From Beijerinckiaceae bacterium (GTDB taxonomy: Bacteria > Pseudomonadota > Alphaproteobacteria > Rhizobiales > Beijerinckiaceae), in contig CANGTC010000006.1 in the NCBI GenBank assembly GCA_947456505.1, forward strand, positions 1-62,458: a stretch of 62,458 nucleotides of DNA, written 5' to 3'. Shown here one piece after another: positions 1 to 62,458 of this stretch (the stretch's first letter is position 1; the number at the start of each line of letters is the position of its first letter). Both the position numbers and the translations under genes were made by a program. Below the pieces are notes generated by a model. The model searched no databases. It saw only the letters and a list, made by a program, of their open reading frames with translations, and had not been told where the DNA came from.

Positions 1-63
1 CTTGTTGGGAAGAAGCGGAAGGATCACACTCCATTCGAAATCGCTCAGTTCGTAACGAGCCAT
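1..63 (-). CDS. IS5-family transposase, N-terminal fragment (runs off window)
   Basis: Reading the minus strand from ATG at 63 gives 21 residues beginning MARYELSDFEW and continuing to LLPNK at the window edge. This is the conserved N-terminus of IS5-family DDE transposases, where the phrase ELSDxEW...PLLP is a hallmark. The catalytic DDE domain lies outside the window, so it cannot be judged whether the copy is active. The start is supported by the IS leader immediately upstream. Confidence 0.75.
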   Translation of the reverse strand, partial: MARYELSDFEWSVILPLLPNK

Positions 64-67
64 CTGA

Positions 68-87
68 AAACTCCCTTTTGGGAGTTT
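68..87. repeat. Perfect 8-bp hairpin in the IS leader
   Basis: AAACTCCC (68-75), a TTTT loop and GGGAGTTT (80-87) form a perfect hairpin just upstream of the transposase start codon. Such a hairpin between terminus and start is common in this IS group and may damp read-in transcription or translation of the transposase. Confidence 0.6.
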
Positions 88-321
88 GAATCACGACCAG
101 CTGATTTTGGGAATCCCCCTAGGCGCGTTTATGAGTTTACGACCTAGATTGTCTGGTTCCATCCTCTGAAGGTCGAGTTCATTTTTAAGACGTGGCGGGT
201 TTTCAAGTCTAATGCGCTGATTGCCCGGCGAGACGGCGCTCTTAATCATATTGATTGTGATCTTGGGGTGATTAAGCTAATTACGTTTTATACGGTCATC
301 TGAGGGAGACCACATCCGCGC

Positions 322-966
322 ATGAAACTGAATCTTGAAGTTCATGAGCTGTTTCCTACCCCTCTGTGGGCTTTGGATGTGCCCCCGCCGGATGCAGCGC
401 GTCTGAATGCTGTGCTTATGGGGGAGATCGACAAGATAATCGAGCCACGCCCAAAGGTTTCCGGCGGCAGCAACTGGCAAACACCGCAAGATCTGCATAA
501 ACGACCTGCGTTTGCTGAGTTCGCCAAATTGGTCGAAATAGCCGCCGGTAGCGTTGCGCAGTCGCTCCAGGTTGAGCAATATCCGATGATGATCACCGGT
601 TGCTGGGCGAACATCAACCCGACCGGGAGCTATCACCCAACCCACAATCATCCCAATAACTATCTCAGCGGCGTATACTACGTCGCCGTCCCCAACGTCG
701 GATCCCACCTGGTCCTCCAGGATCCGCGGCCCGGAATAATGATGCCGGGAACGAAATTGGGACGCCTCACCGCCAATGTGGCTGTCGTGGAGGTTAGGGC
801 AGGGCGCATGGTGTTCTTTCCCTCCTGGCTGAGACATAGTGTGCCCGCGAATGAGGGCGCGTCTGATCGTATCAGCATCGCCTTTAATCTCATGTTCACT
901 AATTTCGCCGAGACGATCGCCGCGCCGACATGGAAGGCAAGCGCCGGGGTCAGCGAAGATCTATGA
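322..966 (+). CDS. 2OG-Fe(II) oxygenase family protein
   Basis: This 214-residue protein belongs to the 2-oxoglutarate/Fe(II) oxygenase group represented by Pfam 2OG-FeII_Oxy_5. Visible landmarks are a histidine cluster (His105, His108, His110) followed by LSGVYYV, the strand phrase FFPSWLRHSVP with the distal iron-ligand candidate His172, and Arg183 in RISIAFN, the usual 2-oxoglutarate-binding arginine. The fold is complete and there is no signal peptide, so it should act in the cytoplasm. The substrate is not predictable; relatives occur in bacteria and in T4-like phages. A purine-rich GAGGGAGA lies about 14 bases before the ATG, which is a long spacing, so the start is not fully secure. 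Its neighbours are other candidate protein-modifying enzymes. Confidence 0.75.
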   Translation: MKLNLEVHELFPTPLWALDVPPPDAARLNAVLMGEIDKIIEPRPKVSGGSNWQTPQDLHKRPAFAEFAKLVEIAAGSVAQSLQVEQYPMMITGCWANINPTGSYHPTHNHPNNYLSGVYYVAVPNVGSHLVLQDPRPGIMMPGTKLGRLTANVAVVEVRAGRMVFFPSWLRHSVPANEGASDRISIAFNLMFTNFAETIAAPTWKASAGVSEDL

Positions 967-1213
967 AGGAATGCTTGGCGCTGCGTTGGCTGAGCCGGGT
1001 CTGATATCGAGGTTCAGGCGACGCGGATCGGCAATATTGTTTTGTCTGAATGTACGTTCTTGTCTCTGCGCGGTCGGTTCAAGACTGTTGAACAATCGCG
1101 ACGCCGCCTTAGCGGCACATACGTCGTTGATCACAATATCGTTGTTGCTGTCTAGGCATATCCATTCGATATGGTAAGGTGAACCCTGTCCCTGTCGTTG
1201 AAGTTGTGAGCAA

Positions 1214-1636
1214 ATGGCTGACTTAAAACAGATGCTTATGGATCACTTGGTTCAAGACGTCTTCTGTCGTCTTGGCGTTTCGCCTCTGCATGGCGTTGGC
1301 GTCTTCGCCATTCGTCCGATCAAAAAGGGGCTCAATCCCCTTAAAAGTCGGATGAAGCATCAGGAAATCCAATTCTCCCACGACGAGATCAAGAAGCTTC
1401 CGCGCGGCGTGCGCAAGCAAATCGAAATGTTTTGTTACTATGACGACGCCGGCGTCCTCATCTCAACCATGGGTCTGAACACCATGGACTTCGCGATCTA
1501 TCTCAACCATTCGAAGCAACCCAATCTGCGCTTGACGTCAGACGGTGGCTTTGAGGCTCTACGCGCCGTCAAGATCGGCGAAGAGTTGACGATGGATTAT
1601 GATCACAGCTTTGGCGACGTGCACAGCTTCGAGTGA
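1214..1636 (+). CDS. SET domain protein (putative lysine methyltransferase)
   Basis: The 140-residue protein is essentially one SET domain. It shows the N-terminal GVGVFAIRPIKKG loop (about 27-39), the pseudoknot motif YLNHSKQPN (96-104) that binds S-adenosylmethionine, and the C-terminal EELTMDYD (123-130) with the catalytic-type tyrosine. It lacks a post-SET cysteine cluster. It most likely methylates a protein lysine; the target is unknown. The gene follows the 2OG oxygenase on the same strand after a 247-base gap with no convincing gene. Its stop codon abuts the stop codon of the convergent downstream gene with no intervening base, sharing a TGATCA palindrome. Confidence 0.8.
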   Translation: MADLKQMLMDHLVQDVFCRLGVSPLHGVGVFAIRPIKKGLNPLKSRMKHQEIQFSHDEIKKLPRGVRKQIEMFCYYDDAGVLISTMGLNTMDFAIYLNHSKQPNLRLTSDGGFEALRAVKIGEELTMDYDHSFGDVHSFE

Positions 1637-2590
1637 TCACGCGCCCTGATTGGACAAGGCTGCGAGCGCGTTCACGAGGACAGGCTTTTTCTCCTGCTTT
1701 GCGCTTGCTGTTCTGAGTTTCTTCACGGGAGCTTCATGCCGGTAAACCCGGTTCCAATCCTTTTTGCTGAAATCAGTGTGCAGCGGGGAGGTCAGGTCAA
1801 GCGCCAGCGGATGGTCGAGGTCGGTCAGAGCCAATGAATAGATGGGCTCAAGATCGGTCACGAAGAGCGCCTTGTAGCCATAATCGCTGACCGGCCCCAG
1901 ATTGTAATACCGATAGCCATTCCTGGCTGCCCAGCGGCACGCCAGCAGGCAGGCATACATTCCCGGCGAGCGGTTTTTGTAATCCCTGTTCCATTGGCAA
2001 AAGCTGCCGTAGATCTGGTTATAGCACGGCAACAAGATCGAGACGTCCACGAGCACCTGCACGCCATCGGGGTCGAAGACACGCAGGATCAGCACATCCA
2101 GATTCTGAATGTAATCCACGAAGCCATCGACTTCGCGGGGATCGATATAGCAATTCTCGAAATGGGCGCCGCCCATTTCGCAGATGTCGTCGTAAGTCAG
2201 GCTGGAGCCGGGAACCACCTCTTCTGTGCTGGTGAAATTCCGGAAATGCTTGTCGTATTCCTTGAATTTTCTGGCGCGGCGAGAGTCGGTCCAGAAATCA
2301 GGAGCCTGCGTGTCAGCCAGCCCATATCGGTCATTTATCGGGACCCCGAAATCACTATCAGGCGGCAGCGCATAGACGATGAAGGGCTTGGGGACCTTTT
2401 TGAGCATCTCGTCGGTGACGTTGATGTAGGGGCACAAGGCGTCCCAGCGGGTCGTATAGTAGAGAATGTCGTTGTGATCGCTTTCAATCAGCAGGTTTTC
2501 GTCTGTCCAGCTCTGGAAACCTACCCGCTGGACCAAGCCAGGTTTTTCGTCCGTTTCTTCTGCGAAGAGAAAATGCTGTCTTTTATTCAT
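1637..2590 (-). CDS. Arginyltransferase-like (ATE_C/GNAT-fold) putative aminoacyl or acyl transferase
   Basis: No standard family name is certain for this 317-residue protein. Residues about 175-255 closely resemble the C-terminal domain of arginyl-tRNA-protein transferases: VLVDVSILLP, a tyrosine-rich strand, SPGMYACLLACRWA, the phrase GYRYYNLGP, and GYKALF followed by LEP. In true ATE enzymes these correspond to the GNAT-like core that accepts aminoacyl-tRNA. The N-terminal 150 residues do not show the ATE_N cysteine motif. A separate cysteine-cluster protein is encoded immediately upstream, with a 4-base ATGA overlap, implying translational coupling. Transferase fold is well supported; substrate and donor are inference. 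Confidence 0.6.
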   Translation of the reverse strand: MNKRQHFLFAEETDEKPGLVQRVGFQSWTDENLLIESDHNDILYYTTRWDALCPYINVTDEMLKKVPKPFIVYALPPDSDFGVPINDRYGLADTQAPDFWTDSRRARKFKEYDKHFRNFTSTEEVVPGSSLTYDDICEMGGAHFENCYIDPREVDGFVDYIQNLDVLILRVFDPDGVQVLVDVSILLPCYNQIYGSFCQWNRDYKNRSPGMYACLLACRWAARNGYRYYNLGPVSDYGYKALFVTDLEPIYSLALTDLDHPLALDLTSPLHTDFSKKDWNRVYRHEAPVKKLRTASAKQEKKPVLVNALAALSNQGA

Positions 2591-3075
2591 TTCCCGTATC
2601 CCCGCAGAGACGATTTGAGCGGCAGTTCGATCAGGTCGAAATAATCGACATCGACCTCATGGTTCCTCGCCAGGAAATCCGGATCGACCTTCTCCAATTT
2701 CACGACTTCTTTTTTTATGGCGTTCAGATGTCGTGAGGCTTCGCTCTTCTTGTCATGTAATTGTTCAATGTATGTCGGCATGATCGGGCAATCGCCATCA
2801 AACGAAAATCGACGGGAGTGGGGATTGAAGGAGAGCGGATATAGGGTGCAAGAGAAAGGTTTGTCATCGCCCATCGTACAGCCCGAAGGGCCCAGGTTCT
2901 TGCAGGCCGTCTCTATGCAAACGCTTCCAGTTTTGGAGACCTCTGTTGCCGTCAACGTTACCTCAAGTGGTGGGTACCCCGATTCAACGATGCAGCATCG
3001 CTGACATTCGGCGCAATGGTCAAACAACATCGGACCTCTCCAAGTGAAGGCCGTTGCCCCCGAATTGAATTTCAA
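2587..3075 (-). CDS. YkgJ-type CxxCxxCC cysteine cluster protein
   Basis: This 162-residue protein carries the Zn/Fe-chelating CxxCxxCC motif (Cys21, Cys24, Cys27, Cys28), plus later cysteines at about 53, 58, 66, 75 and 95, including FSCTLYPLSF, which is the usual second half of the family (Pfam CxxCxxCC, formerly UPF0153). The function of the family is largely unknown; it is thought to bind a metal or iron-sulfur cluster. The C-terminal third is charged and helical. The gene overlaps the next gene by 4 bases (ATGA), so the two products are probably made together. Met16 is a possible alternative start. Confidence 0.75.
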   Translation of the reverse strand: MKFNSGATAFTWRGPMLFDHCAECQRCCIVESGYPPLEVTLTATEVSKTGSVCIETACKNLGPSGCTMGDDKPFSCTLYPLSFNPHSRRFSFDGDCPIMPTYIEQLHDKKSEASRHLNAIKKEVVKLEKVDPDFLARNHEVDVDYFDLIELPLKSSLRGYGK

Positions 3076-3814
3076 CCTAGAGGACGAATCATATAGACGA
3101 ATTATTCTTATTAGATAATCTTTCTTTCTGGCAATTGGGTCTTGGCTTCTATCCTAGGGTTATGGGCGTTTTGAGCGACGACCAACAGATTTTTTCCTCC
3201 ATGTCTGTTTGGAATTACCATTCATCCCGCCCATGGCTGCTTCATCTTTCACCTTGTTGACCAACCCTTCTTGGGTTCGCCATCTGCATGTTTCGCCTTT
3301 TGGATGAGTGGCGAGGGGGTCGACGGGGTTGGACACGTCGCCATGTTGCACAAGCATTTCTGATGTTCACGTCGAGGGCGCCTTGTGAGCATATTCGTTC
3401 TTTGTTTCTCATCATTGCATCACTAGCTCCACTTTATTTTCGTCCGTGCGAGGTTCAACCAGGCGAGTTGGACCATAGCTTCTGTTTTGTTCGCCTGCGG
3501 GGCATCAGTCCCCGATGATCGGTGAATGGCGCAGGGGCCTCAGGCTCAAAGCGGCTTTGGTTCCCGGCGCGTGCCGCCTGGTCCCTTGGTCTATTCGGGT
3601 GTGGGGGAGGGCGATTGATCAGTGCAGGGTTGCGCCGGGGCTTCGCCTGTTGGAGGGAGCGGCGCCGGTGGCGGCGCCCCTTCACAGAAAATTGGGGCTC
3701 AGAGACCCCATATTTTTCATTCATCCCACTGGACGGGCCTTCGGAAAACCTTACAATTGAGACCAACGGCGTTGCTGAACTGCGAGAAGACGCCTGTTCG
3801 TCAAGGGGTGGCTC
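3076..3814. other. Gene-poor stretch between the modifier cluster and iorAB-type genes
   Basis: About 740 bases lack a convincing gene. Several short overlapping frames exist on both strands but none shows a family signature or a good ribosome site. A 65-codon minus-strand frame at 3160-3357 reads as a basic peptide and might be a relic. GC-rich self-complementary sequence (GGCGCCGGTGGCGGCGCC, about 3659-3676) could fold as an RNA hairpin. A ribosome site AAGGGG at about 3800-3805 serves the next gene. Confidence 0.5.
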
Positions 3815-4270
3815 ATGGCTAAAATCGCTTTAAATGTGGATGGTAAGGATCACAAGATCGACGCTGATCCGGATATGCCGTTGCTGTATGCCCTGCGCGA
3901 TGATCTGGGCTTGCGCAATCCAAGGTTTGGCTGCGGCCTCGCCCAGTGCGGAGCCTGCACCGTCATCGTGGATGGTGTGGCGACCCGCTCCTGCGTGACG
4001 CCCGTCGATTCGGTCCAGAAGAGCAAGATTGTGACGCTGGCGGGCCTGGGCGGCGGCAAGGCGCACAAGCTGCAGGAGGCCTATATCGCCGAGCAGGTGC
4101 CCCAATGCGGCTACTGCATCAACGGCTGGATCATGACCGCCGCCGCTTTCCTTGAGAAGAACCCCAAGCCTACGGAGGCGCAGATTCAGGAGGCTTTGAC
4201 GGGCATCAAGTGCCGGTGCGGCACGCATATGGCGATCATGCGCGCTATCGTGCGCGCGGCGCAGGCTTGA
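3815..4270 (+). CDS. iorA: (2Fe-2S) subunit of a molybdenum hydroxylase (isoquinoline 1-oxidoreductase alpha type)
   Basis: This is the small electron-transfer subunit of a xanthine-oxidase-family hydroxylase. It binds two [2Fe-2S] clusters: Cys40, Cys45, Cys48 and Cys60 in the plant-ferredoxin-like N-domain, and Cys98, Cys101, Cys133 and Cys135 in the C-terminal helical domain (QCGYC and KCRCG). Length 151 is normal. There is no signal peptide; such subunits usually travel with the Tat-tagged large subunit. The downstream molybdopterin subunit starts 11 bases after this stop. No FAD subunit is present, matching the two-subunit IorAB or nicotinate-hydroxylase type that passes electrons to a cytochrome. 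Confidence 0.9.
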   Translation: MAKIALNVDGKDHKIDADPDMPLLYALRDDLGLRNPRFGCGLAQCGACTVIVDGVATRSCVTPVDSVQKSKIVTLAGLGGGKAHKLQEAYIAEQVPQCGYCINGWIMTAAAFLEKNPKPTEAQIQEALTGIKCRCGTHMAIMRAIVRAAQA

Positions 4271-4281
4271 GGGGGGCTGTC

Positions 4282-6561
4282 ATGAATCATCAGATCAATC
4301 GTCGTCATCTTCTTTCTGGCGCAGGCGCTCTCACCGTCTCTGTCCTGGCCCCCGGTGAAAAGGCGCGCGCCTATGTCGCCACCGCAGGTGTGGCCTCCCG
4401 TCCGGCGCTCAAGCCGACCCGGCTCGCCTCTTACATCTCGATCAACGCTGATGGCGGCGCCACAGCCTGGTTCGGCAAGCCCGACATGGGGCAGGGCACC
4501 GACGTCGGCGTCGCCCAGATGGTCGCCGAAGAGCTGGACCTTCCCTCCGAGCGCGTCACGGTCGTCTTTGGTGACACCGCCGTCACCATGAACCAGGGCG
4601 GCGCCTCTGGCTCCTTCGGCGTGCAGGCGGGCGGCAAGGCCATGGCTAATGCGGCTGCGGAGGCGCGTCTCATTCTTGTGGAGATGGCCTCCAAGAAGCT
4701 GGGCGTCCCCGTCGAGGGCCTCACTATCGAGAATGGCGTTGTCATCGCCAAGGCCGACCCCGCCAAGCGCGTCAGCTATGGCGAGTTGATCGGCGGCCGC
4801 TGGTTCGACCATGAGGTCGAATGGAACGGCGAGATCGGCAATTTCCTCGACATCAAGAACATGCGCGCCAAGCGCAAGGATCCCAAGGATTACAAGGTCT
4901 ATGGCACCTCCCCGCCGCGTCGCGACGTGCCGGAGATCGTGCTGGGCTCCTCCGATTACGTCGTCGACGTCAAGTTGCCGGGCATGGTGCATGGTCGCAC
5001 CATTCTGCCGCCGGTAGCGGGCGCCGTGCCGGTCAAGATCGACGAGGCCTCCGTCAAGGACATCCCTGGCGTTCAGATCGTCAAGGAAGGCGCCTTCCTG
5101 GGTGTCGTCGCCCCCCGCGAATGGGATGCGGTGAAGGCGGCTCGCCAGCTGAAGGTCACCTGGTCCGAGGTCAAGTCGCCTTTCGTGGACCAGAAGGACA
5201 TCTACAAGCACATCCGCAACGCCCCGGCCATCAAGAGCGGCGGCGACAAGGCCAATACAGAAAAGGCGAAGATGGACGAGGCCTTCAAGGGCGCGGCCAA
5301 GATCATCGAGGCGACCTACGAGTTCCCCTTCCAGTCCCATGCCTGCATGGGACCGGGCTGCGCCGTGGTCGACTATCAGCCTGACGGTATCTCACGGTTG
5401 TGGACCGGTTCCCAGAAGCCGCATTACGCGGCCGATGGCGTCGCCGCCGTTCTCGGCGTCCCGCCCGAAAAGATGCAGGGAATCTGGGTGCGCGGCCCCG
5501 GCTCCTATGGCCGTGGTGATGCTGGCGATGCGGCGAACGCCGCCGCCATCCTCGCCAAGGCGGTCGGCAAGCCCGTCCGCTATCAGGCCCAGCGCCATGA
5601 GGCTCATGGCTGGGACCCCAAGGGACCTGCCTCGATCCACATGATGCGTGCTGGCGTCGACAAGGATGGGAAGGTGATCGCCTGGGAATACAAGTCCAAG
5701 GGCTTCGATCAGCGCGATGTGGATTCGAACGAGAGCAAGCCCTACGATAACCTCTTCAGCCAGTTGACCGGTGTGAAGCCGAAGCCCAGCCTCTACTTCG
5801 GGCTTCCCGAGGAATCCTACGTGTTCCCCGCCAAGAGCCTGTCGTTCGAGGTTATAGCGCCCATGCTGGAGTCGGGCTCGCCCCTGCGTTCCTCGCATTT
5901 GCGTGACCCCGTGGGCTCCAACAACCATTTCGCCTTCGAGAGCTTCGTGGACGAAGTCGCTTTTGCGACAGGCATGGATCCCGTTGATTTCCGTCTGCAA
6001 TACATCGGCAACGAACGCGACCGGGAACTCGTCAAGATCCTCGCCGAGAAGTCCGGCTGGCAGAAGCACACGGGGGCGCGCAAGCAGCGTCGTGGCGATG
6101 TGGCCATCGGCCACGGCATCTCCTTCGTGTTGCGTGGGCCTACCCGCGTCGCGATCTTCGCCGAGGTCGAGGTGAACATGAAGACCGGCAAGGTCTGGGC
6201 CAAGCGTATGGTCGTGGCCCATGACTGCGGCGTCGTGATCAACCCCGAGCTCCTCAAGATGACCATCGAGGGCAACATCTGCATGGGCCTCAGCCGCGCG
6301 CTCATGGAGGAGGTGACCTTCGACAAGAACAACGTCACCAGTGTGGATTGGGAGACCTATCCGATCCTCGACATGACCCAGAAGCCGGAGTCGGTGGAGG
6401 TGGTTCTGGTCAACCGTCAGAACATTCCGCCGTCTGGCGCTGGCGAGGGCTCCATGCGTCCGATCGCGGCTGCGGTCGCCAACGCCATCTTCGACGCGAC
6501 GGGTGTGCGCATCCGCCAGGCGCCCTTCACGCCGGATCGCGTCAAGGCTGGCATGGCCTGA
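4282..6561 (+). CDS. iorB: Molybdopterin-binding subunit of a xanthine dehydrogenase-family hydroxylase (IorB type)
   Basis: The 759-residue large subunit hydroxylates an aromatic N-heterocycle or aldehyde using a molybdenum cytosine dinucleotide cofactor. It shows the family phrases KPDMGQGTDVG, NQGGASGSFGVQAGG, RGPGSYGRGDAGDAA and, near the end, PPSGAGEGS with the catalytic-type glutamate. The N-terminus (INRRHLLSGAGAL) has a twin arginine followed by a hydrophobic stretch, so export as a folded complex is likely. The ATG at 4282, preceded by GAGGGGGG, fits better than an upstream in-frame ATG inside the previous gene. No dedicated cytochrome subunit or XdhC-type chaperone is adjacent. The exact substrate is unknown. 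Confidence 0.88.
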   Translation: MNHQINRRHLLSGAGALTVSVLAPGEKARAYVATAGVASRPALKPTRLASYISINADGGATAWFGKPDMGQGTDVGVAQMVAEELDLPSERVTVVFGDTAVTMNQGGASGSFGVQAGGKAMANAAAEARLILVEMASKKLGVPVEGLTIENGVVIAKADPAKRVSYGELIGGRWFDHEVEWNGEIGNFLDIKNMRAKRKDPKDYKVYGTSPPRRDVPEIVLGSSDYVVDVKLPGMVHGRTILPPVAGAVPVKIDEASVKDIPGVQIVKEGAFLGVVAPREWDAVKAARQLKVTWSEVKSPFVDQKDIYKHIRNAPAIKSGGDKANTEKAKMDEAFKGAAKIIEATYEFPFQSHACMGPGCAVVDYQPDGISRLWTGSQKPHYAADGVAAVLGVPPEKMQGIWVRGPGSYGRGDAGDAANAAAILAKAVGKPVRYQAQRHEAHGWDPKGPASIHMMRAGVDKDGKVIAWEYKSKGFDQRDVDSNESKPYDNLFSQLTGVKPKPSLYFGLPEESYVFPAKSLSFEVIAPMLESGSPLRSSHLRDPVGSNNHFAFESFVDEVAFATGMDPVDFRLQYIGNERDRELVKILAEKSGWQKHTGARKQRRGDVAIGHGISFVLRGPTRVAIFAEVEVNMKTGKVWAKRMVVAHDCGVVINPELLKMTIEGNICMGLSRALMEEVTFDKNNVTSVDWETYPILDMTQKPESVEVVLVNRQNIPPSGAGEGSMRPIAAAVANAIFDATGVRIRQAPFTPDRVKAGMA

Positions 6562-6607
6562 GAAAACCAAGCGCCGGGGCCATGAGCTTCGGCGCAATAT
6601 CGCCTGC

Positions 6608-6633
6608 AAGCGCGCCTCCGGGCGCGCTTTTTT
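6608..6633 (+). terminator. Rho-independent terminator after the molybdenum hydroxylase genes
   Basis: AAGCGCGCC (6608-6616), loop TCCG and GGCGCGCTT (6621-6629) form a perfect 9-bp stem followed by a run of T to 6633. It closes the two-gene iorAB-type operon. Confidence 0.85.
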
Positions 6634-6682
6634 CTTGCGCTGCAAATCGCCATGGCCGCCATCCTGCTGCGGGCGCTTCGTG

Positions 6683-6711
6683 TTGACATGGCTACCGGCA
6701 GGGCCGAGATT
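6683..6711 (+). promoter_or_regulatory. Possible sigma-70 promoter for the racemase-family gene
   Basis: TTGACA at 6683-6688 is a perfect -35 hexamer. A weak -10 (GAGATT, 6706-6711) follows at 17-base spacing. It sits between the terminator and the next gene, about 75 bases before its ATG. The weak -10 makes this tentative. Confidence 0.35.
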
Positions 6712-6786
6712 GAACGTAAATGATGGCGATCACATGAGAAATGCCGCTCTGCGAGCTAGCCTCATGCGAGGCATCGGGAGGATGGC

Positions 6787-7512
6787 ATGGATTTCTCTGC
6801 ATGGCGCGGCACGCTTGGCATTGTGCGCCCCACCTACAGGCCGGGCGGCATGGAGGAGCTCATCAAGATGATGCCTGATGGAATAGGCGTCATTCCCCTA
6901 TTCGCTGATGTGCGCGAAGGCACTGAACGGGAGTTCAGAGCGATTCTTGACCGCTACGAGACCAACGTCGCCAAGCTGGTGGAAGTGGGCTGCGATGTCG
7001 CCAATCCCGCCGGTGCGCCCCCCTTCATGATGCTGGGCTACAAGGGTGAGGCCGAACTGATCAAGGCCTGGGAGAAGAAATACCAGATCCCCATCTTCAC
7101 CTCGGGAACCACTCATATTGATGCGCTGCGGTGCCTGAAGGCTCAGAGGTTCATCGGCTTCAGCTACTTCAGGGGCGAGATCAACAAGATCTACGCGCAA
7201 TATTTCATCGATGCGGGCTTCGATGTGGTGGATATGGTCGGGCTCGACGCGGATTTTCAGAAGGTGCAGGAGTTCTCCAGCCATCAGATTTATCGCTGGA
7301 TCAAGAAACATTTCATGGCGAACCGCACGGCCCAGGCCATTTATATGCTGGGACCCGCCTGGCGCACCCTCGACATCATCGAAAAGCTGGAACGCGATTG
7401 TGGCGTGCCCGTGGTCCATGCCGTGCCCGCGCAATGCTGGGATACGCAACGCCATCTCAACGTCAACGAGCCCGTCCCGGGCTTCGGGCGTCTGCTGGCT
7501 GAAATGTTGTGA
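6787..7512 (+). CDS. Asp/Glu racemase superfamily protein, arylmalonate decarboxylase/maleate isomerase-like
   Basis: The 241-residue protein matches the aspartate racemase/maleate isomerase/arylmalonate decarboxylase fold. Family enzymes normally use two cysteines. Here the first-site loop reads NPAGAPPF (about 73-80), with Gly/Ala where racemases have Cys, while the second site keeps Cys217 in PAQCWDTQ. That one-cysteine pattern is the one known for arylmalonate decarboxylase (Gly at site 1, Cys at site 2), so decarboxylation or isomerisation of a dicarboxylate is more likely than amino-acid racemisation. The start is supported by GGGAGG just upstream. The next gene, a secreted receptor, begins 20 bases later and is presumably co-transcribed. 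Confidence 0.75.
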   Translation: MDFSAWRGTLGIVRPTYRPGGMEELIKMMPDGIGVIPLFADVREGTEREFRAILDRYETNVAKLVEVGCDVANPAGAPPFMMLGYKGEAELIKAWEKKYQIPIFTSGTTHIDALRCLKAQRFIGFSYFRGEINKIYAQYFIDAGFDVVDMVGLDADFQKVQEFSSHQIYRWIKKHFMANRTAQAIYMLGPAWRTLDIIEKLERDCGVPVVHAVPAQCWDTQRHLNVNEPVPGFGRLLAEML

Positions 7513-7532
7513 TCGCGCGAGGGGTGCAGACT

Positions 7533-8549
7533 ATGGGCATCAAGTCCGTCGCCGCAGCTCTCGTCAGCCTGGTTTTCCTCTTCGGCGCGCAAGCCCGGGC
7601 GGCGGATTTCTACGAAGGCAAGACGATCACCATCATCGTCGGCTTCACGCCGGGCGGCACCTATGACCAGATCGCGAGATTCTATGCGCGCCATCTGCCC
7701 CGTTTCATCACGGGCAAGCCGACGATCATCGTGCAGAACATGCCGGGCGCCGCCTCGTTGGTGGCGACCGTGTCCCTCGCCAATACGGCGGCGCGTGATG
7801 GCACTGTGCTGGGCATCATTGGCGGTGGTACGGCGATGGAGCCTGTGCTGGGCAATCCGCAGGCGCGCTTTGACGCTCGCCAGTTCGGCTGGATTGGCGG
7901 CAAGTCCGGCGACCATTTCATGTGCGCCGTCTCGAACCGCATTCCCGTCGCCAGCATTGAAGACGCAAAAAAGCGCGAGATCATCGTGGGCTCCACCGGT
8001 ACGGGCTCACGCACCATGTCCTTCCCTGTGGCGCTCAATGAGCTTGTCGGCACGAAGTTCAAGGTGGTGTCCGGCTATCCCGGCGGCAATGAAATCACGC
8101 TGGCTCTGGAGAAGGGCGAGGTCGAGGGCTATTGCGGCTGGGCCATATCCTCCATTCGTCAACGCAGCGCCGACTGGATCAAACAGGGCAAGATCCGGTT
8201 TCTGACCCAGTTCGCCCTGTCGAAGAACCCCGACTTCCCTGATGTGCCCCTCGCCATGGACTTGCCCGCCACTGAGGCGGGTCGCCGCGCAATCGAATTC
8301 ATCAGTTCGGACAGCATCAACGCCTGGCCTCTGATCGCGCCGCCCGGCACGCCTGCCGAACGGGTCGAACTACTGCGCGGCGCTTTGGATGCCATGCTGC
8401 GCGACCGCGCCATCATCGCCGAAGCGGAGCGCGAAGGGATGGATATAGATGTCATCCCCGGCCGCGACCTCGAAAGCGTCGTCCGCCGCCTTTATGCGAG
8501 CCCGCCGGAAGTTGTGGCGCTGGTGCGCAAGTTCAGCGAAGCCCGGTGA
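7533..8549 (+). CDS. Tripartite tricarboxylate transporter (TctC/Bug-type) solute-binding protein
   Basis: This 338-residue periplasmic receptor has a clear Sec signal peptide (hydrophobic core ending ARA|ADFYEG) and the family phrases DFYEGKTITIIVGFTPGG and a ligand-loop region PGAASLVA. TctC/Bug proteins bind organic acids with a Venus-flytrap fold. No TctA or TctB membrane gene is near. The ATG at 7533 preceded by GCGAGGGG is preferred over a GTG at 7509 that overlaps the previous gene. Linkage to the decarboxylase-like gene suggests a dicarboxylate or aryl-malonate type ligand, which is inference. Confidence 0.85.
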   Translation: MGIKSVAAALVSLVFLFGAQARAADFYEGKTITIIVGFTPGGTYDQIARFYARHLPRFITGKPTIIVQNMPGAASLVATVSLANTAARDGTVLGIIGGGTAMEPVLGNPQARFDARQFGWIGGKSGDHFMCAVSNRIPVASIEDAKKREIIVGSTGTGSRTMSFPVALNELVGTKFKVVSGYPGGNEITLALEKGEVEGYCGWAISSIRQRSADWIKQGKIRFLTQFALSKNPDFPDVPLAMDLPATEAGRRAIEFISSDSINAWPLIAPPGTPAERVELLRGALDAMLRDRAIIAEAEREGMDIDVIPGRDLESVVRRLYASPPEVVALVRKFSEAR

Positions 8550-8560
8550 TGGTCTGAGCC

Positions 8561-9535
8561 TCAGTTGGTAAAGAGGTTGCCCGCTTCAACCACCCGGCGC
8601 CAGTTGTTGAACTCCGTCTTCAGAGCGCTTCCAAAGTCGGCGCTGGTTCCCCGGAAGGTGGTCGCGCCTTCCTCCTCGAAACGCTTGCGCATGGCGGGCG
8701 CCGCCGCGGCTTCGTTGATGGAGGCGTTGAGCTGTGCGACCAGATCCGCAGGCATGTTTTGCGGGCCCACGATGCCCCACCAGGTCTCGAGATTGAGGCC
8801 CGGCACACCTTCCTCCGCCAGGGTCGGGGTGTCCGGGAAGAGAGGGGAACGCTTGTCGCTGGTCACCGCCAGCAGCCTCACATTCTTGCTCTGCACCTGC
8901 CCGAGGATCGTGGGCACGGTGGATATGAAGACCTCCGCCCGCCCGGCGATCAGATCGATCACCGCGGGTCCGCTGCCGCTATAGGGCACATGGGTCAGGT
9001 TGATCTGGGCCTTCTGTTTGAAGAGTTCGGTGGCCAGATGCAGGATGCCGCCGACGCCGGAGGACACATAATTCAGGGCGTCGGGCTTGGCTTTCGCGGT
9101 CGCGACGATCTCGCGAACTGATGTTAGGCCCGACTGGTTGCTGCTGACGACCAGCAGGGGACCGCGCCCCAGCATGGCGATGGGCGTGAAGTCCCTCTCC
9201 ACGTCATAGCTCGGCGTCTTCTGAGTGGCGGCCGTGGTGATGAAGGTGGAGGTGACGAAGAGCAGCATGGTTCCATCCGGCGCCGCCTTCGAGGTGGTGC
9301 GGGCGGCGATCTGTCCCCCGGCGCCGCCCCGGTTGTCGATGATCACGCTCAACTTCTGCGCTTCCGTGAGGATGCGGCCAAGTTCGCGCGCCAGGAGGTC
9401 CGTTCCACCCCCGGGAGCGAAGGGAACGAGGATCGAAATGGGCTTGGAGCCAGACGCCTGTTGGGCCATGGCTGGCGCGCTGGCGCCCAGCAGGAGGCCT
9501 GCGGCGACCACGACCATGCGTCTGCTGAGTTTCAT
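8561..9535 (-). CDS. TctC/Bug-type tricarboxylate solute-binding protein
   Basis: The 324-residue receptor begins MKLSRRMVVVAAGLLLGAS and has a typical signal peptide cleaved near AMAQQ. The mature part opens with ISILVPFAPGGGTDLLAREL, the classic Bug-family N-terminus, and includes RGGAGG and PYSGSGPAV loop sequences. It differs from the DFYxGK subgroup elsewhere in the window. It converges on the previous receptor with only 11 bases between the genes. No TctAB partner is visible. The open frame extends far upstream to 9772, but residue 80 of that frame is the natural start because the signal peptide begins there. Confidence 0.88.
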   Translation of the reverse strand: MKLSRRMVVVAAGLLLGASAPAMAQQASGSKPISILVPFAPGGGTDLLARELGRILTEAQKLSVIIDNRGGAGGQIAARTTSKAAPDGTMLLFVTSTFITTAATQKTPSYDVERDFTPIAMLGRGPLLVVSSNQSGLTSVREIVATAKAKPDALNYVSSGVGGILHLATELFKQKAQINLTHVPYSGSGPAVIDLIAGRAEVFISTVPTILGQVQSKNVRLLAVTSDKRSPLFPDTPTLAEEGVPGLNLETWWGIVGPQNMPADLVAQLNASINEAAAAPAMRKRFEEEGATTFRGTSADFGSALKTEFNNWRRVVEAGNLFTN

Positions 9536-9688
9536 CCCTGGGCCCTCGTTTCTGACGGTCTCATCTTTTCGCCCAATTCGCCCTCGCCTTGCAAGGGTGG
9601 TTTGAGGCGAGGGCTTGACGTGGGCGCGCCCGCGCCGCAAACCGGGAGAAAGGCGCTTTAAACACCAAACCCGGGAGCGACAGCATAC

Positions 9689-10945
9689 ATGGCGGAAGGC
9701 TGGTCGAACCTTGGGCGCGCCTTGCGCCATAAACATTACCGGCTCTATCAGGGCGGCCGCGTTTTTTCCCACACCACCAGCTGGATGTACAAGCTCGCGG
9801 TCGGCTGGATCGTCTGGAAACTCACCTATTCCACCACATGGCTGGGGATCTTTGGCATTCTCGATCAGGTTCCCGCGCTGCTGGTGATGCCGTTGGCGGG
9901 CGCCATGACCGACCGCATCGACGCCTTGAAAATGCTTCGTGTCACCCAGTTGCTTTTGCTATTGCAAGGCATCGCGCTGGCGGCTTGCGATTTCATGGAT
10001 TGGTTGAACATCCCGGTCTTGCTGGCCTTCACCCTGTTCTACGGGATCTGCAATGCCTTTCAATTGCCAGCCAACCAGACCATTCTGCCCAACCTGATGC
10101 CTCGAGAAGACCTGACGGTGGCCTATGGCCTCAATTCCGTCGCCTATAACATTGCGCGTCTCGTGGGGCCCATGCTGGCGGGCCTCACCATCAGCGCCTG
10201 GGGCACGGCGCCGTCGATTTTCTGCAACGCCATCGGCGCCACCATTTTCAGCGCCTGCCTGTTTATGCTTCAGGCCCGCTTCACCATGCCCCCGAATGCG
10301 CAGAAGCGCTCCCATAATATGCTTGGCGACATCAGGGATGGGGTCATCTACTCCATGGAGCATCGCGGCATCAGATCCTTGATGATCATCCTTGGGGCTC
10401 TCTCCATGCTCCCCTATACGATCGACCTGATCCTGCCTTCGATTGCTGACGGCGTTTATCATATGGGGTCCAATGGGCTCGCCTGGATGACCGCAATTTT
10501 GGGCATCGGCGCCATGGTGCAGGCGAGCCTGATCGCAAGGCGGGATGGGATCTCCGGCTTGAGTTATTATGGAATCGCAGCCATCGTCTGGATGGGCGGC
10601 GCCTTTTGCGCCCTCGCCTTCACCACCAATTTCTGGCTCGCGTTGGCCTTTGTGTTCGTCATCGGCTTCGCTGCCTCCGCCACCCGCGTGAGCTCGATGA
10701 CGCTTTTGCAATTCAGCGTCGAGCCCCATATGCGCGGTCGCGTTGCCAGTATCTATGGCATGATCACCCATTTCGGGCCCGCGCTCGGCGCTGTCATCGT
10801 GGGGTTTCTGGGGGATCGTCTCGGCTTGCCCCTCATCATGGGCGCCATCGGCCTTTTCACCCTGGTCGTATGGCTTTGGGCCTTCGCGCGGCGTGACGTT
10901 ATCGCTATGACCCTTGAGGCGGATGTCGAAGAGGCGCGGCGTTAA
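9689..10945 (+). CDS. MFS transporter (EntS/MFS_3-like exporter)
   Basis: The 418-residue protein has about twelve hydrophobic helices and resembles the MFS_3 exporter family (enterobactin exporter-like): an N-terminal HKHYRLYQGGR, motif A-like GAMTDRIDALKML between helices 2 and 3, and the conserved NAFQLPANQTILPNLMP stretch. It presumably exports a small organic molecule by proton antiport; the substrate is not predictable. It stands alone, divergent from the receptor on its left and convergent with the receptor on its right (5 bases between stops). GGGAGCG lies upstream of the ATG. Confidence 0.85.
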   Translation: MAEGWSNLGRALRHKHYRLYQGGRVFSHTTSWMYKLAVGWIVWKLTYSTTWLGIFGILDQVPALLVMPLAGAMTDRIDALKMLRVTQLLLLLQGIALAACDFMDWLNIPVLLAFTLFYGICNAFQLPANQTILPNLMPREDLTVAYGLNSVAYNIARLVGPMLAGLTISAWGTAPSIFCNAIGATIFSACLFMLQARFTMPPNAQKRSHNMLGDIRDGVIYSMEHRGIRSLMIILGALSMLPYTIDLILPSIADGVYHMGSNGLAWMTAILGIGAMVQASLIARRDGISGLSYYGIAAIVWMGGAFCALAFTTNFWLALAFVFVIGFAASATRVSSMTLLQFSVEPHMRGRVASIYGMITHFGPALGAVIVGFLGDRLGLPLIMGAIGLFTLVVWLWAFARRDVIAMTLEADVEEARR

Positions 10946-10950
10946 AACCC

Positions 10951-11979
10951 CTATCTGAAGAGTTCGTCGTAAACCTTTTTCCATCTGGGCATGGAAGCGT
11001 CGACTTCTTCGGGCGAGAAGTTGATGGCCCGGAACGTCACTCCATCGGGTCGCAGTGCCGGATCGCGCGGCGAGACAGCCGGATGGACCGGGATGTAATC
11101 GTGATCCGCCGCGATCTTCTGCCCCTCCTCGGAGACCACGAATTCCGCCAGCAGGCGCCCGGCGGCAGGATGTTGCGCTTTCGCTGTGACCGAAATCACC
11201 GACACCGATGCGAAGGCGGGGTTCATGGGGATCCAGGCCACGGGCGCCCCGACATTCCTGCTGATGACCACATTGTCGTTGAGGATCTGCAGCGCTAGCG
11301 GATATTCGCCGGCGATCACCTGGTCCACCACCGCGCGGGCTGAAATCTTCAGGCCCGTGATATTCTGGGCGGCGAGCTTGCGCAGGAAGTCCATACCCTT
11401 CTCTTCGCCCCACTCCTTCAGCACAAGACCGGAGAAGCCGGTGCTGGCGGTGATGCCGGGGTTGATGCCCCAGGCCATCTTGCCCTTCCATTTGGGGTCG
11501 AGCAGATCGTTCCAGTTTTTCGGGGCCTCTTCGGCCTTGACGAGATTGGTGTTGTAGGCCGGCGTAATGACCGTCAACCGATGGGCCGTCCAATAGCCAT
11601 TGGGATCGAGCAGCTCCTTCGGCCAGGATTTGGCCAGTTCAGGCTGGTATTTCGCCAGCACGCCTTCCTCAATCAGCGCGGTCGGCGCAAAAGAGCCGTC
11701 AAATACATCCGCCTGCATGCGGTTGGCGCGATGTTCGTTCAGCAGCCGCAAGGCGGTCTCGCCAGGATCATTGCGCGTCGCCTCCACCTTGATCCCGTAT
11801 TTCTTCTCGAAGGCCTCGGCGAGCGGGGTCCCCAGTTGTTGCAGCAGAAGGGTCGTGTACCAGGTGACCTTGCCTTCTTTTTTCGCGGCCTCGATCAGGC
11901 CCGGCTCCGCCGCATGCGCGAATGATACGATCATTGCCGTCATGGAAATGAAGAAAACAAACAATCGTTTTTTTAACAT
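10951..11979 (-). CDS. Iron(III)/small-solute ABC-type solute-binding protein
   Basis: This 342-residue secreted protein has an N-terminal signal peptide (KKRLFVFFISMTAM... cleaved after AHA) and mature sequence beginning AEPGLIEAAKKEGKVTWYTT, the hallmark of the FbpA/IdiA-like extracellular solute-binding family. Later phrases (VTWYTT, AWGINPG, GEYPLALQ) fit that family. No permease or ATPase gene is adjacent, so it is another orphan receptor; the ligand could be iron, a phosphonate or an organic ion. The ribosome site AGGAGG and the start codon lie inside a perfect inverted repeat (listed separately), which may control translation. Confidence 0.8.
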   Translation of the reverse strand: MLKKRLFVFFISMTAMIVSFAHAAEPGLIEAAKKEGKVTWYTTLLLQQLGTPLAEAFEKKYGIKVEATRNDPGETALRLLNEHRANRMQADVFDGSFAPTALIEEGVLAKYQPELAKSWPKELLDPNGYWTAHRLTVITPAYNTNLVKAEEAPKNWNDLLDPKWKGKMAWGINPGITASTGFSGLVLKEWGEEKGMDFLRKLAAQNITGLKISARAVVDQVIAGEYPLALQILNDNVVISRNVGAPVAWIPMNPAFASVSVISVTAKAQHPAAGRLLAEFVVSEEGQKIAADHDYIPVHPAVSPRDPALRPDGVTFRAINFSPEEVDASMPRWKKVYDELFR

Positions 11980-12005
11980 GACGCCCTCCTGATGGGCGTC
12001 ATGTT
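11975..12005 (-). promoter_or_regulatory. Perfect 12-bp inverted repeat covering start codon and ribosome site of the receptor gene
   Basis: AACATGACGCCC (11975-11986), 7-base spacer and GGGCGTCATGTT (11994-12005) are exact reverse complements. On the minus-strand mRNA the 3' arm contains the receptor's ATG (11979-11977) and the AGGAGGG ribosome site lies at the loop/stem border. The hairpin could hide the start codon or be a DNA operator. Confidence 0.6.
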
Positions 12006-12301
12006 GCGATGATAAAGCTTCCAGCGCAAGCAGCGCTGGGCAAACGGCGGCCGTGGAACGCCGCCAAACTCAGTTAGTCACCGGGGAATGCCCGTGCTTC
12101 CTTGAAGCGTTGCAGCTTTTTTGCATAATGACCATCGGTAAGCGCCCTCGACGACTCATGCGCGCGCTGGCGCCGGGCGACCGGCCCCATCGCTCAGTCC
12201 GCCCAGAATTGACGCTGCTGTTAAAGCCTATAAGCTTTAACTTCAATTCAACGTGACCCCGATTGACAGGGGCTGCACAGTCAGGTTTAGGACCAGGAAC
12301 G
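12006..12301. other. Divergent regulatory region between receptor gene and methyltransferase operon
   Basis: About 300 bases hold no credible gene. The stretch must carry promoters for both divergent units. The right part is AT-rich and contains an operator-like palindrome (12220-12241, listed separately). Confidence 0.5.
12220..12241. promoter_or_regulatory. Operator-like palindrome upstream of the methyltransferase operon
   Basis: GTTAAAGC (12220-12227), spacer CTATAA and GCTTTAAC (12234-12241) form a perfect 8-6-8 inverted repeat about 60 bases before the operon's first ATG. A TTGAC sequence lies just upstream (12209-12213), so the palindrome would overlap a promoter. Its size and symmetry suit a dimeric repressor. 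Confidence 0.45.
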
Positions 12302-13015
12302 ATGGGTGACTATACAAACATGTCGTCTTATTACGATGTCATCATGACGTCGGGATATTATGACTATGCTGAAATCGTCGATGATCTCGACCGGCTCGGT
12401 CCTTTCGACAATATACTTGAAATTGGCTGCGGGACTGGCCTCATCCTCGAAGAGTTCGGGCGCCGTCATTCCACCGCCAGCATCACCGGGATAGATTTGA
12501 CAGAAGCGATGCTCAAGCTGGCGCAAAAGCGCCTTGAGCCGTTCCCCTCGATCAAGCTCGCCCGGCAGAATGTGGTCGAGCTTTCTCTGACAGAAACCTA
12601 TGACGCAGCCTTTTCCTACGGCGGCGTCTGGTATTTTGTCATTGATGGCGAAAAAGAGCCCTTCATGGTCAGCCATATTCCCGATGAAGCCGGCAACCTC
12701 ATTGGCCTGACGAAGCTTGCAGGTCAGATCGCATCGGGAGGCATGTTGCTGCTGGGGATCCAGGGGCCGCATTTTGATTATGAAAAGCCGATTTCCAACG
12801 GCATGACCTATGCGCAGAAGATCACGCCCCACGATTACGGTTTCACCAAGCATTATTATCTTCTGGACGAGGGGCGAAAAGTCATGTCCCAGACCATCGA
12901 CTATCGTATCTATTCCTGGGCGCAGACGCTGCAGATGCTTGGTGATCTCGGGTTCACCTTCGTGCCCCAGTCTGGCGGCGCCGGGAAATTTCTCGCCTTC
13001 CGCAAGACGCAATAA
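12302..13015 (+). CDS. Class I SAM-dependent methyltransferase
   Basis: The 237-residue protein has the Rossmann methyltransferase signature NILEIGCGTGLILEEF (motif I) followed by GIDLTEAML (motif II acidic residue) and a post-motif region with YGGVWYFV. It is soluble. ATG at 12302 (MGDYTNMSSYYD) preceded by GGACCAGGAA is chosen over an upstream in-frame start. It is the first gene of a tight operon with a 3-hydroxyisobutyrate-type dehydrogenase (5 bases later) and a class III aminotransferase (4-base overlap), which suggests a small amino-acid or amino-alcohol pathway. The substrate is unknown. Confidence 0.8.
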   Translation: MGDYTNMSSYYDVIMTSGYYDYAEIVDDLDRLGPFDNILEIGCGTGLILEEFGRRHSTASITGIDLTEAMLKLAQKRLEPFPSIKLARQNVVELSLTETYDAAFSYGGVWYFVIDGEKEPFMVSHIPDEAGNLIGLTKLAGQIASGGMLLLGIQGPHFDYEKPISNGMTYAQKITPHDYGFTKHYYLLDEGRKVMSQTIDYRIYSWAQTLQMLGDLGFTFVPQSGGAGKFLAFRKTQ

Positions 13016-13020
13016 CGTCT

Positions 13021-13929
13021 ATGGTCAAGCCCTCGATCCTGTTTGTAGGCACAGGCAACATGGGTAATCCCATCGCAGCAAATTTGCTGCGGGCGGGTTA
13101 TCGCCTGACCTTGTCCGATCTCGATGAAGCGAAATTCGCGGATCTGCTGCCTTTGGGCGGTGTGAAAGCGGACGATCTTCTCGCCAGCGCGCATGGGGCG
13201 GAAGTCGTGTTTCTGTCGTTGCCCGGGCCAGCTCAGGTGGAGAGCCTCCTGTTTGGTCAGGGCTTGCTTGCGGCCATGCGCCAAGGCGCCTGCCTGATCG
13301 ACACGACCACCAGCTCCGTCGAACTGGCGCGGCGCATTGGCGCGGAGGCCGAAAAGCTTGGTGTCGATTACCTCGAAGCACCCGTCACCAACGCCATTGA
13401 TGGCGCGCGCGAGGGCAGGCTCGGCATTTTCGCTGCGGGATCGCAAGCGGCCTTTACATTCGCCAGGCCCATCTTCGACGTGATTGGCGAAAAGATCTTT
13501 CATGTCGGCGCCCATGGTAATGGCGCCACGATCAAGCTCATCACCAATTTGCTATGGTTCGTGCATGCCGCCGCCATAGGCGAGGGGCTCATGCTCGGCG
13601 CAAAAGCAGGCGTCCCGCTGGATGTGGTGGCCGAAGCCATCAAGGCGAGCGCTGGCGATTCCTGGGTCGCGCAACATGACATATCCTCGATTTTCGCAGG
13701 CCATTATGACCCCAGCTTCTCGCTTGACCTGTGCTGCAAGGATCTGCGCCTCGCCCATGAAATAGCCGCCGAACAGGGCGTCGAACTGAAGATGGGCGGT
13801 CTCGCGCGCGAGCGCTTTGAACTAGCCCGCCAGACCTATGGGGGCAACGCCGCCGAATTGCATGTGGTCAAACTGATTGAAGAGAGCGCAGACCTGCTAT
13901 TGCGCCCACCCCACGGACAAAAACCATGA
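13021..13929 (+). CDS. NAD(P)-dependent beta-hydroxyacid dehydrogenase (3-hydroxyisobutyrate dehydrogenase family)
   Basis: The 302-residue enzyme starts with an NAD(P)-binding GTGNMGNPIAANLLRAGY loop. It contains the DTTTSSVELARR substrate segment, the EAPVTNAIDGAREG glycine-rich motif and a catalytic-lysine motif GNGATIKLITN. Length and order are those of HIBADH-type enzymes, which oxidise a beta-hydroxy acid to the semialdehyde. Its stop overlaps the aminotransferase start (ATGA at 13926-13929), so the semialdehyde produced may be the amino acceptor of the next enzyme; this pairing is inferred from context. Confidence 0.85.
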   Translation: MVKPSILFVGTGNMGNPIAANLLRAGYRLTLSDLDEAKFADLLPLGGVKADDLLASAHGAEVVFLSLPGPAQVESLLFGQGLLAAMRQGACLIDTTTSSVELARRIGAEAEKLGVDYLEAPVTNAIDGAREGRLGIFAAGSQAAFTFARPIFDVIGEKIFHVGAHGNGATIKLITNLLWFVHAAAIGEGLMLGAKAGVPLDVVAEAIKASAGDSWVAQHDISSIFAGHYDPSFSLDLCCKDLRLAHEIAAEQGVELKMGGLARERFELARQTYGGNAAELHVVKLIEESADLLLRPPHGQKP

Positions 13930-15236
13930 ACCGGCCCGAACAGACCCGCCTGCTCAAGGAAGCCCATCGCCATATGCCCCAGGGCGTAGCGGAGAACTAT
14001 CGTTACTGGGGCGAGGATCGCACGCTCTTCATCAAAAGCGCGAAGGGCTGCGAGCTGACCGATTGCGACGGCAAGACCTATGTGGATTTTCGGCTTGGCT
14101 ATGGGCCGATCATTCTGGGCTATCGGGATGATCGCGTTGATCAGGCGGTGATCCGTCAGATCACCGACATCGGAACGCTGTCTGGGTTCTCGACTCCGCT
14201 CGACATCAAGGTGGTGCAGCAGGTGAAGGCGCTGTGTCCGAATATCCAGAAAATGCGGTTCGCAAATTCGGGTACGGAAGCCGTGATGGGCGCTGTGCGA
14301 ACCGCGCGTGGCTTCACCAAACGTAAGCATATCGCCATCGTCGAAGGCAGCTTTCACGGGCTTTATGATGAGATGATGTGGAAATCGGATCTCGAGAGTT
14401 GGGATCCTCACGGTTCCATCCAGCCCTCGATCATTCCCTTTGGCGCGGGCATTCCCGACAAGACGCGCGATCTCGTCACGCTTATCCGCCTGAATGATTT
14501 TGAAGTGCTGGACAATCTATTCCGCATGAAGGGCGATGACCTCGCCGCCGTATTGCTGGAGCCCATCATCGGCAACGCCGGGTCCATTTCAGCCACGCAG
14601 GAATGGTTGCAGCATTTGCGCGATGTCTGTTCTCGAAACGGCGCCATGCTCATCATCGATGAGGTGAAAACGGGCTTTCGCGTGGCGGCGGGCGGCGCCC
14701 AGCATCTCTATGGCATTCACGCGGACCTGACCACCTACGCCAAGGCCATGGGCAACGGCTATCCCGTGGCTGCTTTTGGCGGGCGCGCGGATGTGATGGA
14801 TAGCGTGGGATCCTTCAAGGGCGGGGTGGTCCATGGCGGCACCTATACTGCCAATCTTGTCGCGCTGAGCGCCGCGGCTGCAACCCTTGATATTCTCGCG
14901 CATACGGACGCCCTGAAAACCATCGACGCCACAGGCGAGAAAATCAGCGCCATTCTGGGGCGTGTCTTCACGGCCGCCGGCATCGAGCATTGTTTCGCCG
15001 GCCCTCCAGCCATGATCGGGATCCATTTTTCAAAGACAGTGCCGCAAAACTATCGCGATTGGCGTGTCACGGATTCCGAGCTTTACGAAAGGTTCGCCTG
15101 GAAGCTCATTGAATATGGCCTGATGCTTGAGCCTGACTCGCGTGAGCCGTGGTTCATCTGCGAGGCGCATGCCTCCATGGATTTCGGGTGGCTAGAAGAT
15201 GTCGCGACTCGAGCCTTGAAAGAGGCGAAGGGCTGA
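13926..15236 (+). CDS. Class III PLP-dependent aminotransferase (glutamate-1-semialdehyde aminomutase-like)
   Basis: The 436-residue protein carries the class III features: FANSGTEAVMGAVRTAR (PLP phosphate loop), GSFHGLYD, the IIDEVKTGF aspartate motif, and the PLP-lysine motif TYAKAMGNGYP, closely resembling the glutamate-1-semialdehyde 2,1-aminomutase branch. A dedicated hemL is not implied, since the operon context (methyltransferase and hydroxyacid dehydrogenase) points to a catabolic or specialised transaminase acting on a semialdehyde or beta-amino acid. It is translationally coupled to the upstream dehydrogenase by an ATGA overlap. Confidence 0.85.
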   Translation: MNRPEQTRLLKEAHRHMPQGVAENYRYWGEDRTLFIKSAKGCELTDCDGKTYVDFRLGYGPIILGYRDDRVDQAVIRQITDIGTLSGFSTPLDIKVVQQVKALCPNIQKMRFANSGTEAVMGAVRTARGFTKRKHIAIVEGSFHGLYDEMMWKSDLESWDPHGSIQPSIIPFGAGIPDKTRDLVTLIRLNDFEVLDNLFRMKGDDLAAVLLEPIIGNAGSISATQEWLQHLRDVCSRNGAMLIIDEVKTGFRVAAGGAQHLYGIHADLTTYAKAMGNGYPVAAFGGRADVMDSVGSFKGGVVHGGTYTANLVALSAAAATLDILAHTDALKTIDATGEKISAILGRVFTAAGIEHCFAGPPAMIGIHFSKTVPQNYRDWRVTDSELYERFAWKLIEYGLMLEPDSREPWFICEAHASMDFGWLEDVATRALKEAKG

Positions 15237-15533
15237 AGGCGTCCCAAACATGGGGTCGACGATCAATGCGAGGAGAATCGACCTGAGCGGCCAGGCCGCT
15301 AGTCGATGCTGAATAAAATCGCAAGGGCGGGCCGGTGAAGTTGAATGGAAATCGCGGGTATGTGAAGGCTGGCGGCGGCTTTTTTTTAAGCTCCAATGAA
15401 ACATTTTTTTTTAGCCTGGAAAATTACAATATAATTAAGATGAAACCGTGTCTCGCGATCTTGTGTGCTTGCAGAGACATCGATTTTATTGTTAGCAAGC
15501 CCATGGCTAACAACCCTCAGGATGTAAAGGCTC
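15237..15533 (+). promoter_or_regulatory. AT-rich leader of the first channel module with a consensus -10 box
   Basis: This roughly 300-base gap is notably richer in A+T than its surroundings, with two T tracts (15380-15387 and 15404-15412). A perfect TATAAT occurs at 15430-15435 in AATTACAATATAATTAAG, preceded by T-rich sequence instead of a clear -35 box, about 100 bases before the GTG start of the next gene. No gene is seen here. Confidence 0.45.
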
Positions 15534-16118
15534 GTGGAAGCATCATCGCAAGTTCATCTTGATAAGGACGCAGGCCAATCCGGCCCCGCGCCGCATCCAC
15601 ATCGCATGCTCGATGGCGGCGCCCTCGTGTTTCTTGCGACAGTTCTGCTTTCATTGATATGCATAGCCTTCCTCGCGCTCAATATTTTTGCGGCGGCTCA
15701 TCATCTTGAGACGGCCAAACGCAATGCCGAGACCGTTGCGCGGGTGCTTGCGGACGTCGGCGCCAAGCGCAAGGCCGGGCAACCCGAAGTCGCTGAGTGT
15801 CATCTGCGTCCAGAAGATGCGGGTAAGTTGACCTGGGGTCCATGCTGGGAAGCGATCACCAAACTCCCTGAAATCGCCAAGCTCACGAATCCCCTTCAAC
15901 CCGAGAATAACGTGTTCGGTCCCCCCTGCGATGGGTCTGACGAGAGCATTGGCCGCATCACCCTCGAAAAAGGCACGCCCTGGTTCTCAGCTGGCAACAC
16001 AGGCGTGACCTACGCGGCTAGCGATAGCGACGATTCCATCGCCACAGAGACGCCCCTGCGCGTGCAGGTTTGCAACCGCTGGGGCGAGGCCGTCAAAGTT
16101 CAGGAGCTCAAGTTTTGA
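15534..16118 (+). CDS. Single-pass membrane protein with cysteine-rich extracytoplasmic domain, partner of the channel (copy A)
   Basis: I do not recognise a named family. The 194-residue protein has a hydrophilic N-tail, one strong transmembrane helix (about 30-53, ALVFLATVLLSLICIAFLAL), a helical stalk rich in A and K, and a C-terminal domain predicted outside the membrane with four cysteines (89, 104, 132, 180). All four are kept in the second copy at 48679-49275, which is nearly identical from the helix onward. Start is GTG, matching an internal GTG in the other copy. Its TGA overlaps the TTG start of the channel gene (TTGA), so the two are translationally coupled. A role as an auxiliary channel subunit or sensor is inference. 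Confidence 0.7.
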   Translation: MEASSQVHLDKDAGQSGPAPHPHRMLDGGALVFLATVLLSLICIAFLALNIFAAAHHLETAKRNAETVARVLADVGAKRKAGQPEVAECHLRPEDAGKLTWGPCWEAITKLPEIAKLTNPLQPENNVFGPPCDGSDESIGRITLEKGTPWFSAGNTGVTYAASDSDDSIATETPLRVQVCNRWGEAVKVQELKF

Positions 16119-17728
16119 CCGCGCCCTCACCGACACCGCACGATGACGCATCAACTGATGACGCGCACCCCAGCATGGGCCGGCGCATTTATTCGTTCGT
16201 GCTGGACCCGGACGTAAAAGGGAATCTGCAGGGGCCGATCGAAAATTTTGTTGCCTGTCTGATCTTGTTGAACGTGGGTTTGATGCTGCTGGAAACCATC
16301 CCGCAGGTCTATGAGCCCTATGCGAAACTGTTCCATTTCATCGATACGACCTCGATCTTCATCTTCACTCTGGAATATGTCGTCAGATTTCTTCTGTCCC
16401 CATACCAGAAAGATCTGACGGGCAAACGCTTCCCTCGTATTTCCTATGCGTTGTCGCCATTTGCTGTGATCGATCTTCTCTCGATCCTGCCTTTCTATCT
16501 CTCGGCTTTCATCGCGCTCGACCTGCGCATCCTGCGCGTCTTGCGTCTGCTGCGCCTGCTCAAGCTCTTCCGCGTGCTCATCCCCGCCTGGAAGGAGTTT
16601 CGCGACCTGAACCGGGGGCGTACTTTCCGGCAACATGTGCACGCCCTTGTCTGGCCATCGCGCTATGGCGGGCAGATCCACAATTTCTTCGATCTGTTCA
16701 TCATCTTTTGGGTGCTGATCTCGGTTCTGTCTGTGCTCATGGAGACTGTGGACGCAGTCCACTACATTCTCGCCATGGAATTTTCGATCCTTGATTCCAT
16801 CGCGGTCGCGGTCTTCACCACTGAATATCTGATGCGTATTTATTCCTGCGTTGAGGATCCGAGGTTCAAGGAAGCCTATTCCGGCCGCGCGCGCTATGCG
16901 CTGACGCCTGGCGCGGTGATCGACGCCCTGGCCGTCATGCCCTTCTTCCTGGAAGCGCTGCTGCACCATCTTTTCGATCTGCGCTTCCTGCGAATTTTCC
17001 GTATGCTTCGCTTGCTGAAGCTGACCCGTTTCAGCGATGCGACCAAGCTTGTTTGGGACGGAATCAAGCGCGAAGCCGGCACCATCGGCGCATCCTTCTT
17101 CGTGATGCTGCTGGTGATCATCCTCTGCGGAGCAGTTGGCTATCTCTTCGAGCACGCGGCCCAACCGGAGAAGGTCGACAGCATCCCGACCGCCATTTAT
17201 TGGTCCGTCATTACGCTGGGTAGCGTCGGCTACGGCGACATTTCGCCCATAACCTCCATGGGCAGAGTGATCGCTTCACTCATGGCGCTCCTGGGCATCG
17301 CGCTCATCGCCATCCCCTCGGGTATTCTCGCCGCCGCCTTCACCGATCAATTGCGCATTGAACGCGAAAAGATCGGCACGAAGATCGTCGAGATGATGGA
17401 GAATGAAATCATCGATCCGGATGAAAAAGCGCAGCTGGAGGCGGATGCGCGCAGATTGCACATCACTAGCCTTGAACTTGAGCAGATGATCAAAGTGTCT
17501 CAGGAGCGCAGGGCGCATGACAGAGCGCTCAGATCCGAGTTCAACCTTAGCGCCGCAAGCATCGATCCGCAGTTGGCTCTTGTGCAATTCCGTAACATTC
17601 TCGAACAGATGAAAGTGATCGTGAAGGTCTCGGACGACAAGCTCGCCCAGGTTATGGGGAACAGTGACAGTCCCACCGCGCTGGAAAAGCGCATCTACAA
17701 TCAGCTCACGGGGTCGCAGCGCTCGTAA
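16115..17728 (+). CDS. Ion channel with two voltage-sensor domains and one pore (copy A)
   Basis: The 537-residue protein (from TTG at 16115) reads as S1-S4, a short linker, a second S1-S4, then S5, pore loop and S6. VSD1: helices about 43-60, 72-93, 114-133, and S4 134-157 with basic residues every third position (R138, R141, R144, R147, K150, R153). VSD2: 190-211, 221-243, 264-282, and S4 286-308 (R290, R293, R296, R299, K302, R305). Both S2 helices share an FTxEYxxR motif. The pore carries ITLGSVGYGD, a K+-type selectivity filter. A roughly 125-residue cytoplasmic, helical tail follows S6. AGGAG at 16102-16106 gives ideal spacing to the TTG, whereas an upstream in-frame ATG lies within the partner gene and adds an unlikely leader. 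K+ selectivity is expected; gating is unknown. Confidence 0.82.
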   Translation: MTAPSPTPHDDASTDDAHPSMGRRIYSFVLDPDVKGNLQGPIENFVACLILLNVGLMLLETIPQVYEPYAKLFHFIDTTSIFIFTLEYVVRFLLSPYQKDLTGKRFPRISYALSPFAVIDLLSILPFYLSAFIALDLRILRVLRLLRLLKLFRVLIPAWKEFRDLNRGRTFRQHVHALVWPSRYGGQIHNFFDLFIIFWVLISVLSVLMETVDAVHYILAMEFSILDSIAVAVFTTEYLMRIYSCVEDPRFKEAYSGRARYALTPGAVIDALAVMPFFLEALLHHLFDLRFLRIFRMLRLLKLTRFSDATKLVWDGIKREAGTIGASFFVMLLVIILCGAVGYLFEHAAQPEKVDSIPTAIYWSVITLGSVGYGDISPITSMGRVIASLMALLGIALIAIPSGILAAAFTDQLRIEREKIGTKIVEMMENEIIDPDEKAQLEADARRLHITSLELEQMIKVSQERRAHDRALRSEFNLSAASIDPQLALVQFRNILEQMKVIVKVSDDKLAQVMGNSDSPTALEKRIYNQLTGSQRS

Positions 17729-17801
17729 CTGGTGAACCTGGGCGAAGTCAGCCCACTCGAAAACGGGCCCCTTGGACCCCTTCAATTCAGCGCAGACGAA
17801 T

Positions 17802-17836
17802 GAGGCCCGGGCATTGATTTTTCAATGACCGGGCCT
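17802..17836. terminator. Bidirectional terminator between channel copy A and the amidohydrolase
   Basis: GAGGCCCGG (17802-17810) with CATTG extension pairs across an ATTTTT loop with CAATG and CCGGGCCTC (17828-17836), interrupted by single unpaired bases. It sits between converging genes and can serve both strands. Confidence 0.75.
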
Positions 17837-17843
17837 CTTCGCA

Positions 17844-18770
17844 TCAGCTCCAGCGTAACTTTTCAAGGATCGATTTGCCCATGATCCAGTCTTTGTCCGA
17901 CTCGGACAAGAACTTCAATTCCTCGGTAAAATGGGTGACACGTTGCTTCATGGTCCCGCGGGCGAGGGAATTGGTGATGTCAGTTCCCCAATGACAACGC
18001 TGAGGACCGAAGGCTTCAAACAGGCGCTTGATATGTGGGTCCATATCGCGCCATGGATAATCTTGGGCGGAGTAAAGGGGCGTTGATGAAAGTTTGACCG
18101 ATACATTGGGATATTTCGCCAGCGCCGCAGCCTCAGCGACCCGTTGCGCCATTGAATTGTCCTTTACGGATTCGATTGTGACGCCGAGATGATCGATGAT
18201 CAGCGGCAGTTGGGGATGACGTTCCGCGATGGCGGCGAAGAGGGGCGTCTGACCAATGGTCAGGAACATGACGGGAAGGCGCGCTTTTTCCGCCATGGGC
18301 CAGAACCAGTCAGCGGTTCCGTCGGTGAGCCACTTAGCGATGGCGGGCTGAAAATAGAATCTCGCGCCCAGGAGCGCTGGCTGGTCAAGCATATGCGGTA
18401 CGCGTTGGCGCTCGGCGGGGTCATCGAGGTTGACGCGTCCCATGGTGGCGAAGCGTCCCGGGTGACGTCGAGCGGCTTCCTGACCATAATCAAAACGCGT
18501 TCCCTCAAGCGAGGGCGGAACGACCACGACACGGTCAACAAGCCCTTCGTCCATCAGCGGCAAGAGCCGTTCAATAGTCATGGGATCGGGCAATTGCGCC
18601 TGCGCGCCATTGGGCCAAGGCCGGTCGGGCGTATTGGCCTTCCAGAGATGAATCTGCGAGTCCACAATGAGCCGTTTGGCGGGCATTGGCTGAGCCTCCG
18701 AAAGGGTGGTTGTGGCGATTGTCGCGCCTGCTCCCAGAGCGATAGTGTTGAACGTGCGGCGTGTGATCAT
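17844..18770 (-). CDS. Tat-exported amidohydrolase_2 family (pyrone-dicarboxylate lactonase-like) hydrolase
   Basis: The 308-residue TIM-barrel protein starts MITRRTFNTIALGAGATIAT, a twin-arginine-type leader cleaved after SEA. The barrel opens with VDSQIHLW, the amidohydrolase_2 beta-1 motif with Gln in place of the first metal histidine; it continues with PLIIDHLG (beta-6-type His) and CHWGTDIT (beta-8 Asp). Such enzymes (LigI-like, fuconolactonase-like) hydrolyse lactones or decarboxylate aromatic acids, some without metal. The gene converges on channel copy A. The substrate is unknown, but lactone hydrolysis in the periplasm fits the catabolic neighbourhood. Confidence 0.8.
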   Translation of the reverse strand: MITRRTFNTIALGAGATIATTTLSEAQPMPAKRLIVDSQIHLWKANTPDRPWPNGAQAQLPDPMTIERLLPLMDEGLVDRVVVVPPSLEGTRFDYGQEAARRHPGRFATMGRVNLDDPAERQRVPHMLDQPALLGARFYFQPAIAKWLTDGTADWFWPMAEKARLPVMFLTIGQTPLFAAIAERHPQLPLIIDHLGVTIESVKDNSMAQRVAEAAALAKYPNVSVKLSSTPLYSAQDYPWRDMDPHIKRLFEAFGPQRCHWGTDITNSLARGTMKQRVTHFTEELKFLSESDKDWIMGKSILEKLRWS

Positions 18771-19061
18771 CGAGGCCTCCCTAGGCGACCAATCCTTTGT
18801 GTTTCTTGATCCAGACTTGCCACGCGGCGACGGTCCGACGCATCAGTTTAGCGCAGATCAGGCTTTCGAAAAGAGTGTTTTCCACCTGTTTCAGGTGCTT
18901 TTTCGTTTGGCTTGTTCTGATGAATATCAGATTTTGCAACAGACCTCAGCGTCGTCCCGGGAGCTAAAAGTCGCCAACCTCTTGCTTGAGGGCTCCCCGC
19001 TTTTGTATGCTCCTCGTCAGCCAGTAATGGCCCATTCAAGATAAGATTTGGGAGGTAGCCT
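18771..19061. other. Divergent promoter region, no gene seen
   Basis: These 290 bases separate the amidohydrolase (minus) from the methionine-synthase-like gene (plus). I see no credible gene. The only clear element is the GGGAGG ribosome site (19050-19055) for the TTG start at 19062. Confidence 0.5.
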
Positions 19062-20207
19062 TTGAGACGCAGCGACACCAGGATTTTGACCACTCATGTG
19101 GGCAGCCTTCCATTCCCGTCCCTGGATCGTGGGTTGGCGGTCGGCGATGCCTCCCATTTGAAGGAAGACGCAGCTGGAGTCGTGCGGCGCCAGCGCGATC
19201 TTGGCGTTGATGTCATCAACGAGGGTGAGTACACCAAGGGCGGAGACTGGCTCCGCTATATGCAGAACCGCTTCGGCGGCTTTGCCGATATCGAGGCGAC
19301 CGGCGAAAAGCCATTGATCGAACAGGGCAGGGACAGGGAGGCTTTTTCAGAGTTTTATAAATACGCCAGCGAGCGTGGCACCCTGTTCTTTGCGCCAGGC
19401 GAGCAGATGCAGAAGAAGCGTCCGGTGCAGGCCTGCACGGGGCCGGTCGTTTATGCGGGCGCTGAGGAGTTGCAGCGGGAAATTGAAATCACGCGCGAGG
19501 TCGCAGGGCTTGAGGACGTCTTTTTGACCTCCACGGCGCCAGCGAGCCTCGAGGTCTATCGCCGCAATCGTTTTTACAAGAGCGACGAGGCCTATGTCTT
19601 CGCCATCGCCGAGGCGATGCGTGTGGAATATGAGGCGATCAGCGATGCTGGTTTTATTCTGCAGGTCGATGACGCCTGGTTGCCCGCCTTGTGGGATCGT
19701 ATTGGAATGGGCATGGGAATGGCGGCCTTTCGCGCGCGCTGTGAAATGCGCATTGAGGCCTTGAACCATGCGCTTCGCAATATCCCTGAAGAGCGCGTGC
19801 GCTATCACCTGTGCTGGGGATCCTGGCATGGTCCGCACGCCTTTGATCTTGAGTTGGAGCATATTGTCGACATCATGCTCAAGGCCAAGGCGCAAGCCTA
19901 CCTCATCGAGGGCGCAAATGCGCGCCATGAGCATGAGCACGCCTTGTGGGAGAAGGTGAAGCTGCCTGCTGGCAAGATCCTCATTCCCGGCGTCGTCAGC
20001 CATTCGACTGATGTGGTGGAGCATCCCGAGCTCGTGTCGCAGCGGCTGCAACGCTATGCGCGGCATGTGGGCAAGGAAAATGTCATCGCGGGAACCGATT
20101 GTGGTTTTGGCGGACGCTCGCATCCGCAAATCGCCTGGGCGAAGCTACGATCCCTGGTGGAAGGCGCCGCCCTCGCAAGCAAGGCGCTTGGCCTCCCACA
20201 GGGTTAG
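19062..20207 (+). CDS. Core methionine-synthase-like (MetE C-terminal/UROD-superfamily) zinc methyltransferase
   Basis: The 381-residue protein corresponds to the C-terminal catalytic half of cobalamin-independent methionine synthase. The four zinc ligands are all present: His249 and Cys251 (YHLCWGS), Glu283 (LIEGAN) and Cys347 (GTDCGFG). The N-terminal folate-binding half of full MetE is absent. Such short proteins act as core MetE enzymes or as alkyl-thiol transferases (for example epoxyalkane:coenzyme M transferase). TTG is the likely start, seven bases downstream of GGGAGG; no nearer ATG fits. A strong terminator follows. The methyl donor or epoxide substrate is unknown. Confidence 0.8.
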   Translation: MRRSDTRILTTHVGSLPFPSLDRGLAVGDASHLKEDAAGVVRRQRDLGVDVINEGEYTKGGDWLRYMQNRFGGFADIEATGEKPLIEQGRDREAFSEFYKYASERGTLFFAPGEQMQKKRPVQACTGPVVYAGAEELQREIEITREVAGLEDVFLTSTAPASLEVYRRNRFYKSDEAYVFAIAEAMRVEYEAISDAGFILQVDDAWLPALWDRIGMGMGMAAFRARCEMRIEALNHALRNIPEERVRYHLCWGSWHGPHAFDLELEHIVDIMLKAKAQAYLIEGANARHEHEHALWEKVKLPAGKILIPGVVSHSTDVVEHPELVSQRLQRYARHVGKENVIAGTDCGFGGRSHPQIAWAKLRSLVEGAALASKALGLPQG

Positions 20208-20242
20208 TCGCCTTTCGTCTAGCTGCCCTCAAGAGAAAGCGG

Positions 20243-20275
20243 GGCCACCACCCGCCAGCAGGTGGTGGCCTTTTT
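20243..20275 (+). terminator. Rho-independent terminator after the MetE-like gene
   Basis: GGCCACCACC (20243-20252), 8-base loop and GGTGGTGGCC (20261-20270) form a perfect 10-bp stem followed by TTTTT. Confidence 0.9.
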
Positions 20276-20371
20276 GCGTCGCAGCCCCGCGCTCAGGAGG
20301 TTGAGCCCGGAACCAAAAGACCCAACAGATATTATTTCCAGCTGGACTGGAACAATCTGGCGGGTTGGAGC

Positions 20372-22197
20372 ATGAGCGACACTGGGGTTCCAATTCACGA
20401 CGATCTTCTCAAGCAGCAGACTGTCTTCGCGCGGTTCGGCGAGTTCGCCCTGAAATCTGATGATCTCGATCAGATCTTGACTGAGGCGTGTCGATTGGCG
20501 GGCGAGGCGCTGGGAACCGATCTCGCCAAGGTCGTTCAGCTGCATGAGGATGGGCAGACCATGACCGTGCGGGCGGGCGTGGGCTGGGCCCCGAATGTCA
20601 TTGGCGTCGCCACGGTCAATGCCTCTGAAGATACTTCGGAGGGCCATTGCCTGCGCACGGGGGAGCCCATGATCTCTCCTGACATCGCTAAGGAGACCCG
20701 GTTCAGGTATCCGCAGTTCCTGATCGATAATGGCGTGCGGGCTGTCGCTAATGTGATCATCATTGGTGGGCAGGGGAGGCCGCCTTTCGGCGTATTGCAA
20801 ATCGACAGTCGGGCGCCGCGCGAGTTCACACAGACCGACACGCTGTTTCTTCGCAGCTACGCCAATCTTCTGGCCGCTGCGGTGGATCGCATTCGCGTCA
20901 GCAATGAGGGTCGTGAGAAGGAGGAACGCCTGCGCCAAGTGTTGCAGGAAACAGTCGCACAGCGAACGTTGGAGCTGACCGAAGCCAATGATCGGCTCAA
21001 GGCTGAGGCGGAAGAGCGTGGCAGGTGGAGGAGGCCCTGCGTCAATCTCTCAAGATGGAGGCGGTGGGTCAATTGACTGGCGGTCTCGCCCATGACTTCA
21101 ATAATCTTCTGGCCGGCATCTCCGGCAGCCTTCAGTTGATGAACATGCGGGTCAATCAGGGGCGCATCTCAGAAATCGGTCGCTATATGGAAGCCGCCAT
21201 GACCTCTGTTGAGCGAGCGGCCGCCTTGACCCATCGATTGCTCGCCTTTTCAAGGCGGCAAACCCTCGATCCAAAGCCAACGGATGTGAACGGTTTGATC
21301 GAAGGCATGCGCGACATGTTCAGCCGTACGGTCGGGCCTGGCATCAAGATCGAGACGTCCCTTGCCCCTGAGCTCTGGGCGACTCTCTGCGATCCCAATC
21401 AATTGGAAAATGCGCTTTTGAATCTTGTCATCAATGCGCGTGACGCCATGCCGGATGGTGGACATATCATGTTGGAAACTTCAAATTGCGTGCTCGCTGA
21501 TTACCGGGGTCCTCAAGTCGACAACATTTCCGGGCGGGTGCCGAATGGTGAATATATGGCGCTCTTCGTCATCGATACTGGAAGCGGCATGGCGCCCGCT
21601 GTAATTGAACGAGCCTTCGATCCTTTTTTCACGACAAAGCCCATTGGTCAGGGCACAGGGCTTGGCCTGTCGATGATCTATGGCTTTGTGCAGCAATCGG
21701 GTGGCCATGTGTTATTGCGCAGCGCCGAAGGGCATGGCACGACCGTCGCCATCTATCTGCCCCGTTATCTGGGGGCGGAGGTTAGCGTCGAGAGCAACAA
21801 GAGCATTGCGCATATTTAACAAGCGGAAGCGGGCGTGGTGGTCTTGCTGGTGGAAGATGAGGCGGCGGTGAGGCTCGTGATGGCTGATGTGCTGGCTGAC
21901 AACGGCTATGCCGTGCTGGAAGCCGATACCGGCGAGAACGCCTTGCGGCAGATCCGTTCGCCGGCGCGTATTGATTTGCTGCTGAGCGATGTGGGCCTTC
22001 CTGGCGGGATGAATGGCCGCCAATTGGCGGATGCCGCGCGTGAATACAGACCGAACCTTAAGGTGCTGTTCGTGTCAGGCTATGATGAGCAGGCTGCTCT
22101 GGGCAGCGGGCTGATGGGCGAGGGCATGGCCATCATGACGAAGCCTTTTAATATCGCATCATTTTCAGCCAAGGTGCAGGATCTCATGCACAAATGA
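20372..22197 (+). pseudogene. Hybrid sensor histidine kinase (GAF-HisKA-HATPase-REC) broken by a frameshift and an in-frame stop
   Basis: Three adjacent frames add up to one hybrid kinase. The first (20372-about 21022) has a GAF-type sensor domain and a coiled-coil linker. After one missing base near 21020-21023 the reading continues one frame back with VEEALRQSLKMEAVGQL, the H-box HDFNNLL, the N-box NLVINARDAMPDGG and G-boxes DTGSGM and GTGLGLS. A TAA at 21817-21819, in frame, then interrupts the linker before a receiver domain (21835-22197) with LLVEDE, phospho-acceptor Asp in LLLSDVG and the KPF lysine. Relatives carry these domains on one chain, so the gene is probably inactive, unless it is expressed as split proteins or the breaks are sequencing errors. 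ATG at 20372 follows GGTTGGAG. Confidence 0.75.
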
Positions 22198-22285
22198 CCG
22201 CATGGGGCTCGGTTCGCCCACCCTTTACAAAGCCGAGGGCAAGCCACAAGATGCGGCAAAATTCGCATCATGGCAGGAAACAGGC

Positions 22286-23077
22286 ATGCTTCACCCGCTC
22301 ACCCTTCCGGTGACCTCGGAAATCATCGAAATTGGAGAGGCTCAGATCGAGGTGCAGACGCGTGGCCAGGGCGCGCCGCTTGTTCTGTTGCCGGGCGAAG
22401 AAGGACTTGAGATGGAATCGCCTTTCCTTGAGAACCTGGCTGCGCGTTTTGAGGTCGTCACCTTCTGGCCGCCTGGTTTTGGCCGCTCTAACCGTCCTGA
22501 CTGGGTAACCATGGACGACGTGCCCTATCTGTTTCTGGATGTAATGGCGCGTCTGGGGCTCACGGGCGTTCCGGTGGTGGGCTGTTCGCTTGGCGGCTGG
22601 ATCGCGGTCGAGATGGCGACGCGGAACGATGCGCGCATGTCGAAGCTGGTGCTGGTCGATCCCTATGGAATCAAGATCGGCGGTCCCATGGATCGCGACA
22701 TCGCGGACATCTACATGGTGCATCCCGCCAAACTGAGCGCGCTCAAATGGGTGGATGCGACCAAGGGGCAACGCGATCTTGTCAACCGGCCGGATGATGA
22801 GCTCTTCATCATCGCGCGCAATACCGAATCCTGCGCGCGGCTCTGCTGGGAGCCTTATATGCACAATCCCAAGCTCAGGCGCCGGCTGCACCGCGTCACT
22901 GTACCAACGCTGTTTGTCTGGGGCGAGTCAGATGGAATCGTGACGCCCGATTACGGACGCGCCTATGCGGCGGGCGTCGCGGGCGCGCAATTCGCGCTGA
23001 TTCCGGAGGCGGGCCATCTGCCTCATGTGGAGCAGCCCGAAGCCTTTTTCGCAGCCGTCGACCCCTTCCTCGCCTGA
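22286..23077 (+). CDS. Alpha/beta hydrolase
   Basis: The 263-residue hydrolase has the nucleophile elbow GCSLGGW (catalytic Ser), an acid-bearing strand near WGESDGIVTP and the C-terminal catalytic His in EAGHLPHVEQP. The oxyanion region is PLVLLPGEEG. No signal peptide is seen. ATG at 22286, just after AGGAAACAGG, starts at a natural domain boundary; a longer frame begins at 22202. It is followed 22 bases later by a flavin-dependent oxidoreductase, so the two likely form an operon, for example oxidation of a substrate followed by ester or C-C bond hydrolysis (inferred). Confidence 0.82.
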   Translation: MLHPLTLPVTSEIIEIGEAQIEVQTRGQGAPLVLLPGEEGLEMESPFLENLAARFEVVTFWPPGFGRSNRPDWVTMDDVPYLFLDVMARLGLTGVPVVGCSLGGWIAVEMATRNDARMSKLVLVDPYGIKIGGPMDRDIADIYMVHPAKLSALKWVDATKGQRDLVNRPDDELFIIARNTESCARLCWEPYMHNPKLRRRLHRVTVPTLFVWGESDGIVTPDYGRAYAAGVAGAQFALIPEAGHLPHVEQPEAFFAAVDPFLA

Positions 23078-23099
23078 GCGCCATTTCCGGAGAAGATCC

Positions 23100-24266
23100 A
23101 TGGATTATTATTACTTCACCGAAATGCCCTATCCGCATTTGCCGCCGCATGACGAAATGAAGTCGATGCGGCTTACTCTGCCCAACAAGCTCTTCGATCC
23201 CAAGATCGGACATCAGCTGCTCAATCGTTATCTCGACGAATATTGCTACGCGGACGAGATGGGCCTCAATCTCATGGTCAATGAGCACCGTTCATCGGTC
23301 GTGTGCATCGATGTTGCGGCGCCTCTCTCGCTCGCCATTCTGGCGCGCCAGACAAAGAAGGGGCGGTTGCTGATTCTGGGAAATTCCATCGCCAATCGCG
23401 ACGACCCCATTCGTGTGGCCGAAGAAATGGCCATGGTGGATTGCATCTCCGGCGGGCGCGTGGAATGCGGCATGGTGCGCGGCATCACCTATGAGATCTT
23501 CGCCGCCAACACCAATCCAACCATGACCAACGAGCGCCTATGGGAGGCCGTCGATATGGTCACCAGGGCATGGACCAGCCACGAGGGGCCCTTCAATTAT
23601 GAAGGACGTTTCTGGCATCGCCGCAACGTCAACATCTGGCCACGTCCCTATCAGCAGCCGCGCCCGCGCATCTGGGTGACGGGTTCGAATGATTTCGAAA
23701 ATCTCAAGATGATCGCCGAGCAGGGGCATGTCTTCGCCACTTTTGTGCAGCCCTATGACAAGGTGCGCCAGCTCTTCGACCATTATCGCAGCCATTACGT
23801 GGACAATGGCGTGCCCGGCGGTCTCGCCTACATGGCCTTTGTGTCGGTCGCCGAGACGGATGAGGAGGCCATGAAGGGCGCTGATGAAATCTGCTGGTAC
23901 ATGCGCACGAAGGATGAGCCGCAGTACCGCAACGTGCCGGGCTACGTGGGGCTCGAATTCAACGTGAAGGCGTTGAAGGGCGCCTATACCGGCCGCACGG
24001 ACGCGGTGCGCGCCCAGGGCCTCGAATATCTGCGCGATAACCACATCCTTATCGCAGGCACGCCTGACAGCGTGGAGCAGCAGATCCGGTCCCTTTATAA
24101 AAAGGTCGGAGGCATGGACCATCTGCTGATGATGATGCAATGCGGCTTCTTCAGCCATGAGAAGACCATGAAGAACATCCGTCTCTTTACCGAAGAGGTC
24201 ATGCCGCGCCTGAAGGATCTTGGCCCCAGCTTCAACCACCCCAGAGATTCTCAGGCTGCGGAGTGA
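23100..24266 (+). CDS. LLM-class (luciferase-like) flavin-dependent oxidoreductase
   Basis: The 388-residue protein has the bacterial luciferase-like TIM-barrel features: an N-terminal YYYFTEMPYP strand, LILGNSIANRDDPIRVAEEMAM, ISGGRVECGMVRG (FMN phosphate region) and IWVTGSNDFEN. Enzymes of this class oxygenate with FMNH2 supplied by a separate reductase; none is adjacent. ATG at 23100 sits behind GGAGAAG, and an upstream in-frame start inside the hydrolase gene is rejected. It pairs with the preceding alpha/beta hydrolase. The substrate is unknown. Confidence 0.85.
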   Translation: MDYYYFTEMPYPHLPPHDEMKSMRLTLPNKLFDPKIGHQLLNRYLDEYCYADEMGLNLMVNEHRSSVVCIDVAAPLSLAILARQTKKGRLLILGNSIANRDDPIRVAEEMAMVDCISGGRVECGMVRGITYEIFAANTNPTMTNERLWEAVDMVTRAWTSHEGPFNYEGRFWHRRNVNIWPRPYQQPRPRIWVTGSNDFENLKMIAEQGHVFATFVQPYDKVRQLFDHYRSHYVDNGVPGGLAYMAFVSVAETDEEAMKGADEICWYMRTKDEPQYRNVPGYVGLEFNVKALKGAYTGRTDAVRAQGLEYLRDNHILIAGTPDSVEQQIRSLYKKVGGMDHLLMMMQCGFFSHEKTMKNIRLFTEEVMPRLKDLGPSFNHPRDSQAAE

Positions 24267-24279
24267 TCGTCAACCGTTG

Positions 24280-24308
24280 CGGCGCCGCTCCATCAGGCTG
24301 CGGCGCCG
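24280..24308. repeat. GC-rich inverted repeat between convergent genes
   Basis: CGGCGCCGC (24280-24288) and GCGGCGCCG (24300-24308) are perfect inverted repeats with an 11-base loop, lying between the converging LLM and amidohydrolase genes. There is no T tract, so it may be a weak or Rho-assisted terminator. Confidence 0.5.
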
Positions 24309-24342
24309 TATCGGTTCAATTTGCCGGGTGGCAAGATCGCCG

Positions 24343-25815
24343 TTAGCGAACCACGCTCACCCCGCCTTCGCGCAGCACCTTTTCCACGCCTGCGCGCACC
24401 CGCGTCATGGTCTCGCTCGCATCCGCCATGAGCTTGCGCGTGTCTACATTGATCAGCTTGCCGCCGCGCTTGAGAATGCGCCCGTCGATGATCGTGGTGT
24501 CGACATTTGATGGCTGGGCCGATTGCACAATCATGCGGACGGGATCATTGACAGGTCCCATGTTGAGATCGTCGGTGCGCACGAGCACGATGTCCGCACG
24601 TTTGCCTGGCTTCAACGAACCGACCCTGTCGTCGACGCCCAGAGCGCGGGCGCCTTCGATGGTCGCCAGTTCAAGCACCTTGCGGGGCGTGATCGCGAAT
24701 TCGCTGGGCTTCGTTCCATCCGCCACATTCTGCATGGCTTTCATGATGGCGAACATGTCCGCATTGCCCGCCAGAACGGTGGTGTCGATGGAAAGGGCGA
24801 TGGAGACGCCTTTATCCAGCATTTGCAGCAGCGGCGGGATGCCAAAACCCGTACGCATCTCCGTATAGGGGCTCATGGAGACATAGGTCTTCGATTTCGC
24901 CACGAGGTCTATGTCGTCAAGGCTCGTGTTGGTGTCATGAACGAGGATGACGTCCGGGCCCAGAAGACCGTTCGCTGAAAGGGCCTTCACCCCTTCGCGC
25001 AGTTTCACGCGCGCTGCGCTGGTTCCCATATGTGTCGAGATACGCAAGCCGAGTTTGCGGGCGAGCTCCCATTCGCGCTTGCAGATGTCCATATTGTTGC
25101 TCTCGGGACCCCGCGAGCAGATGCCAAGAGTTGTCAGGCCCTCGCTTTTGCTGATCCACCGCGATTGCACCCGTTCGAGATCGGCCAGATTGATGGGCTG
25201 ATCAACCATGCCCACGCCTGCGTAGCCATAGCCGAAGAGGGCGCGGGCGCCGAAGGCCTGATGGGCGGCCAATTCCGCATCGGCGAAGGCTGGCTTGGGA
25301 AGGTTGTGGGACCAGTTGTGCACGGTCGTGATGCCGCCGTGGATGGCTTCGGCCAGAGACAGGCGCACGCCGCGCGCATTGTCCTCGGGCGTGAAGACGT
25401 CCCCAACGGCGCGCGCGAACAGGAAGTAACCGGTCTTGGAATCTTCCCCCGCCATATTGCGCGCCACCGAACCCCACATGTGCCAGTGGGTGTCGATCAT
25501 GCCGGGCATGGCGATCATGTTGCGCGCGTCGATGACCTTGGCGCCAGGCGCTTGCAGGTTGCGTCCTATGGCCACAATGGAGCCATTGCGCACATGAATG
25601 TCTCCATCCGCAATGTCCCCCAGGGTTGGGTCCATGGTGATGATGGAGGCATGACGAATGACGAATTCCGAGCGCGCGGGCAGCGGGCCTGCGCCCTGTA
25701 TGGAGGTTTCAGTCTTGGCGAGCAATTGGCTTGGCGTTGCGATGGCTGCGCCCAGCGCGGATGAAACCCGCAGCAAATGGCGGCGTGAAATTCGTCCTGA
25801 AATATTCGACATCAT
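24343..25815 (-). CDS. Tat-exported amidohydrolase (TRZ/ATZ/cytosine deaminase-like)
   Basis: The 490-residue enzyme begins with a twin-arginine leader (SRRHLLRVSSALGAAIAT). Metal-site motifs are MPGMIDTHWHMW (first His-x-His), HNWSHN, STHMG and VLVHDTN, followed by the aspartate-type SIDTTVLAGNADMF region. This is the architecture of the ATZ/TRZ/SAH-deaminase group that removes amino or chloro groups from ring compounds. It is the last gene of a three-gene minus-strand unit with a two-domain monooxygenase-like protein and a GlcG/HbpS protein, all apparently secreted. The substrate is unknown. Confidence 0.83.
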   Translation of the reverse strand: MMSNISGRISRRHLLRVSSALGAAIATPSQLLAKTETSIQGAGPLPARSEFVIRHASIITMDPTLGDIADGDIHVRNGSIVAIGRNLQAPGAKVIDARNMIAMPGMIDTHWHMWGSVARNMAGEDSKTGYFLFARAVGDVFTPEDNARGVRLSLAEAIHGGITTVHNWSHNLPKPAFADAELAAHQAFGARALFGYGYAGVGMVDQPINLADLERVQSRWISKSEGLTTLGICSRGPESNNMDICKREWELARKLGLRISTHMGTSAARVKLREGVKALSANGLLGPDVILVHDTNTSLDDIDLVAKSKTYVSMSPYTEMRTGFGIPPLLQMLDKGVSIALSIDTTVLAGNADMFAIMKAMQNVADGTKPSEFAITPRKVLELATIEGARALGVDDRVGSLKPGKRADIVLVRTDDLNMGPVNDPVRMIVQSAQPSNVDTTIIDGRILKRGGKLINVDTRKLMADASETMTRVRAGVEKVLREGGVSVVR

Positions 25816-25901
25816 GCGTTTCTCTCAAGGTTAAAGATGAAGGTGCGTTTTTTGTTTCATGGTTCCAAGGCGAAGACCTGGGGATCTCCATTCCATTTCG
25901 T

Positions 25902-26594
25902 TCAGGGCAAGAGCCGGTACATTCGCTGGTCATAAAGCGCCCCCAGAAGCGGGTGGAGCTTGTCGCGGAATTCGCGGGTATGGGCCGCTGTGGCGTGCGC
26001 TTGGGCTGCGGCCTCGGAGGCCCATCCTTCCACGAAGGTGAAATGGTTGGGACGGGTCCAGCTCTGCAGAATGTCAAAGCGCAGGAAACCCGATTCGGAG
26101 CGGCTTTTCTCCGCGAGGGGTTTCATGATCGCTTCAAGTTCGGCGAGGCGCGGCGGGGGCACGTCGACATGGGTGATGGCGAATACGGCGTTGGGCGAGG
26201 GCGCCTTGGCTTCCCCCACATGCCAGCCGCGATGCATCCGCACATCCGCCGGCGCCAGCGCGCCCTGTTTCATCCAGTCAGCCTGCGGCGCCTCGCCCCG
26301 GTCTTTGGCATGGGCGCTCTGGGCTGCGGCGTCCGCCCAGATTTCCAGCAGGGCGAAACGATGGGGCTGGCCGATTTCGGCGAAGGCGCCAACCTGGGAG
26401 ACGCCAGCCTCCCGCAGGGTCTGATCGCGATAGGCCGTCAGCAGCGCCGCCCCGCGCGCAACATGATCGTCGGCGAATTCCATGTAGTTGACCACATGCG
26501 CAGGTCCTGGCGGCGGCGCGGGCGGGGTCTGGGCGGGTGCGGGGCTTGTCATGGCGAGGGCCAACAGGCCAAAGGCGACGAGAGAGAAGCGCAT
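25902..26594 (-). CDS. Secreted tandem ABM (antibiotic biosynthesis monooxygenase-like) protein
   Basis: The 230-residue protein has a signal peptide (LVAFGLLALAMTSPAPAQ) and a short proline linker, then two dimeric alpha-beta barrel repeats, about residues 35-125 and 133-225. Each shows the ABM pattern of a strand, helix with an acidic/alkyl face, and a closing strand (RFALLEIWADAAAQSAH and HFTFVEGWASEAAAQAH are equivalent). Function may be oxygenation or binding of a quinone-like or heme-like ligand. It sits 38 bases downstream of the HbpS-like gene and 86 bases before the amidohydrolase. Confidence 0.75.
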   Translation of the reverse strand: MRFSLVAFGLLALAMTSPAPAQTPPAPPPGPAHVVNYMEFADDHVARGAALLTAYRDQTLREAGVSQVGAFAEIGQPHRFALLEIWADAAAQSAHAKDRGEAPQADWMKQGALAPADVRMHRGWHVGEAKAPSPNAVFAITHVDVPPPRLAELEAIMKPLAEKSRSESGFLRFDILQSWTRPNHFTFVEGWASEAAAQAHATAAHTREFRDKLHPLLGALYDQRMYRLLP

Positions 26595-26631
26595 GGCGTG
26601 TCCTGCATGTTCGAGGGCGAAAGGCGATGGT

Positions 26632-27129
26632 TCATTTCAGCTCGCTGGCGATTGCGGCGATGCCTGCGGCTGCGCAAGCCTCGTCCTTGTCCTGTCCTGG
26701 CGCGCCGCTCACGCCCACCGCGCCAATCGTGTCCTTGCCCGCATCGATGGGCAGGCCGCCACCAAGGGGAATGACCTCGGCGAGGTTTTTTTGGCCTGAC
26801 ATTTCCGGCTCATCCGCCATGCGCTTGGCCCAACTGGCGGAACTGCGCCTAAAGGTTCGTGCCGTATAGGCCTTGCGGCGGGCCAGTTCGAAATTGTGCG
26901 GCGAGGCAGAATCGGCGCGCACGGAAAGGCGCACGAGACCATTGCGGTCCACGACAACGACGGAAATGTCGAAACCATTCGCTTTGCAGGCGGCGATCGC
27001 CGCATGAGCGACTTTGAATGCTGCCTCCACAGAAATATTTCGTTCCATGACGATGGCTTGCGCGGCGGCGGGCGAGGCGTATCCCGCTAAGGCGATTGAT
27101 AAATAAGCAGCTGCGCGCAAAGTTCGCAT
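26632..27129 (-). CDS. Secreted GlcG/HbpS family (heme-degrading/binding-like) protein
   Basis: From ATG at 27129 the 165-residue protein has a signal peptide (MRTLRAAAYLSIALAGYASP, cut after AAA) and one GlcG/HbpS domain: AAIAACKANGFDISVVVVDRNG, the RRKAYTARTF helix, and PLGGGLPI followed by IGAVGVSGA. Related proteins bind heme or cobalamin or support aldehyde or PQQ-linked metabolism. The longer frame reaching 27477 is not needed, because the leader begins at the internal Met. It heads the three-gene minus-strand unit and is divergent from cytochrome c and PQQ dehydrogenase genes. Confidence 0.8.
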   Translation of the reverse strand: MRTLRAAAYLSIALAGYASPAAAQAIVMERNISVEAAFKVAHAAIAACKANGFDISVVVVDRNGLVRLSVRADSASPHNFELARRKAYTARTFRRSSASWAKRMADEPEMSGQKNLAEVIPLGGGLPIDAGKDTIGAVGVSGAPGQDKDEACAAAGIAAIASELK

Positions 27130-27282
27130 CGTTCCCCTCCCTGGCTTGGCTCTCTGGCCATGAGGCAGCTTAGACCATAATTTGCAGATTGCCATGCTTC
27201 GAATGACCGTCGCGCCACTTGATCCCCCGCCTGGGGATTGAAACAGCCGCTTAAGGGGTCTGCGCCCAGAGGAGTCCATGGA

Positions 27283-27849
27283 ATGAAACGCGTATTCACC
27301 GGTTGCCTGTTCCTGATCGTCGCCAGCGCCTCGCAGGGCCCTTCCCTCGCTGCGGATGCGGTTGATGGTGCGGTGGCGTCCTGCTGGGGCTGCCACGGTG
27401 CTGGCGGGCCGCCGAAGGATCCCACGATCCCGATCATCCAGGGCCAGCAGGCGGGATATCTGGAAAAACAATTGCACGATTTCCGTTCAGGCGAGCGCGA
27501 CGACCAGATCATGTCCTCCATGGCCGAAAGCATCCGGCCTCAGGACGTGGCGCGGGCCTCCGCAATGATCGCCGCCATGCCCTGGCCCCTGCGCGGGGGT
27601 GATGCGGCCGCCTCCATGCCCGACAGCCTCGGGGCCTGCCAGAGTTGTCATGGTGTGGATTTGACAGGCGGGCCGGGGCCGGAGGGCGTTGCGCCGCGTC
27701 TTGCCGGACAATTCGCCCAATATCTTGAGGCGCAGATGGGCGTCTTCGCCCGGGGCGAGCGCCCAAAGGCCAAAACCATGACCTTGATGATGAAGTCGTT
27801 GGACGCCGCCGAGCGAGGAAAAATCGCGAAATATCTGGCTGGTCTCTGA
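27283..27849 (+). CDS. Periplasmic diheme cytochrome c (c4-type)
   Basis: This 188-residue protein has a signal peptide (MKRVFTGCLFLIVASASQGP) and two CxxCH heme sites, SCWGCHGAG and SCQSCHGVD, each followed by a distal methionine region (MSSMAES and MTLMMKS), like cytochrome c4. It should pass electrons from a periplasmic dehydrogenase to an oxidase. ATG at 27283 follows AGAGGAG. The PQQ-dependent dehydrogenase begins 89 bases downstream, its natural electron donor. Confidence 0.87.
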   Translation: MKRVFTGCLFLIVASASQGPSLAADAVDGAVASCWGCHGAGGPPKDPTIPIIQGQQAGYLEKQLHDFRSGERDDQIMSSMAESIRPQDVARASAMIAAMPWPLRGGDAAASMPDSLGACQSCHGVDLTGGPGPEGVAPRLAGQFAQYLEAQMGVFARGERPKAKTMTLMMKSLDAAERGKIAKYLAGL

Positions 27850-27938
27850 CAGCGCGGGGTTTTGGTTGACCAGTTCGTGGCGATTGTTAATCATCGTCGC
27901 CTGATCACGGCGGGCGTCCGTGACTGAGGGAGGTTTTG

Positions 27939-29312
27939 ATGAAATCATATATTCACCTGGCTACGGCCTCGGCAGTCGCTTTGCTCGTCGGCCTCAGCGC
28001 CGCTTCGGCCCTCGATTATCGTGGCGGGCCCTCCGCCTATGGCGATTGGCACAACGATTCCCCCGGCCTGATGCGCAAGATTGCGCCTGAGGATGTGGCC
28101 GCCCCGCTCGCCACCCCTTCCGCCGCCAATCGCTCCAAAGTGGTGCCCAAACCCGCCGACGCCCAATTGCAGACCATGCCCGGCTTCAAGGTCGAGCCCT
28201 TCGCCACGGGCTTGCAAGGCGCGCGTGTGATCCGCTTCGCGCCTAACGGCGACATTTTCCTCTCCCAGAGCCGCCCGGACGGGAAGATCACCGTCATCCG
28301 CCCGGCGAAATCTGGCGACAAGGCCGAGGCGACGTCGACCTTCGCCGAAGGGCTCAAGGACGCCTATGGGATCGCCTTCCATCCGCCGGGACCGAATCCG
28401 AAATGGGTCTATGTTGGTCTCGAAGGAAAGGTCGTGCGCTTCCCTTACAAGGCGGGCGACATGAAGGCCTCGGCGGCGCCTGAGACGGTGATCTCCGATC
28501 TCGCCACCGGTGGCAGTCACTGGACGCGCGATGTCGCCTTCTCGCCGGATGGCAAGACCCTCTATGTGGCCGTTGGTTCCTCCGGCAATGTGGCCGCCGA
28601 CATGGGCGCCCAGGCCAATATCGCCAAATGGGAGAAGGAGCACGCCTTCGGCGCCGCCTGGGACAAGGAAGAATGGCGCGCCAATGTGCTGACCTATACG
28701 CCAGAGGGCAAGAACAAGAAGATCTATGCGACGGGCATCCGCAATTGTTCCGGCATCACGGTGCAGCCGGGCACGGGAACCGTGTTCTGCGCCACCAATG
28801 AGCGCGATCTGTTTGGCGACAACACCCCGCCTGACTATGTGACGAGCGTGAAGAAGGGCGGCTTCTACGGCTGGCCCTGGTACTATATCGGCTCGAATGA
28901 AGACACTCGTCCCGGTGGAGGGCAGAGGCCGGACCTCAAGGGCAAGGTGATCGTGCCTGATGTGCTGATGCAGCCTCATTCGGCGCCCCTGGGGCTCGCC
29001 TTCAACCCGGGCGGCATGTTCCCGGCGGAGTGGAAGGGCGATGGCTTCGTGGCGCTGCATGGCTCCTGGAACCGCTCCCTGCACACGGGCTACAAGATCG
29101 TCCGCCTGCCCGCCAAGGGCGGCAAGTTCACCGGCGAATATCAAGATTTCGTTCTCGGCTTCACCGCCGGCGAGGAAAATGTCTGGGGGCGTCCAGTCAG
29201 TGTGACCTTCGCGCCTGATGGGGCGCTGTTGTTCACTGACGACGGCAATGGAACCATCTATCGCGTCACCTACGCCAAGCCCAAAATAGCTGCAGGTCCC
29301 GCAGCGAGGTAA
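27939..29312 (+). CDS. PQQ-dependent sugar dehydrogenase (sorbosone dehydrogenase-like)
   Basis: From ATG at 27939 the protein is 457 residues. It has a signal peptide (SYIHLATASAVALLVGLSAA, cleaved near SA|LD) and a six-bladed beta-propeller of the soluble glucose/sorbosone dehydrogenase type: FAPNGDIFLSQS, HWTRDVAFSPDGKTLYVAVG, NCSGITVQPGTGTVFCATNERD and FVALHGSWNRS. It oxidises a sugar or alcohol in the periplasm with PQQ. GAGGGAGG lies before the ATG. It is followed by a strong terminator and presumably transfers electrons to the adjacent cytochrome. Confidence 0.87.
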   Translation: MKSYIHLATASAVALLVGLSAASALDYRGGPSAYGDWHNDSPGLMRKIAPEDVAAPLATPSAANRSKVVPKPADAQLQTMPGFKVEPFATGLQGARVIRFAPNGDIFLSQSRPDGKITVIRPAKSGDKAEATSTFAEGLKDAYGIAFHPPGPNPKWVYVGLEGKVVRFPYKAGDMKASAAPETVISDLATGGSHWTRDVAFSPDGKTLYVAVGSSGNVAADMGAQANIAKWEKEHAFGAAWDKEEWRANVLTYTPEGKNKKIYATGIRNCSGITVQPGTGTVFCATNERDLFGDNTPPDYVTSVKKGGFYGWPWYYIGSNEDTRPGGGQRPDLKGKVIVPDVLMQPHSAPLGLAFNPGGMFPAEWKGDGFVALHGSWNRSLHTGYKIVRLPAKGGKFTGEYQDFVLGFTAGEENVWGRPVSVTFAPDGALLFTDDGNGTIYRVTYAKPKIAAGPAAR

Positions 29313-29343
29313 AGGCCGCGCAAGCTTCCAGCCCCAAAAGAAA

Positions 29344-29373
29344 CAAGCCCGCCTGAATGATCAGGCGGGCTTG
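29344..29373. terminator. Bidirectional terminator between PQQ dehydrogenase and carbonic anhydrase
   Basis: CAAGCCCGCCTGA (29344-29356), loop ATGA and TCAGGCGGGCTTG (29361-29373) form a perfect 13-bp hairpin between two convergent genes. Confidence 0.9.
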
Positions 29374-29407
29374 TCAATTTGGGCTTCAGCCGTTTCTGCG
29401 CGCTGGC

Positions 29408-30151
29408 TCAGACGCCACGCAGCAGGAAGCGACGATTCAGCGGCTGCAGCGGACGCGCGTTCATGGGGAACAGCGCCTTGAAGGCCGCAATGTCCTTGTC
29501 CGCGACGGCGATGGTCTTGCCGAAGACGTTCCAGTCCACCACCTCCGCGCAGGGCGGCGTCGTCAGCGAGCCTTCATAACGGAAGTATTCGCGAGTCTTG
29601 GGCAGGAAGGCGTCTGGGACCATCTTGTCCTTCAGCATGGCGGAGCCCTCCTTCTTGGGGGCGTTGGCCATGATGGTCGAGAAGGCCGTGTTCTTGCCGC
29701 CGCCGACCATGAGCACGCCGATCACGGCCAGACGCCCCTCGGGCGTCGCATGCACGAAGTGGACTTCCATGGCGGTGCGCTTGCCATCGACAGCATGTTC
29801 GCTGGGCGTATGGAAATGGAACTGCTTCATTTCGTATTTGCGCGCGCCGATGGTCAGCGTGCCGCCAGCCTTGGCGTTGAGCTGGATCGTGTGGCCGTTG
29901 TTGACGACCTCATAGGCCTCGGCCTTCCAGCTGATGCCGATATGATCGCCGCTCGCGCGGATCGCGGCCGTCAGATCGATCGGGGACTGTTCCGCGCCTA
30001 CGGAGCAGGCCTTGAACTTGGGGTCCATGTCGCCCCACTTCGACGCGCCGTGATCACCCTCATATTCCCAATGCGGGCCATCAGCCGCGTTCGCGGTTGC
30101 GGCGCAAACCGGACAAGCCAAAAGCGACGTTAGAAACTGTCTACGATCCAT
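29408..30151 (-). CDS. Periplasmic alpha carbonic anhydrase
   Basis: The 247-residue protein begins with a leader of twin-arginine form (DRRQFLTSLLACPVCAATAN) and matches alpha carbonic anhydrase: HWEYEGDHGASKWG, QSPIDL, the zinc histidines in KQFHFHTPSEH with the third in AMEVHFVH, and YEGSLTTPPCAEVVDW with the conserved Thr of the active site. It hydrates CO2 in the periplasm. Cysteines in KFKACSV and PPCAE form the usual disulfide. It is transcribed alone toward the PQQ gene. Confidence 0.92.
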   Translation of the reverse strand: MDRRQFLTSLLACPVCAATANAADGPHWEYEGDHGASKWGDMDPKFKACSVGAEQSPIDLTAAIRASGDHIGISWKAEAYEVVNNGHTIQLNAKAGGTLTIGARKYEMKQFHFHTPSEHAVDGKRTAMEVHFVHATPEGRLAVIGVLMVGGGKNTAFSTIMANAPKKEGSAMLKDKMVPDAFLPKTREYFRYEGSLTTPPCAEVVDWNVFGKTIAVADKDIAAFKALFPMNARPLQPLNRRFLLRGV

Positions 30152-30524
30152 TTCATTCCCCCAGCCAAATCACGAGCAAATCGCTCATTAAAATAAGCAT
30201 AGTTCAGGCTATATTTGAATTGCAAGTCAGACTTTGTAAGAATTTGAATCGATAAGGAGCCAGAAAATTTTATGAACTATTTGTAAAAGTACTATTTGAT
30301 GAAAAATCAATTTTGCGTGATTGCGAAAATTTTATTTTGTATGCTTTTTAAAAATACTTAATCTTGGCAATATTTAGGGAGGGCATCTCCCCGTCTGTTT
30401 GATTCCACCGGCAAGTTCATTGTTCGTGGACAGGTCTGTCGGTCGCCATTGCTAGCGCCTGATGGTAGCGCCTATCCTTCCGACAGCGAAGCTTAAAAGC
30501 GGTCCAAAAGAGGGAGGGCTGACC
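30152..30524. other. AT-rich divergent intergenic region
   Basis: About 370 bases with no gene; 30180-30375 is markedly A+T rich compared with the rest of the window, including several T and A runs. It must hold promoters for the carbonic anhydrase and for the next receptor. A ribosome site AGGGAGGGC lies just before the receptor ATG at 30525. Confidence 0.55.
30196..30225 (-). promoter_or_regulatory. Possible promoter of the carbonic anhydrase gene
   Basis: On the minus strand TTGCAA (30225-30220) and TATGCT (30201-30196) are spaced by 18 bases, about 45 bases before the ATG. The hexamers match consensus only partly. Confidence 0.3.
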
Positions 30525-31613
30525 ATGAAACACCTGAGAAGTCTGGCGGTCAGTCTGTGCCTGGGGTCGGTTTTCCTCCATGTCGCGTCTTCTTGGGCCG
30601 CCGATGGGTTTTATCAGGGCAAGCGGCTGACAGTTCTCATCAACTTCGCCGCTGGTGGACCCACCGACATCGAGGGCCGTCTCTTCTCCCGCCATATTGG
30701 CAAGCATCTGGCGGGTTCCTCCGGCGTCATCGTCCAGAACATGGACGGGGGCGGGGGCGGCACAGGAACGAATTTTCTGGGCGAGGTGGCGCCCAAGGAC
30801 GGATCCATCATCGGCTATCTCACAGGCTCGGCCTGGCGCTATGTGACTATCAAGGAGCGCTCGCGCGTCGATTTCCTCACCTACAACATGATCGCCTATC
30901 AGCCAGGCACGACTGTCTATTACGCCCACTCCAATGTGGAGCCGGGCCTGAAGGTCGCCATGGACATTATGAAGGCGCAGAATCTGGTGGTCGGCGGGCT
31001 GACCGCCGATTCTTCCAAGGATCTGCTGGAGCGCCTGTGCCTCGACCTGCTCGGCCTGAAATACAAATACGTCACCGGCTACACCAGCAACGCCAACGCT
31101 CGCCTTGCTCTGCAGCGGAACGAAATCAACATGTTCGCGGAATCGCCCCCCGGCTATATTTCAGTCATCGCGCCAGGGCTCGTGGCTACCGGCGAGGCGG
31201 TTCCCCTGTTTTATGATCCCGGCTGGAATGGGGTGCGGTTTTCACAACCGGCGCAAGCCAAGGGGCTGGACATGAAGCCCTTTCATGAGTTCCTGCGCGA
31301 GGCGACGGGGCGCGAGCACCAGGGTCAACTATGGGAAACCTACAAACATGCGCTGGCGATCAACGCCGCCATGCAGCGGCTTGTGGCCTTTCCGCCGGGT
31401 GTGCCCAAGGCCGCCATTGAGGCCATGCGCGAGGCTGTTCGGAAGCTCGCCACAGACTCTGATTACGCTGCTGACGCCATGAAGACCGTAGGCTTTGTGC
31501 CTGACTATGAAGCGGGCGACAATGTGCAGAGCGAAGTCGTCAACGCCTTGACCATCTCTGCGGAAGATAAGGAATTCATCGCCGACTACATCGTTCGCGG
31601 GCAGAAGCGATAG
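30525..31613 (+). CDS. TctC/Bug-type solute-binding protein (DFYxGK-like subgroup)
   Basis: The 362-residue receptor has a signal peptide (MKHLRSLAVSLCLGSVFLHV, cleaved after SWA) and mature ADGFYQGKRLTVLINFAAGGPTDIEGRLFS, close to the DFYxGK subgroup seen four more times in this window. Its ligand loop reads DGGGGGTGTNFLG. It is probably exported to the periplasm for an organic acid. There is no TctAB partner. It precedes, by 95 bases, a DUF485/symporter pair, so a functional link to that Na+ symporter is possible. Confidence 0.83.
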   Translation: MKHLRSLAVSLCLGSVFLHVASSWAADGFYQGKRLTVLINFAAGGPTDIEGRLFSRHIGKHLAGSSGVIVQNMDGGGGGTGTNFLGEVAPKDGSIIGYLTGSAWRYVTIKERSRVDFLTYNMIAYQPGTTVYYAHSNVEPGLKVAMDIMKAQNLVVGGLTADSSKDLLERLCLDLLGLKYKYVTGYTSNANARLALQRNEINMFAESPPGYISVIAPGLVATGEAVPLFYDPGWNGVRFSQPAQAKGLDMKPFHEFLREATGREHQGQLWETYKHALAINAAMQRLVAFPPGVPKAAIEAMREAVRKLATDSDYAADAMKTVGFVPDYEAGDNVQSEVVNALTISAEDKEFIADYIVRGQKR

Positions 31614-31708
31614 GCGCGTTGCGTCGATAATTCCCCGGAAAGCCACGACTGCCGATTGCCAAGGCTCCCTTTCGTGTTACTCTACCTTTAATAATAAGGG
31701 AGGTGACC

Positions 31709-31993
31709 ATGGCGTCGGACGACGGAGTAAACCCGCGCGCGTCAGAATCGCATATGGCTGCGCGTCGTCAGCGGCGCATTGGCTGGACGCTGACGCTGAT
31801 CCTGGGCGTGATCTATTTCAGCTATCTCTTCGCCGTGGTGCTCGCGCCACAGGCCATGTCCATTCCCATCGGCGGCAATCTGACCCCCGGGCTGCTGCTC
31901 GGCGCGGGCGTGATTTTCGCGGCCCTCATCCTCGCCGCATTCTATGTGGCGCAGGCCAATCGCAACGATGCTGACAATGCGAGGCGATCATGA
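31709..31993 (+). CDS. DUF485 small membrane protein (YjcH-like)
   Basis: The 94-residue protein has two transmembrane helices (about 25-47 and 58-81 from ATG at 31709) and RRIGWTLTLILGVIYFSYLF, typical of DUF485, the partner of ActP-type symporters. The ribosome site AAGGGAGGTGACC precedes the ATG. Its stop overlaps the symporter start (ATGA at 31990-31993), as in the acs-yjcH-actP arrangement. Confidence 0.88.
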   Translation: MASDDGVNPRASESHMAARRQRRIGWTLTLILGVIYFSYLFAVVLAPQAMSIPIGGNLTPGLLLGAGVIFAALILAAFYVAQANRNDADNARRS

Positions 31994-33510
31994 GCGGTAC
32001 AGGCGCGCAAAATGCGATGATCTTCTTCCTCGTCTTCGTGGCCCTGACTCTCGCCATCACCTGGTGGGCGGCGCGGCGAACCCAGTCCGCCAACGAATTT
32101 TTCGCTGCGGGCCATCGCATCACCACCACCCAGAACGGTCTGGCGCTGGCGGGCGATTTCGTCGCCGCCAGCGCATTCCTTGGCGTCACGGGCATAGCCG
32201 CCCTGTCAGGCTTCAACGCCATCGTCTTTGCGGTGGCGATGACTGTGGCGTGGCCGATCATGCTGTTTTTGTTCGCCGAGCCCCTGCGCGCCCTGGGCAA
32301 ATACACCTTTGCGGATGTGATCGAATACCGGCTGGGCGATTCGCGCATCAAGGGCTGGACGGCGCTTGTCACCATCGTCAGCATCTTCACCATCCTGACC
32401 TTCCAGATGGCGGGCGCCGGCGCGGTGATCAAACTGCTGTTCGGCTTTTCTTATTCCCTGTCGGTGGCGCTCATCGGCGTCTTCATGCTGGTCTATGTGC
32501 TGTTTGGCGGCATGATTGCGACAACATGGGTGCAGATCATCAAGATGGTTCTTCTGCTCTTCATCACCTTCCTGTTGCTGGGTCTTGTGCTCGCCAATTT
32601 CGATTGGTCGCCGAGCGCGGTGCTGGGTGCGGCGGTGGCGCGTTCCGGCGCCAAGGTGCTGGGCCCGGGGGGCATGCCGCCGCTGGAGCTTTTCGCGCTT
32701 GGCTTCGCCTCCACCATCGGCGTGACCAGCCTGCCGCAGGTGCTGCTGCGTTTCTACACCGTGCCCGACCCAGGCGTGGCGCGCCGGTCCCTGTTGCTCG
32801 CCTCCGTCATCATCGGCTGTTGTGTCATCATGTTCGTATTCCTCGGCTATGGCATCATGGCGGTGCTTGGCCCTGATGCGGTGCGCGCTGCGGATCGGGG
32901 CGGCAACATGGCCGTGCCCCTGCTTGCCGATCATTATGGCGGGGCCATTCTGCTGGGCTTTGTAGGGGCGGTCTGTTTTGCGACGATCCTTGCTGCGGTC
33001 TGCGGCATCCTGCTGGCGGGCTCGGCGGCGCTGGCCCATGATTTCTGGATCGGCGTGGTGCGCGGGGGCAAGGCCAATGACGCCGAGGAGTTCCGGGTGG
33101 CGAAGATCGCCACGGTGCTTCTGTGTCTTGGCGGCGTGCTGCTGGCGATCATGGTGGAGGGGCAGAACATCTTCGTGCTCTCTGCCATCTCCGCGACCAT
33201 AGCGGCGAGCACGATCTTTCCGGCGCTGATCCTGTCGCTGTACTGGCGGGGCCTCACCTATAGCGGCACGGTGGCGGGCCTTTTCGCGGGGCTCGGCGGC
33301 GGCTTGCTGCTCCTCTACCTTGGCCCTCTGGTGCAGATGCAGATGCTGGGGCAATCTTCCGCCATCGTGAATCTGGGGGCGCCCGCCATCATCACCTGTC
33401 CCTTGTCCTTCATTGTGACCTGGCTGGTGTCGCTGATGACGAGCCCCGGCGTTTCACCCAAGCGTTATGACGAAATTACGGCGCGCACGGGCGCAGGTTG
33501 GCAGGCCTGA
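31990..33510 (+). CDS. actP: Sodium:solute symporter (ActP-like acetate/monocarboxylate permease)
   Basis: The 506-residue membrane protein has about 13 helices and SSS-family phrases: WWAARRTQSANEFFAAGH, GLALAGDFVAASAFLGV (the ActP signature), the Na+-site region and a late ISATIAASTIFPALILSLYW. It should import acetate or another short carboxylate with Na+. Translational coupling to the upstream DUF485 gene by ATGA supports ActP identity, though the substrate is inferred from that pairing. The next gene, a peroxiredoxin-like protein, starts 14 bases later. Confidence 0.88.
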   Translation: MSGTGAQNAMIFFLVFVALTLAITWWAARRTQSANEFFAAGHRITTTQNGLALAGDFVAASAFLGVTGIAALSGFNAIVFAVAMTVAWPIMLFLFAEPLRALGKYTFADVIEYRLGDSRIKGWTALVTIVSIFTILTFQMAGAGAVIKLLFGFSYSLSVALIGVFMLVYVLFGGMIATTWVQIIKMVLLLFITFLLLGLVLANFDWSPSAVLGAAVARSGAKVLGPGGMPPLELFALGFASTIGVTSLPQVLLRFYTVPDPGVARRSLLLASVIIGCCVIMFVFLGYGIMAVLGPDAVRAADRGGNMAVPLLADHYGGAILLGFVGAVCFATILAAVCGILLAGSAALAHDFWIGVVRGGKANDAEEFRVAKIATVLLCLGGVLLAIMVEGQNIFVLSAISATIAASTIFPALILSLYWRGLTYSGTVAGLFAGLGGGLLLLYLGPLVQMQMLGQSSAIVNLGAPAIITCPLSFIVTWLVSLMTSPGVSPKRYDEITARTGAGWQA

Positions 33511-33524
33511 GGATTGACCCTGAA

Positions 33525-34103
33525 ATGACAGATCTGAAACCCATCATCCCGCGCCAACCGGTGCCCGGCCTCGTCGTGCCGTTCGCGGGCGGCGGAGCCT
33601 ATGATCTGGCGCAGGATCAGCCGAAGCTGTTCTCGATGGTGGTTTTCTATCGTGGCCTGCATTGCCAGCAATGCAACGCATATCTGGTCGAACTCGACGC
33701 CATGCTGGGCGAATTCGACAAGCGTGGCGTCACCACCGTGGCGATCTCCTGCGACGAGGCGGCGCGCGGGGAGCGCACGCAAGCCGATTGGGGTCTGAAA
33801 CACCTGCGTATTGGCTATGGTCTTTCGCCCCGCGTCGCGCGCGACTGGGGCCTGTTCCTGACTGAGGGCCGCCCGCGCAAGGAGGGGCTTCCCGAGCCGC
33901 CGATCTGTTGCGAGCCCGGCCTCTTCCTCATCAGCCCCGACAAGACCCTGTTCTTCTCCGCCGTGCAGAACATGCCCTTCGCCCGCCCCCGCTTCGCGGA
34001 CCTGATCGACGGCTTCGAGTTTCTTTTCGCGCGGGGATATTTCATCGACAAGGAGTGTCCTGCGCGGGGGGAGCTGGTTGAGGTTCCCGCCGACGCGCGA
34101 TGA
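33525..34103 (+). CDS. AhpC/TSA-type peroxiredoxin-like protein
   Basis: The 192-residue protein has a thioredoxin fold: LFSMVVFYRGLHCQQCNAYLVELD carries a CxxC where peroxiredoxins have a peroxidatic Cys region, followed by VTTVAISCDEAARG and the GLFLISPDKTLFF strand. It is likely a cytosolic thiol peroxidase or redox protein. A second cysteine pair occurs in PICCEPG. ATG at 33525 (after TGA of the symporter, with TGAGGA upstream) is chosen. Probably in the symporter operon. Confidence 0.8.
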   Translation: MTDLKPIIPRQPVPGLVVPFAGGGAYDLAQDQPKLFSMVVFYRGLHCQQCNAYLVELDAMLGEFDKRGVTTVAISCDEAARGERTQADWGLKHLRIGYGLSPRVARDWGLFLTEGRPRKEGLPEPPICCEPGLFLISPDKTLFFSAVQNMPFARPRFADLIDGFEFLFARGYFIDKECPARGELVEVPADAR

Positions 34104-34205
34104 AGGTTCGGACTTCCCTGCCCACCCCCCTTGCCGGCGCACCCGCCCTCTGACACTCTCACCCCATGGCCGCGCAAAGACGGCCCTTCGAGGGAGGATC
34201 GAACC

Positions 34206-35165
34206 ATGCAGCTTCGCGCATGTGCAGCCCTACTGGTTGGTGTGATCAGCACGTTTATCGTGGCCACGCAGAGTTTCGCCCTTGATCTGGTGCGCGTCGC
34301 CATCCCCCAGCGCGGCTGTTGGGAGACCTCGCCAGCGGATATCGGTCAGGCCGCCGGGATCTTTGAAAAACATGGCATCAAGGTCGAGACGCTCTATACA
34401 TCGGGCGGGGGCGAGACCTTGCAGGCGTTGATCGCAGGGAGCGTCGATGTGGCGGTCGCCACCGGGACCTCAGCCGTCTTCGGCGCCTTTTCGAAAGGCG
34501 CTCCCATTCGTCCCATCGCGTCCTCCATCACCAATGCGCAGGACATCTATTGGTATGTGCCAGCGGACTCGCCGATCAAGTCCCTGAAAGATTCGGCTGC
34601 AAAGACCATCAGCTTCTCCGCGCTGGGATCATCGTCCCATCTGGCGACTTTGAAGCTCATCGAAATGAATGGCGGGGCCCTGAAGGCCGTACCCACTGGC
34701 ACGCCGCCCAATACTTTCACACAGGTCATGTCCGGACAGATCGATATTGGCTGGTCCGCTGTTCCCTTCGGCATCGAAGCCCTCGAGCAGAAGCGCATCC
34801 GCCTGATCGCACGCTACAGCGACATTCCCGAATATCGGACCATGACCGCGCGCATGCATGTCGGGAATCTCACATTCATCGCCAAGACCGATCTGGTGAA
34901 GCGCTTTCTGGCGGCCTATGGAGATACTCTGGAGTGGATGTATAGGGGCGAGGAGGCGCTGGATGTCTTCACGAAATTCTATGGATCCTCGCTGAACGAA
35001 ATCCGCGTCACGCGCTCTGATTTTTATCCCGACAAGGCGAGCCTCGACTTGAAGCGGCTTGGCGGTCTCGATCAGGCCATGGCGGATGCGGTGACCCTGA
35101 AGTTCCTGCCCAAGCCCCTGACGAAAGCGGAAACGGACGATCTGTTCTCCGCCTTCATCAAATAG
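34206..35165 (+). CDS. ABC-type solute-binding protein (NMT1/SsuA-like)
   Basis: The 319-residue protein has a signal peptide (MQLRACAALLVGVISTFIVA, cut after SFA) and the NMT1/thiamine-precursor or taurine-binding fold: KHGIKVETLYTSGGGETLQALIAGSVDVAVATG. Single-ligand binding is expected, but no ABC permease or ATPase gene follows. The ATG at 34206 sits behind GGGAGGA. It is another orphan receptor, possibly working with a remote transporter or a sensor. Confidence 0.8.
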   Translation: MQLRACAALLVGVISTFIVATQSFALDLVRVAIPQRGCWETSPADIGQAAGIFEKHGIKVETLYTSGGGETLQALIAGSVDVAVATGTSAVFGAFSKGAPIRPIASSITNAQDIYWYVPADSPIKSLKDSAAKTISFSALGSSSHLATLKLIEMNGGALKAVPTGTPPNTFTQVMSGQIDIGWSAVPFGIEALEQKRIRLIARYSDIPEYRTMTARMHVGNLTFIAKTDLVKRFLAAYGDTLEWMYRGEEALDVFTKFYGSSLNEIRVTRSDFYPDKASLDLKRLGGLDQAMADAVTLKFLPKPLTKAETDDLFSAFIK

Positions 35166-35399
35166 GGCGCGCGGATCAAGCTTCGGTCTGCACAGCTCGC
35201 AATCCCGTCAGACTTCTCGCAGCGGATGACGGTTTCTCGTGATGAACCGCCATTCGCGCATTTTCTGAAAAAGTTACGTTATGTTGAAAGCGTACAAGAA
35301 GAATCGGGCTTGTCTGGACCTATGATGTGCTACCTGTTTCTGGAGGGAGCAGGGCGCTTCTTGCATTTATTGAAGGCCCATTCATGGGCTCCGCGGAGA

Positions 35400-36002
35400 A
35401 TGAGGGTGGCTGTGCGTAAAAGCGACGTGTTGAGCCATGTTATTGCTAACGCGATCTGCCTTCTTTTCTGCAGCGCCTGCGCCTTCGCGCAAACGCCCCG
35501 CAAGGATCCTTTCCCCTTTGACTGGATGCGGCCCGACGCGCCCCCGACCAATCGTACGCTGACCCCATCGGTCATTCCGGCACCCGAGATCATTCCCGAA
35601 CAAGCGCCTGTAGAGGCGGCGCCCGCCACCGTCGATGAAGCCCCGGTCAGCGCGGAAGCGGCGCCCGCGCAGGAGAGCCAGCCGGCGGGAAACATCATTC
35701 CCATGCCCCCCAACCATCCGCCTGCAGCCCAGCGTCAAAAAGCAAAGCCGACATTCAACGAGATCGAGGTCACAAACGCGCGGGTCCTCACCTTGGTGGA
35801 ATTCAAACTGGCGCCGAACCGGGAAGACGCCAAACCGCTGGCGATCAAGCCAGCGCTGCAAAGCGGCGCCAGCGTGAAGGTCGAGGTGCCCATCGCCCTG
35901 GGATGCGCTTTTACGGTCTGGCTCGAATTCACCGACGGGGCGCCCGAGCAGCATGAGGGCGTGAATCTTTGCAACGACAAGAAGATCAATTTGATTGAAT
36001 GA
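35400..36002 (+). CDS. Secreted proline/alanine-rich protein of unknown function
   Basis: I do not recognise a family. From ATG at 35400 the 200-residue protein has a signal-peptide-like stretch (SHVIANAICLLFCSACAFAQ), a disordered region rich in P, A and E (about 45-110), and a C-terminal domain with two cysteines (ALGCAFTVWLEF and NLCNDKKINLIE), probably disulfide linked. Homology to the Bug or SBP families is absent. An upstream start at 35226 would add an unlikely leader. It stands alone between a receptor and a convergent HpxZ-like gene. Confidence 0.55.
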   Translation: MRVAVRKSDVLSHVIANAICLLFCSACAFAQTPRKDPFPFDWMRPDAPPTNRTLTPSVIPAPEIIPEQAPVEAAPATVDEAPVSAEAAPAQESQPAGNIIPMPPNHPPAAQRQKAKPTFNEIEVTNARVLTLVEFKLAPNREDAKPLAIKPALQSGASVKVEVPIALGCAFTVWLEFTDGAPEQHEGVNLCNDKKINLIE

Positions 36003-36031
36003 CGCCGACCGTGGATGGGACGGGCCCTGGC

Positions 36032-36418
36032 CTATGTGCCGGGTTGGTCGGAGACATGGGCCGAGGCGATGCGCCAGCCCTTATCGGTTCTGATCCATGA
36101 CTGGCTTTGGCGCCCGATAACAGTTGAACCTGCTTTCAGGGTCTCTGTATTCGTCGCCGCGAAGTCGCGGCCAAATGTGGTGATGACCGTATTGCGCAAG
36201 GCGCGCTCGGCGCTCACATGACCCAGGCGTTCGCGACGATATGATGAGATCTTGTCATAGCCGATCAAGGTGCCCACCGGGCCGAAGCGGACGGTCTGGG
36301 GACTGTTCCAGAAGAGCTTGTTCATTGTCTCGAAGTCGTTGGTGTCTACGGCCTTCTGATACTCAAGATAGACCGGCGTGAACTCCGCGACCACTTCGGG
36401 AATGTTGATTTCAAGCAT
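36032..36418 (-). CDS. HpxZ/AtzH-like (DUF3225, SnoaL fold) protein
   Basis: The 128-residue protein matches the AtzH/HpxZ family of the NTF2-like fold: YQKAVDTNDFETMNKLFWN, TVRFGPVGTLIGYDKISSYRRER, and RNTVITTFGRDFAATNTET ending in RQSQSWIR. In oxalurate and allophanate pathways HpxZ/AtzH supports amidase chemistry. Here it is next to a DUF3891 gene but no amidase, so the role is unknown. Confidence 0.78.
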   Translation of the reverse strand: MLEINIPEVVAEFTPVYLEYQKAVDTNDFETMNKLFWNSPQTVRFGPVGTLIGYDKISSYRRERLGHVSAERALRNTVITTFGRDFAATNTETLKAGSTVIGRQSQSWIRTDKGWRIASAHVSDQPGT

Positions 36419-36450
36419 GCCTCATCTCCTACCGCCCGCAATGGGCGTCT

Positions 36451-37236
36451 TCATACGAAGGTGAAGGTCATCACCTTTGGCGCAGCGCCGAAATAGGCGC
36501 GGCGAAACTCTTCCTGCGAAGCGAAATCCTGCGCAGGAATGTGGCGATATACAAAGGACGTCTCCACCTCCTGCCGGTCGAAGGGGAAGGGCGTGACCTT
36601 CACCCGTCCATCGCCATGGGCGGCCATGGTCATGACGACGCCATCCTTGCCATCGCCCATATAGGATACGGGCACATGCTCCAGCCTGTCTTCTTTGGGG
36701 TCGGAGGTGCAGACGAAGAGCGACATCAGATCGAGCATCTGCAAGAGTTGGTAATTCACGAGGAAGCGCGCCCGATCCAGGGAGGCCAGAGCCGCCTCCT
36801 GCTTTTGCTCGTTAAAGGCGATGAAGGCCTCGACCTCCGGCGTCAGCACGCGGGCCGAGCCGCCAGCGGGATAGGCCACCGCATGATAGCGGCTGCGCCA
36901 CAGACCCGTGCGATGGCGACTGATGAGCAGGCCCGCATAGGGATCGATGTTCCAGAGCCAGTCGAGCCCACCCTGGAAGGCGGCGAGTTGCTGGGCGTCG
37001 AGGGGCGTCTGTGGAAAATTCGGCGGCGCCTTGCGCTCCAGATCATAGATCGGGCGCGTCTCATAACTGTACCATCCGCAATCATGCAGCGCGGCGGCCC
37101 TGATGAAGGATTCCCGCGGGTCGGGAACCATGAACTGCGCATTGCCCCAATGAGCCGCGAGGATGCCCGAGAGCTTGGCGTGGTCGCTCTGGTTGACGAG
37201 AAGCAGCGATCCGTCGGGTTGTTTGCGAACGATCAT
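36451..37236 (-). CDS. DUF3891 family protein
   Basis: The 261-residue protein fits DUF3891: it begins MIVRKQPDGSLLLVNQSDHAKLSG, has an HD-like ALHDCGWY near residue 50, and includes SRHRTGLWRSRYH. The histidine pattern (HAKL, LHD, SRH) resembles an HD-type metal fold, so hydrolase activity is possible, but no experimental function is known to me. It is 32 bases upstream of the HpxZ-like gene on the same strand, so the two are likely co-transcribed. Confidence 0.7.
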   Translation of the reverse strand: MIVRKQPDGSLLLVNQSDHAKLSGILAAHWGNAQFMVPDPRESFIRAAALHDCGWYSYETRPIYDLERKAPPNFPQTPLDAQQLAAFQGGLDWLWNIDPYAGLLISRHRTGLWRSRYHAVAYPAGGSARVLTPEVEAFIAFNEQKQEAALASLDRARFLVNYQLLQMLDLMSLFVCTSDPKEDRLEHVPVSYMGDGKDGVVMTMAAHGDGRVKVTPFPFDRQEVETSFVYRHIPAQDFASQEEFRRAYFGAAPKVMTFTFV

Positions 37237-37318
37237 TGGACTGGCCTCTTGTATGGTTGCGCCGGGCTGGCGACCATCCTTTCCATTGAGGCATTGATTT
37301 CACATTCCCGCAATCCGT

Positions 37319-38317
37319 TCATTTGACGCCATCGACGATGGCGGCGATCTGCGGATCTATGAAACGGGCGAGGTCGGGCGAACCGTCAAGCTCGCCCACG
37401 TCCTGCAGCGCCTTGATGATCGTGTCGATCTGGCTGGCGGCCAGGGAACCCTTGCGCGGGAAGACCTGCAGCTTGCGGTAGAGGTCGTAGGTCGCCTCCA
37501 CATCCGCACGTTCAGCCTTGGAAACCTTCTGCAGGATATCCACGGCCTCTGCCCGATGGGCGTCGTCATTGAACCAGTCGACGCCGCTGGCGATGCCCGT
37601 CACGAAGCTGGTAAGCATGGGCTTGTGCGCCTTGGCCCAGGCTGAGCCCACCACATAGCCGGTGAAGGGCATTTGCACCGTATCGGTCAGATTGCCCAGA
37701 TTGGTGAAGCCCGCCGCCTGCGCCTTGAAGTTGAAAGGCGGGTTCAGGAGAGCCGCGTCCACCGCGCCTGCCGCAAGCGCCGCGAAGCGGGCGGAAGCGC
37801 TGCCCGCATAGGTCAGGTCATAGGCGTCCTTGGGTACGCCGCCGGGTATCACCATGCGCTCCAGATAGGTCCGCGTGATGTCCTTGGCGCCGCCAACCAC
37901 GATGGTCTTGCCGCGCAGGTCCGCGATGGATTTCACCGTCGGCTTGCTCCAGAGCGAATAGGGCGGCGCCTGGGTCTCGATGCCCAGCACCGCGACCGGA
38001 ATGCCCTGATCGATGGCGCGCATGGGGCTGGTGAGCCCCGCTGTGCCAATCTGGATCGAGCCGGCGATGATCTGCTGCATGACCGCCGCCGCCGAAGGCG
38101 TCACCACGATTTCGACCTGCAAATTATTCTGCGCGAAGTAGCCCTTTGCATCTGCGATCCACAGAGCCCATTGCTGGGCGGAACCGGTCCCGATCACGCC
38201 CATGGCGATGGTGTCCGCCGCCAGCGATTGGCGACGCCCGGCGCCGATGGCGACAACTGTAGTCAGCATGGCCGCCAATATCATTCGCGTGAAGCGGCCC
38301 GCATGTCTCTTCGCCAT
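37319..38317 (-). CDS. ABC-type solute-binding protein (NMT1/SsuA-like, second copy)
   Basis: The 332-residue protein begins with a basic N-tail and hydrophobic leader (RMILAAMLTTVVAIGAG) and contains LWIADAKGYFAQNNLQVEIVVTP, the nitrate/sulfonate/taurine receptor signature, plus AVMQQIIAGSIQIGTAG and DLRGKTIVVGGAKDITRTYLER. It is an orphan receptor: no ABC permease neighbours. It diverges from a TctC-type receptor at 38689 across a gene-free region. Confidence 0.83.
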   Translation of the reverse strand: MAKRHAGRFTRMILAAMLTTVVAIGAGRRQSLAADTIAMGVIGTGSAQQWALWIADAKGYFAQNNLQVEIVVTPSAAAVMQQIIAGSIQIGTAGLTSPMRAIDQGIPVAVLGIETQAPPYSLWSKPTVKSIADLRGKTIVVGGAKDITRTYLERMVIPGGVPKDAYDLTYAGSASARFAALAAGAVDAALLNPPFNFKAQAAGFTNLGNLTDTVQMPFTGYVVGSAWAKAHKPMLTSFVTGIASGVDWFNDDAHRAEAVDILQKVSKAERADVEATYDLYRKLQVFPRKGSLAASQIDTIIKALQDVGELDGSPDLARFIDPQIAAIVDGVK

Positions 38318-38688
38318 CTGATCGTCTCCAGACGTGCGGCTTCATGAACGAAGCCAAAGTGAAACGCTGCGAAAATAAAGGCAAAACACATGCCGTTGAG
38401 GCCATCGCTTCGTCTCAGCCAGGTTGAGGCGGCTTTCGGCGCCAGATGCTGAAAAGGCACAAGGGCCCTTGGTTATTGATGATGATTTGGCCCCTGCGCA
38501 TGGCCGCAGACATAAGGCGGCCCTATGGCTGTTGGTGATCTTTTGGGCAGCTGTGGGGAAGAAATGCGGCGCCTCGGGGATGAACCATTCACAACAGGCC
38601 TGAGATGGCGGGCTCGGCGGGACGGCGCGGCGCTTGCATTCCTTTGATGAGCAGGAGAAGCTGAGAGCCTTCCACAAGGAGCGCATGT
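38318..38688. other. Divergent intergenic region, no gene seen
   Basis: About 370 bases between two divergent receptor genes. Short frames on the minus strand have no family signature. The ribosome site for the next gene is CAAGGAG at 38675-38681. Confidence 0.5.
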
Positions 38689-39711
38689 ATGGTTGTCGGG
38701 AACATGATGCGTTTGTTTGGTCTATTGGGTCTGGGGGCCTTTTTCGCCAACCCTGTTCAGGCTCAGCCGGCGGCTGATTTCTATAGGGGCAAGATCCTGG
38801 AGATCCTGGCCGGTTTCCCCACCGGCGGCGGCTATGACGCCTATGCGCGGGCGCTGGCGACGGCCATCGGCAAACATATCCCCGGCAATCCCTCCGTGGT
38901 GGTGCGCAACATGACGGGGGCGGGCAGCCTCAGGCTCGCCATCTATCTTCAGGACGCTGCGCCGCGCGATGGTCTCTCCTTTGGCATTTTCGACAATGGC
39001 TTGTTGATCGCGCCCCTGTTGAAGCCCGATACGGTGAAGTTCAATCCCTCGAAACTGTCCTGGCTCGGCAGCGCCTCGAAGGATATTCAGGTCTGCTCGA
39101 TCTGGCACAAATCCGATGTGCAGACCCTGCAGGACCTCAAGACCAAGAGCGCGACCTTCGGCGTGACCGGCCTCGAAGACATCCGCTATATGAACACCGC
39201 GCTCCTGCGCCATGTGGCGGGGGCCAATATCAAGATTGTGTCGGGCTATCCCGGAAGCACCGACATCCGTCTCGCCATGGAGACGGGCGAGCTCGATGGC
39301 GTCTGCGATTCCTGGCAGAGCCTGAAGGCCACCAAGGCGGAGTGGCTGGCGGAGAAGAAAATCCGCATCCTCGCGCAGATGGCCCCCGCCCCTCACAAGG
39401 ACCTGCCGGATGTGCCCTTGATCGGCGCCTTCGCCGATCCGGCGACCCAGGCTAGAGCTTTGGCCATTTTGCTGTCGCCGACCCATGTGGGCCGATCCTT
39501 CGCCGCCCCTCCCGGGGTGCCCGCAGATCGTTTGGCGGTGCTGCGCCACGCCTTCATGGAGAGCATGAAGGACAAGGATTTCCTCAATCTGACCGAGAAA
39601 TCCCGGCTGGAAGTCGACGCTATGCAGGGGCAGGAGGTCGAGGATTTCCTGGCGCTGATCTATGCCGCTTCGACGGAGGATGTAGCCACAGCACGCAAAC
39701 TTGTTGAATAG
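38689..39711 (+). CDS. TctC/Bug-type solute-binding protein (DFYxGK subgroup)
   Basis: The 340-residue receptor has a signal peptide (MMRLFGLLGLGAFFANPVQ, cut after AQA) and mature ADFYRGKILEILAGFPTGGGYDAYARAL, matching the same subgroup as the receptors at 7533, 45975 and 49994. The ligand loop is NMTGAGSLRL. AAGGAG lies seven bases before the ATG. No TctAB genes follow. Confidence 0.85.
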   Translation: MVVGNMMRLFGLLGLGAFFANPVQAQPAADFYRGKILEILAGFPTGGGYDAYARALATAIGKHIPGNPSVVVRNMTGAGSLRLAIYLQDAAPRDGLSFGIFDNGLLIAPLLKPDTVKFNPSKLSWLGSASKDIQVCSIWHKSDVQTLQDLKTKSATFGVTGLEDIRYMNTALLRHVAGANIKIVSGYPGSTDIRLAMETGELDGVCDSWQSLKATKAEWLAEKKIRILAQMAPAPHKDLPDVPLIGAFADPATQARALAILLSPTHVGRSFAAPPGVPADRLAVLRHAFMESMKDKDFLNLTEKSRLEVDAMQGQEVEDFLALIYAASTEDVATARKLVE

Positions 39712-40002
39712 GCTGCGCGCCGGCTTTCCCCTCAATGGCGGCTGGAGATGTGATGCTCAAGCGAATCTTGCAATGTGAATGGATGGGCTGGATCATCATG
39801 GCGATTTCACCGCTGGGTGCGGCATACTCACATGTCCAGCTCATGTCAGAGAGCAGGTTTGACGTTAGGTCTTGTGATATTTCTTGTCATATAACGTCAT
39901 AAAGTCGCGCAGACTGTGAATTCAAGATCAAGATAAGAACAAGTCTCTTGCAGTTCATTCATATAGGGTTGCATAAGCTTTCCTGTATCAGGGGAAGGCC
40001 AG
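39712..40002. other. AT-rich intergenic region upstream of the acyltransferase gene
   Basis: About 290 bases with no credible gene. The A+T-rich right half (39840-39985) presumably holds the acyltransferase promoter; no convincing hexamer pair was found. Confidence 0.45.
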
Positions 40003-41217
40003 ATGGGGGCGAATTCATATAGTCGAGTGCCACGTCATCCCCTGCGCGCATTGAAAACATCCGTGTTCGGGGCGTTGGAGGGCGCAAAAGCCAATCTCGC
40101 CACCATTGATTTTTCCATCAGTCCATCCCTGTCCCGCGCTCTGGACATTCTGCGTTCACTCGCGGCCTTTCTGGTCGTCGCCAATCACATTGGCGAGGCG
40201 ATGTTTGTGTTTGAAGACGGTCTCGACCTCTTCAACCTCATCATGTTCCAGTTCCTGTATCTGGGACATCACGCCGTCATGCTTTTGTTCGTGGTGAGCG
40301 GCTTTCTCATTGGGCGCTCTGCGATCCAATGTTTCACAACCGAGAGGCAAAATGTCTTTGACTATGGCGTTGATCGGATCACGCGCATCTATGTTGTATT
40401 GATCCCGGCGCTGATCATTGGATTTGTTTCCGATCAGATTTTGCTGACCGTTTCCACAGGCTCTGACTTTGACTATGTGGGCCAGCGAACGAGTTGGCTC
40501 ATATTTCTGGGAAACATCTTTGGTTTGCAAACCATTCTGGCGCCAACCTTTGGCAGCAATGGTCCGCTTTGGAGCCTCGCCTGCGAATTATGGTATTATT
40601 TCATGTTCCCCGCCTTCCTCGTGGCGCTGTTTGGCGAAAGTCCGCGCAATCGTCTTATCGCTCTGGTGGCCTTCGTTGGGGCTGTTTTGTTCGTGTCAGA
40701 CGACATTCTTCATTACGGAACCATCTGGTGTCTCGGCGTCCTGTGTTGGTTGCCGAAGCGCGCATGGCTACCCAAATGGCTGGCATGGTCCCTGATGATC
40801 GGCTTTCTGGCGACCGCCAACAATGAGCTCCTGTGGGCGAATGGCTGGGGCTTCCATCATATTGTGGGAACAGCCTTGAGCGTGGTCCTGATCATTAACG
40901 CCCATCGCCATGATCGCGCGCCCCTGAAGGCGAAGCGGCTATCCCTGTCCAAGTTCTTCGCCAAATTCACCTACAGCCTCTACCTCTATCATTATCCGCC
41001 TTTGATGATCGTGCTCGCGCTCTTGCTGAGGAATCATTTTGTTCCTTATGGGCGCATGGGACTCAAGGAGGGCTTGGAGGCGCTGGCCTTGCTGGTCAGC
41101 TTGTATGTCTACAGCTACGCATGGTTCTGGCTCACGGAGCGCAAATACTACGCGTTCCGTGCGTTTGTGCGCGGCAAGGTGGCGTCCTTGAGGCGTCTGG
41201 TCGCGTCGAGCGCGTGA
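40003..41217 (+). CDS. Acyltransferase family 3 (OafA/NodX-like) membrane protein
   Basis: The 404-residue protein has about ten hydrophobic helices. It starts with a soluble tail, then SRALDILRSLAAFLVVANHIGEAMF with the catalytic histidine region typical of acyltransferase 3, followed by HHAVMLLFVVSGFLIGRSA and GPLWSLACELWYYFMFPAF. Such proteins acetylate surface glycans or lipids. It is monocistronic and its A+T content is higher than the neighbours, which may point to later acquisition. The acceptor is unknown. Confidence 0.85.
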   Translation: MGANSYSRVPRHPLRALKTSVFGALEGAKANLATIDFSISPSLSRALDILRSLAAFLVVANHIGEAMFVFEDGLDLFNLIMFQFLYLGHHAVMLLFVVSGFLIGRSAIQCFTTERQNVFDYGVDRITRIYVVLIPALIIGFVSDQILLTVSTGSDFDYVGQRTSWLIFLGNIFGLQTILAPTFGSNGPLWSLACELWYYFMFPAFLVALFGESPRNRLIALVAFVGAVLFVSDDILHYGTIWCLGVLCWLPKRAWLPKWLAWSLMIGFLATANNELLWANGWGFHHIVGTALSVVLIINAHRHDRAPLKAKRLSLSKFFAKFTYSLYLYHYPPLMIVLALLLRNHFVPYGRMGLKEGLEALALLVSLYVYSYAWFWLTERKYYAFRAFVRGKVASLRRLVASSA

Positions 41218-41340
41218 TCTGCCGGGGCCTCTTATGGCTCGGCTTCGAGTGGGCGTCAGATTGCAGGCTTCGCGCCGAGATGTCATCTTGCTCAAGCCAG
41301 GGCGGGATATCCTGAGCGCTCGGCTGAAGGGGAGCAGGCC

Positions 41341-42306
41341 ATGTCATCGATGATTACGCGCAGAGGGGCCCTGCAGGGCGCCAGCGCCCTGTCGGGTCTC
41401 GCCATTGCTGGATCTTCCGTTTCCTCCGCCATCGCCCAGGATGGCGCAAAGAAGAGCCGCAGCAAATTGATTCTGCTGGGCACCTCCGCAGGATCGCCGC
41501 CGAATCCCTTCCGCTCAGCTTGCGCCAATCTTGTCGTCGTGGACGATACGCCCTATCTGATTGATTGCGGCGCTGGCACATGTCGCCAGATAGCCATGTC
41601 TGGCGTTCCCGTCGCCAATGTGCGCCACATCTTCATCACCCACCATCATTCCGATCATACCGCCGATTATGGCAATGTGCTGCAATTGGGCGCGGGGGCT
41701 GGGCGTTTGGGTCGCGTCGACGCCTTCGGCCCACCGCCCCTGCAACAGATGACCGAGCGGTTCTTCGATATGATCCGTCCCGAAATGGAAAACCGCATCA
41801 AGGATGGGGTTCGTCCATACGAGAAGGACATCCATGTCCATGAAATCTCGACTGAGACCCTTGTTCACCAGGATGCTCTGGTCAAAGTGACCTCAGCCCT
41901 TGTGGAGCATCTGCCGACCTATCCCGCCTTCGCCTACAGGTTCGATACGCCCGACCGCTCCATCACCTTCTCGGGCGACACCGGTTATTGCGAAGCCGTC
42001 GCAAAGCTTGGCAAGGATACGGATATTCTCGTCCACGAGGTTCAGCACATGACCATTATGGAGGAATATCTGCGCAAGGGCGGACGCAACCGCGATCCCG
42101 GCCCTTTCATGAAACATATGCGCGAGACGCACACCTCACCCGAAGACGCAGGCAAGATCGCCACCATGGCCAACGCCAGGATGCTGGTCTTCTCCCACAT
42201 TGGGCCCCAGACCAATCCGCCCATCCCTGACGCAGCCTTCATCGACGCTGCGCGCCAGACTTACAGCGGCCCCATTGTGGTTGCGAGCGATCTGATGACC
42301 TTGTGA
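41341..42306 (+). CDS. Tat-exported metallo-beta-lactamase fold hydrolase
   Basis: The 321-residue protein has a leader with an arginine-rich start and hydrophobic core (ITRRGALQGASALSGLAIAG), then a complete MBL metal site: ITHHHSDHTADYG (HxHxDH), with further His and Asp ligands in VEHLPTYPAF and FSGDTGY, and the C-terminal LVFSHIGP. The fold resembles ribonuclease Z or arylsulfatase-like MBL enzymes. Substrate unknown. The gene is convergent with the cytochrome c gene at 42329-42835. Confidence 0.85.
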   Translation: MSSMITRRGALQGASALSGLAIAGSSVSSAIAQDGAKKSRSKLILLGTSAGSPPNPFRSACANLVVVDDTPYLIDCGAGTCRQIAMSGVPVANVRHIFITHHHSDHTADYGNVLQLGAGAGRLGRVDAFGPPPLQQMTERFFDMIRPEMENRIKDGVRPYEKDIHVHEISTETLVHQDALVKVTSALVEHLPTYPAFAYRFDTPDRSITFSGDTGYCEAVAKLGKDTDILVHEVQHMTIMEEYLRKGGRNRDPGPFMKHMRETHTSPEDAGKIATMANARMLVFSHIGPQTNPPIPDAAFIDAARQTYSGPIVVASDLMTL

Positions 42307-42328
42307 GACGCAGGCTGACTTTCCAGAG

Positions 42329-42835
42329 TTATTTCGCTGGAAACTTCTCCTGGAGATAGCCGAGGATGACCTTGGCGTCCTCCGGGCTCACCGGGGCGCC
42401 AAGCTCGATCATATGGGCCATGACCCGGTCCCAATCCTTGCGTCCCAGCCGCTCGTTACCGATCTTTTGAAGGTCGTGGCAGGAGATGCAGCTCTGTTCG
42501 ACCAGCGGCTTGCCGGCCCCTTCAGGCAGATTGACCGGAACTGCCGGGGGAAGGTTCACGCCCGGCGCAAAATTGCTGGCGAGGTAGTTGACGAGGATCT
42601 CCACTTCGGCGGCGTTCACCTGTGCGCCGCGTATCACCATGTCCTGCACATGGAACCGCCAGCCCGCCGGGCCTTCGCGCAGGGTCGTGGGGAACTGGAA
42701 CGTGTGGCATTGCGTGCAGGCGATGGCGACGATGTCGCGGCCTTCGCCGGGGGGCAACTGAGGCTGTTGCGCAAAGGCTGCGCCTGCGACGATGGATGCG
42801 GTGAAGGCGAGGGTTGTGGTGATGCGAAGAGCCAT
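42329..42835 (-). CDS. Periplasmic diheme cytochrome c family protein
   Basis: From ATG at 42835 the 168-residue protein has a signal peptide (ALRITTTLAFTASIVAGAAF, cut after AQQ) and two CxxCH sites (ACTQCHTF and SCISCHDL). The start lies just after the stop of the upstream thiamine-diphosphate enzyme gene, with GGAAGG upstream, so they are one operon. It probably accepts electrons from an exported dehydrogenase, perhaps that enzyme. Confidence 0.82.
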   Translation of the reverse strand: MALRITTTLAFTASIVAGAAFAQQPQLPPGEGRDIVAIACTQCHTFQFPTTLREGPAGWRFHVQDMVIRGAQVNAAEVEILVNYLASNFAPGVNLPPAVPVNLPEGAGKPLVEQSCISCHDLQKIGNERLGRKDWDRVMAHMIELGAPVSPEDAKVILGYLQEKFPAK

Positions 42836-42837
42836 GA

Positions 42838-44730
42838 TCAAACCTTCCGCGTGCGCTTGGAGGCGATGGAATAGGCGGGATGCCAGGCCGAGGCCATGCC
42901 GATCCCATCGCGCTGGATGTTGACGTCGAGCAGATAGGGTTTGCCGTCCATATTGGCCTTGCGGGCGCGGGCGAGCGCCTCCTTGATTTGCGCGGGGTTC
43001 TCCACCTTCTCGGCGGCGACGCCGAAGGCCTGCGCCACCATGGCGTAATTCACGTCGGGCGTGCCCAGATAGCAGGTCATGTCGCGGCCCTGGCGATATT
43101 GGGTTCCCCCGCTCATCCAGATGCGATTGCGCTCGTTATTATAGCTCTTGTTATTGAGCACGATGGAGGTTGTGGGCGCCTCATAGCGTGAGATGCTCCA
43201 GAGCGGCTGCGGGCCGCTGAACAGGAAGCTGCCGTCGCCGACGACCGAGAGCACCTGCTTGTCGGGATGGGCCAGCTTGACGCCAAGCCCCGCCGCCATG
43301 CCCCAGCCCAGAATGTTGGGGCCGGTGCCGATGTAGCGTTTGTCCTCCCCGCCAAAGGACATGAAGGGATCCATGCGCTTGCCGGAATCGACGTCGCAAA
43401 CATAGATGGCGTCCTTGTCGAGCCATTGCTCCAGCTCCACGCCCAGACGCTCCATGCGGATCGCCGAACCGCCGTCGGCATGTTCGGCTGCGATCTTCTG
43501 AATGACCTGAGCCTGTCCGGCCGAATAGGCCCGGATTGGCGCGGTGCGTTCGGCGGCAATCTGTTGTAGCCGGTCCCTGGTCGCGAGGCTGCGCACGGCA
43601 TCGATGATGTCGATCAGTGCGGAGCGAATGTCGGCGATGATGGGCACGTCCACCGGCGCGTTGCGCGCCAGCGAGGCGGGGTCGCATCGGATCGAGATCT
43701 GCTTGGCGCCGGGGATATAGATCTCCCCGTGCTTCCAGCCAACGTTGATATGAACGTCGATGGCTTTGGGGAACCGCATCTGCCTGAGCATGGCGCCGAT
43801 ATAGAGAGGGTGGCGCGTGGGGAAGGGCTTCGACCAGAAACCCAGCGCGCCATTGCCGCCCGCCGCAGGCAGGCCCAGCAGTTCGCACAGCTCCACCAGC
43901 TCCTTTTCCGCATGGCACAGGGTCACTTCGTCGCCGAAGGAGAGCACGGGACTCTTCGCCTCGATGAGCATGCGCGCGGTGCGCTCCACATCCTGCTTGT
44001 CGGGCCGCATGTTCATGGGCACGTTGAAGAGGCCCTTGTCATAAATCTGGGCTTGCCCTTCCGTGCGCAGCAGATTTTCCGGGAAGGACAGATAGACCGG
44101 GCCGGATGGCGCTGTGGTCGCATATTTGATTGCGCGGCGGGCGGTCTCGGGGATCGTGTCGGTCGTCTGCGCGACCCAGTGCCATTTGGTGATGGGCTGG
44201 GTCATGGATTCGATATGTTCATATTCCTGGAATGCCTCGCGGCCCACCGCTTCCTGCCCCACCGAGGCGGCCGCCAGCAGGATCGGGATCTGGTCCTTCC
44301 AGCTGTTCACCATCTGGCAGAGCGCGTTGGGCAGGCCCACGTTGGCCACGATGGCGACGCCGAGCTTGCCCGTGGCGCGGCTATAGCCATCCGCCATGGC
44401 GACGACGGCGCCTTCCTGCACGCCCTTGATGAGCTGGATCCCGGTCTCGTTGACCAGCGAATCGAAGATGGGCGCGTCGGCGGTCGAGGGATTGAAGAAG
44501 ATGAATTCGACGCCCGCCGCCTTGAGTTGCTGGGTGAAGAGGGCGCCGCCGGTCCCCTTCATGTCGCGGATGGCGGTGGGCGCTGCGGCGACTGCGGGCG
44601 CGCTTGGGGCGGCCAGCGATTGCGCCATGGCCTTGGCGGCGCTCGCCGTCATGCCTGACGCTGCGAGGCCTGCGGTCAATTGGCGACGGGAAATTCCCTT
44701 GTCCAGGAATTGCTTGACCAGATCTTTCAC
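42838..44730 (-). CDS. Tat-exported thiamine-diphosphate enzyme (acetolactate synthase-like)
   Basis: The 630-residue protein starts with a twin-arginine leader (SRRQLTAGLAASGMTASAAK) and then a full ThDP-enzyme fold: the conserved cofactor-activating Glu region (GVQEGAVVAMADGYSR), a central TPP_M domain, and the GDGSFLFSG ... NN ThDP/Mg2+ motif at about 500-530. Family members decarboxylate 2-oxoacids or make acetolactate, normally in the cytosol. An exported version, coupled with a periplasmic diheme cytochrome c gene (2-base spacing), suggests oxidative decarboxylation of a substrate in the periplasm. That is inference; substrate unknown. Confidence 0.82.
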   Translation of the reverse strand: MKDLVKQFLDKGISRRQLTAGLAASGMTASAAKAMAQSLAAPSAPAVAAAPTAIRDMKGTGGALFTQQLKAAGVEFIFFNPSTADAPIFDSLVNETGIQLIKGVQEGAVVAMADGYSRATGKLGVAIVANVGLPNALCQMVNSWKDQIPILLAAASVGQEAVGREAFQEYEHIESMTQPITKWHWVAQTTDTIPETARRAIKYATTAPSGPVYLSFPENLLRTEGQAQIYDKGLFNVPMNMRPDKQDVERTARMLIEAKSPVLSFGDEVTLCHAEKELVELCELLGLPAAGGNGALGFWSKPFPTRHPLYIGAMLRQMRFPKAIDVHINVGWKHGEIYIPGAKQISIRCDPASLARNAPVDVPIIADIRSALIDIIDAVRSLATRDRLQQIAAERTAPIRAYSAGQAQVIQKIAAEHADGGSAIRMERLGVELEQWLDKDAIYVCDVDSGKRMDPFMSFGGEDKRYIGTGPNILGWGMAAGLGVKLAHPDKQVLSVVGDGSFLFSGPQPLWSISRYEAPTTSIVLNNKSYNNERNRIWMSGGTQYRQGRDMTCYLGTPDVNYAMVAQAFGVAAEKVENPAQIKEALARARKANMDGKPYLLDVNIQRDGIGMASAWHPAYSIASKRTRKV

Positions 44731-44853
44731 GGCGGCCTCCCTTGATGGGGAGGTTCTTCGCGGCCGCCCCTTTATGGGGCAGACTGCGCCCGATTCCGAC
44801 CGATTTCAAGAGTGGTTTTGGATGAGGGCGCCGCCGCGCCCCCACCGTCGCCC

Positions 44854-45813
44854 TCAGATGATCCCTTGTTCCCGGAACCAGCGTTCAGCGCCCGGATGCA
44901 TGGGCACATCCATGGGCGTGGCGTCGGTCTCGCGGCCGGTTTGTGCCAGCCCCTCATAGGTGCCCTTCTCCCAGGTCATGTTATCGTGGCGGGCGCCCAG
45001 AGCCGCGCAGATGTCATAGGCCACCTTCTCGGGCAGATCCGCGCGGGCGTAGAGCGGCCAGCCGCTGAAGTCGATGCAGTCATATTCGGGCAGGTGGGCG
45101 AAACGGCCCGTGCGCAGTTTGACCTTGCGCCAGCCAATGGCGCCCAGATGTTCGAAGGCCTCTGGCTCCAGGTTGATGAGGCTCATGCCGTGACTGAGCG
45201 CCTCCTCGATCCAGATGCTGATGCCCTCATCAAAGACCGCATCGAGCGAGCCGTCGCGAATGCCCGCCAGACGCCGTTTGTCATTGGGCGGGCCAGCGGG
45301 ATGGACGCCGCCGCCCCAGGATTTGATCTCGTCAAGGCTCATGCCGTAGAAGGCCAGCAATTGCTCCACCAGCACCAGCGTCGAATGGGTGGGGTCTTCG
45401 CGCAGCGAAATCTGAAGTGGGTAGCGCGCCTTCTTCACATCATGCAGCGACTTGAAGCCAAGGCTCGAGCGCATCAGGATCACGAAGCGGTCGACGCTGG
45501 GATAATTGGCTATGATGCGCAGGGGCAGGGGGTTCTTGAAGACGCCCGTGCCGCGATAGGCCTGGGTCAGTAGCGCCGAGGGATTCACGAAGGCCACGTC
45601 GATGTCGCCCCTGGCCACCGAATGGGCCATGATGGCCGAGCCCGTGGAGAAGCGCAGCCATGGCTTCATCTCTTCGCCTGCGCCGCTGCCCACCGTGATG
45701 CACATGTCCCGGTTGCCGCCATATTTCGTCTCGGGGTTTCCCGCGATATGCAGCCCGAGTTCCCAAAGGATTTGCGCGCGCTTGAAGTTGGCGCCTGTGG
45801 GGAGCGTCGCCAT
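44854..45813 (-). CDS. TAXI-family (TRAP-type) solute-binding protein lacking a signal peptide
   Basis: From ATG at 45813 the 319-residue protein resembles TAXI receptors: MCITVGSGAGEEMKPWLRFSTGSAIMA, DIDVAFVNPSALL, and RFVILMRSSLGFKSLHD. It has no hydrophobic leader, unlike nearly all family members, and the upstream in-frame extension also lacks one. It may be a cytosolic variant or have lost its leader. No TRAP membrane subunits are nearby. Its C-terminal part (about 200-319) includes DISGWPLYARADLPE-like loops. The ligand is unknown. Confidence 0.7.
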   Translation of the reverse strand: MATLPTGANFKRAQILWELGLHIAGNPETKYGGNRDMCITVGSGAGEEMKPWLRFSTGSAIMAHSVARGDIDVAFVNPSALLTQAYRGTGVFKNPLPLRIIANYPSVDRFVILMRSSLGFKSLHDVKKARYPLQISLREDPTHSTLVLVEQLLAFYGMSLDEIKSWGGGVHPAGPPNDKRRLAGIRDGSLDAVFDEGISIWIEEALSHGMSLINLEPEAFEHLGAIGWRKVKLRTGRFAHLPEYDCIDFSGWPLYARADLPEKVAYDICAALGARHDNMTWEKGTYEGLAQTGRETDATPMDVPMHPGAERWFREQGII

Positions 45814-45974
45814 CCGTATCTCCAGTTTCTTGTGTGCCTGGCCGCAAGATAGGCTCTTCGCTTGTGGATGGAAAGCGAGGGGAGGGCGCTTGTGGCGCCA
45901 GATGGCGCGATCCATTAGATTGCACCGCGAAGGGACGTCCGAAGCAGGCGCGAACATCAAGAGGAAACAGGGCC

Positions 45975-46994
45975 ATGAAGACATCGTCAGTCATCGCCGC
46001 CGTCTTGCTGGCGGCGGGGCCTGTGGCTGGGCTTTCGCCAGTCCGGGCGGACGCCGTGTCCGATTTCTACAAGGGTAAAAACGTCAATGCTCTCGTGGGC
46101 GTCAGCGCCGGTGGCGAATATGATTTGCAATTGCGCCTCACCGCTCGCCATATCGGCAAATACATTCCCGGAAAACCCAATGTGATCCCGCAGAACATGA
46201 CGGGCGCCACCGGTCTCGTCATGGCCAATTTCCTCTACAATGTCGCCCTGCAGGACGGGACCTATATCGGCCTCATCCAGAATGGCTTGCCGACGTCGCA
46301 GGCGGTTGGCGTCGATGGGGTCAAGTTCGACGCGGCCCGTTTCCAGTGGATCGGCTCCATCGCGCCGACCGTCGAAACCATGGTGACCTGGAAAACGACA
46401 GGCGTGACCACCATCGAACAGGCGCGCCAGACGGAGGTGATCGTAGGCGCAGTCGGATCCTCTGGCATCACCCTGTCCTTTCCTGTCATGCTCAATGATC
46501 TCTTGGGTACAAGGTTCAAGATGGTGCTGGGCTATACCGGCTCCGGCGCGCTGGATCTGGCCATGGAGCGGGGCGAGGTGTCAGGCCGCGCGGGTTCATG
46601 GTCCAGCATGAAGGCCTCGAAACCCAATTGGGTGGCCAACAAGGAACTTAACGTCCTCGTTTATTCGGGTCCGACGCCCAAGGATCTTCCGGGCGCGCCA
46701 AGCGTGAATGAATTCATTCGCAGCGCCGAGGATCGTGAGGTTCTGGATATCGTCACTGCCGGAGACACCCTTGGGCATCCCTTCGCCGCAGGGCCCGGCG
46801 CGCCGCCCGAGCGGGTGGCGGCGCTGCGCAAGGCTTTCGCCGACATGCTCAATGATGCGGATTTCCGCAAGGAGGCGGCGGTCAACAATCTTGAAATCGA
46901 CCCTGTCAGCGCGGAGGTTCTGTCCGCTGCGGTCAACCGGGCGCTGGGGGCCTCGCCCGCGTCCAAGCAACGGGCGCGCAAATATTTCCAATAA
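45975..46994 (+). CDS. TctC/Bug-type solute-binding protein (DFYxGK subgroup)
   Basis: The 339-residue receptor has a signal peptide (MKTSSVIAAVLLAAGPVAGL, cut after VRA) and mature DAVSDFYKGKNVNALVGVSAGGEYDLQL. Its loop NMTGATGLV matches relatives at 38689. ATG at 45975 follows GAGGAAACAGGG. A large hairpin terminator between convergent genes follows. It is divergent from the TAXI-type gene; both are orphan receptors. Confidence 0.85.
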   Translation: MKTSSVIAAVLLAAGPVAGLSPVRADAVSDFYKGKNVNALVGVSAGGEYDLQLRLTARHIGKYIPGKPNVIPQNMTGATGLVMANFLYNVALQDGTYIGLIQNGLPTSQAVGVDGVKFDAARFQWIGSIAPTVETMVTWKTTGVTTIEQARQTEVIVGAVGSSGITLSFPVMLNDLLGTRFKMVLGYTGSGALDLAMERGEVSGRAGSWSSMKASKPNWVANKELNVLVYSGPTPKDLPGAPSVNEFIRSAEDREVLDIVTAGDTLGHPFAAGPGAPPERVAALRKAFADMLNDADFRKEAAVNNLEIDPVSAEVLSAAVNRALGASPASKQRARKYFQ

Positions 46995-47040
46995 AAAGGG
47001 CCCCGACAGACGCTTGATGCGTTCGTCGAGGCCCCTTTAT
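46995..47040. terminator. Bidirectional hairpin terminator between a receptor and channel copy B
   Basis: AAAGGGCCCCGACAGACGC and GCGTTCGTCGAGGCCCCTTT pair with few mismatches around a TTGAT loop. The stem lies between the converging receptor and channel genes. Confidence 0.75.
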
Positions 47041-47056
47041 TCAATCATCGCAGGCG

Positions 47057-48682
47057 TCAACTGCTTTTGCTTGACGCTTTTTGCGCGGCGATTTGTTCGA
47101 AGATGGACTTCTCAAGATTGGAGGCCTCACCATCAGCATGGATGACGCTCTCCAGTTTCTGGTCCGCGATGTAGACGATCTGTTTCATTTGACTGACCAG
47201 ACTGCGGAACTGCTCGAAGGCGAGATCCCCATCCTGGCTGGCCGCGTTGAGGTTGAACTCGGTTCTGATGTTTTTATCCATCAACCGGTTACGCTCGGCC
47301 AATTTTATCATGGCGTCCAGTTCGGCGTCCGTGATGTGGAGCCTTCTGGCGTCATCCTGAAGCAAGGCCTGTTCATCCGTATTGGCGTCGCCTTTGCTCA
47401 TCATGGCTGCGATCTTAGCGCCGATATTTTCGCGTTCGATGCGTAGCTGATCGGTGAAGGCCGCCGATAGAATACCAGAGGGAATGGCGACGAGCGCGAT
47501 GCCCAAGAGCGCCATTAACGAGGTGATGAAGCGGCCCATGGGCGTGATCGGGGAAATGTCGCCGTAGCCCACGCTGGACAGGGTGATCACCGACCAATAG
47601 ATGGCGCCTGGAATGCTCTCGAACTTGTCAGGCTGCGCGGCGTGCTCCAGCAGGTAGCCAAGACTGCCGCAGAGGATGATGACGAGCAACAGCACGAAGA
47701 ACGAGGCGCCGATGGTTCCCGCTTCGCGTTTGATGCCGTCCCAGACAAGCTTGGTCGCGTCGCTGAAGCGGGTGAGCTTGAGCAGTCGCAACATGCGGAA
47801 AATTCGCAAGAAGCGCAGATCGAAGAGATGATGCAGCAGCGCTTCGAGAAAGAAGGGCATGACGGCAAGCGCGTCGATCACCGCGCCCGGGGTGAACCCG
47901 TATCGCGCACGCCCCGCATAAGCCGACTGGAACCTTGGATCTTCCACGCAGGAATACATGCGCATCAGATATTCGGTCGTGAAGATCGCGACTGCGACGG
48001 AGTCGAGGATCGCGAATTCCATGGCGAGGATATAGTGAACGGTCTCCACTGTCTCCAGCAGCACGGACACGACTGACAGAACCACCCATATGATGATGAA
48101 AAGATCGAAGAAGTGATGGATCTGCCCGCCAAACCTGGAAGGCCAGACGATGGCGTGTACATGCTGACGGAATGTGCGTCCCTTGTTAAGCTGGCGAAAC
48201 TCCTTCCACGCGGGGATGAGCACGCGAAACAGCTTCAGCAGTCTCAGCAGACGCAAGACGCGCAGAATACGCAGATCAAGCGCGATGAAGGCCGAAAGAT
48301 AGAAGGGAAGGATCGACAGGAGGTCGATCACCGCAAAAGGCGATAACGCATAGGAGATGCGGGGGAACCGTTTGTCCTCCATCCCCCTCTGGTATGGGGA
48401 GAGAAGGAAACGGACCACATATTCCAGAGTGAAGATGAAGATCGACGTCGTATCGATGAAATGGAACAGCTTCGCATAGGGCTCGTAGACCTGCGGAATG
48501 GTCTCCAGCAGCATCAAGCCGACGTTCAGAATGATCAGACAGGCGACGAAGTTCTCGATAGGCCCCTGAAGATTTCCCTTAACGTCAGGGTCGAGCAGAA
48601 ACGAATAAATGCGCCGACCGAGGCTTGGGCGCGCAGGTTTTCCCGGAACGTCGTTTTCAGGTGTCGGGGAGGGCGCGGTCAA
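47057..48682 (-). CDS. Ion channel with two voltage-sensor domains and one pore (copy B)
   Basis: The 541-residue protein has the same order as copy A at 16115-17728: S1-S4, linker, second S1-S4, S5, pore, S6, C-tail. The two S4 helices and both FTxEYxxR S2 motifs are intact. The filter is ITLSSVGYGD against ITLGSVGYGD in copy A. By eye about 43 of roughly 400 aligned residues differ between residue 22 and the end of S6, while the C-tail is much more diverged. TTG at 48682 lies inside TTGA with the partner's stop, and CAGGAG sits just upstream. Physiology is unknown; K+ selectivity is expected. Confidence 0.82.
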   Translation of the reverse strand: MTAPSPTPENDVPGKPARPSLGRRIYSFLLDPDVKGNLQGPIENFVACLIILNVGLMLLETIPQVYEPYAKLFHFIDTTSIFIFTLEYVVRFLLSPYQRGMEDKRFPRISYALSPFAVIDLLSILPFYLSAFIALDLRILRVLRLLRLLKLFRVLIPAWKEFRQLNKGRTFRQHVHAIVWPSRFGGQIHHFFDLFIIIWVVLSVVSVLLETVETVHYILAMEFAILDSVAVAIFTTEYLMRMYSCVEDPRFQSAYAGRARYGFTPGAVIDALAVMPFFLEALLHHLFDLRFLRIFRMLRLLKLTRFSDATKLVWDGIKREAGTIGASFFVLLLVIILCGSLGYLLEHAAQPDKFESIPGAIYWSVITLSSVGYGDISPITPMGRFITSLMALLGIALVAIPSGILSAAFTDQLRIERENIGAKIAAMMSKGDANTDEQALLQDDARRLHITDAELDAMIKLAERNRLMDKNIRTEFNLNAASQDGDLAFEQFRSLVSQMKQIVYIADQKLESVIHADGEASNLEKSIFEQIAAQKASSKSS

Positions 48683-49275
48683 AACTTGATCTCCTGGACT
48701 TTGACGGCCTCGCCCCAACGGTTGCAAACCTGTACGCGCAGGGGCGTCTCTGTGACGATGGAGTCTTCAGCATCGCTCGCCGCATAGGTGACGCCAGTTG
48801 TGCCGGCGGAGAACCAGGGCGTGCCCTTTTCGATGGTGATCCGGCCAATGCTCTCGTCAGACCCATCGCAGGGGGGGCCGAACACGTCATTCTCGGGTTG
48901 AAGCGGATTTGCGAGTTTCGCGATCTCCGGGAGTTTCGCGATTGCTTCCCAGCAGGGCCCCCAGTTCAACTTGCCCGCATCTTCCGGGCGCAAATGACAC
49001 TCGGCGACTTCTGGCTGACCGGCTTTGCGCTTGACGCCCACATCCGTGAGGACGCGCGCGACTGTTTCCGCGTTGCGTTTCGCCAGTTCAAGATGATGGG
49101 CGGCGGCGAAGATGTTGAGCGCCAGGAAGGCGATGCTGATCAAGGAAACAACGACTGTCGCCAGAAAAACGATGGCGCCGCCGTCGAGCAAACGATGCGA
49201 CTTCGGCGCAGGGTCCTGATGATCAGCGTGATCGTGAATGTCGATTTTTGATGTTGCTTCCACGCGATCTCTCAT
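48679..49275 (-). CDS. Single-pass membrane protein with cysteine-rich extracytoplasmic domain, channel partner (copy B)
   Basis: The 198-residue protein is the homologue of the one at 15534-16118. After a divergent tail rich in D and H it has a transmembrane helix (VFLATVVVSLISIAFLALNI), the AKRNAETVARVL stalk, and the same C-terminal domain with four conserved cysteines (ECHL, GPCWE, PPCDG, QVCNR). The ATG at 49275 adds four residues before the GTG equivalent to the copy A start. Its stop overlaps the channel TTG start. Confidence 0.7.
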   Translation of the reverse strand: MRDRVEATSKIDIHDHADHQDPAPKSHRLLDGGAIVFLATVVVSLISIAFLALNIFAAAHHLELAKRNAETVARVLTDVGVKRKAGQPEVAECHLRPEDAGKLNWGPCWEAIAKLPEIAKLANPLQPENDVFGPPCDGSDESIGRITIEKGTPWFSAGTTGVTYAASDAEDSIVTETPLRVQVCNRWGEAVKVQEIKF

Positions 49276-49579
49276 CCTCGCACATATTCGCAGATCAAAT
49301 TGTTACCAATAAAATCTCGATCCCCGCAAGCGCGGATGGCTTTTACAACTGTATTAATCTGTATTTTTAAAATTGTTTCTTTTTATGAGATAGTTTTTTC
49401 TTAAAGCGTTGCTTTGTGAGAAGCCTCCCATTATTTTGCGTCTCCCGGACATCCTCCCAACTGCTTTTGAACTGGTCGCATCATAACCGGGGGCGGCAGG
49501 CGCCTCGCTTGACTCGCCCGCCCCGTGTTCTAGGCTCGACTCAAGAACGCTCGAAACAGGGCGGCGGGGGAGGTTTGGC
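49276..49579. other. AT-rich divergent region between channel copy B and the cupin gene
   Basis: About 300 bases without a gene. The A+T-rich part (49310-49410) is presumably the channel module promoter, resembling the A+T-rich leader of copy A. GGGGGAGG near 49564-49571 serves the cupin gene. Confidence 0.5.
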
Positions 49580-49990
49580 ATGGCGATTACATTCATCAAT
49601 CCCAGGGAAGTCGCGTTGCGTGAGAAGAAGCGCACTGTGGTGATGAATACCCGCAAACTGCACGCCTGGGTGCATTACTATCCTAACCCCGGCGATCACG
49701 ACGAGATGCACTGCCACAACGAAGATCAGGTTTTCACCTGTTTTGAGGGCCAGTGCACCATGTCCTTCCCCAACGGGACCTCGCAGGCGCTGGATCCGGG
49801 CATGGTCGCCCTGATCACGGGCGGATCTTTCTACAAGCTGGAGAACACCGGAACCGGTCCCATGATTCTGATGGGGCACCGCTCCGGCTCTCAGGAAACG
49901 ACCAAGATCATCGATTACGTGACCCGGAAGGATATCCGGGCCGATGGCGGTGAGCCTGTCATCAGCAATCGCTTTGATCGGGCGGAGTGA
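49580..49990 (+). CDS. Cupin-domain protein
   Basis: The 136-residue single cupin has the metal-binding His-rich barrel: the first motif region DHDEMHCHNEDQVF with His-His-Glu spacing, then GMVALITGGSFYKLENTG (second motif). A ring-cleaving dioxygenase or isomerase role is possible. The next gene, a receptor, begins 3 bases after its stop, and a two-domain VOC protein follows, so the three form an operon for an aromatic-like substrate (context inference). Confidence 0.8.
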   Translation: MAITFINPREVALREKKRTVVMNTRKLHAWVHYYPNPGDHDEMHCHNEDQVFTCFEGQCTMSFPNGTSQALDPGMVALITGGSFYKLENTGTGPMILMGHRSGSQETTKIIDYVTRKDIRADGGEPVISNRFDRAE

Positions 49991-49993
49991 ATC

Positions 49994-51007
49994 GTGCGCG
50001 CAGTTTTTGCAGCGTTCACGTTGGCGGCTTTCCTAGCTGGCGCCGCGAAGGCGCAGGAGAGCCCTGCCGCCTTTTATCGAAACAAGCAGCTCCAGTTCTT
50101 CACCATGGGCAGCCCGGGCGGAGGCTTTGACACCTATACGCGCGCCATTGGCGCCCGGTTGGAAAAGGCCACTGGCGCGCGCGTGGTCACCATCAACGAG
50201 CCTTCGGCTGGCGGGCGGGTCGCGATGAACCGGTTGATGGTGAGCAAGCCCGATGGTCTGAGCATCCTTCTGGTGGGCGGCGAGGGGCTCTCCATGGCCG
50301 CCCTGATGGGTGAACCGGGCGTCAACTATGATCCCCTGGGGCAAGTCTGGCTCGCGCGCGTCAGCGCCGAAAGCAAGGTCGCGATGATCGGCCCGAAATC
50401 GTCTTTCAAGACCTTCAAGGACATGATCGCCTCTGACAGACCTGTGCTTTGGACAGGCGAGAGCAAGGTGGACAGCAATACGGACTTCCAGGCCCTGCTC
50501 GCCTACGCCACCGGCATGAAGGCCCGGATGATCATTGGCTACAAGGGCACGGGCGGCATGAACATCGCCATGGAGAATGGCGAGGTTGACGGTCGCGTGG
50601 TCACCGGCGAGGCGGCGGCGCTTTATGGTCCCTCAAGCGGCATGCGCATCGCCGTAACACTTGCGCGCACGCGCGCGGAGCAATTTCCGGATGTGCCCAC
50701 CGTTTTCGAAGCGGCGAATGTGACGCCCGAGGCGGGCAGGCTGCTCGATTGGCGCGCCGGGATCGCCAGCCTTGGTCGCGTCATCAATATCACGCCGGGC
50801 ACGCCGTCGGACCGCGTGGACTATCTGCGAGCAGTGCTGCGCGACATCCTCACGGATCCCGATTTCATCGAGGAGATGAAGCGCTCGAAGCTTTCCGTTG
50901 GCTACGCCAGCGGCGGCGAGGTCGCCGCGATGATGACGCGCGCCATGACCATCGATCAGGACAGTCTGGCCCTGATCAAGGACATCATCATCAACCGCTA
51001 CTACTGA
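49994..51007 (+). CDS. TctC/Bug-type solute-binding protein (GTG start)
   Basis: The 337-residue receptor uses a GTG start (translated as Met) 3 bases after the cupin stop. It has a signal peptide (RAVFAAFTLAAFLAGAAKAQ) and mature ESPAAFYRNKQLQFFTMGSPGGGFDTYTRAIG, the subgroup pattern with a substitution in the DFYxGK motif. The ligand loop is EPSAGGRVA. It lies between a cupin and a VOC protein, suggesting an aromatic or ring-derived acid as ligand. Confidence 0.82.
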   Translation: MRAVFAAFTLAAFLAGAAKAQESPAAFYRNKQLQFFTMGSPGGGFDTYTRAIGARLEKATGARVVTINEPSAGGRVAMNRLMVSKPDGLSILLVGGEGLSMAALMGEPGVNYDPLGQVWLARVSAESKVAMIGPKSSFKTFKDMIASDRPVLWTGESKVDSNTDFQALLAYATGMKARMIIGYKGTGGMNIAMENGEVDGRVVTGEAAALYGPSSGMRIAVTLARTRAEQFPDVPTVFEAANVTPEAGRLLDWRAGIASLGRVINITPGTPSDRVDYLRAVLRDILTDPDFIEEMKRSKLSVGYASGGEVAAMMTRAMTIDQDSLALIKDIIINRYY

Positions 51008-51035
51008 AGCATCGCAATCACCAACGGGAGTAGAT

Positions 51036-51842
51036 ATGGGCTCGAAACTCAACCACCTCGCCATCACCACCGATCACTACACGCATCTGGGCATGTTCTA
51101 CCGCGCCATTTTCGGCATGAAGTCGTCAGGCGACACGGCGCGCGAACTCTCCGCCATTTCGGTGGGCGACGGCTATACTGGCATGACGCTCATTCCCCGC
51201 CGTGGCGGCCGCAAGGCGGGGCTCGATCATTTCGGCATCCAGGTGGAGGATCTCGACGCCGTGCGCACCAAATGCGAGCGCAAATATCCCGATATCGAAT
51301 TCGTGAAACGTCCGGGCAACCGGCCCTTCACCAGCTTCGGCTGCCATGATCCCGCAGGCAATTATTTTGATCTTGGCCAGCAGCGCGACAAAAATCGCGC
51401 CGAGGTCTACGCCATGGAGGGCTGGCGGCAGGACAACACCATCAGCCATTTCGCGATGCGCGTGCGCGACGCCGACAAACTGGCGGAGTTCTATCACGAT
51501 ATCTTCGACCTTGAATTGAGCAACGCGCGCACCGAGGAGGGCGGCTATATGCTCACTGACGGGCGTGTGACCATGGTCATCCAACCCTGGAAGATCTCGT
51601 CCTTCAATGGCGCGGGCATCGAACAGCCCGGGATGGATCACATCGGCTTCCGCGTGCCCAGCATCGAGAAGCTGCAGGCGCATATCGCCGACGTCACGCG
51701 GCAGAATCCTATCCTGTCGCCGAAGCCCATCGCCTTCGATTCGGAGGGTGAGGCCCGCCTCGCGCTCTTCGCCAAATGCCCGCTCGGAACGCTGCAGCTC
51801 TGCGATCCCGACGGCACCCTGATTGATGTCGCCGAAGACTGA
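51036..51842 (+). CDS. Two-domain VOC-family protein (extradiol dioxygenase/glyoxalase-like)
   Basis: The 268-residue protein has two vicinal-oxygen-chelate modules, about 1-125 and 130-265, each with beta-alpha-beta-beta-beta units: KLNHLAITTDHYTHLGMFYR and TISHFAMRVRDADKLAEFYH at the starts, and metal-type His/Glu at LDHFGIQVEDL and MDHIGFRVPS. The double arrangement fits extradiol ring-cleavage dioxygenases. It is the third gene of the cupin-receptor-VOC unit and ends at a terminator. Confidence 0.8.
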   Translation: MGSKLNHLAITTDHYTHLGMFYRAIFGMKSSGDTARELSAISVGDGYTGMTLIPRRGGRKAGLDHFGIQVEDLDAVRTKCERKYPDIEFVKRPGNRPFTSFGCHDPAGNYFDLGQQRDKNRAEVYAMEGWRQDNTISHFAMRVRDADKLAEFYHDIFDLELSNARTEEGGYMLTDGRVTMVIQPWKISSFNGAGIEQPGMDHIGFRVPSIEKLQAHIADVTRQNPILSPKPIAFDSEGEARLALFAKCPLGTLQLCDPDGTLIDVAED

Positions 51843-51873
51843 TCGCCTCCACCAGTCGCTTTCGACAACGTCG

Positions 51874-51904
51874 AGCCGCCGCGTCCATGCGTGGCGGCTT
51901 TTTT
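51874..51904 (+). terminator. Terminator after the VOC gene
   Basis: AGCCGCC (51874-51880) and GGCGGCT (51893-51899) form a stem followed by a T tract to 51904, between convergent genes. Confidence 0.75.
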
Positions 51905-51921
51905 ACGACGGCGAGGGGGCT

Positions 51922-52800
51922 CTAGAATCTCTGCGTCAGCTCATCGCGGATGAAGGGGGCGATGTCGCCGATGTCGCGGTCGCCCCAGCCTGCGGCCACG
52001 GCGGCGGAAAGCACGGTGAGCGCCGCCGCAGTGGCTGCCATGGGCGCGCCCACGCTGGCGCCTGCGGCAAGGGCTGATTGCATGTCCTTGCGCAGGGTGC
52101 GGATGTCGAGAGTCAGAGGCGCATCCTTGCCCAGAAAATTGTCCACCTTGTTCTGCAGCACCACATTGGTGAGCGGCGAGTTCATGAACACGCCCATCAT
52201 CTTGGCGAGATCTAGACCCTGGGCCGCGCCCATGGCCAGGCCCTCGCCGACGCCATTGATGAAATTCGCCATGGCCAGATTGAAGGCGAGCTTCATGGCG
52301 TGACCGGCGCCAATGGGTCCCATGGGGACGCAAGCGCGCGTCAGCTTCTCCAGCAGCGGCTTCGCGCGCGCCAGATCCGCCTCGCTGGCTCCCACAAGCC
52401 CGAAGAGCTGGCCGCCCTGCGCGGCGGGCACCGTGCCCAGCACCGGGCAATCCATGATCCCTGCGCCTCTGGCTTCCAGCATGGGCGCCAGCTCGCGCAC
52501 GGTTTGCGGGCGAAGGGTGCTCATCTCGATGAAGAGCTTGCCGCCAGGATCAGCCTCGCAAAAGCCTCCTGGCCTGGCGAAGAGGCCGCGTACGCCCTCG
52601 TCCTCTGTGATGGTGGTGATGATCAGATCGCTCGCCTGCGCCACGGCGCATGGATTTGCGACCACCGTCACGCCGCGTCCGGCCGCCTGGGCGCAAGCCT
52701 GTTCGGATTGATCCCAACAGGTCGCATGAATGTCGAAGGAGGCGAGGCGCGCCGCCATGGCGCCGCCCATGCGTCCCAGACCGACCAGACCGACTCGCAT
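51922..52800 (-). CDS. NAD(P)-dependent beta-hydroxyacid dehydrogenase (HIBADH family, second copy)
   Basis: The 292-residue enzyme starts VGLVGLGRMGGAMAARLA (NAD(P) loop) and has the STLRPQTVREL segment and a GAGHAMKLAFNLAM lysine motif. It is a paralogue, not a copy, of the enzyme at 13021. It precedes the MFS and Rieske genes on the minus strand, so it may oxidise a hydroxy-acid metabolite of the aromatic substrate. It converges with the VOC gene. Confidence 0.83.
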   Translation of the reverse strand: MRVGLVGLGRMGGAMAARLASFDIHATCWDQSEQACAQAAGRGVTVVANPCAVAQASDLIITTITEDEGVRGLFARPGGFCEADPGGKLFIEMSTLRPQTVRELAPMLEARGAGIMDCPVLGTVPAAQGGQLFGLVGASEADLARAKPLLEKLTRACVPMGPIGAGHAMKLAFNLAMANFINGVGEGLAMGAAQGLDLAKMMGVFMNSPLTNVVLQNKVDNFLGKDAPLTLDIRTLRKDMQSALAAGASVGAPMAATAAALTVLSAAVAAGWGDRDIGDIAPFIRDELTQRF

Positions 52801-52858
52801 GGTTCAGCTCCTCAATCGCAGGGATGTAGCGTGCCGGCGTGGCCCGCACGCTTTCATG

Positions 52859-54115
52859 TCAGGCGGCGCGCGCCGGTTCGGCTGGCGCGGATTCCGGCAG
52901 CTTGCGCAAGGCCGGATAGGGATAGGGTCCAAGGCCGATCAGCAGCAGGCAGGTGATCGCCAGCGCCGCCTCATAGCCCATGAAGACCGGGACATAGGAG
53001 TGGAAATAATCGAACCCGCGCCCGCTCAGCGCGGGGCCAAGGCCCGTGCCTACGTTGAAGAGCGTGAAGGTGACCCCATAGATGGTCCCATAGGCCTTCA
53101 GCCCGAAATAGCGGCTGATGAAGAAGGCCATGAGATCGACCTCCGCGCCGATGCCAGCGCCGCAGAGGGCTGCGCCAATGACGGGCCAAGGCATGTCCCA
53201 TCCGCGGGACAGCAGGGCGATGCCCCCCATCGGCAGCAGGAAGAAACATGCGGCGACATAGGGGCCGTGAAAGCGATCAAGACACCAGCCGCAGATGATG
53301 CGCCCGATGATGATCGCCAGCCCCGCCGCGGACATCAGGCCGATGGCGACCGGCGCCGGGACGCCCCGGTCGGTGAGAAGAGGCACAATATGGACGATGG
53401 TGCCATTGATGGACATGACGCCAAGGAAGAAGGCGATGGTCAGGGCCCAGAAGCGCCAGCTGCGCAGGGCCAGCCCCGCCTCCACGCCCGGCGCCGCGCC
53501 GCGCGCCACGGCGCTCTCCTCCGCATCGGCGGCGACGGGATCGCGGATGAAGACCATGACCGGCACGAAGGCCAGAACCAGGATTGCGACGGCCAACCCG
53601 AAATAGGCTTCGCGCCACCCATAATTGCGGATCAGGGCGCCTGCGAGCTGGGGTATCAGCACTGTGCCCAGGCCTACGCCCGCCGTGGCGAGGCCCAGCG
53701 CCAGGCCGCGCTCCCGGTCGAACCATTTCGACACAGCAGCCGAATAGGGCAGCGGCGTCTGCACCGCGCCGAAGAAGCCTGCGGCGGCGAAGATCACGTA
53801 GATGAGGCCCACTGCGTCGGCTTGCATGAAGCCCATGCCCGCGATCATCAGGGCGAAGAGCACGATGCCCGGCAGCATGACGGCGCGGGCGCTGAAGCGG
53901 TCAAGCAGCCAGCCCACCGCAAGGCAGGTGAAGGCTGTGACATTGGCGCTCAAAAAGAGCGCCGACGACAAGTCGCCGCGGCTGATCCCCAGAGCCTCTG
54001 AAACCGGCTTCAGGAAGATGCCGAAACTGAAGATCACCACGGAGCCCGTGCCCACGATCAAACCGCAGGCGGAGGCCGCGACGACCCACCATCTGTTCGC
54101 CCAGAATCCTGTCAT
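52859..54115 (-). CDS. MFS transporter (organic acid/aromatic acid importer-like)
   Basis: The 418-residue protein has about 12 helices and a motif like MFS monocarboxylate/oxalate-formate families: MTGFWANRWWVVAASACGLI, AVGWLLDRFSARAVML and AISRYFGLKAYGTIYG. It probably carries a small organic acid in with protons. The ATG at 54115 is supported by position and by the transmembrane start; a frame to 54256 overlaps the neighbouring region and is not needed. It sits between the dehydrogenase and the Rieske gene on the same strand. Confidence 0.82.
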   Translation of the reverse strand: MTGFWANRWWVVAASACGLIVGTGSVVIFSFGIFLKPVSEALGISRGDLSSALFLSANVTAFTCLAVGWLLDRFSARAVMLPGIVLFALMIAGMGFMQADAVGLIYVIFAAAGFFGAVQTPLPYSAAVSKWFDRERGLALGLATAGVGLGTVLIPQLAGALIRNYGWREAYFGLAVAILVLAFVPVMVFIRDPVAADAEESAVARGAAPGVEAGLALRSWRFWALTIAFFLGVMSINGTIVHIVPLLTDRGVPAPVAIGLMSAAGLAIIIGRIICGWCLDRFHGPYVAACFFLLPMGGIALLSRGWDMPWPVIGAALCGAGIGAEVDLMAFFISRYFGLKAYGTIYGVTFTLFNVGTGLGPALSGRGFDYFHSYVPVFMGYEAALAITCLLLIGLGPYPYPALRKLPESAPAEPARAA

Positions 54116-54170
54116 GTTTTCCCCCTGTTTTGACGGCCTCTGCGGGCCGCTTTCATTCTGAATGCGTGGT

Positions 54171-55352
54171 TCAGACGCCCAGCGCGGGCGTGATGTGGTC
54201 TGGCGGCGTGGACCAGGTCTTGTGCGGCTTGCCTTCCGCGATGAGTTGCAGTTCACGCCGCAGAATGCGCCGCCACGCCACTATGGCCGAGTCGGAGCGT
54301 CCGAGGAACTCCGCCGAACGATCCTCGATCACCCCTTGCCCCGCCTGCACCGCAATGTCCTGCACCACCGCGAGATCGGGATGGGTGACGTCCGCATAGG
54401 CGATCTTGCCGCTCCAGATGTCCCGCACCACGTCCATGATCGGCGGCGCCTCCGCCCGCAGGCGGTTCAACTCGGCAAGTTGGGCATGGAATTTCGCCAC
54501 GTCATCGCCGGTCACATAGACCTTGCTGGTGATGATCCACAGGCAGTTCTCGTCGTCCACCGGCGTGAAGCTGAAGATGATCTCCGGCCAGCCGCCCACC
54601 CCGTTCATGCCCGACAGGGGCGGCACGATCACGCGCACGATATTGGGCGCGTAGTGAAGAGTGTGGCGCACGTTGCCGCTCTTGCGGCGGCCATAGCGCA
54701 TGAGGCCCCAATCGGTCTCCTCCGCCGTGATGATCGGCAGGTCATGGGACAGTTTGGCGTGGGAGCCGCCGGGCGCATGGGTGAAGGCCACATGCACCTC
54801 GTCCATGGTGTTTTCAAAACACTGGAGATAGTTGCAGGGGACTTCATAGACCGGCCAGACGTCGATGACGCCCTCGCCTGGCGGCTCGGGGAAGGGCGGG
54901 AAGGCGGGCTCCGCGCCCGTGCCGAAAAAGCAGAAGATCACGCCCAGATGTTCGCGCGTGGGATAGGTCCCGATGCGCACCTTGTCCTTGTAGGAGGCCT
55001 CTTCCGCAGGTTGGTCGATGCAGGCGCCATCGCAGCTGAATTTCCAGCCGTGGTAGACGCAGCGCATGGCGTCCTCCTCCACCCAGCCCAGATGCATGGG
55101 CGCGCCGCGATGGGGGCAACGCGCGTCGATCACCTGCGCATGGCCGGACTGGCCGCGATAGAGGGTGTAATCATTCCCCATGATGCGGATCGGCTTGGCG
55201 CGGCCGGGCGCCACATCGCTGGAGACGCCCACCGCCGTCCAGAACTGCCGCATGAAGGTCCCGCCAGGCGTGCCTTCCATGGTCGTGGTGATTTCAACCT
55301 CGGCGCGCGGCGTGGGCTGAGCTTTCAATTCTGTGGATGTCGTCAACGTCAT
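54171..55352 (-). CDS. Rieske non-heme iron aromatic ring-hydroxylating oxygenase (alpha subunit-like)
   Basis: The 393-residue protein has a Rieske [2Fe-2S] site (Cys79, His81, Cys98, His101 in ARCPHRGAP and RCVYHGWKF), then a catalytic domain with NTMDEVHVAFTH (Asp184, His187, His192 as bridging Asp and iron histidines). There is no signal peptide. A reductase component is not adjacent, so electrons must come from elsewhere. This oxygenase is the likely entry step for the aromatic substrate served by the MFS importer and receptor, an inference from gene order. Confidence 0.87.
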   Translation of the reverse strand: MTLTTSTELKAQPTPRAEVEITTTMEGTPGGTFMRQFWTAVGVSSDVAPGRAKPIRIMGNDYTLYRGQSGHAQVIDARCPHRGAPMHLGWVEEDAMRCVYHGWKFSCDGACIDQPAEEASYKDKVRIGTYPTREHLGVIFCFFGTGAEPAFPPFPEPPGEGVIDVWPVYEVPCNYLQCFENTMDEVHVAFTHAPGGSHAKLSHDLPIITAEETDWGLMRYGRRKSGNVRHTLHYAPNIVRVIVPPLSGMNGVGGWPEIIFSFTPVDDENCLWIITSKVYVTGDDVAKFHAQLAELNRLRAEAPPIMDVVRDIWSGKIAYADVTHPDLAVVQDIAVQAGQGVIEDRSAEFLGRSDSAIVAWRRILRRELQLIAEGKPHKTWSTPPDHITPALGV

Positions 55353-55458
55353 GTAGTCCCCGTCTACAATGCCGACGGCTCTTGAAGGCCATCAGGTTTG
55401 CAGGGAGCATAGAGTCAAACGCCGGTTTCGCAAAGGGAGGGGCGCGGCCTGCGCCGCC

Positions 55459-56067
55459 TCAAAAATGCACGCTCGCCCCGGCGCGCAGCAGATTTGTGTT
55501 TGTGCTCATGGTTCTGGAGCTCAGGGGCGTCACATAGGTCTGCGCGCCAAAGTCGTAGCGCAGATATTCCGCGCGCAGGAACATGTTGCGTGTCAACGCG
55601 AATTCCGCGCCCGCGCCATAGGCCGTTCCCTTGATCGACTTGTTCGACGTGCCGGTGGAATCGGTGAATTTCGAGGTGGAATAGGCCCAGCCGATGGTTC
55701 CATAGGCCAGCAGATCGCCAAAGGCCCAGCCCGTCTTCACGCGCGCGGAGGACAGGAAGTTCTGCTGGAAGGAGTTTGCGCCCAGATTGCCGGATTTGAT
55801 CCCCGAGGTCAGGAAGTCGGCCTCTGCGCCGCCAACGAGTCGATTGGCCTGAAAGTTATAGCCGACATGCGCGCCCCCGATGGCGCCCGAGGCGTTTCCG
55901 CCGCCTGTGGAGCCCAGCCCCACGCCCGCATCGACACCCAACCCCACGCCGCTGAAATCCGCCGAGGGACGCGAGGGCGTGGTCTGCAGGTCGAAGTCAG
56001 CGGCCCGCAAGGCGTCGCTGGTCAGGATCAAGGCGGCGAGGGCGCAGATGTGCCTAAGTCGGATCAT
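55459..56067 (-). CDS. Omp25/Omp31-like outer-membrane beta-barrel protein
   Basis: The 202-residue protein has a signal peptide (HICALAALILTSDALRAADF, cut after LRA), eight amphipathic strands with Ala/Gly/Thr patterns, GAHVGYNFQANRLVGGAEADF, and a C-terminal GASVHF ending in Phe as in BamA-targeted barrels. This matches Hyphomicrobiales Omp25/31 porin-like proteins. It is alone between the oxygenase and the FAH-like gene. Confidence 0.85.
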   Translation of the reverse strand: MIRLRHICALAALILTSDALRAADFDLQTTPSRPSADFSGVGLGVDAGVGLGSTGGGNASGAIGGAHVGYNFQANRLVGGAEADFLTSGIKSGNLGANSFQQNFLSSARVKTGWAFGDLLAYGTIGWAYSTSKFTDSTGTSNKSIKGTAYGAGAEFALTRNMFLRAEYLRYDFGAQTYVTPLSSRTMSTNTNLLRAGASVHF

Positions 56068-56176
56068 GGGCTTAGTTCCGATGGAGTGAGCCCAATGATC
56101 TTAACCTATTGCGTAATTTGTGGGTTGCGATCCTTGGAATGTGACTAATGTTCGGTTAACCGGCCTATCCAGCCCC

Positions 56177-57112
56177 TCACGCCGTCCGGTTGCGGGTCTC
56201 GCCGATGTTCTCGATCCACATGCGAATGGTCTGGCCCGGCCGCAGGAAGCGGTCCTGCTCGGCGCCGGTGCCTGCGGGCGTGCCGGTCAGCACGATGTCG
56301 CCGGGCAACAGGGTCACGCGCTCCGACAGATAGGCGATCTGCTCGGCGGTGGAGAAGATCATCTTGCCTGTGTTTGAATTCTGCATCAGCTCGTCGTCGA
56401 GCCACAGCTTCATGGCGAGATTGTCGGGATCGCCGATCTGCGAGGCCGGGGTGATGCAGGGGCCCAGAATGCAGCTCTTGTCGAAGCCCTTCATGCTGAT
56501 GAAGTCCGTCTTGAAGAGCGATCCCTCCGGAACATTCGGCCGCTTCATGAATTGCGCGTCGCGCACCGACACATCATTGGCGATGGTGTAGCCAGCGACA
56601 TAGGAGAGGGCGTCTTTGACGGAGACATGCCGCGCCTTGCGGCCGATTACTGCGGCGAGTTCGATTTCCCAGTCGATTTTCTGCGCAAAGTCGGGCAGTT
56701 CGATCGCCACCCCCGTGCCCACCACGCTCTGGCGCACGGGCTTGAGGAAGTGGAAGGGCTTGAGGCCCAGCGACTTTGGGTCAGGCTCGCCGTCGCGACC
56801 CATCTTGCGGGCCATGGCGTCCGCATGGTCGGCATAATTCGCCGCCGCGCAGAACAGGGAGCCGGGATAGAGCAGGGGGGAGAGCGGCGTAAGCCCGCTC
56901 ATGGGGCCGATCTGCGTGGCGGCGTTCGCTTTTGCGGCGGCTGCTGCGATGCGCGGTTCGGCGACGGCCCAATCCTCGATCATGCCCAGCACCGTCGCGT
57001 CTCCGGCATGGCTGGTCAACCGCGCCGCGTCATGGACCATGCCCGCGATCTCGACGCCCGCGCGGGGCTGTCCGGAGGCGTCGCTATAGGTCAGCAGCTT
57101 GAAAGTCGTCAT
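56177..57112 (-). CDS. Fumarylacetoacetate hydrolase family protein
   Basis: From ATG at 57112 the 311-residue protein begins MTTFKLLTYSDASGQPRAGV and has the FAH-family metal site: KPVRQSVVGTGVAIELP, DWEIELAAVIGR and DVSVRDAQF with the usual acidic ligands. It probably hydrates or hydrolyses a C-C bond of a ring-cleavage product. A longer frame reaching 57163 is likely a leader artefact. It completes the oxygenase/hydratase-type gene set. Confidence 0.85.
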   Translation of the reverse strand: MTTFKLLTYSDASGQPRAGVEIAGMVHDAARLTSHAGDATVLGMIEDWAVAEPRIAAAAAKANAATQIGPMSGLTPLSPLLYPGSLFCAAANYADHADAMARKMGRDGEPDPKSLGLKPFHFLKPVRQSVVGTGVAIELPDFAQKIDWEIELAAVIGRKARHVSVKDALSYVAGYTIANDVSVRDAQFMKRPNVPEGSLFKTDFISMKGFDKSCILGPCITPASQIGDPDNLAMKLWLDDELMQNSNTGKMIFSTAEQIAYLSERVTLLPGDIVLTGTPAGTGAEQDRFLRPGQTIRMWIENIGETRNRTA

Positions 57113-57168
57113 GGGAACCCCCGAAAATTTGCGCCAGCCTAGCAGCCCCGCTGGCCGCCGCAAGCGCC

Positions 57169-57714
57169 TTAGAGCTGCTTGAGGAAGCCCGCCAGGCTCA
57201 TGAGCCCCTCCGGCCAGGGGCCGTGGCCTGAGTCGGCGTTGATATGTCCGGCCTCGCCCGCATCCAGAAGGCGGCTGCCCCAGGCGTAGCTGATCTCCTC
57301 GCTCTCCTCGTAGGGCGCGAAGGGATCGTTGCGGCTGGCGACCAGCACGGAGGGAAAGGGCAGGGGCTCGCGTGGCAGGGGCGTGAAGCCCGGACCCGCC
57401 GCTTCGATGAGAACAGAGTCCGCTGGCGGCGTCACCAGAAACGCGCCGCGCACCACGCTGGGGGGCAGGGCGGGGGCCGCGTGAACCACGGCGGTGACGC
57501 CCAGCGAATGGGCGACCAGCAGCACAGGGCGCTGCGCCCCCTCCACCGCCGCGATGATGCGGCCCGTCCAGTCCTCCATACGCGGACTATCCCAGTTGTG
57601 TTGCTCCACGCGCCGCGCGGTCGACAGCTTGGCTTCCCAGCGGCTTTGCCAATGATCGGGGCCCGAACCGCCAAGGCCGGGGATGATGAGAATGTCGAAA
57701 TCCGAGATGCGCAA
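57169..57714 (-). CDS. RBBP9/YdeN-type serine hydrolase (alpha/beta fold)
   Basis: Counting from TTG at 57714 the protein is 181 residues. It has PGLGGSGPDHWQSRWE near the start, nucleophile VAHSLGVTAVVH, an acid-region strand (SRNDPFAPYEE) and catalytic His in AGHINADSGHGPWPEG, which is the RBBP9/YdeN pattern. The longer frame to 57780 lacks homology in its first 20 residues, and AAAGG lies four bases before the TTG, so TTG is preferred, though uncertain. Substrate unknown. Confidence 0.72.
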   Translation of the reverse strand: MRISDFDILIIPGLGGSGPDHWQSRWEAKLSTARRVEQHNWDSPRMEDWTGRIIAAVEGAQRPVLLVAHSLGVTAVVHAAPALPPSVVRGAFLVTPPADSVLIEAAGPGFTPLPREPLPFPSVLVASRNDPFAPYEESEEISYAWGSRLLDAGEAGHINADSGHGPWPEGLMSLAGFLKQL

Positions 57715-57792
57715 GACAGACCTTTGATCGCAAAGAATGGCGGGAGAGCCCGATATGGGCCGGGAGCCGCCGCCGCGCAAGCGCGCCCGTCG

Positions 57793-58512
57793 TCAGATCA
57801 GCTTAAGCCCGCGCAGGCTGGCGTGGCCGTTTCGGCCGATGATGATGTGGTCATGGACGGAAATGCCCATGGGCCCGGCGATGGCGATGATGTCCTCGGT
57901 CATGCGGATGTCGGCGTTCGAAGGTGTGGGATCCCCCGAGGGATGGTTGTGGACGAGAATGATCGCGGTGGCGCTCACCTCCAGCGCCCGCCTGATCACC
58001 TCGCGCGGATAGACCGGCGTATGGTCCACCGTGCCTACGCCTTGCACCTCGTCGGTGATGAGATGGTTGCGCTTGTCGAGAAAGAGGATGCGGAAGGTCT
58101 CCCGGTCCGCATGGGCCATGGCGGCGTGGCAATAGTCGATGACGTCTTTCCACGAACCCAGAACGGGCTTGTCTTGAATGGACTGCCGGGCGAGGCGTCG
58201 CCCCGCAGCCTCCACCAGCTTGAGATCGGCGGCGACCGAATCGCCCACGCCCTTCACCTCGGTCAAGCGCTCGCGCCGCGCCCCCAGCACCCCCGAGAGC
58301 GAGCCGAAGCGGGCGATCAGCTCCTTGGCGAGGGGCTTCACATCCCGCTGGGGAATGGAGCGGAAGAGCAGCATTTCCAGAATTTCATAGTCGGGCAGGC
58401 CCTGATCGCCCGTCTCCAGAAAGCGGCTGCGCAGCCGCTCGCGATGGCCCTTGTAATGGGGCGTCTCGACAGGGCCCGGGGGCGGGGCCTGATCCCCGGC
58501 CCCCCGCGTCAC
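57793..58512 (-). CDS. radC: RadC family JAB/MPN metalloprotein
   Basis: The 239-residue protein has a UvrC-like helix-hairpin-helix N-half ([15 protein letters not shown]) and a C-terminal JAMM metal site: [16 protein letters not shown] with His-x-His and the distal Ser/Asp, plus [10 protein letters not shown]. RadC is named from a DNA-repair mutant, but its biochemical function is not established. ATGA overlaps the map stop (58509-58512), as in many alphaproteobacteria. Confidence 0.92.
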
Positions 58513-59360
58513 GCAGGCGCGCCGATGGGGGGGTGATGCAACCCGGCGGGGGAGAGGGTGAAGATCTCCACGCCCGTCTCGGTCACCGCTACAGTATGCT
58601 CGAACTGGGCTGAGAGGGAGCGGTCGCGGGTCACGGCGGTCCAGCCATCGGAGAGGATCTTCACCTGCGGGCGGCCCAGATTGATCATGGGCTCGATGGT
58701 GAAGAACATGCCGGGCTTCAGCACCGGGCCTTCGCCTGGGCGGCCATAGTGGAGGATGTTGGGCTCGTCGTGGAACAGGCGCCCCAGCCCGTGGCCGCAG
58801 AAATCACGCACGACAGAGCAGCGCTCCGCCTCCGCATAGACCTGAATTGCGGCGCCGATGTCGCCAGTGGTGACGCCGGGCTTCACGGCGGCGATGCCGC
58901 GCATCATGGATTCGTAGGTCACCTGCACCAGCCGCTCGGCCCTGCGGGGAACCTCGCCCACCAGATACATGCGGCTGGAATCCCCATGCCAGCCATCGAC
59001 GATGAGAGTCACGTCGATGTTCACGATGTCGCCGTTGCGCATGGGCTTGTCGTCGGGAATGCCGTGGCAGACCACATGATTGATCGAGGTGCAGATGGAC
59101 TTGGGGTAGCCCCGGTAGCTCAGCGGCGCCGGATAGGCCTTGTGGTCCATGGCGAATTCGAAGGCGAGCTTGTCGATGGCCTCGGTGCTCACGCCCGGCT
59201 GGACATAGGGCGTCAGCATATCCAGCGCCTCGGCGGCGAGCCGTCCGGCCTTGCGCATGCCCTCGAAATCCGCAGGGCCATGGAGCTTGATCTGGCCGGT
59301 CTTGCGGGTGGGAGCCAGAGCTGCGTCGACGAAGGTCATCTCATCTCCGGGAAGGATCAT
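58509..59360 (-). CDS. map: Type I methionine aminopeptidase
   Basis: The 283-residue enzyme removes N-terminal Met from nascent proteins. Its five metal ligands lie in [19 protein letters not shown] (two Asp), GHGLGRLFH (His), FTIEPMI (Glu) and [10 protein letters not shown] (Glu). The preceding start region ([12 protein letters not shown]) is normal; Met8 is an alternative. It is coupled to radC by the ATGA overlap. Confidence 0.93.
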
Positions 59361-59479
59361 GGGCGGGTTGGACTGATTAGTAGGATAAAGCAGCGGTCAT
59401 GAAAAGATATGGCCCTGCGATGGGTGTGAATCGAGGGGCTGACAGCGCCGAAATCGGTCGTCAGCCCCATTTTTCCGGC

Positions 59480-60019
59480 CTAATGCGCCCGTTTTTGCGG
59501 GGCGGGCAGCAGCAAGAGGCCCGGCGCCGGGCTTTTCAGGTCGTGGCCGCTGGCCCCCTCGGCGGGGATTTCGATCCAGCGTTCCACGCCTGTCTCGCAA
59601 TCCTGAACCGTGGGGAAATAGAGGGTGGCGCCCGGGGGCAGGTCGGCGGCGAGCGTTCCGGTGAAGGTGAACTCGTCATACCAGTCGTCCTGGAGGCGCC
59701 CGCCGCTCCAGCTGATTTCCCTTACGCCTTCTGTGAGGCTGACATGTGGCGTTTCGTAGGTCTTGCCATAGGGCGCCCTGGTGGCTTCGAGGGTCCAGCC
59801 CGCCTTGGGCATGGGCTTCACCCCCACGAGGCCCTCGGGAATGCGCACCCGCACCCGAATGGTCGGCGATCCCCCGCAGCCATGGGGCACGCGCAGAACT
59901 CCCTTGTAGCTGGCGCCGACCGGCGCCTGAGCGGTTTCGAGGGAGACGTGGGCATTGGCGCAGGCGCTGGCGAGCATAAGCGTCACAGCCAGAGGGCCGG
60001 CTTTCTTCAAAAAGGTCAT
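59480..60019 (-). CDS. YcnI-like (DUF1775) periplasmic copper-binding protein
   Basis: The 179-residue protein has a signal peptide (MTFLKKAGPLAVTLMLASAC) predicted to be cut after ANA, leaving His as the mature N-terminal residue (HVSLETAQAP). In characterised YcnI proteins, that histidine supports a mono-histidine brace for Cu(II). The remaining domain (RVRVRIPEGL, WTLEATRAP, VREISWSGG) fits the family. It is likely co-transcribed with the gene 59 bases upstream. Confidence 0.83.
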   Translation of the reverse strand: MTFLKKAGPLAVTLMLASACANAHVSLETAQAPVGASYKGVLRVPHGCGGSPTIRVRVRIPEGLVGVKPMPKAGWTLEATRAPYGKTYETPHVSLTEGVREISWSGGRLQDDWYDEFTFTGTLAADLPPGATLYFPTVQDCETGVERWIEIPAEGASGHDLKSPAPGLLLLPAPQKRAH

Positions 60020-60078
60020 GATTTATCTCCGATGGCGCCCAAAGGCGCGCGATGAGGCGGACGGGCGAGCCCGTCCTG

Positions 60079-60495
60079 TCAGGTGAAAGACGTCGGAGTG
60101 CGGCTTTCAGGGGGGCCACGCTGGCTATGGGCTTGCGCCCAGGCTTCTTCGGGCGGTCCATCGCGCAGGGCGGTCAGGATCGGGGCGGCCGGGCGCCAGA
60201 CGCGGCGCAGCCATGGGGTTGTGATCGGCGCCACAGCTGGCGGCGGCGCGGCGCCCCGCGTCAGGCCCAGGCAGCACTCATCGCAGGCTTGCGGCCCATG
60301 GAAGGGGGCGCCCTCGCCATGGGCGTCGGTGAGGCAGAGATAGTGTGGATTGGCGAGGGCCGCCTCCAGCGAGCCCTGCATCGCGGGCAGGGGCGCCGCG
60401 AGCCCGCGCAGCAGGATGGCGTAGGCGAGCACAAAGAGGCCGATGGCCATTGAGCCCCGCCGAAGCCATGATTCCGTCGAGAGGCTCTTGCGCAT
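60079..60495 (-). CDS. Small cysteine-rich membrane-associated protein, DUF2946-like (probable copper operon member)
   Basis: From ATG at 60495 the 138-residue protein has a basic N-tail and one hydrophobic helix (GLFVLAYAILLRGLAAPLPA), then a Cys motif (HYLCLTDAHG and QACDECCLGL) and a proline-rich tail. This pattern suits DUF2946-type proteins seen beside copper genes. The similarity is weak; the function is unknown. It stands upstream of the YcnI-like gene on the same strand. Confidence 0.55.
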   Translation of the reverse strand: MRKSLSTESWLRRGSMAIGLFVLAYAILLRGLAAPLPAMQGSLEAALANPHYLCLTDAHGEGAPFHGPQACDECCLGLTRGAAPPPAVAPITTPWLRRVWRPAAPILTALRDGPPEEAWAQAHSQRGPPESRTPTSFT

Positions 60496-60634
60496 GCCCC
60501 TGTTTAAGCCAGGCTTTGAGTTGCGCGCAATAGTTCGCTCGGCAGGTGGCCCTATGCCCGCCGCTCGTGCTAAGAGGCGCCAACAGCAGTTGGCGTGTCC
60601 GCAAAGGCCCGCCGCGCGTTCGCCAGGATCCAGA

Positions 60635-61477
60635 ATGCAGATTGATATGAAGATGGACGCCAAGGGCTATGGCTACTTTTCGCCAAAGGCCCTCGTCAGA
60701 GGCCTCATAGCTGCAACGCGGCGGTGCGACGCCAGTTGGGCGGGAAAACGCATCGCCTTTCTTCTGCGTGGATTCGCCGTACGTCTGCTTGGGGGCCGGC
60801 CTGTGGACATCGAGTCCATGGGCGCGCGCATGCGCCTGTCGCCCTACAACAATGTCTGCGAAAAGCGCATTCTCTTCACGCCGCAGTATTTCGATCCGGT
60901 GGAGCGCGCATTGCTCGCCAGCCGCATCACGCCGGACTTCGTCTTCATGGACATAGGCGCGAATATCGGCGGCTATTCCCTATTCGTCGCAGCGCAGGCG
61001 GGGCCGCGCGCGCGCATCGTCTCGATCGAGCCCCAGCCCGAAGTTTTCGAACGACTGATCTGCAACATCAGCCTCAACGAGTTCTCCAATGTGAAGGCGC
61101 TCAATTGCGCCGTGGCGGATTTTGATGGCGAGATCACGCTGTTCCTGGCGCAGAGCAACAAGGGCGAGGCCTCCATCCGCATCATCAACACCGATGCCGG
61201 CGGGCAGCAGATTCGCGTGCCCTCCAAGACCCTGCTCAACATCATCCAGCAGGAGAATTTCGAGCGCATCGACGCCATGAAACTCGATGTGGAAGGCGCG
61301 GAGGATCTCATCCTCGAACCCTTCTTCCGCGACGCCCCCGAGCATCTGCTCCCCAAGCTCGTGCTGATGGAATTCTCCCATGGGCGCTGGGCGGCCGATC
61401 TGGCTGGGATTCTGGCGCGCTGCGGCTATAGCGAAGTCATGCGCACCCGCACCAATGTGGCCTACGAGCGCGCCTGA
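60635..61477 (+). CDS. FkbM-family methyltransferase
   Basis: The 280-residue protein has the FkbM SAM fold: [18 protein letters not shown] (motif I), [14 protein letters not shown] and the [17 protein letters not shown] (post-I) segment that is a family hallmark, with an N-terminal helical extension. It likely methylates a sugar hydroxyl or polyketide oxygen, substrate unknown. ATG at 60635 is preferred over a longer frame from 60443. The gene converges on sfsA with 16 overlapping bases. Confidence 0.83.
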
Positions 61478-62181
61478 GCGAAGGACGCGCGGCGCGCCAC
61501 TTCGATCCCCTGCGGGTCCACCTTGCATACCACCGCGATGGCCTCGACGCCCGCCGTATGGGCCTTTTCGAAGGCCGCCGCATAGGCGGGGTCGATATCG
61601 CCCGCCAGCGCGAATTCATCCGCGTCCATCTGGATCAGATAGACCATCACGGCCCGCGCGCCGCCCGCCACCATATCGGCCATTTCAGCCAGATGTTTCG
61701 CCCCGCGCGCGGTTACGCTGTCGGGAAATTCGGCGAGGCCCGGGCGGCGCATCATGTGGACATTCTTGACCTCCACATAGCAGGGCGGCCCGTCATCGCG
61801 CTCAAGCAGAATGTCGACGCGGCTGTTGCGGCCATATTTCACCTCGCGGCGCAGGCGCGGCCACTTCGCGAATTCGGGAAAGAAACCGCTGGCGATGGCC
61901 TCAGCCACGATGGCGTTGGGATGGGCCGTATTAATGCCCACGAACTCAGGACCTCGCCCGAAATCAGCCTCCGCCACCTCCCAGGAGTATTTCAGCTTGC
62001 GGGACGGATTGTCCGAGGTCGAAAGCCAGACCCGGGAGCCTGGCGTCTTGAGGCCGAGCATGGCGCCGGGGTTGGCGCAATGGGCGGTGACGACCTCGCC
62101 GGTGTCGAGCTTCACATCCGCCAGAAAGCGCTTGTAACGCTGGATCAGGCGGCCGGGGATGAGGGCTTGTGGAAAACGCAT
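61462..62181 (-). CDS. sfsA: SfsA family DNA-binding/nuclease-fold protein
   Basis: The 239-residue protein matches SfsA (sugar fermentation stimulation protein A): [21 protein letters not shown], the [14 protein letters not shown] segment and a PD-(D/E)xK-like core ([25 protein letters not shown]). Its role in vivo is not settled; it binds DNA and is suspected to be a nuclease. Its 3' end overlaps the FkbM gene by 16 bases on the opposite strand. Confidence 0.9.
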
Positions 62182-62287
62182 GGCCCAGCCTGCCCGGCTC
62201 GGCCTGTGCCGGTCAATGGGGCCCCGCGCCTTTTTCCTTGCGAGGCGGCGCCAGCCTGCCTAAACCTTGGATCAGAGGGAGCCGCAC

Positions 62288-62458
62288 ATGACCCAAGAGA
62301 ACATCACCGCCGCCCTGCTCGTCATCGGAGACGAGATCCTGTCGGGCCGCACCAAGGACAAGAACATCGGCTATATCGCCGAATATCTCACCAATATCGG
62401 CATCGACCTGAAAGAGGTCCGCGTGGTGCCCGACGAGATGGAGGAGATCGTCGAGGCC
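62288..62458 (+). CDS. CinA N-terminal domain-like (MoaB/MogA fold) protein, truncated by window edge
   Basis: The 57 visible codons read MTQENITAALLVIGDEILSG and then RTKDKN, the first segment of CinA/competence-damage-inducible and MoaB-type molybdopterin-binding proteins. ATG follows AGAGGGAG. The rest lies outside the window, so full CinA versus a short molybdopterin-binding domain protein cannot be decided. Confidence 0.75.
   Translation, partial: MTQENITAALLVIGDEILSGRTKDKNIGYIAEYLTNIGIDLKEVRVVPDEMEEIVEA

Follow-up and report, generated by a model that had tools for sequence, protein, structure and literature searches.

A gene in the 62,458-nucleotide stretch of Beijerinckiaceae DNA that we analysed (the window) encodes a channel in which two voltage sensors, VSD1 and VSD2, both complete as judged from their sequences, are followed by a single K+-type pore (Table 1). 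This VSD-VSD-pore order is near certain. We collected 47 distinct ORFs of this tandem kind from 39 genomes or records, and in all 47 two VSDs stand before one pore, in breach of the rule of one sensor per pore-forming unit that, to our knowledge, holds for voltage-gated channels. We propose, with a rough probability of 0.55, that the protein is a voltage-gated K+ channel subunit whose extra sensor, VSD1, is electrically competent and modulates gating, and that a small membrane protein encoded next to it, which we call PART, serves as a dedicated accessory subunit.

In a Pfam profile search, Ion_trans (PF00520) matches the protein of channel copy A in two separate stretches. The first (16238-16576) covers profile positions 4-111 of 241, or S1-S4, and the second (16679-17347) covers positions 1-235, or S1-S6; the score of 147.4 bits, against a gathering cut-off of 25, places the protein in this superfamily. 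A preliminary description of this DNA had claimed the same order and had reported a similar S2 motif, FTxEYxxR, in both sensors; the motif reads FTLEYVVR in VSD1 and FTTEYLMR in VSD2. The two sensors are 33% identical over 133 aa (BLASTP, E 5e-22), and their S4 sequences are DLRILRVLRLLRLLKLFR (VSD1) and DLRFLRIFRMLRLLKLTR (VSD2). A family profile of VSD1 only, built from 18 sequences and compared with solved structures, matched Cav3.2 over S1-S4 (E 4.7e-13), Kv4.2 over S2-S4 (E 2.1e-11) and KCNQ2 from pre-S1 to S4 (E 2.1e-10), as well as further sensors. The worry that helices 1-4 might lie outside the voltage-sensor family thus finds no support in the profile comparison. S1-S3 of both sensors and S4 of VSD1 showed peaks in a 17-residue hydropathy scan, as did S5, the pore helix and S6. 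The C-terminal domain gave a marginal peak (1.01), and S4 of VSD2 had no peak of its own. From homology we read ten helices plus a pore loop in each copy A chain. The C-terminal domain had no Pfam match above cut-off, and a second in-frame TTG lies upstream of the start of copy A, at 16070.

Table 1. Features of the window, followed by the 6TM genes of the Burkholderiales-type operons (positions in the respective record).
Feature	Position	Strand	Details
PART copy A	15534..16118	+	194 aa, one TM, four invariant Cys; TGA stop overlaps channel TTG as TTGA
Tandem-VSD channel copy A	16115..17728	+	537 aa, TTG start
VSD1 (pre-S1 plus S1-S4)	16172..16588	+	residues 20-158; Pfam, PDB sequence match, conservation
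S4 of VSD1	16520..16573	+	D136-R153; basic R138 R141 R144 R147 K150 R153
VSD1-VSD2 linker	16589..16684	+	residues 159-190 (32 residues); too short for a pore
VSD2	16685..17068	+	residues 191-318; Pfam, conservation
S4 of VSD2	16976..17029	+	D288-R305; basic R290 R293 R296 R299 K302 R305
Pore domain S5-P-S6	17069..17359	+	residues 319-415; Pfam Ion_trans_2 at 331-410
Selectivity filter	17213..17239	+	residues 367-375, T-L-G-S-V-G-Y-G-D
C-terminal domain	17360..17725	+	residues 416-537; presumably cytosolic; fastest-evolving part
Tandem-VSD channel copy B	47057..48682	-	intact; 78% identical to copy A
PART copy B	48679..49275	-	198 aa
Two 6TM channels downstream of tandem gene, L038	4825-6692		
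Two 6TM channels downstream of tandem gene, L039	6626-8493		
Two 6TM channels downstream of tandem gene, L040	6628-8492		
Two 6TM channels downstream of tandem gene, L154	8826-10707		
Two 6TM channels downstream of tandem gene, L155	6802-8674		

The features that define the two sensors are strongly conserved. Residue counts refer to the 28 tandem ORFs that were aligned first; the other 19 were fetched later. In VSD1, E87, Y88 and R91 (S2) and D120 (S3) occur in 28/28 and F84 in 27/28, and the six S4 charge positions are kept in 25-28 of the 28. In VSD2, F234, E237, R241 and D270 are invariant, with the S4 charges kept in 27-28. Both sensors therefore appear intact, as had been claimed, each with its charge-transfer residues and six S4 charges. 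The linker keeps P157 in every member and R169 and R172 in 27/28, and it is short in all 28, which rules out a hidden pore between the sensors and bears out the earlier statement that no pore follows the first S4. A K+ signature filter follows the second VSD only (G-Y/F-G-D in 47/47 tandems, in the form S-V/I-G-Y/F-G-D). A misassembled or chimeric ORF is ruled out by the number of distinct tandem ORFs, which occur in 38 genomes or records beyond the window, several of them single-contig genomes.

Conservation of VSD1 is not uniform. Its S4 changes length by three-residue steps in six of the 28 members, being shorter in L147, L148 and L150, shorter elsewhere in the helix in L153, and longer in L154_534 and L155_539; in the Gemmobacter protein, S4 is partly degenerate in both sensors. 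Comparison of seven pairs of close relatives gave a dN of 0.04-0.17 for VSD1 against a dS of 0.70-2.04 (near saturation in several of the pairs), which indicates that VSD1 is under purifying selection. In all but one of the seven pairs VSD1 evolves faster than VSD2; constraint is weakest in the C-terminal domain.

The closest known systems are the 6TM voltage-gated K+ channels of PF00520 in prokaryotes and eukaryotes (MVP/K_channel_Meth, KvAP, KCNQ and Kv4). They share with the tandem channel the VSD2-pore unit, the S4 charges, the S2/S3 charge-transfer residues of the pore-proximal VSD and the GYGD filter, and the best PDB sequence matches of the tandem channel are KCNQ4, KCNQ5 and Kv4.2; NF040645 matches it below cut-off (60 of 300 bits). 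The tandem channel has a Ser at the Thr position of TVGYG, and the EAG/hERG filter, SVGFGN, has Ser there too. It differs from the 6TM channels in the additional full VSD in front, joined through the 32-residue linker, and in its linked partner gene. Two-pore channels (TPCs) likewise have two voltage sensors per chain. However, they repeat the entire 6TM unit (PMC8665364), whereas the first unit of the tandem channel lacks S5-P-S6, its Ion_trans match ending at profile position 111, and so is not of the TPC type.

Like Hv1, VSD1 is a voltage sensor that has no pore domain of its own, and as a seemingly complete four-helix unit it could in principle form a permeation path of its own, as in the Hv1 proton channels. 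VSD1 differs from it in being fused to a VSD-pore unit. Hv channels require a carboxylate about mid-S1 (PMC10377628), and we compared VSD1 residue counts with the criteria given there. Of the 28 members, 23 have N at the mid-S1 polar position 53 of VSD1, four have S and one has A; the near-constant S1 acid, E60 (26/28), sits at the helix end, and S4 does not read RxWRxxR. A proton-channel role is thus disfavoured, and we regard a separate permeation path through VSD1 as very improbable.

Tandem channels were found in three groups and on one plasmid. The window's genus has 19 tandem ORFs in 14 genomes (including the Beijerinckiaceae MAG L037, counted as one genome with G695 since contig place and protein agree), the genus of G1354, mostly ~2-Mb genomes, has 19 in 18, and a Burkholderiales group has eight in six (L038 and L040, titled Comamonadaceae; L039, titled Betaproteobacteria; and G898, G796 and G978, from the family of G300). 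The remaining tandem is on a plasmid of Gemmobacter aquarius HYN0069 (WP_159082572.1) and is annotated only as 'ion transporter'. Many of the source genomes are MAGs or draft assemblies. The tandem is rare in the samples searched: it occurs in at least 1/297 genomes of the order (single-sequence query), at least 1/369 of the class of G300 and at least 2/398 of the phylum, and in full length in at least 4/299 of the family of G300, plus G891 with a broken frame; each sample includes its centre genome, and at most 3-4 candidates were scored per genome, so that these counts are lower bounds. Within the two tandem-bearing genera the proportions are 14 of 49 sampled genomes (window's genus) and 18 of 121 (genus of G1354). 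Dropped from the counts were G674 and G680, whose ORFs of 215 and 174 aa could not be classified (both genomes are tallied as tandem-less and have no PART), fragments in G704 and, interrupted by stops, in G1373, and also G891 and L174, a viral record with a partial ORF. Few sources are recorded; the Gemmobacter record and isolate names that we read as lake samples suggest a freshwater habitat.

Several other possibilities were considered and set aside. As regards a phage origin, two relatives lie in viral contigs. One of these is the 6.9-kb IMG/VR contig L174, which opens with an incomplete tandem ORF; the genes next to it resemble phage genes by eye, and the site may be a prophage border. Matches were also found in five phage records, but no match covers more than 80% of the query. 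As regards spread by plasmids, matches were found in 29 plasmid records; the best hit (Gemmobacter), the one examined, is a tandem. Six long stop-free frames of other relatives (L085, L096, L016, L025, L029 and L062) were read by eye for hidden tandems and look like 6TM channels with the frame extending upstream. We also observed that in L160 (G891), at 2896-5380, a tandem channel and PART are split into several frames, by gene decay or sequencing error. L016 and L034, from the window's order, contain adjacent pairs of 6TM channel genes, and one L016 protein has a C-terminal domain that by eye resembles the cyclic-nucleotide-binding type.

The tandem channels appear to have a single origin. 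In a tree of VSD2 plus pore, all 47 fall in one clade (bootstrap 100, SH-aLRT 99), in which six single-VSD channels are nested, five of the L159/L200 type and L158. The tree needs three changes between the tandem and single states, also across the 5%-95% bootstrap range, and because tandems make up the earliest branches of the clade, this is most simply explained if VSD1 was gained once and lost twice. In a tree of the sensors themselves, 27 of 28 VSD1s group apart from the VSD2s with moderate support (SH-aLRT 84), and the VSD1 of L137 is a long branch outside that group; this tree is built on few alignment columns, and many of its forks are weak. The sensor tree and one further tree exclude the broken L121 and any single-VSD channel scoring below 60 bits for the VSD; a pore ORF that gave no VSD hit was not used either. 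Two lineages apparently lost VSD1 yet retain VSD2 and the pore, so VSD1 appears not to be indispensable for a channel. The same losses could be taken to mean that VSD1 is a roleless vestige of a fusion, but the old single origin, the purifying selection and the near-invariance of key residues in both the alphaproteobacterial and the Burkholderiales lineages make this scarcely credible.

PART lies directly upstream of 40 of the 47 tandem genes (39 by the scan rule, plus L151). The protein has one TM segment and then a domain, probably periplasmic, with four cysteines that are invariant in 40/40 aligned members, one of which is the PART of single-VSD L158. Searches of Pfam and PDB with 16 members found nothing significant (best E 0.13 and 0.14), and the idea of a pilin was dropped, as one of the 16 touches TcpS at E 0.13, below cut-off. 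A candidate channel start codon overlaps the PART stop (TTGA or ATGA) at 14 of 39 junctions scanned, both window junctions included, in a scan that left out starts close to VSD1; the TTGA overlap in the window suggests translational coupling. Among 81 relatives, the genomes with PART are precisely the 14 that carry a full-length tandem, and in the genus of G1354 it is present in 17 of 18 tandem genomes and 0 of 103 others, the exception being G1380, whose tandem is divergent. Because PART thus occurs in 31/32 tandem genomes and 0/170 others (related genomes, and hence non-independent events), it is probably a dedicated subunit of the tandem channel. It resembles KCNE and other single-TM channel beta subunits in being a small membrane protein proposed as the companion of a voltage-gated K+ channel, and differs from them in lacking significant Pfam or PDB matches, in the four-cysteine domain after the TM segment and in a gene that adjoins the channel gene.

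PART is not strictly tied to VSD1, since it adjoins the single-VSD gene L158 and is absent next to seven of the 47 tandems (L142, whose paralogue L141 has PART; the second tandems of L154 and L155; L208; L152; L153; and L137). It was found neither in the fetched flanks of the other five nested single-VSD channels nor within about 1.5 kb of 12 more distant 6TM relatives, and had no match in plasmids. These patterns bear on the alternative that VSD1 is mainly a docking platform, which binds PART or a neighbouring subunit and whose movement with voltage is irrelevant to gating. The almost perfect co-occurrence of PART and tandem channels would fit such a role, as would the two nested lineages in which VSD1 is missing, where five of the six channels also lack a flanking PART. 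However, L158 and the seven tandems break the pattern, and a platform would have no need of six S4 charges and S2/S3 charge-transfer residues that are almost invariant. We consider this alternative unlikely.

A second alternative is that the tandem protein functions in a heteromeric channel, either with 6TM subunits from the same operon or with a tandem paralogue. The gene order PART - tandem channel - 6TM - 6TM occurs in five genomes of the Burkholderiales group (L038, L039, L040, G898 and G796). The filters of the two 6TM proteins, TIT[SA]GYGN and TI[IV]SGWGN, are one residue short in 10/10 proteins when the distance between the pore-helix Trp and the GYG-type motif is measured, whereas spacing is full in 47/47 tandems and in 21/21 other single-VSD ORFs scanned (one of them the broken L160). 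Such short filters are unlikely to be K+-selective as homomers, which suggests that the 6TM proteins form heteromers or have a regulatory role. A TerB-like C-terminal domain was considered for the L038 6TM proteins and rejected (E 0.011 and 0.0061, below cut-off; none in two tandem C-termini scanned). Between the two tandem genes of L154 (G898) lie frames at 5766-6662 and 8011-8592 (-), one for a different kind of 6TM-like protein that by eye resembles NaV and one for a membrane protein of 194 aa; such a grouping of channel-like genes is unusual.

Pairing of paralogues could occur in the window's genus. Copies A and B of the window are convergent, with ~29 kb between them, and G673 and G700, of the same genus, likewise have two convergent tandem copies, many of whose flanking genes match the window flanks at 80-90%. 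Because pair and flanks recur in this way, the two copies were inherited and are no assembly artefact. The preliminary description mentions neither copy B nor the two PART genes. In the tree of VSD2 plus pore, window copy W1 groups with L140 and L142 (98/93) and W2 falls in the other set with weak support (84/33). Downstream of copy A, at 20099-22197 (+), are frames that by eye resemble a GAF-type sensor kinase and a response regulator. Against a general need for 6TM partners, no such genes were found near either copy in the window genome, in the fetched flanks of the tandem gene of G978 (the sixth genome of the Burkholderiales group) or at the tandem loci fetched from the ~2-Mb genus. We therefore regard the heteromer as doubtful.

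Based on these comparisons, we favor a voltage-gated K+ channel subunit with an additional working sensor, and we postulate how it might operate. In Kv channels, the S4-S5 linker couples the pore-proximal VSD to the pore. By homology, four tandem subunits would form one pore with an SVGYGD filter, presumably K+-selective, and VSD2, which has the usual S4-S5 linker to S5, would open it. The S4 of VSD1 appears to continue through the conserved basic linker to the pre-S1 region and then S1 of VSD2. VSD1 could therefore act through S1: when its S4 moves, VSD2 would be influenced from the S1 side, and gating would be shifted or steepened without the pore being opened directly. PART would bind the sensor or the pore as a beta-type subunit. 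We know of no other channel with an S4-to-S1 linkage between sensors. Counted against this reading are the apparent losses of VSD1, the loose linkage of PART and VSD1, the length steps in S4 of VSD1, the degenerate S4s of Gemmobacter and the faster evolution of VSD1 than of VSD2.

A tetramer might carry eight sensors around one pore, and VSD1 might have a separate role, both of which had been raised in the preliminary description. More tentatively still, the tandem channel could be part of an undescribed complex that combines a K+-type pore, eight sensors (or an intermediate number in heteromers with the short-filter 6TM proteins), a disulfide-bonded periplasmic subunit and tuning of VSD2 by VSD1 through the S4-to-S1 linkage. 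No counterpart was found in open-licence papers on two-sensor, one-pore architecture and the wider field, in agreement with the earlier statement that no characterised channel was known to have the VSD-VSD-pore order; a description elsewhere is possible.

A natural family with a second sensor per subunit would provide a direct test of how sensors and pores are coupled, through the S4-S5 linker or from the S1 side, and of how the number of sensors sets the steepness of gating. Natural controls exist in the relatives without VSD1 and in those in which the S4 of VSD1 is shorter or longer by three residues. PART would represent a new protein family tied to the tandem channel.
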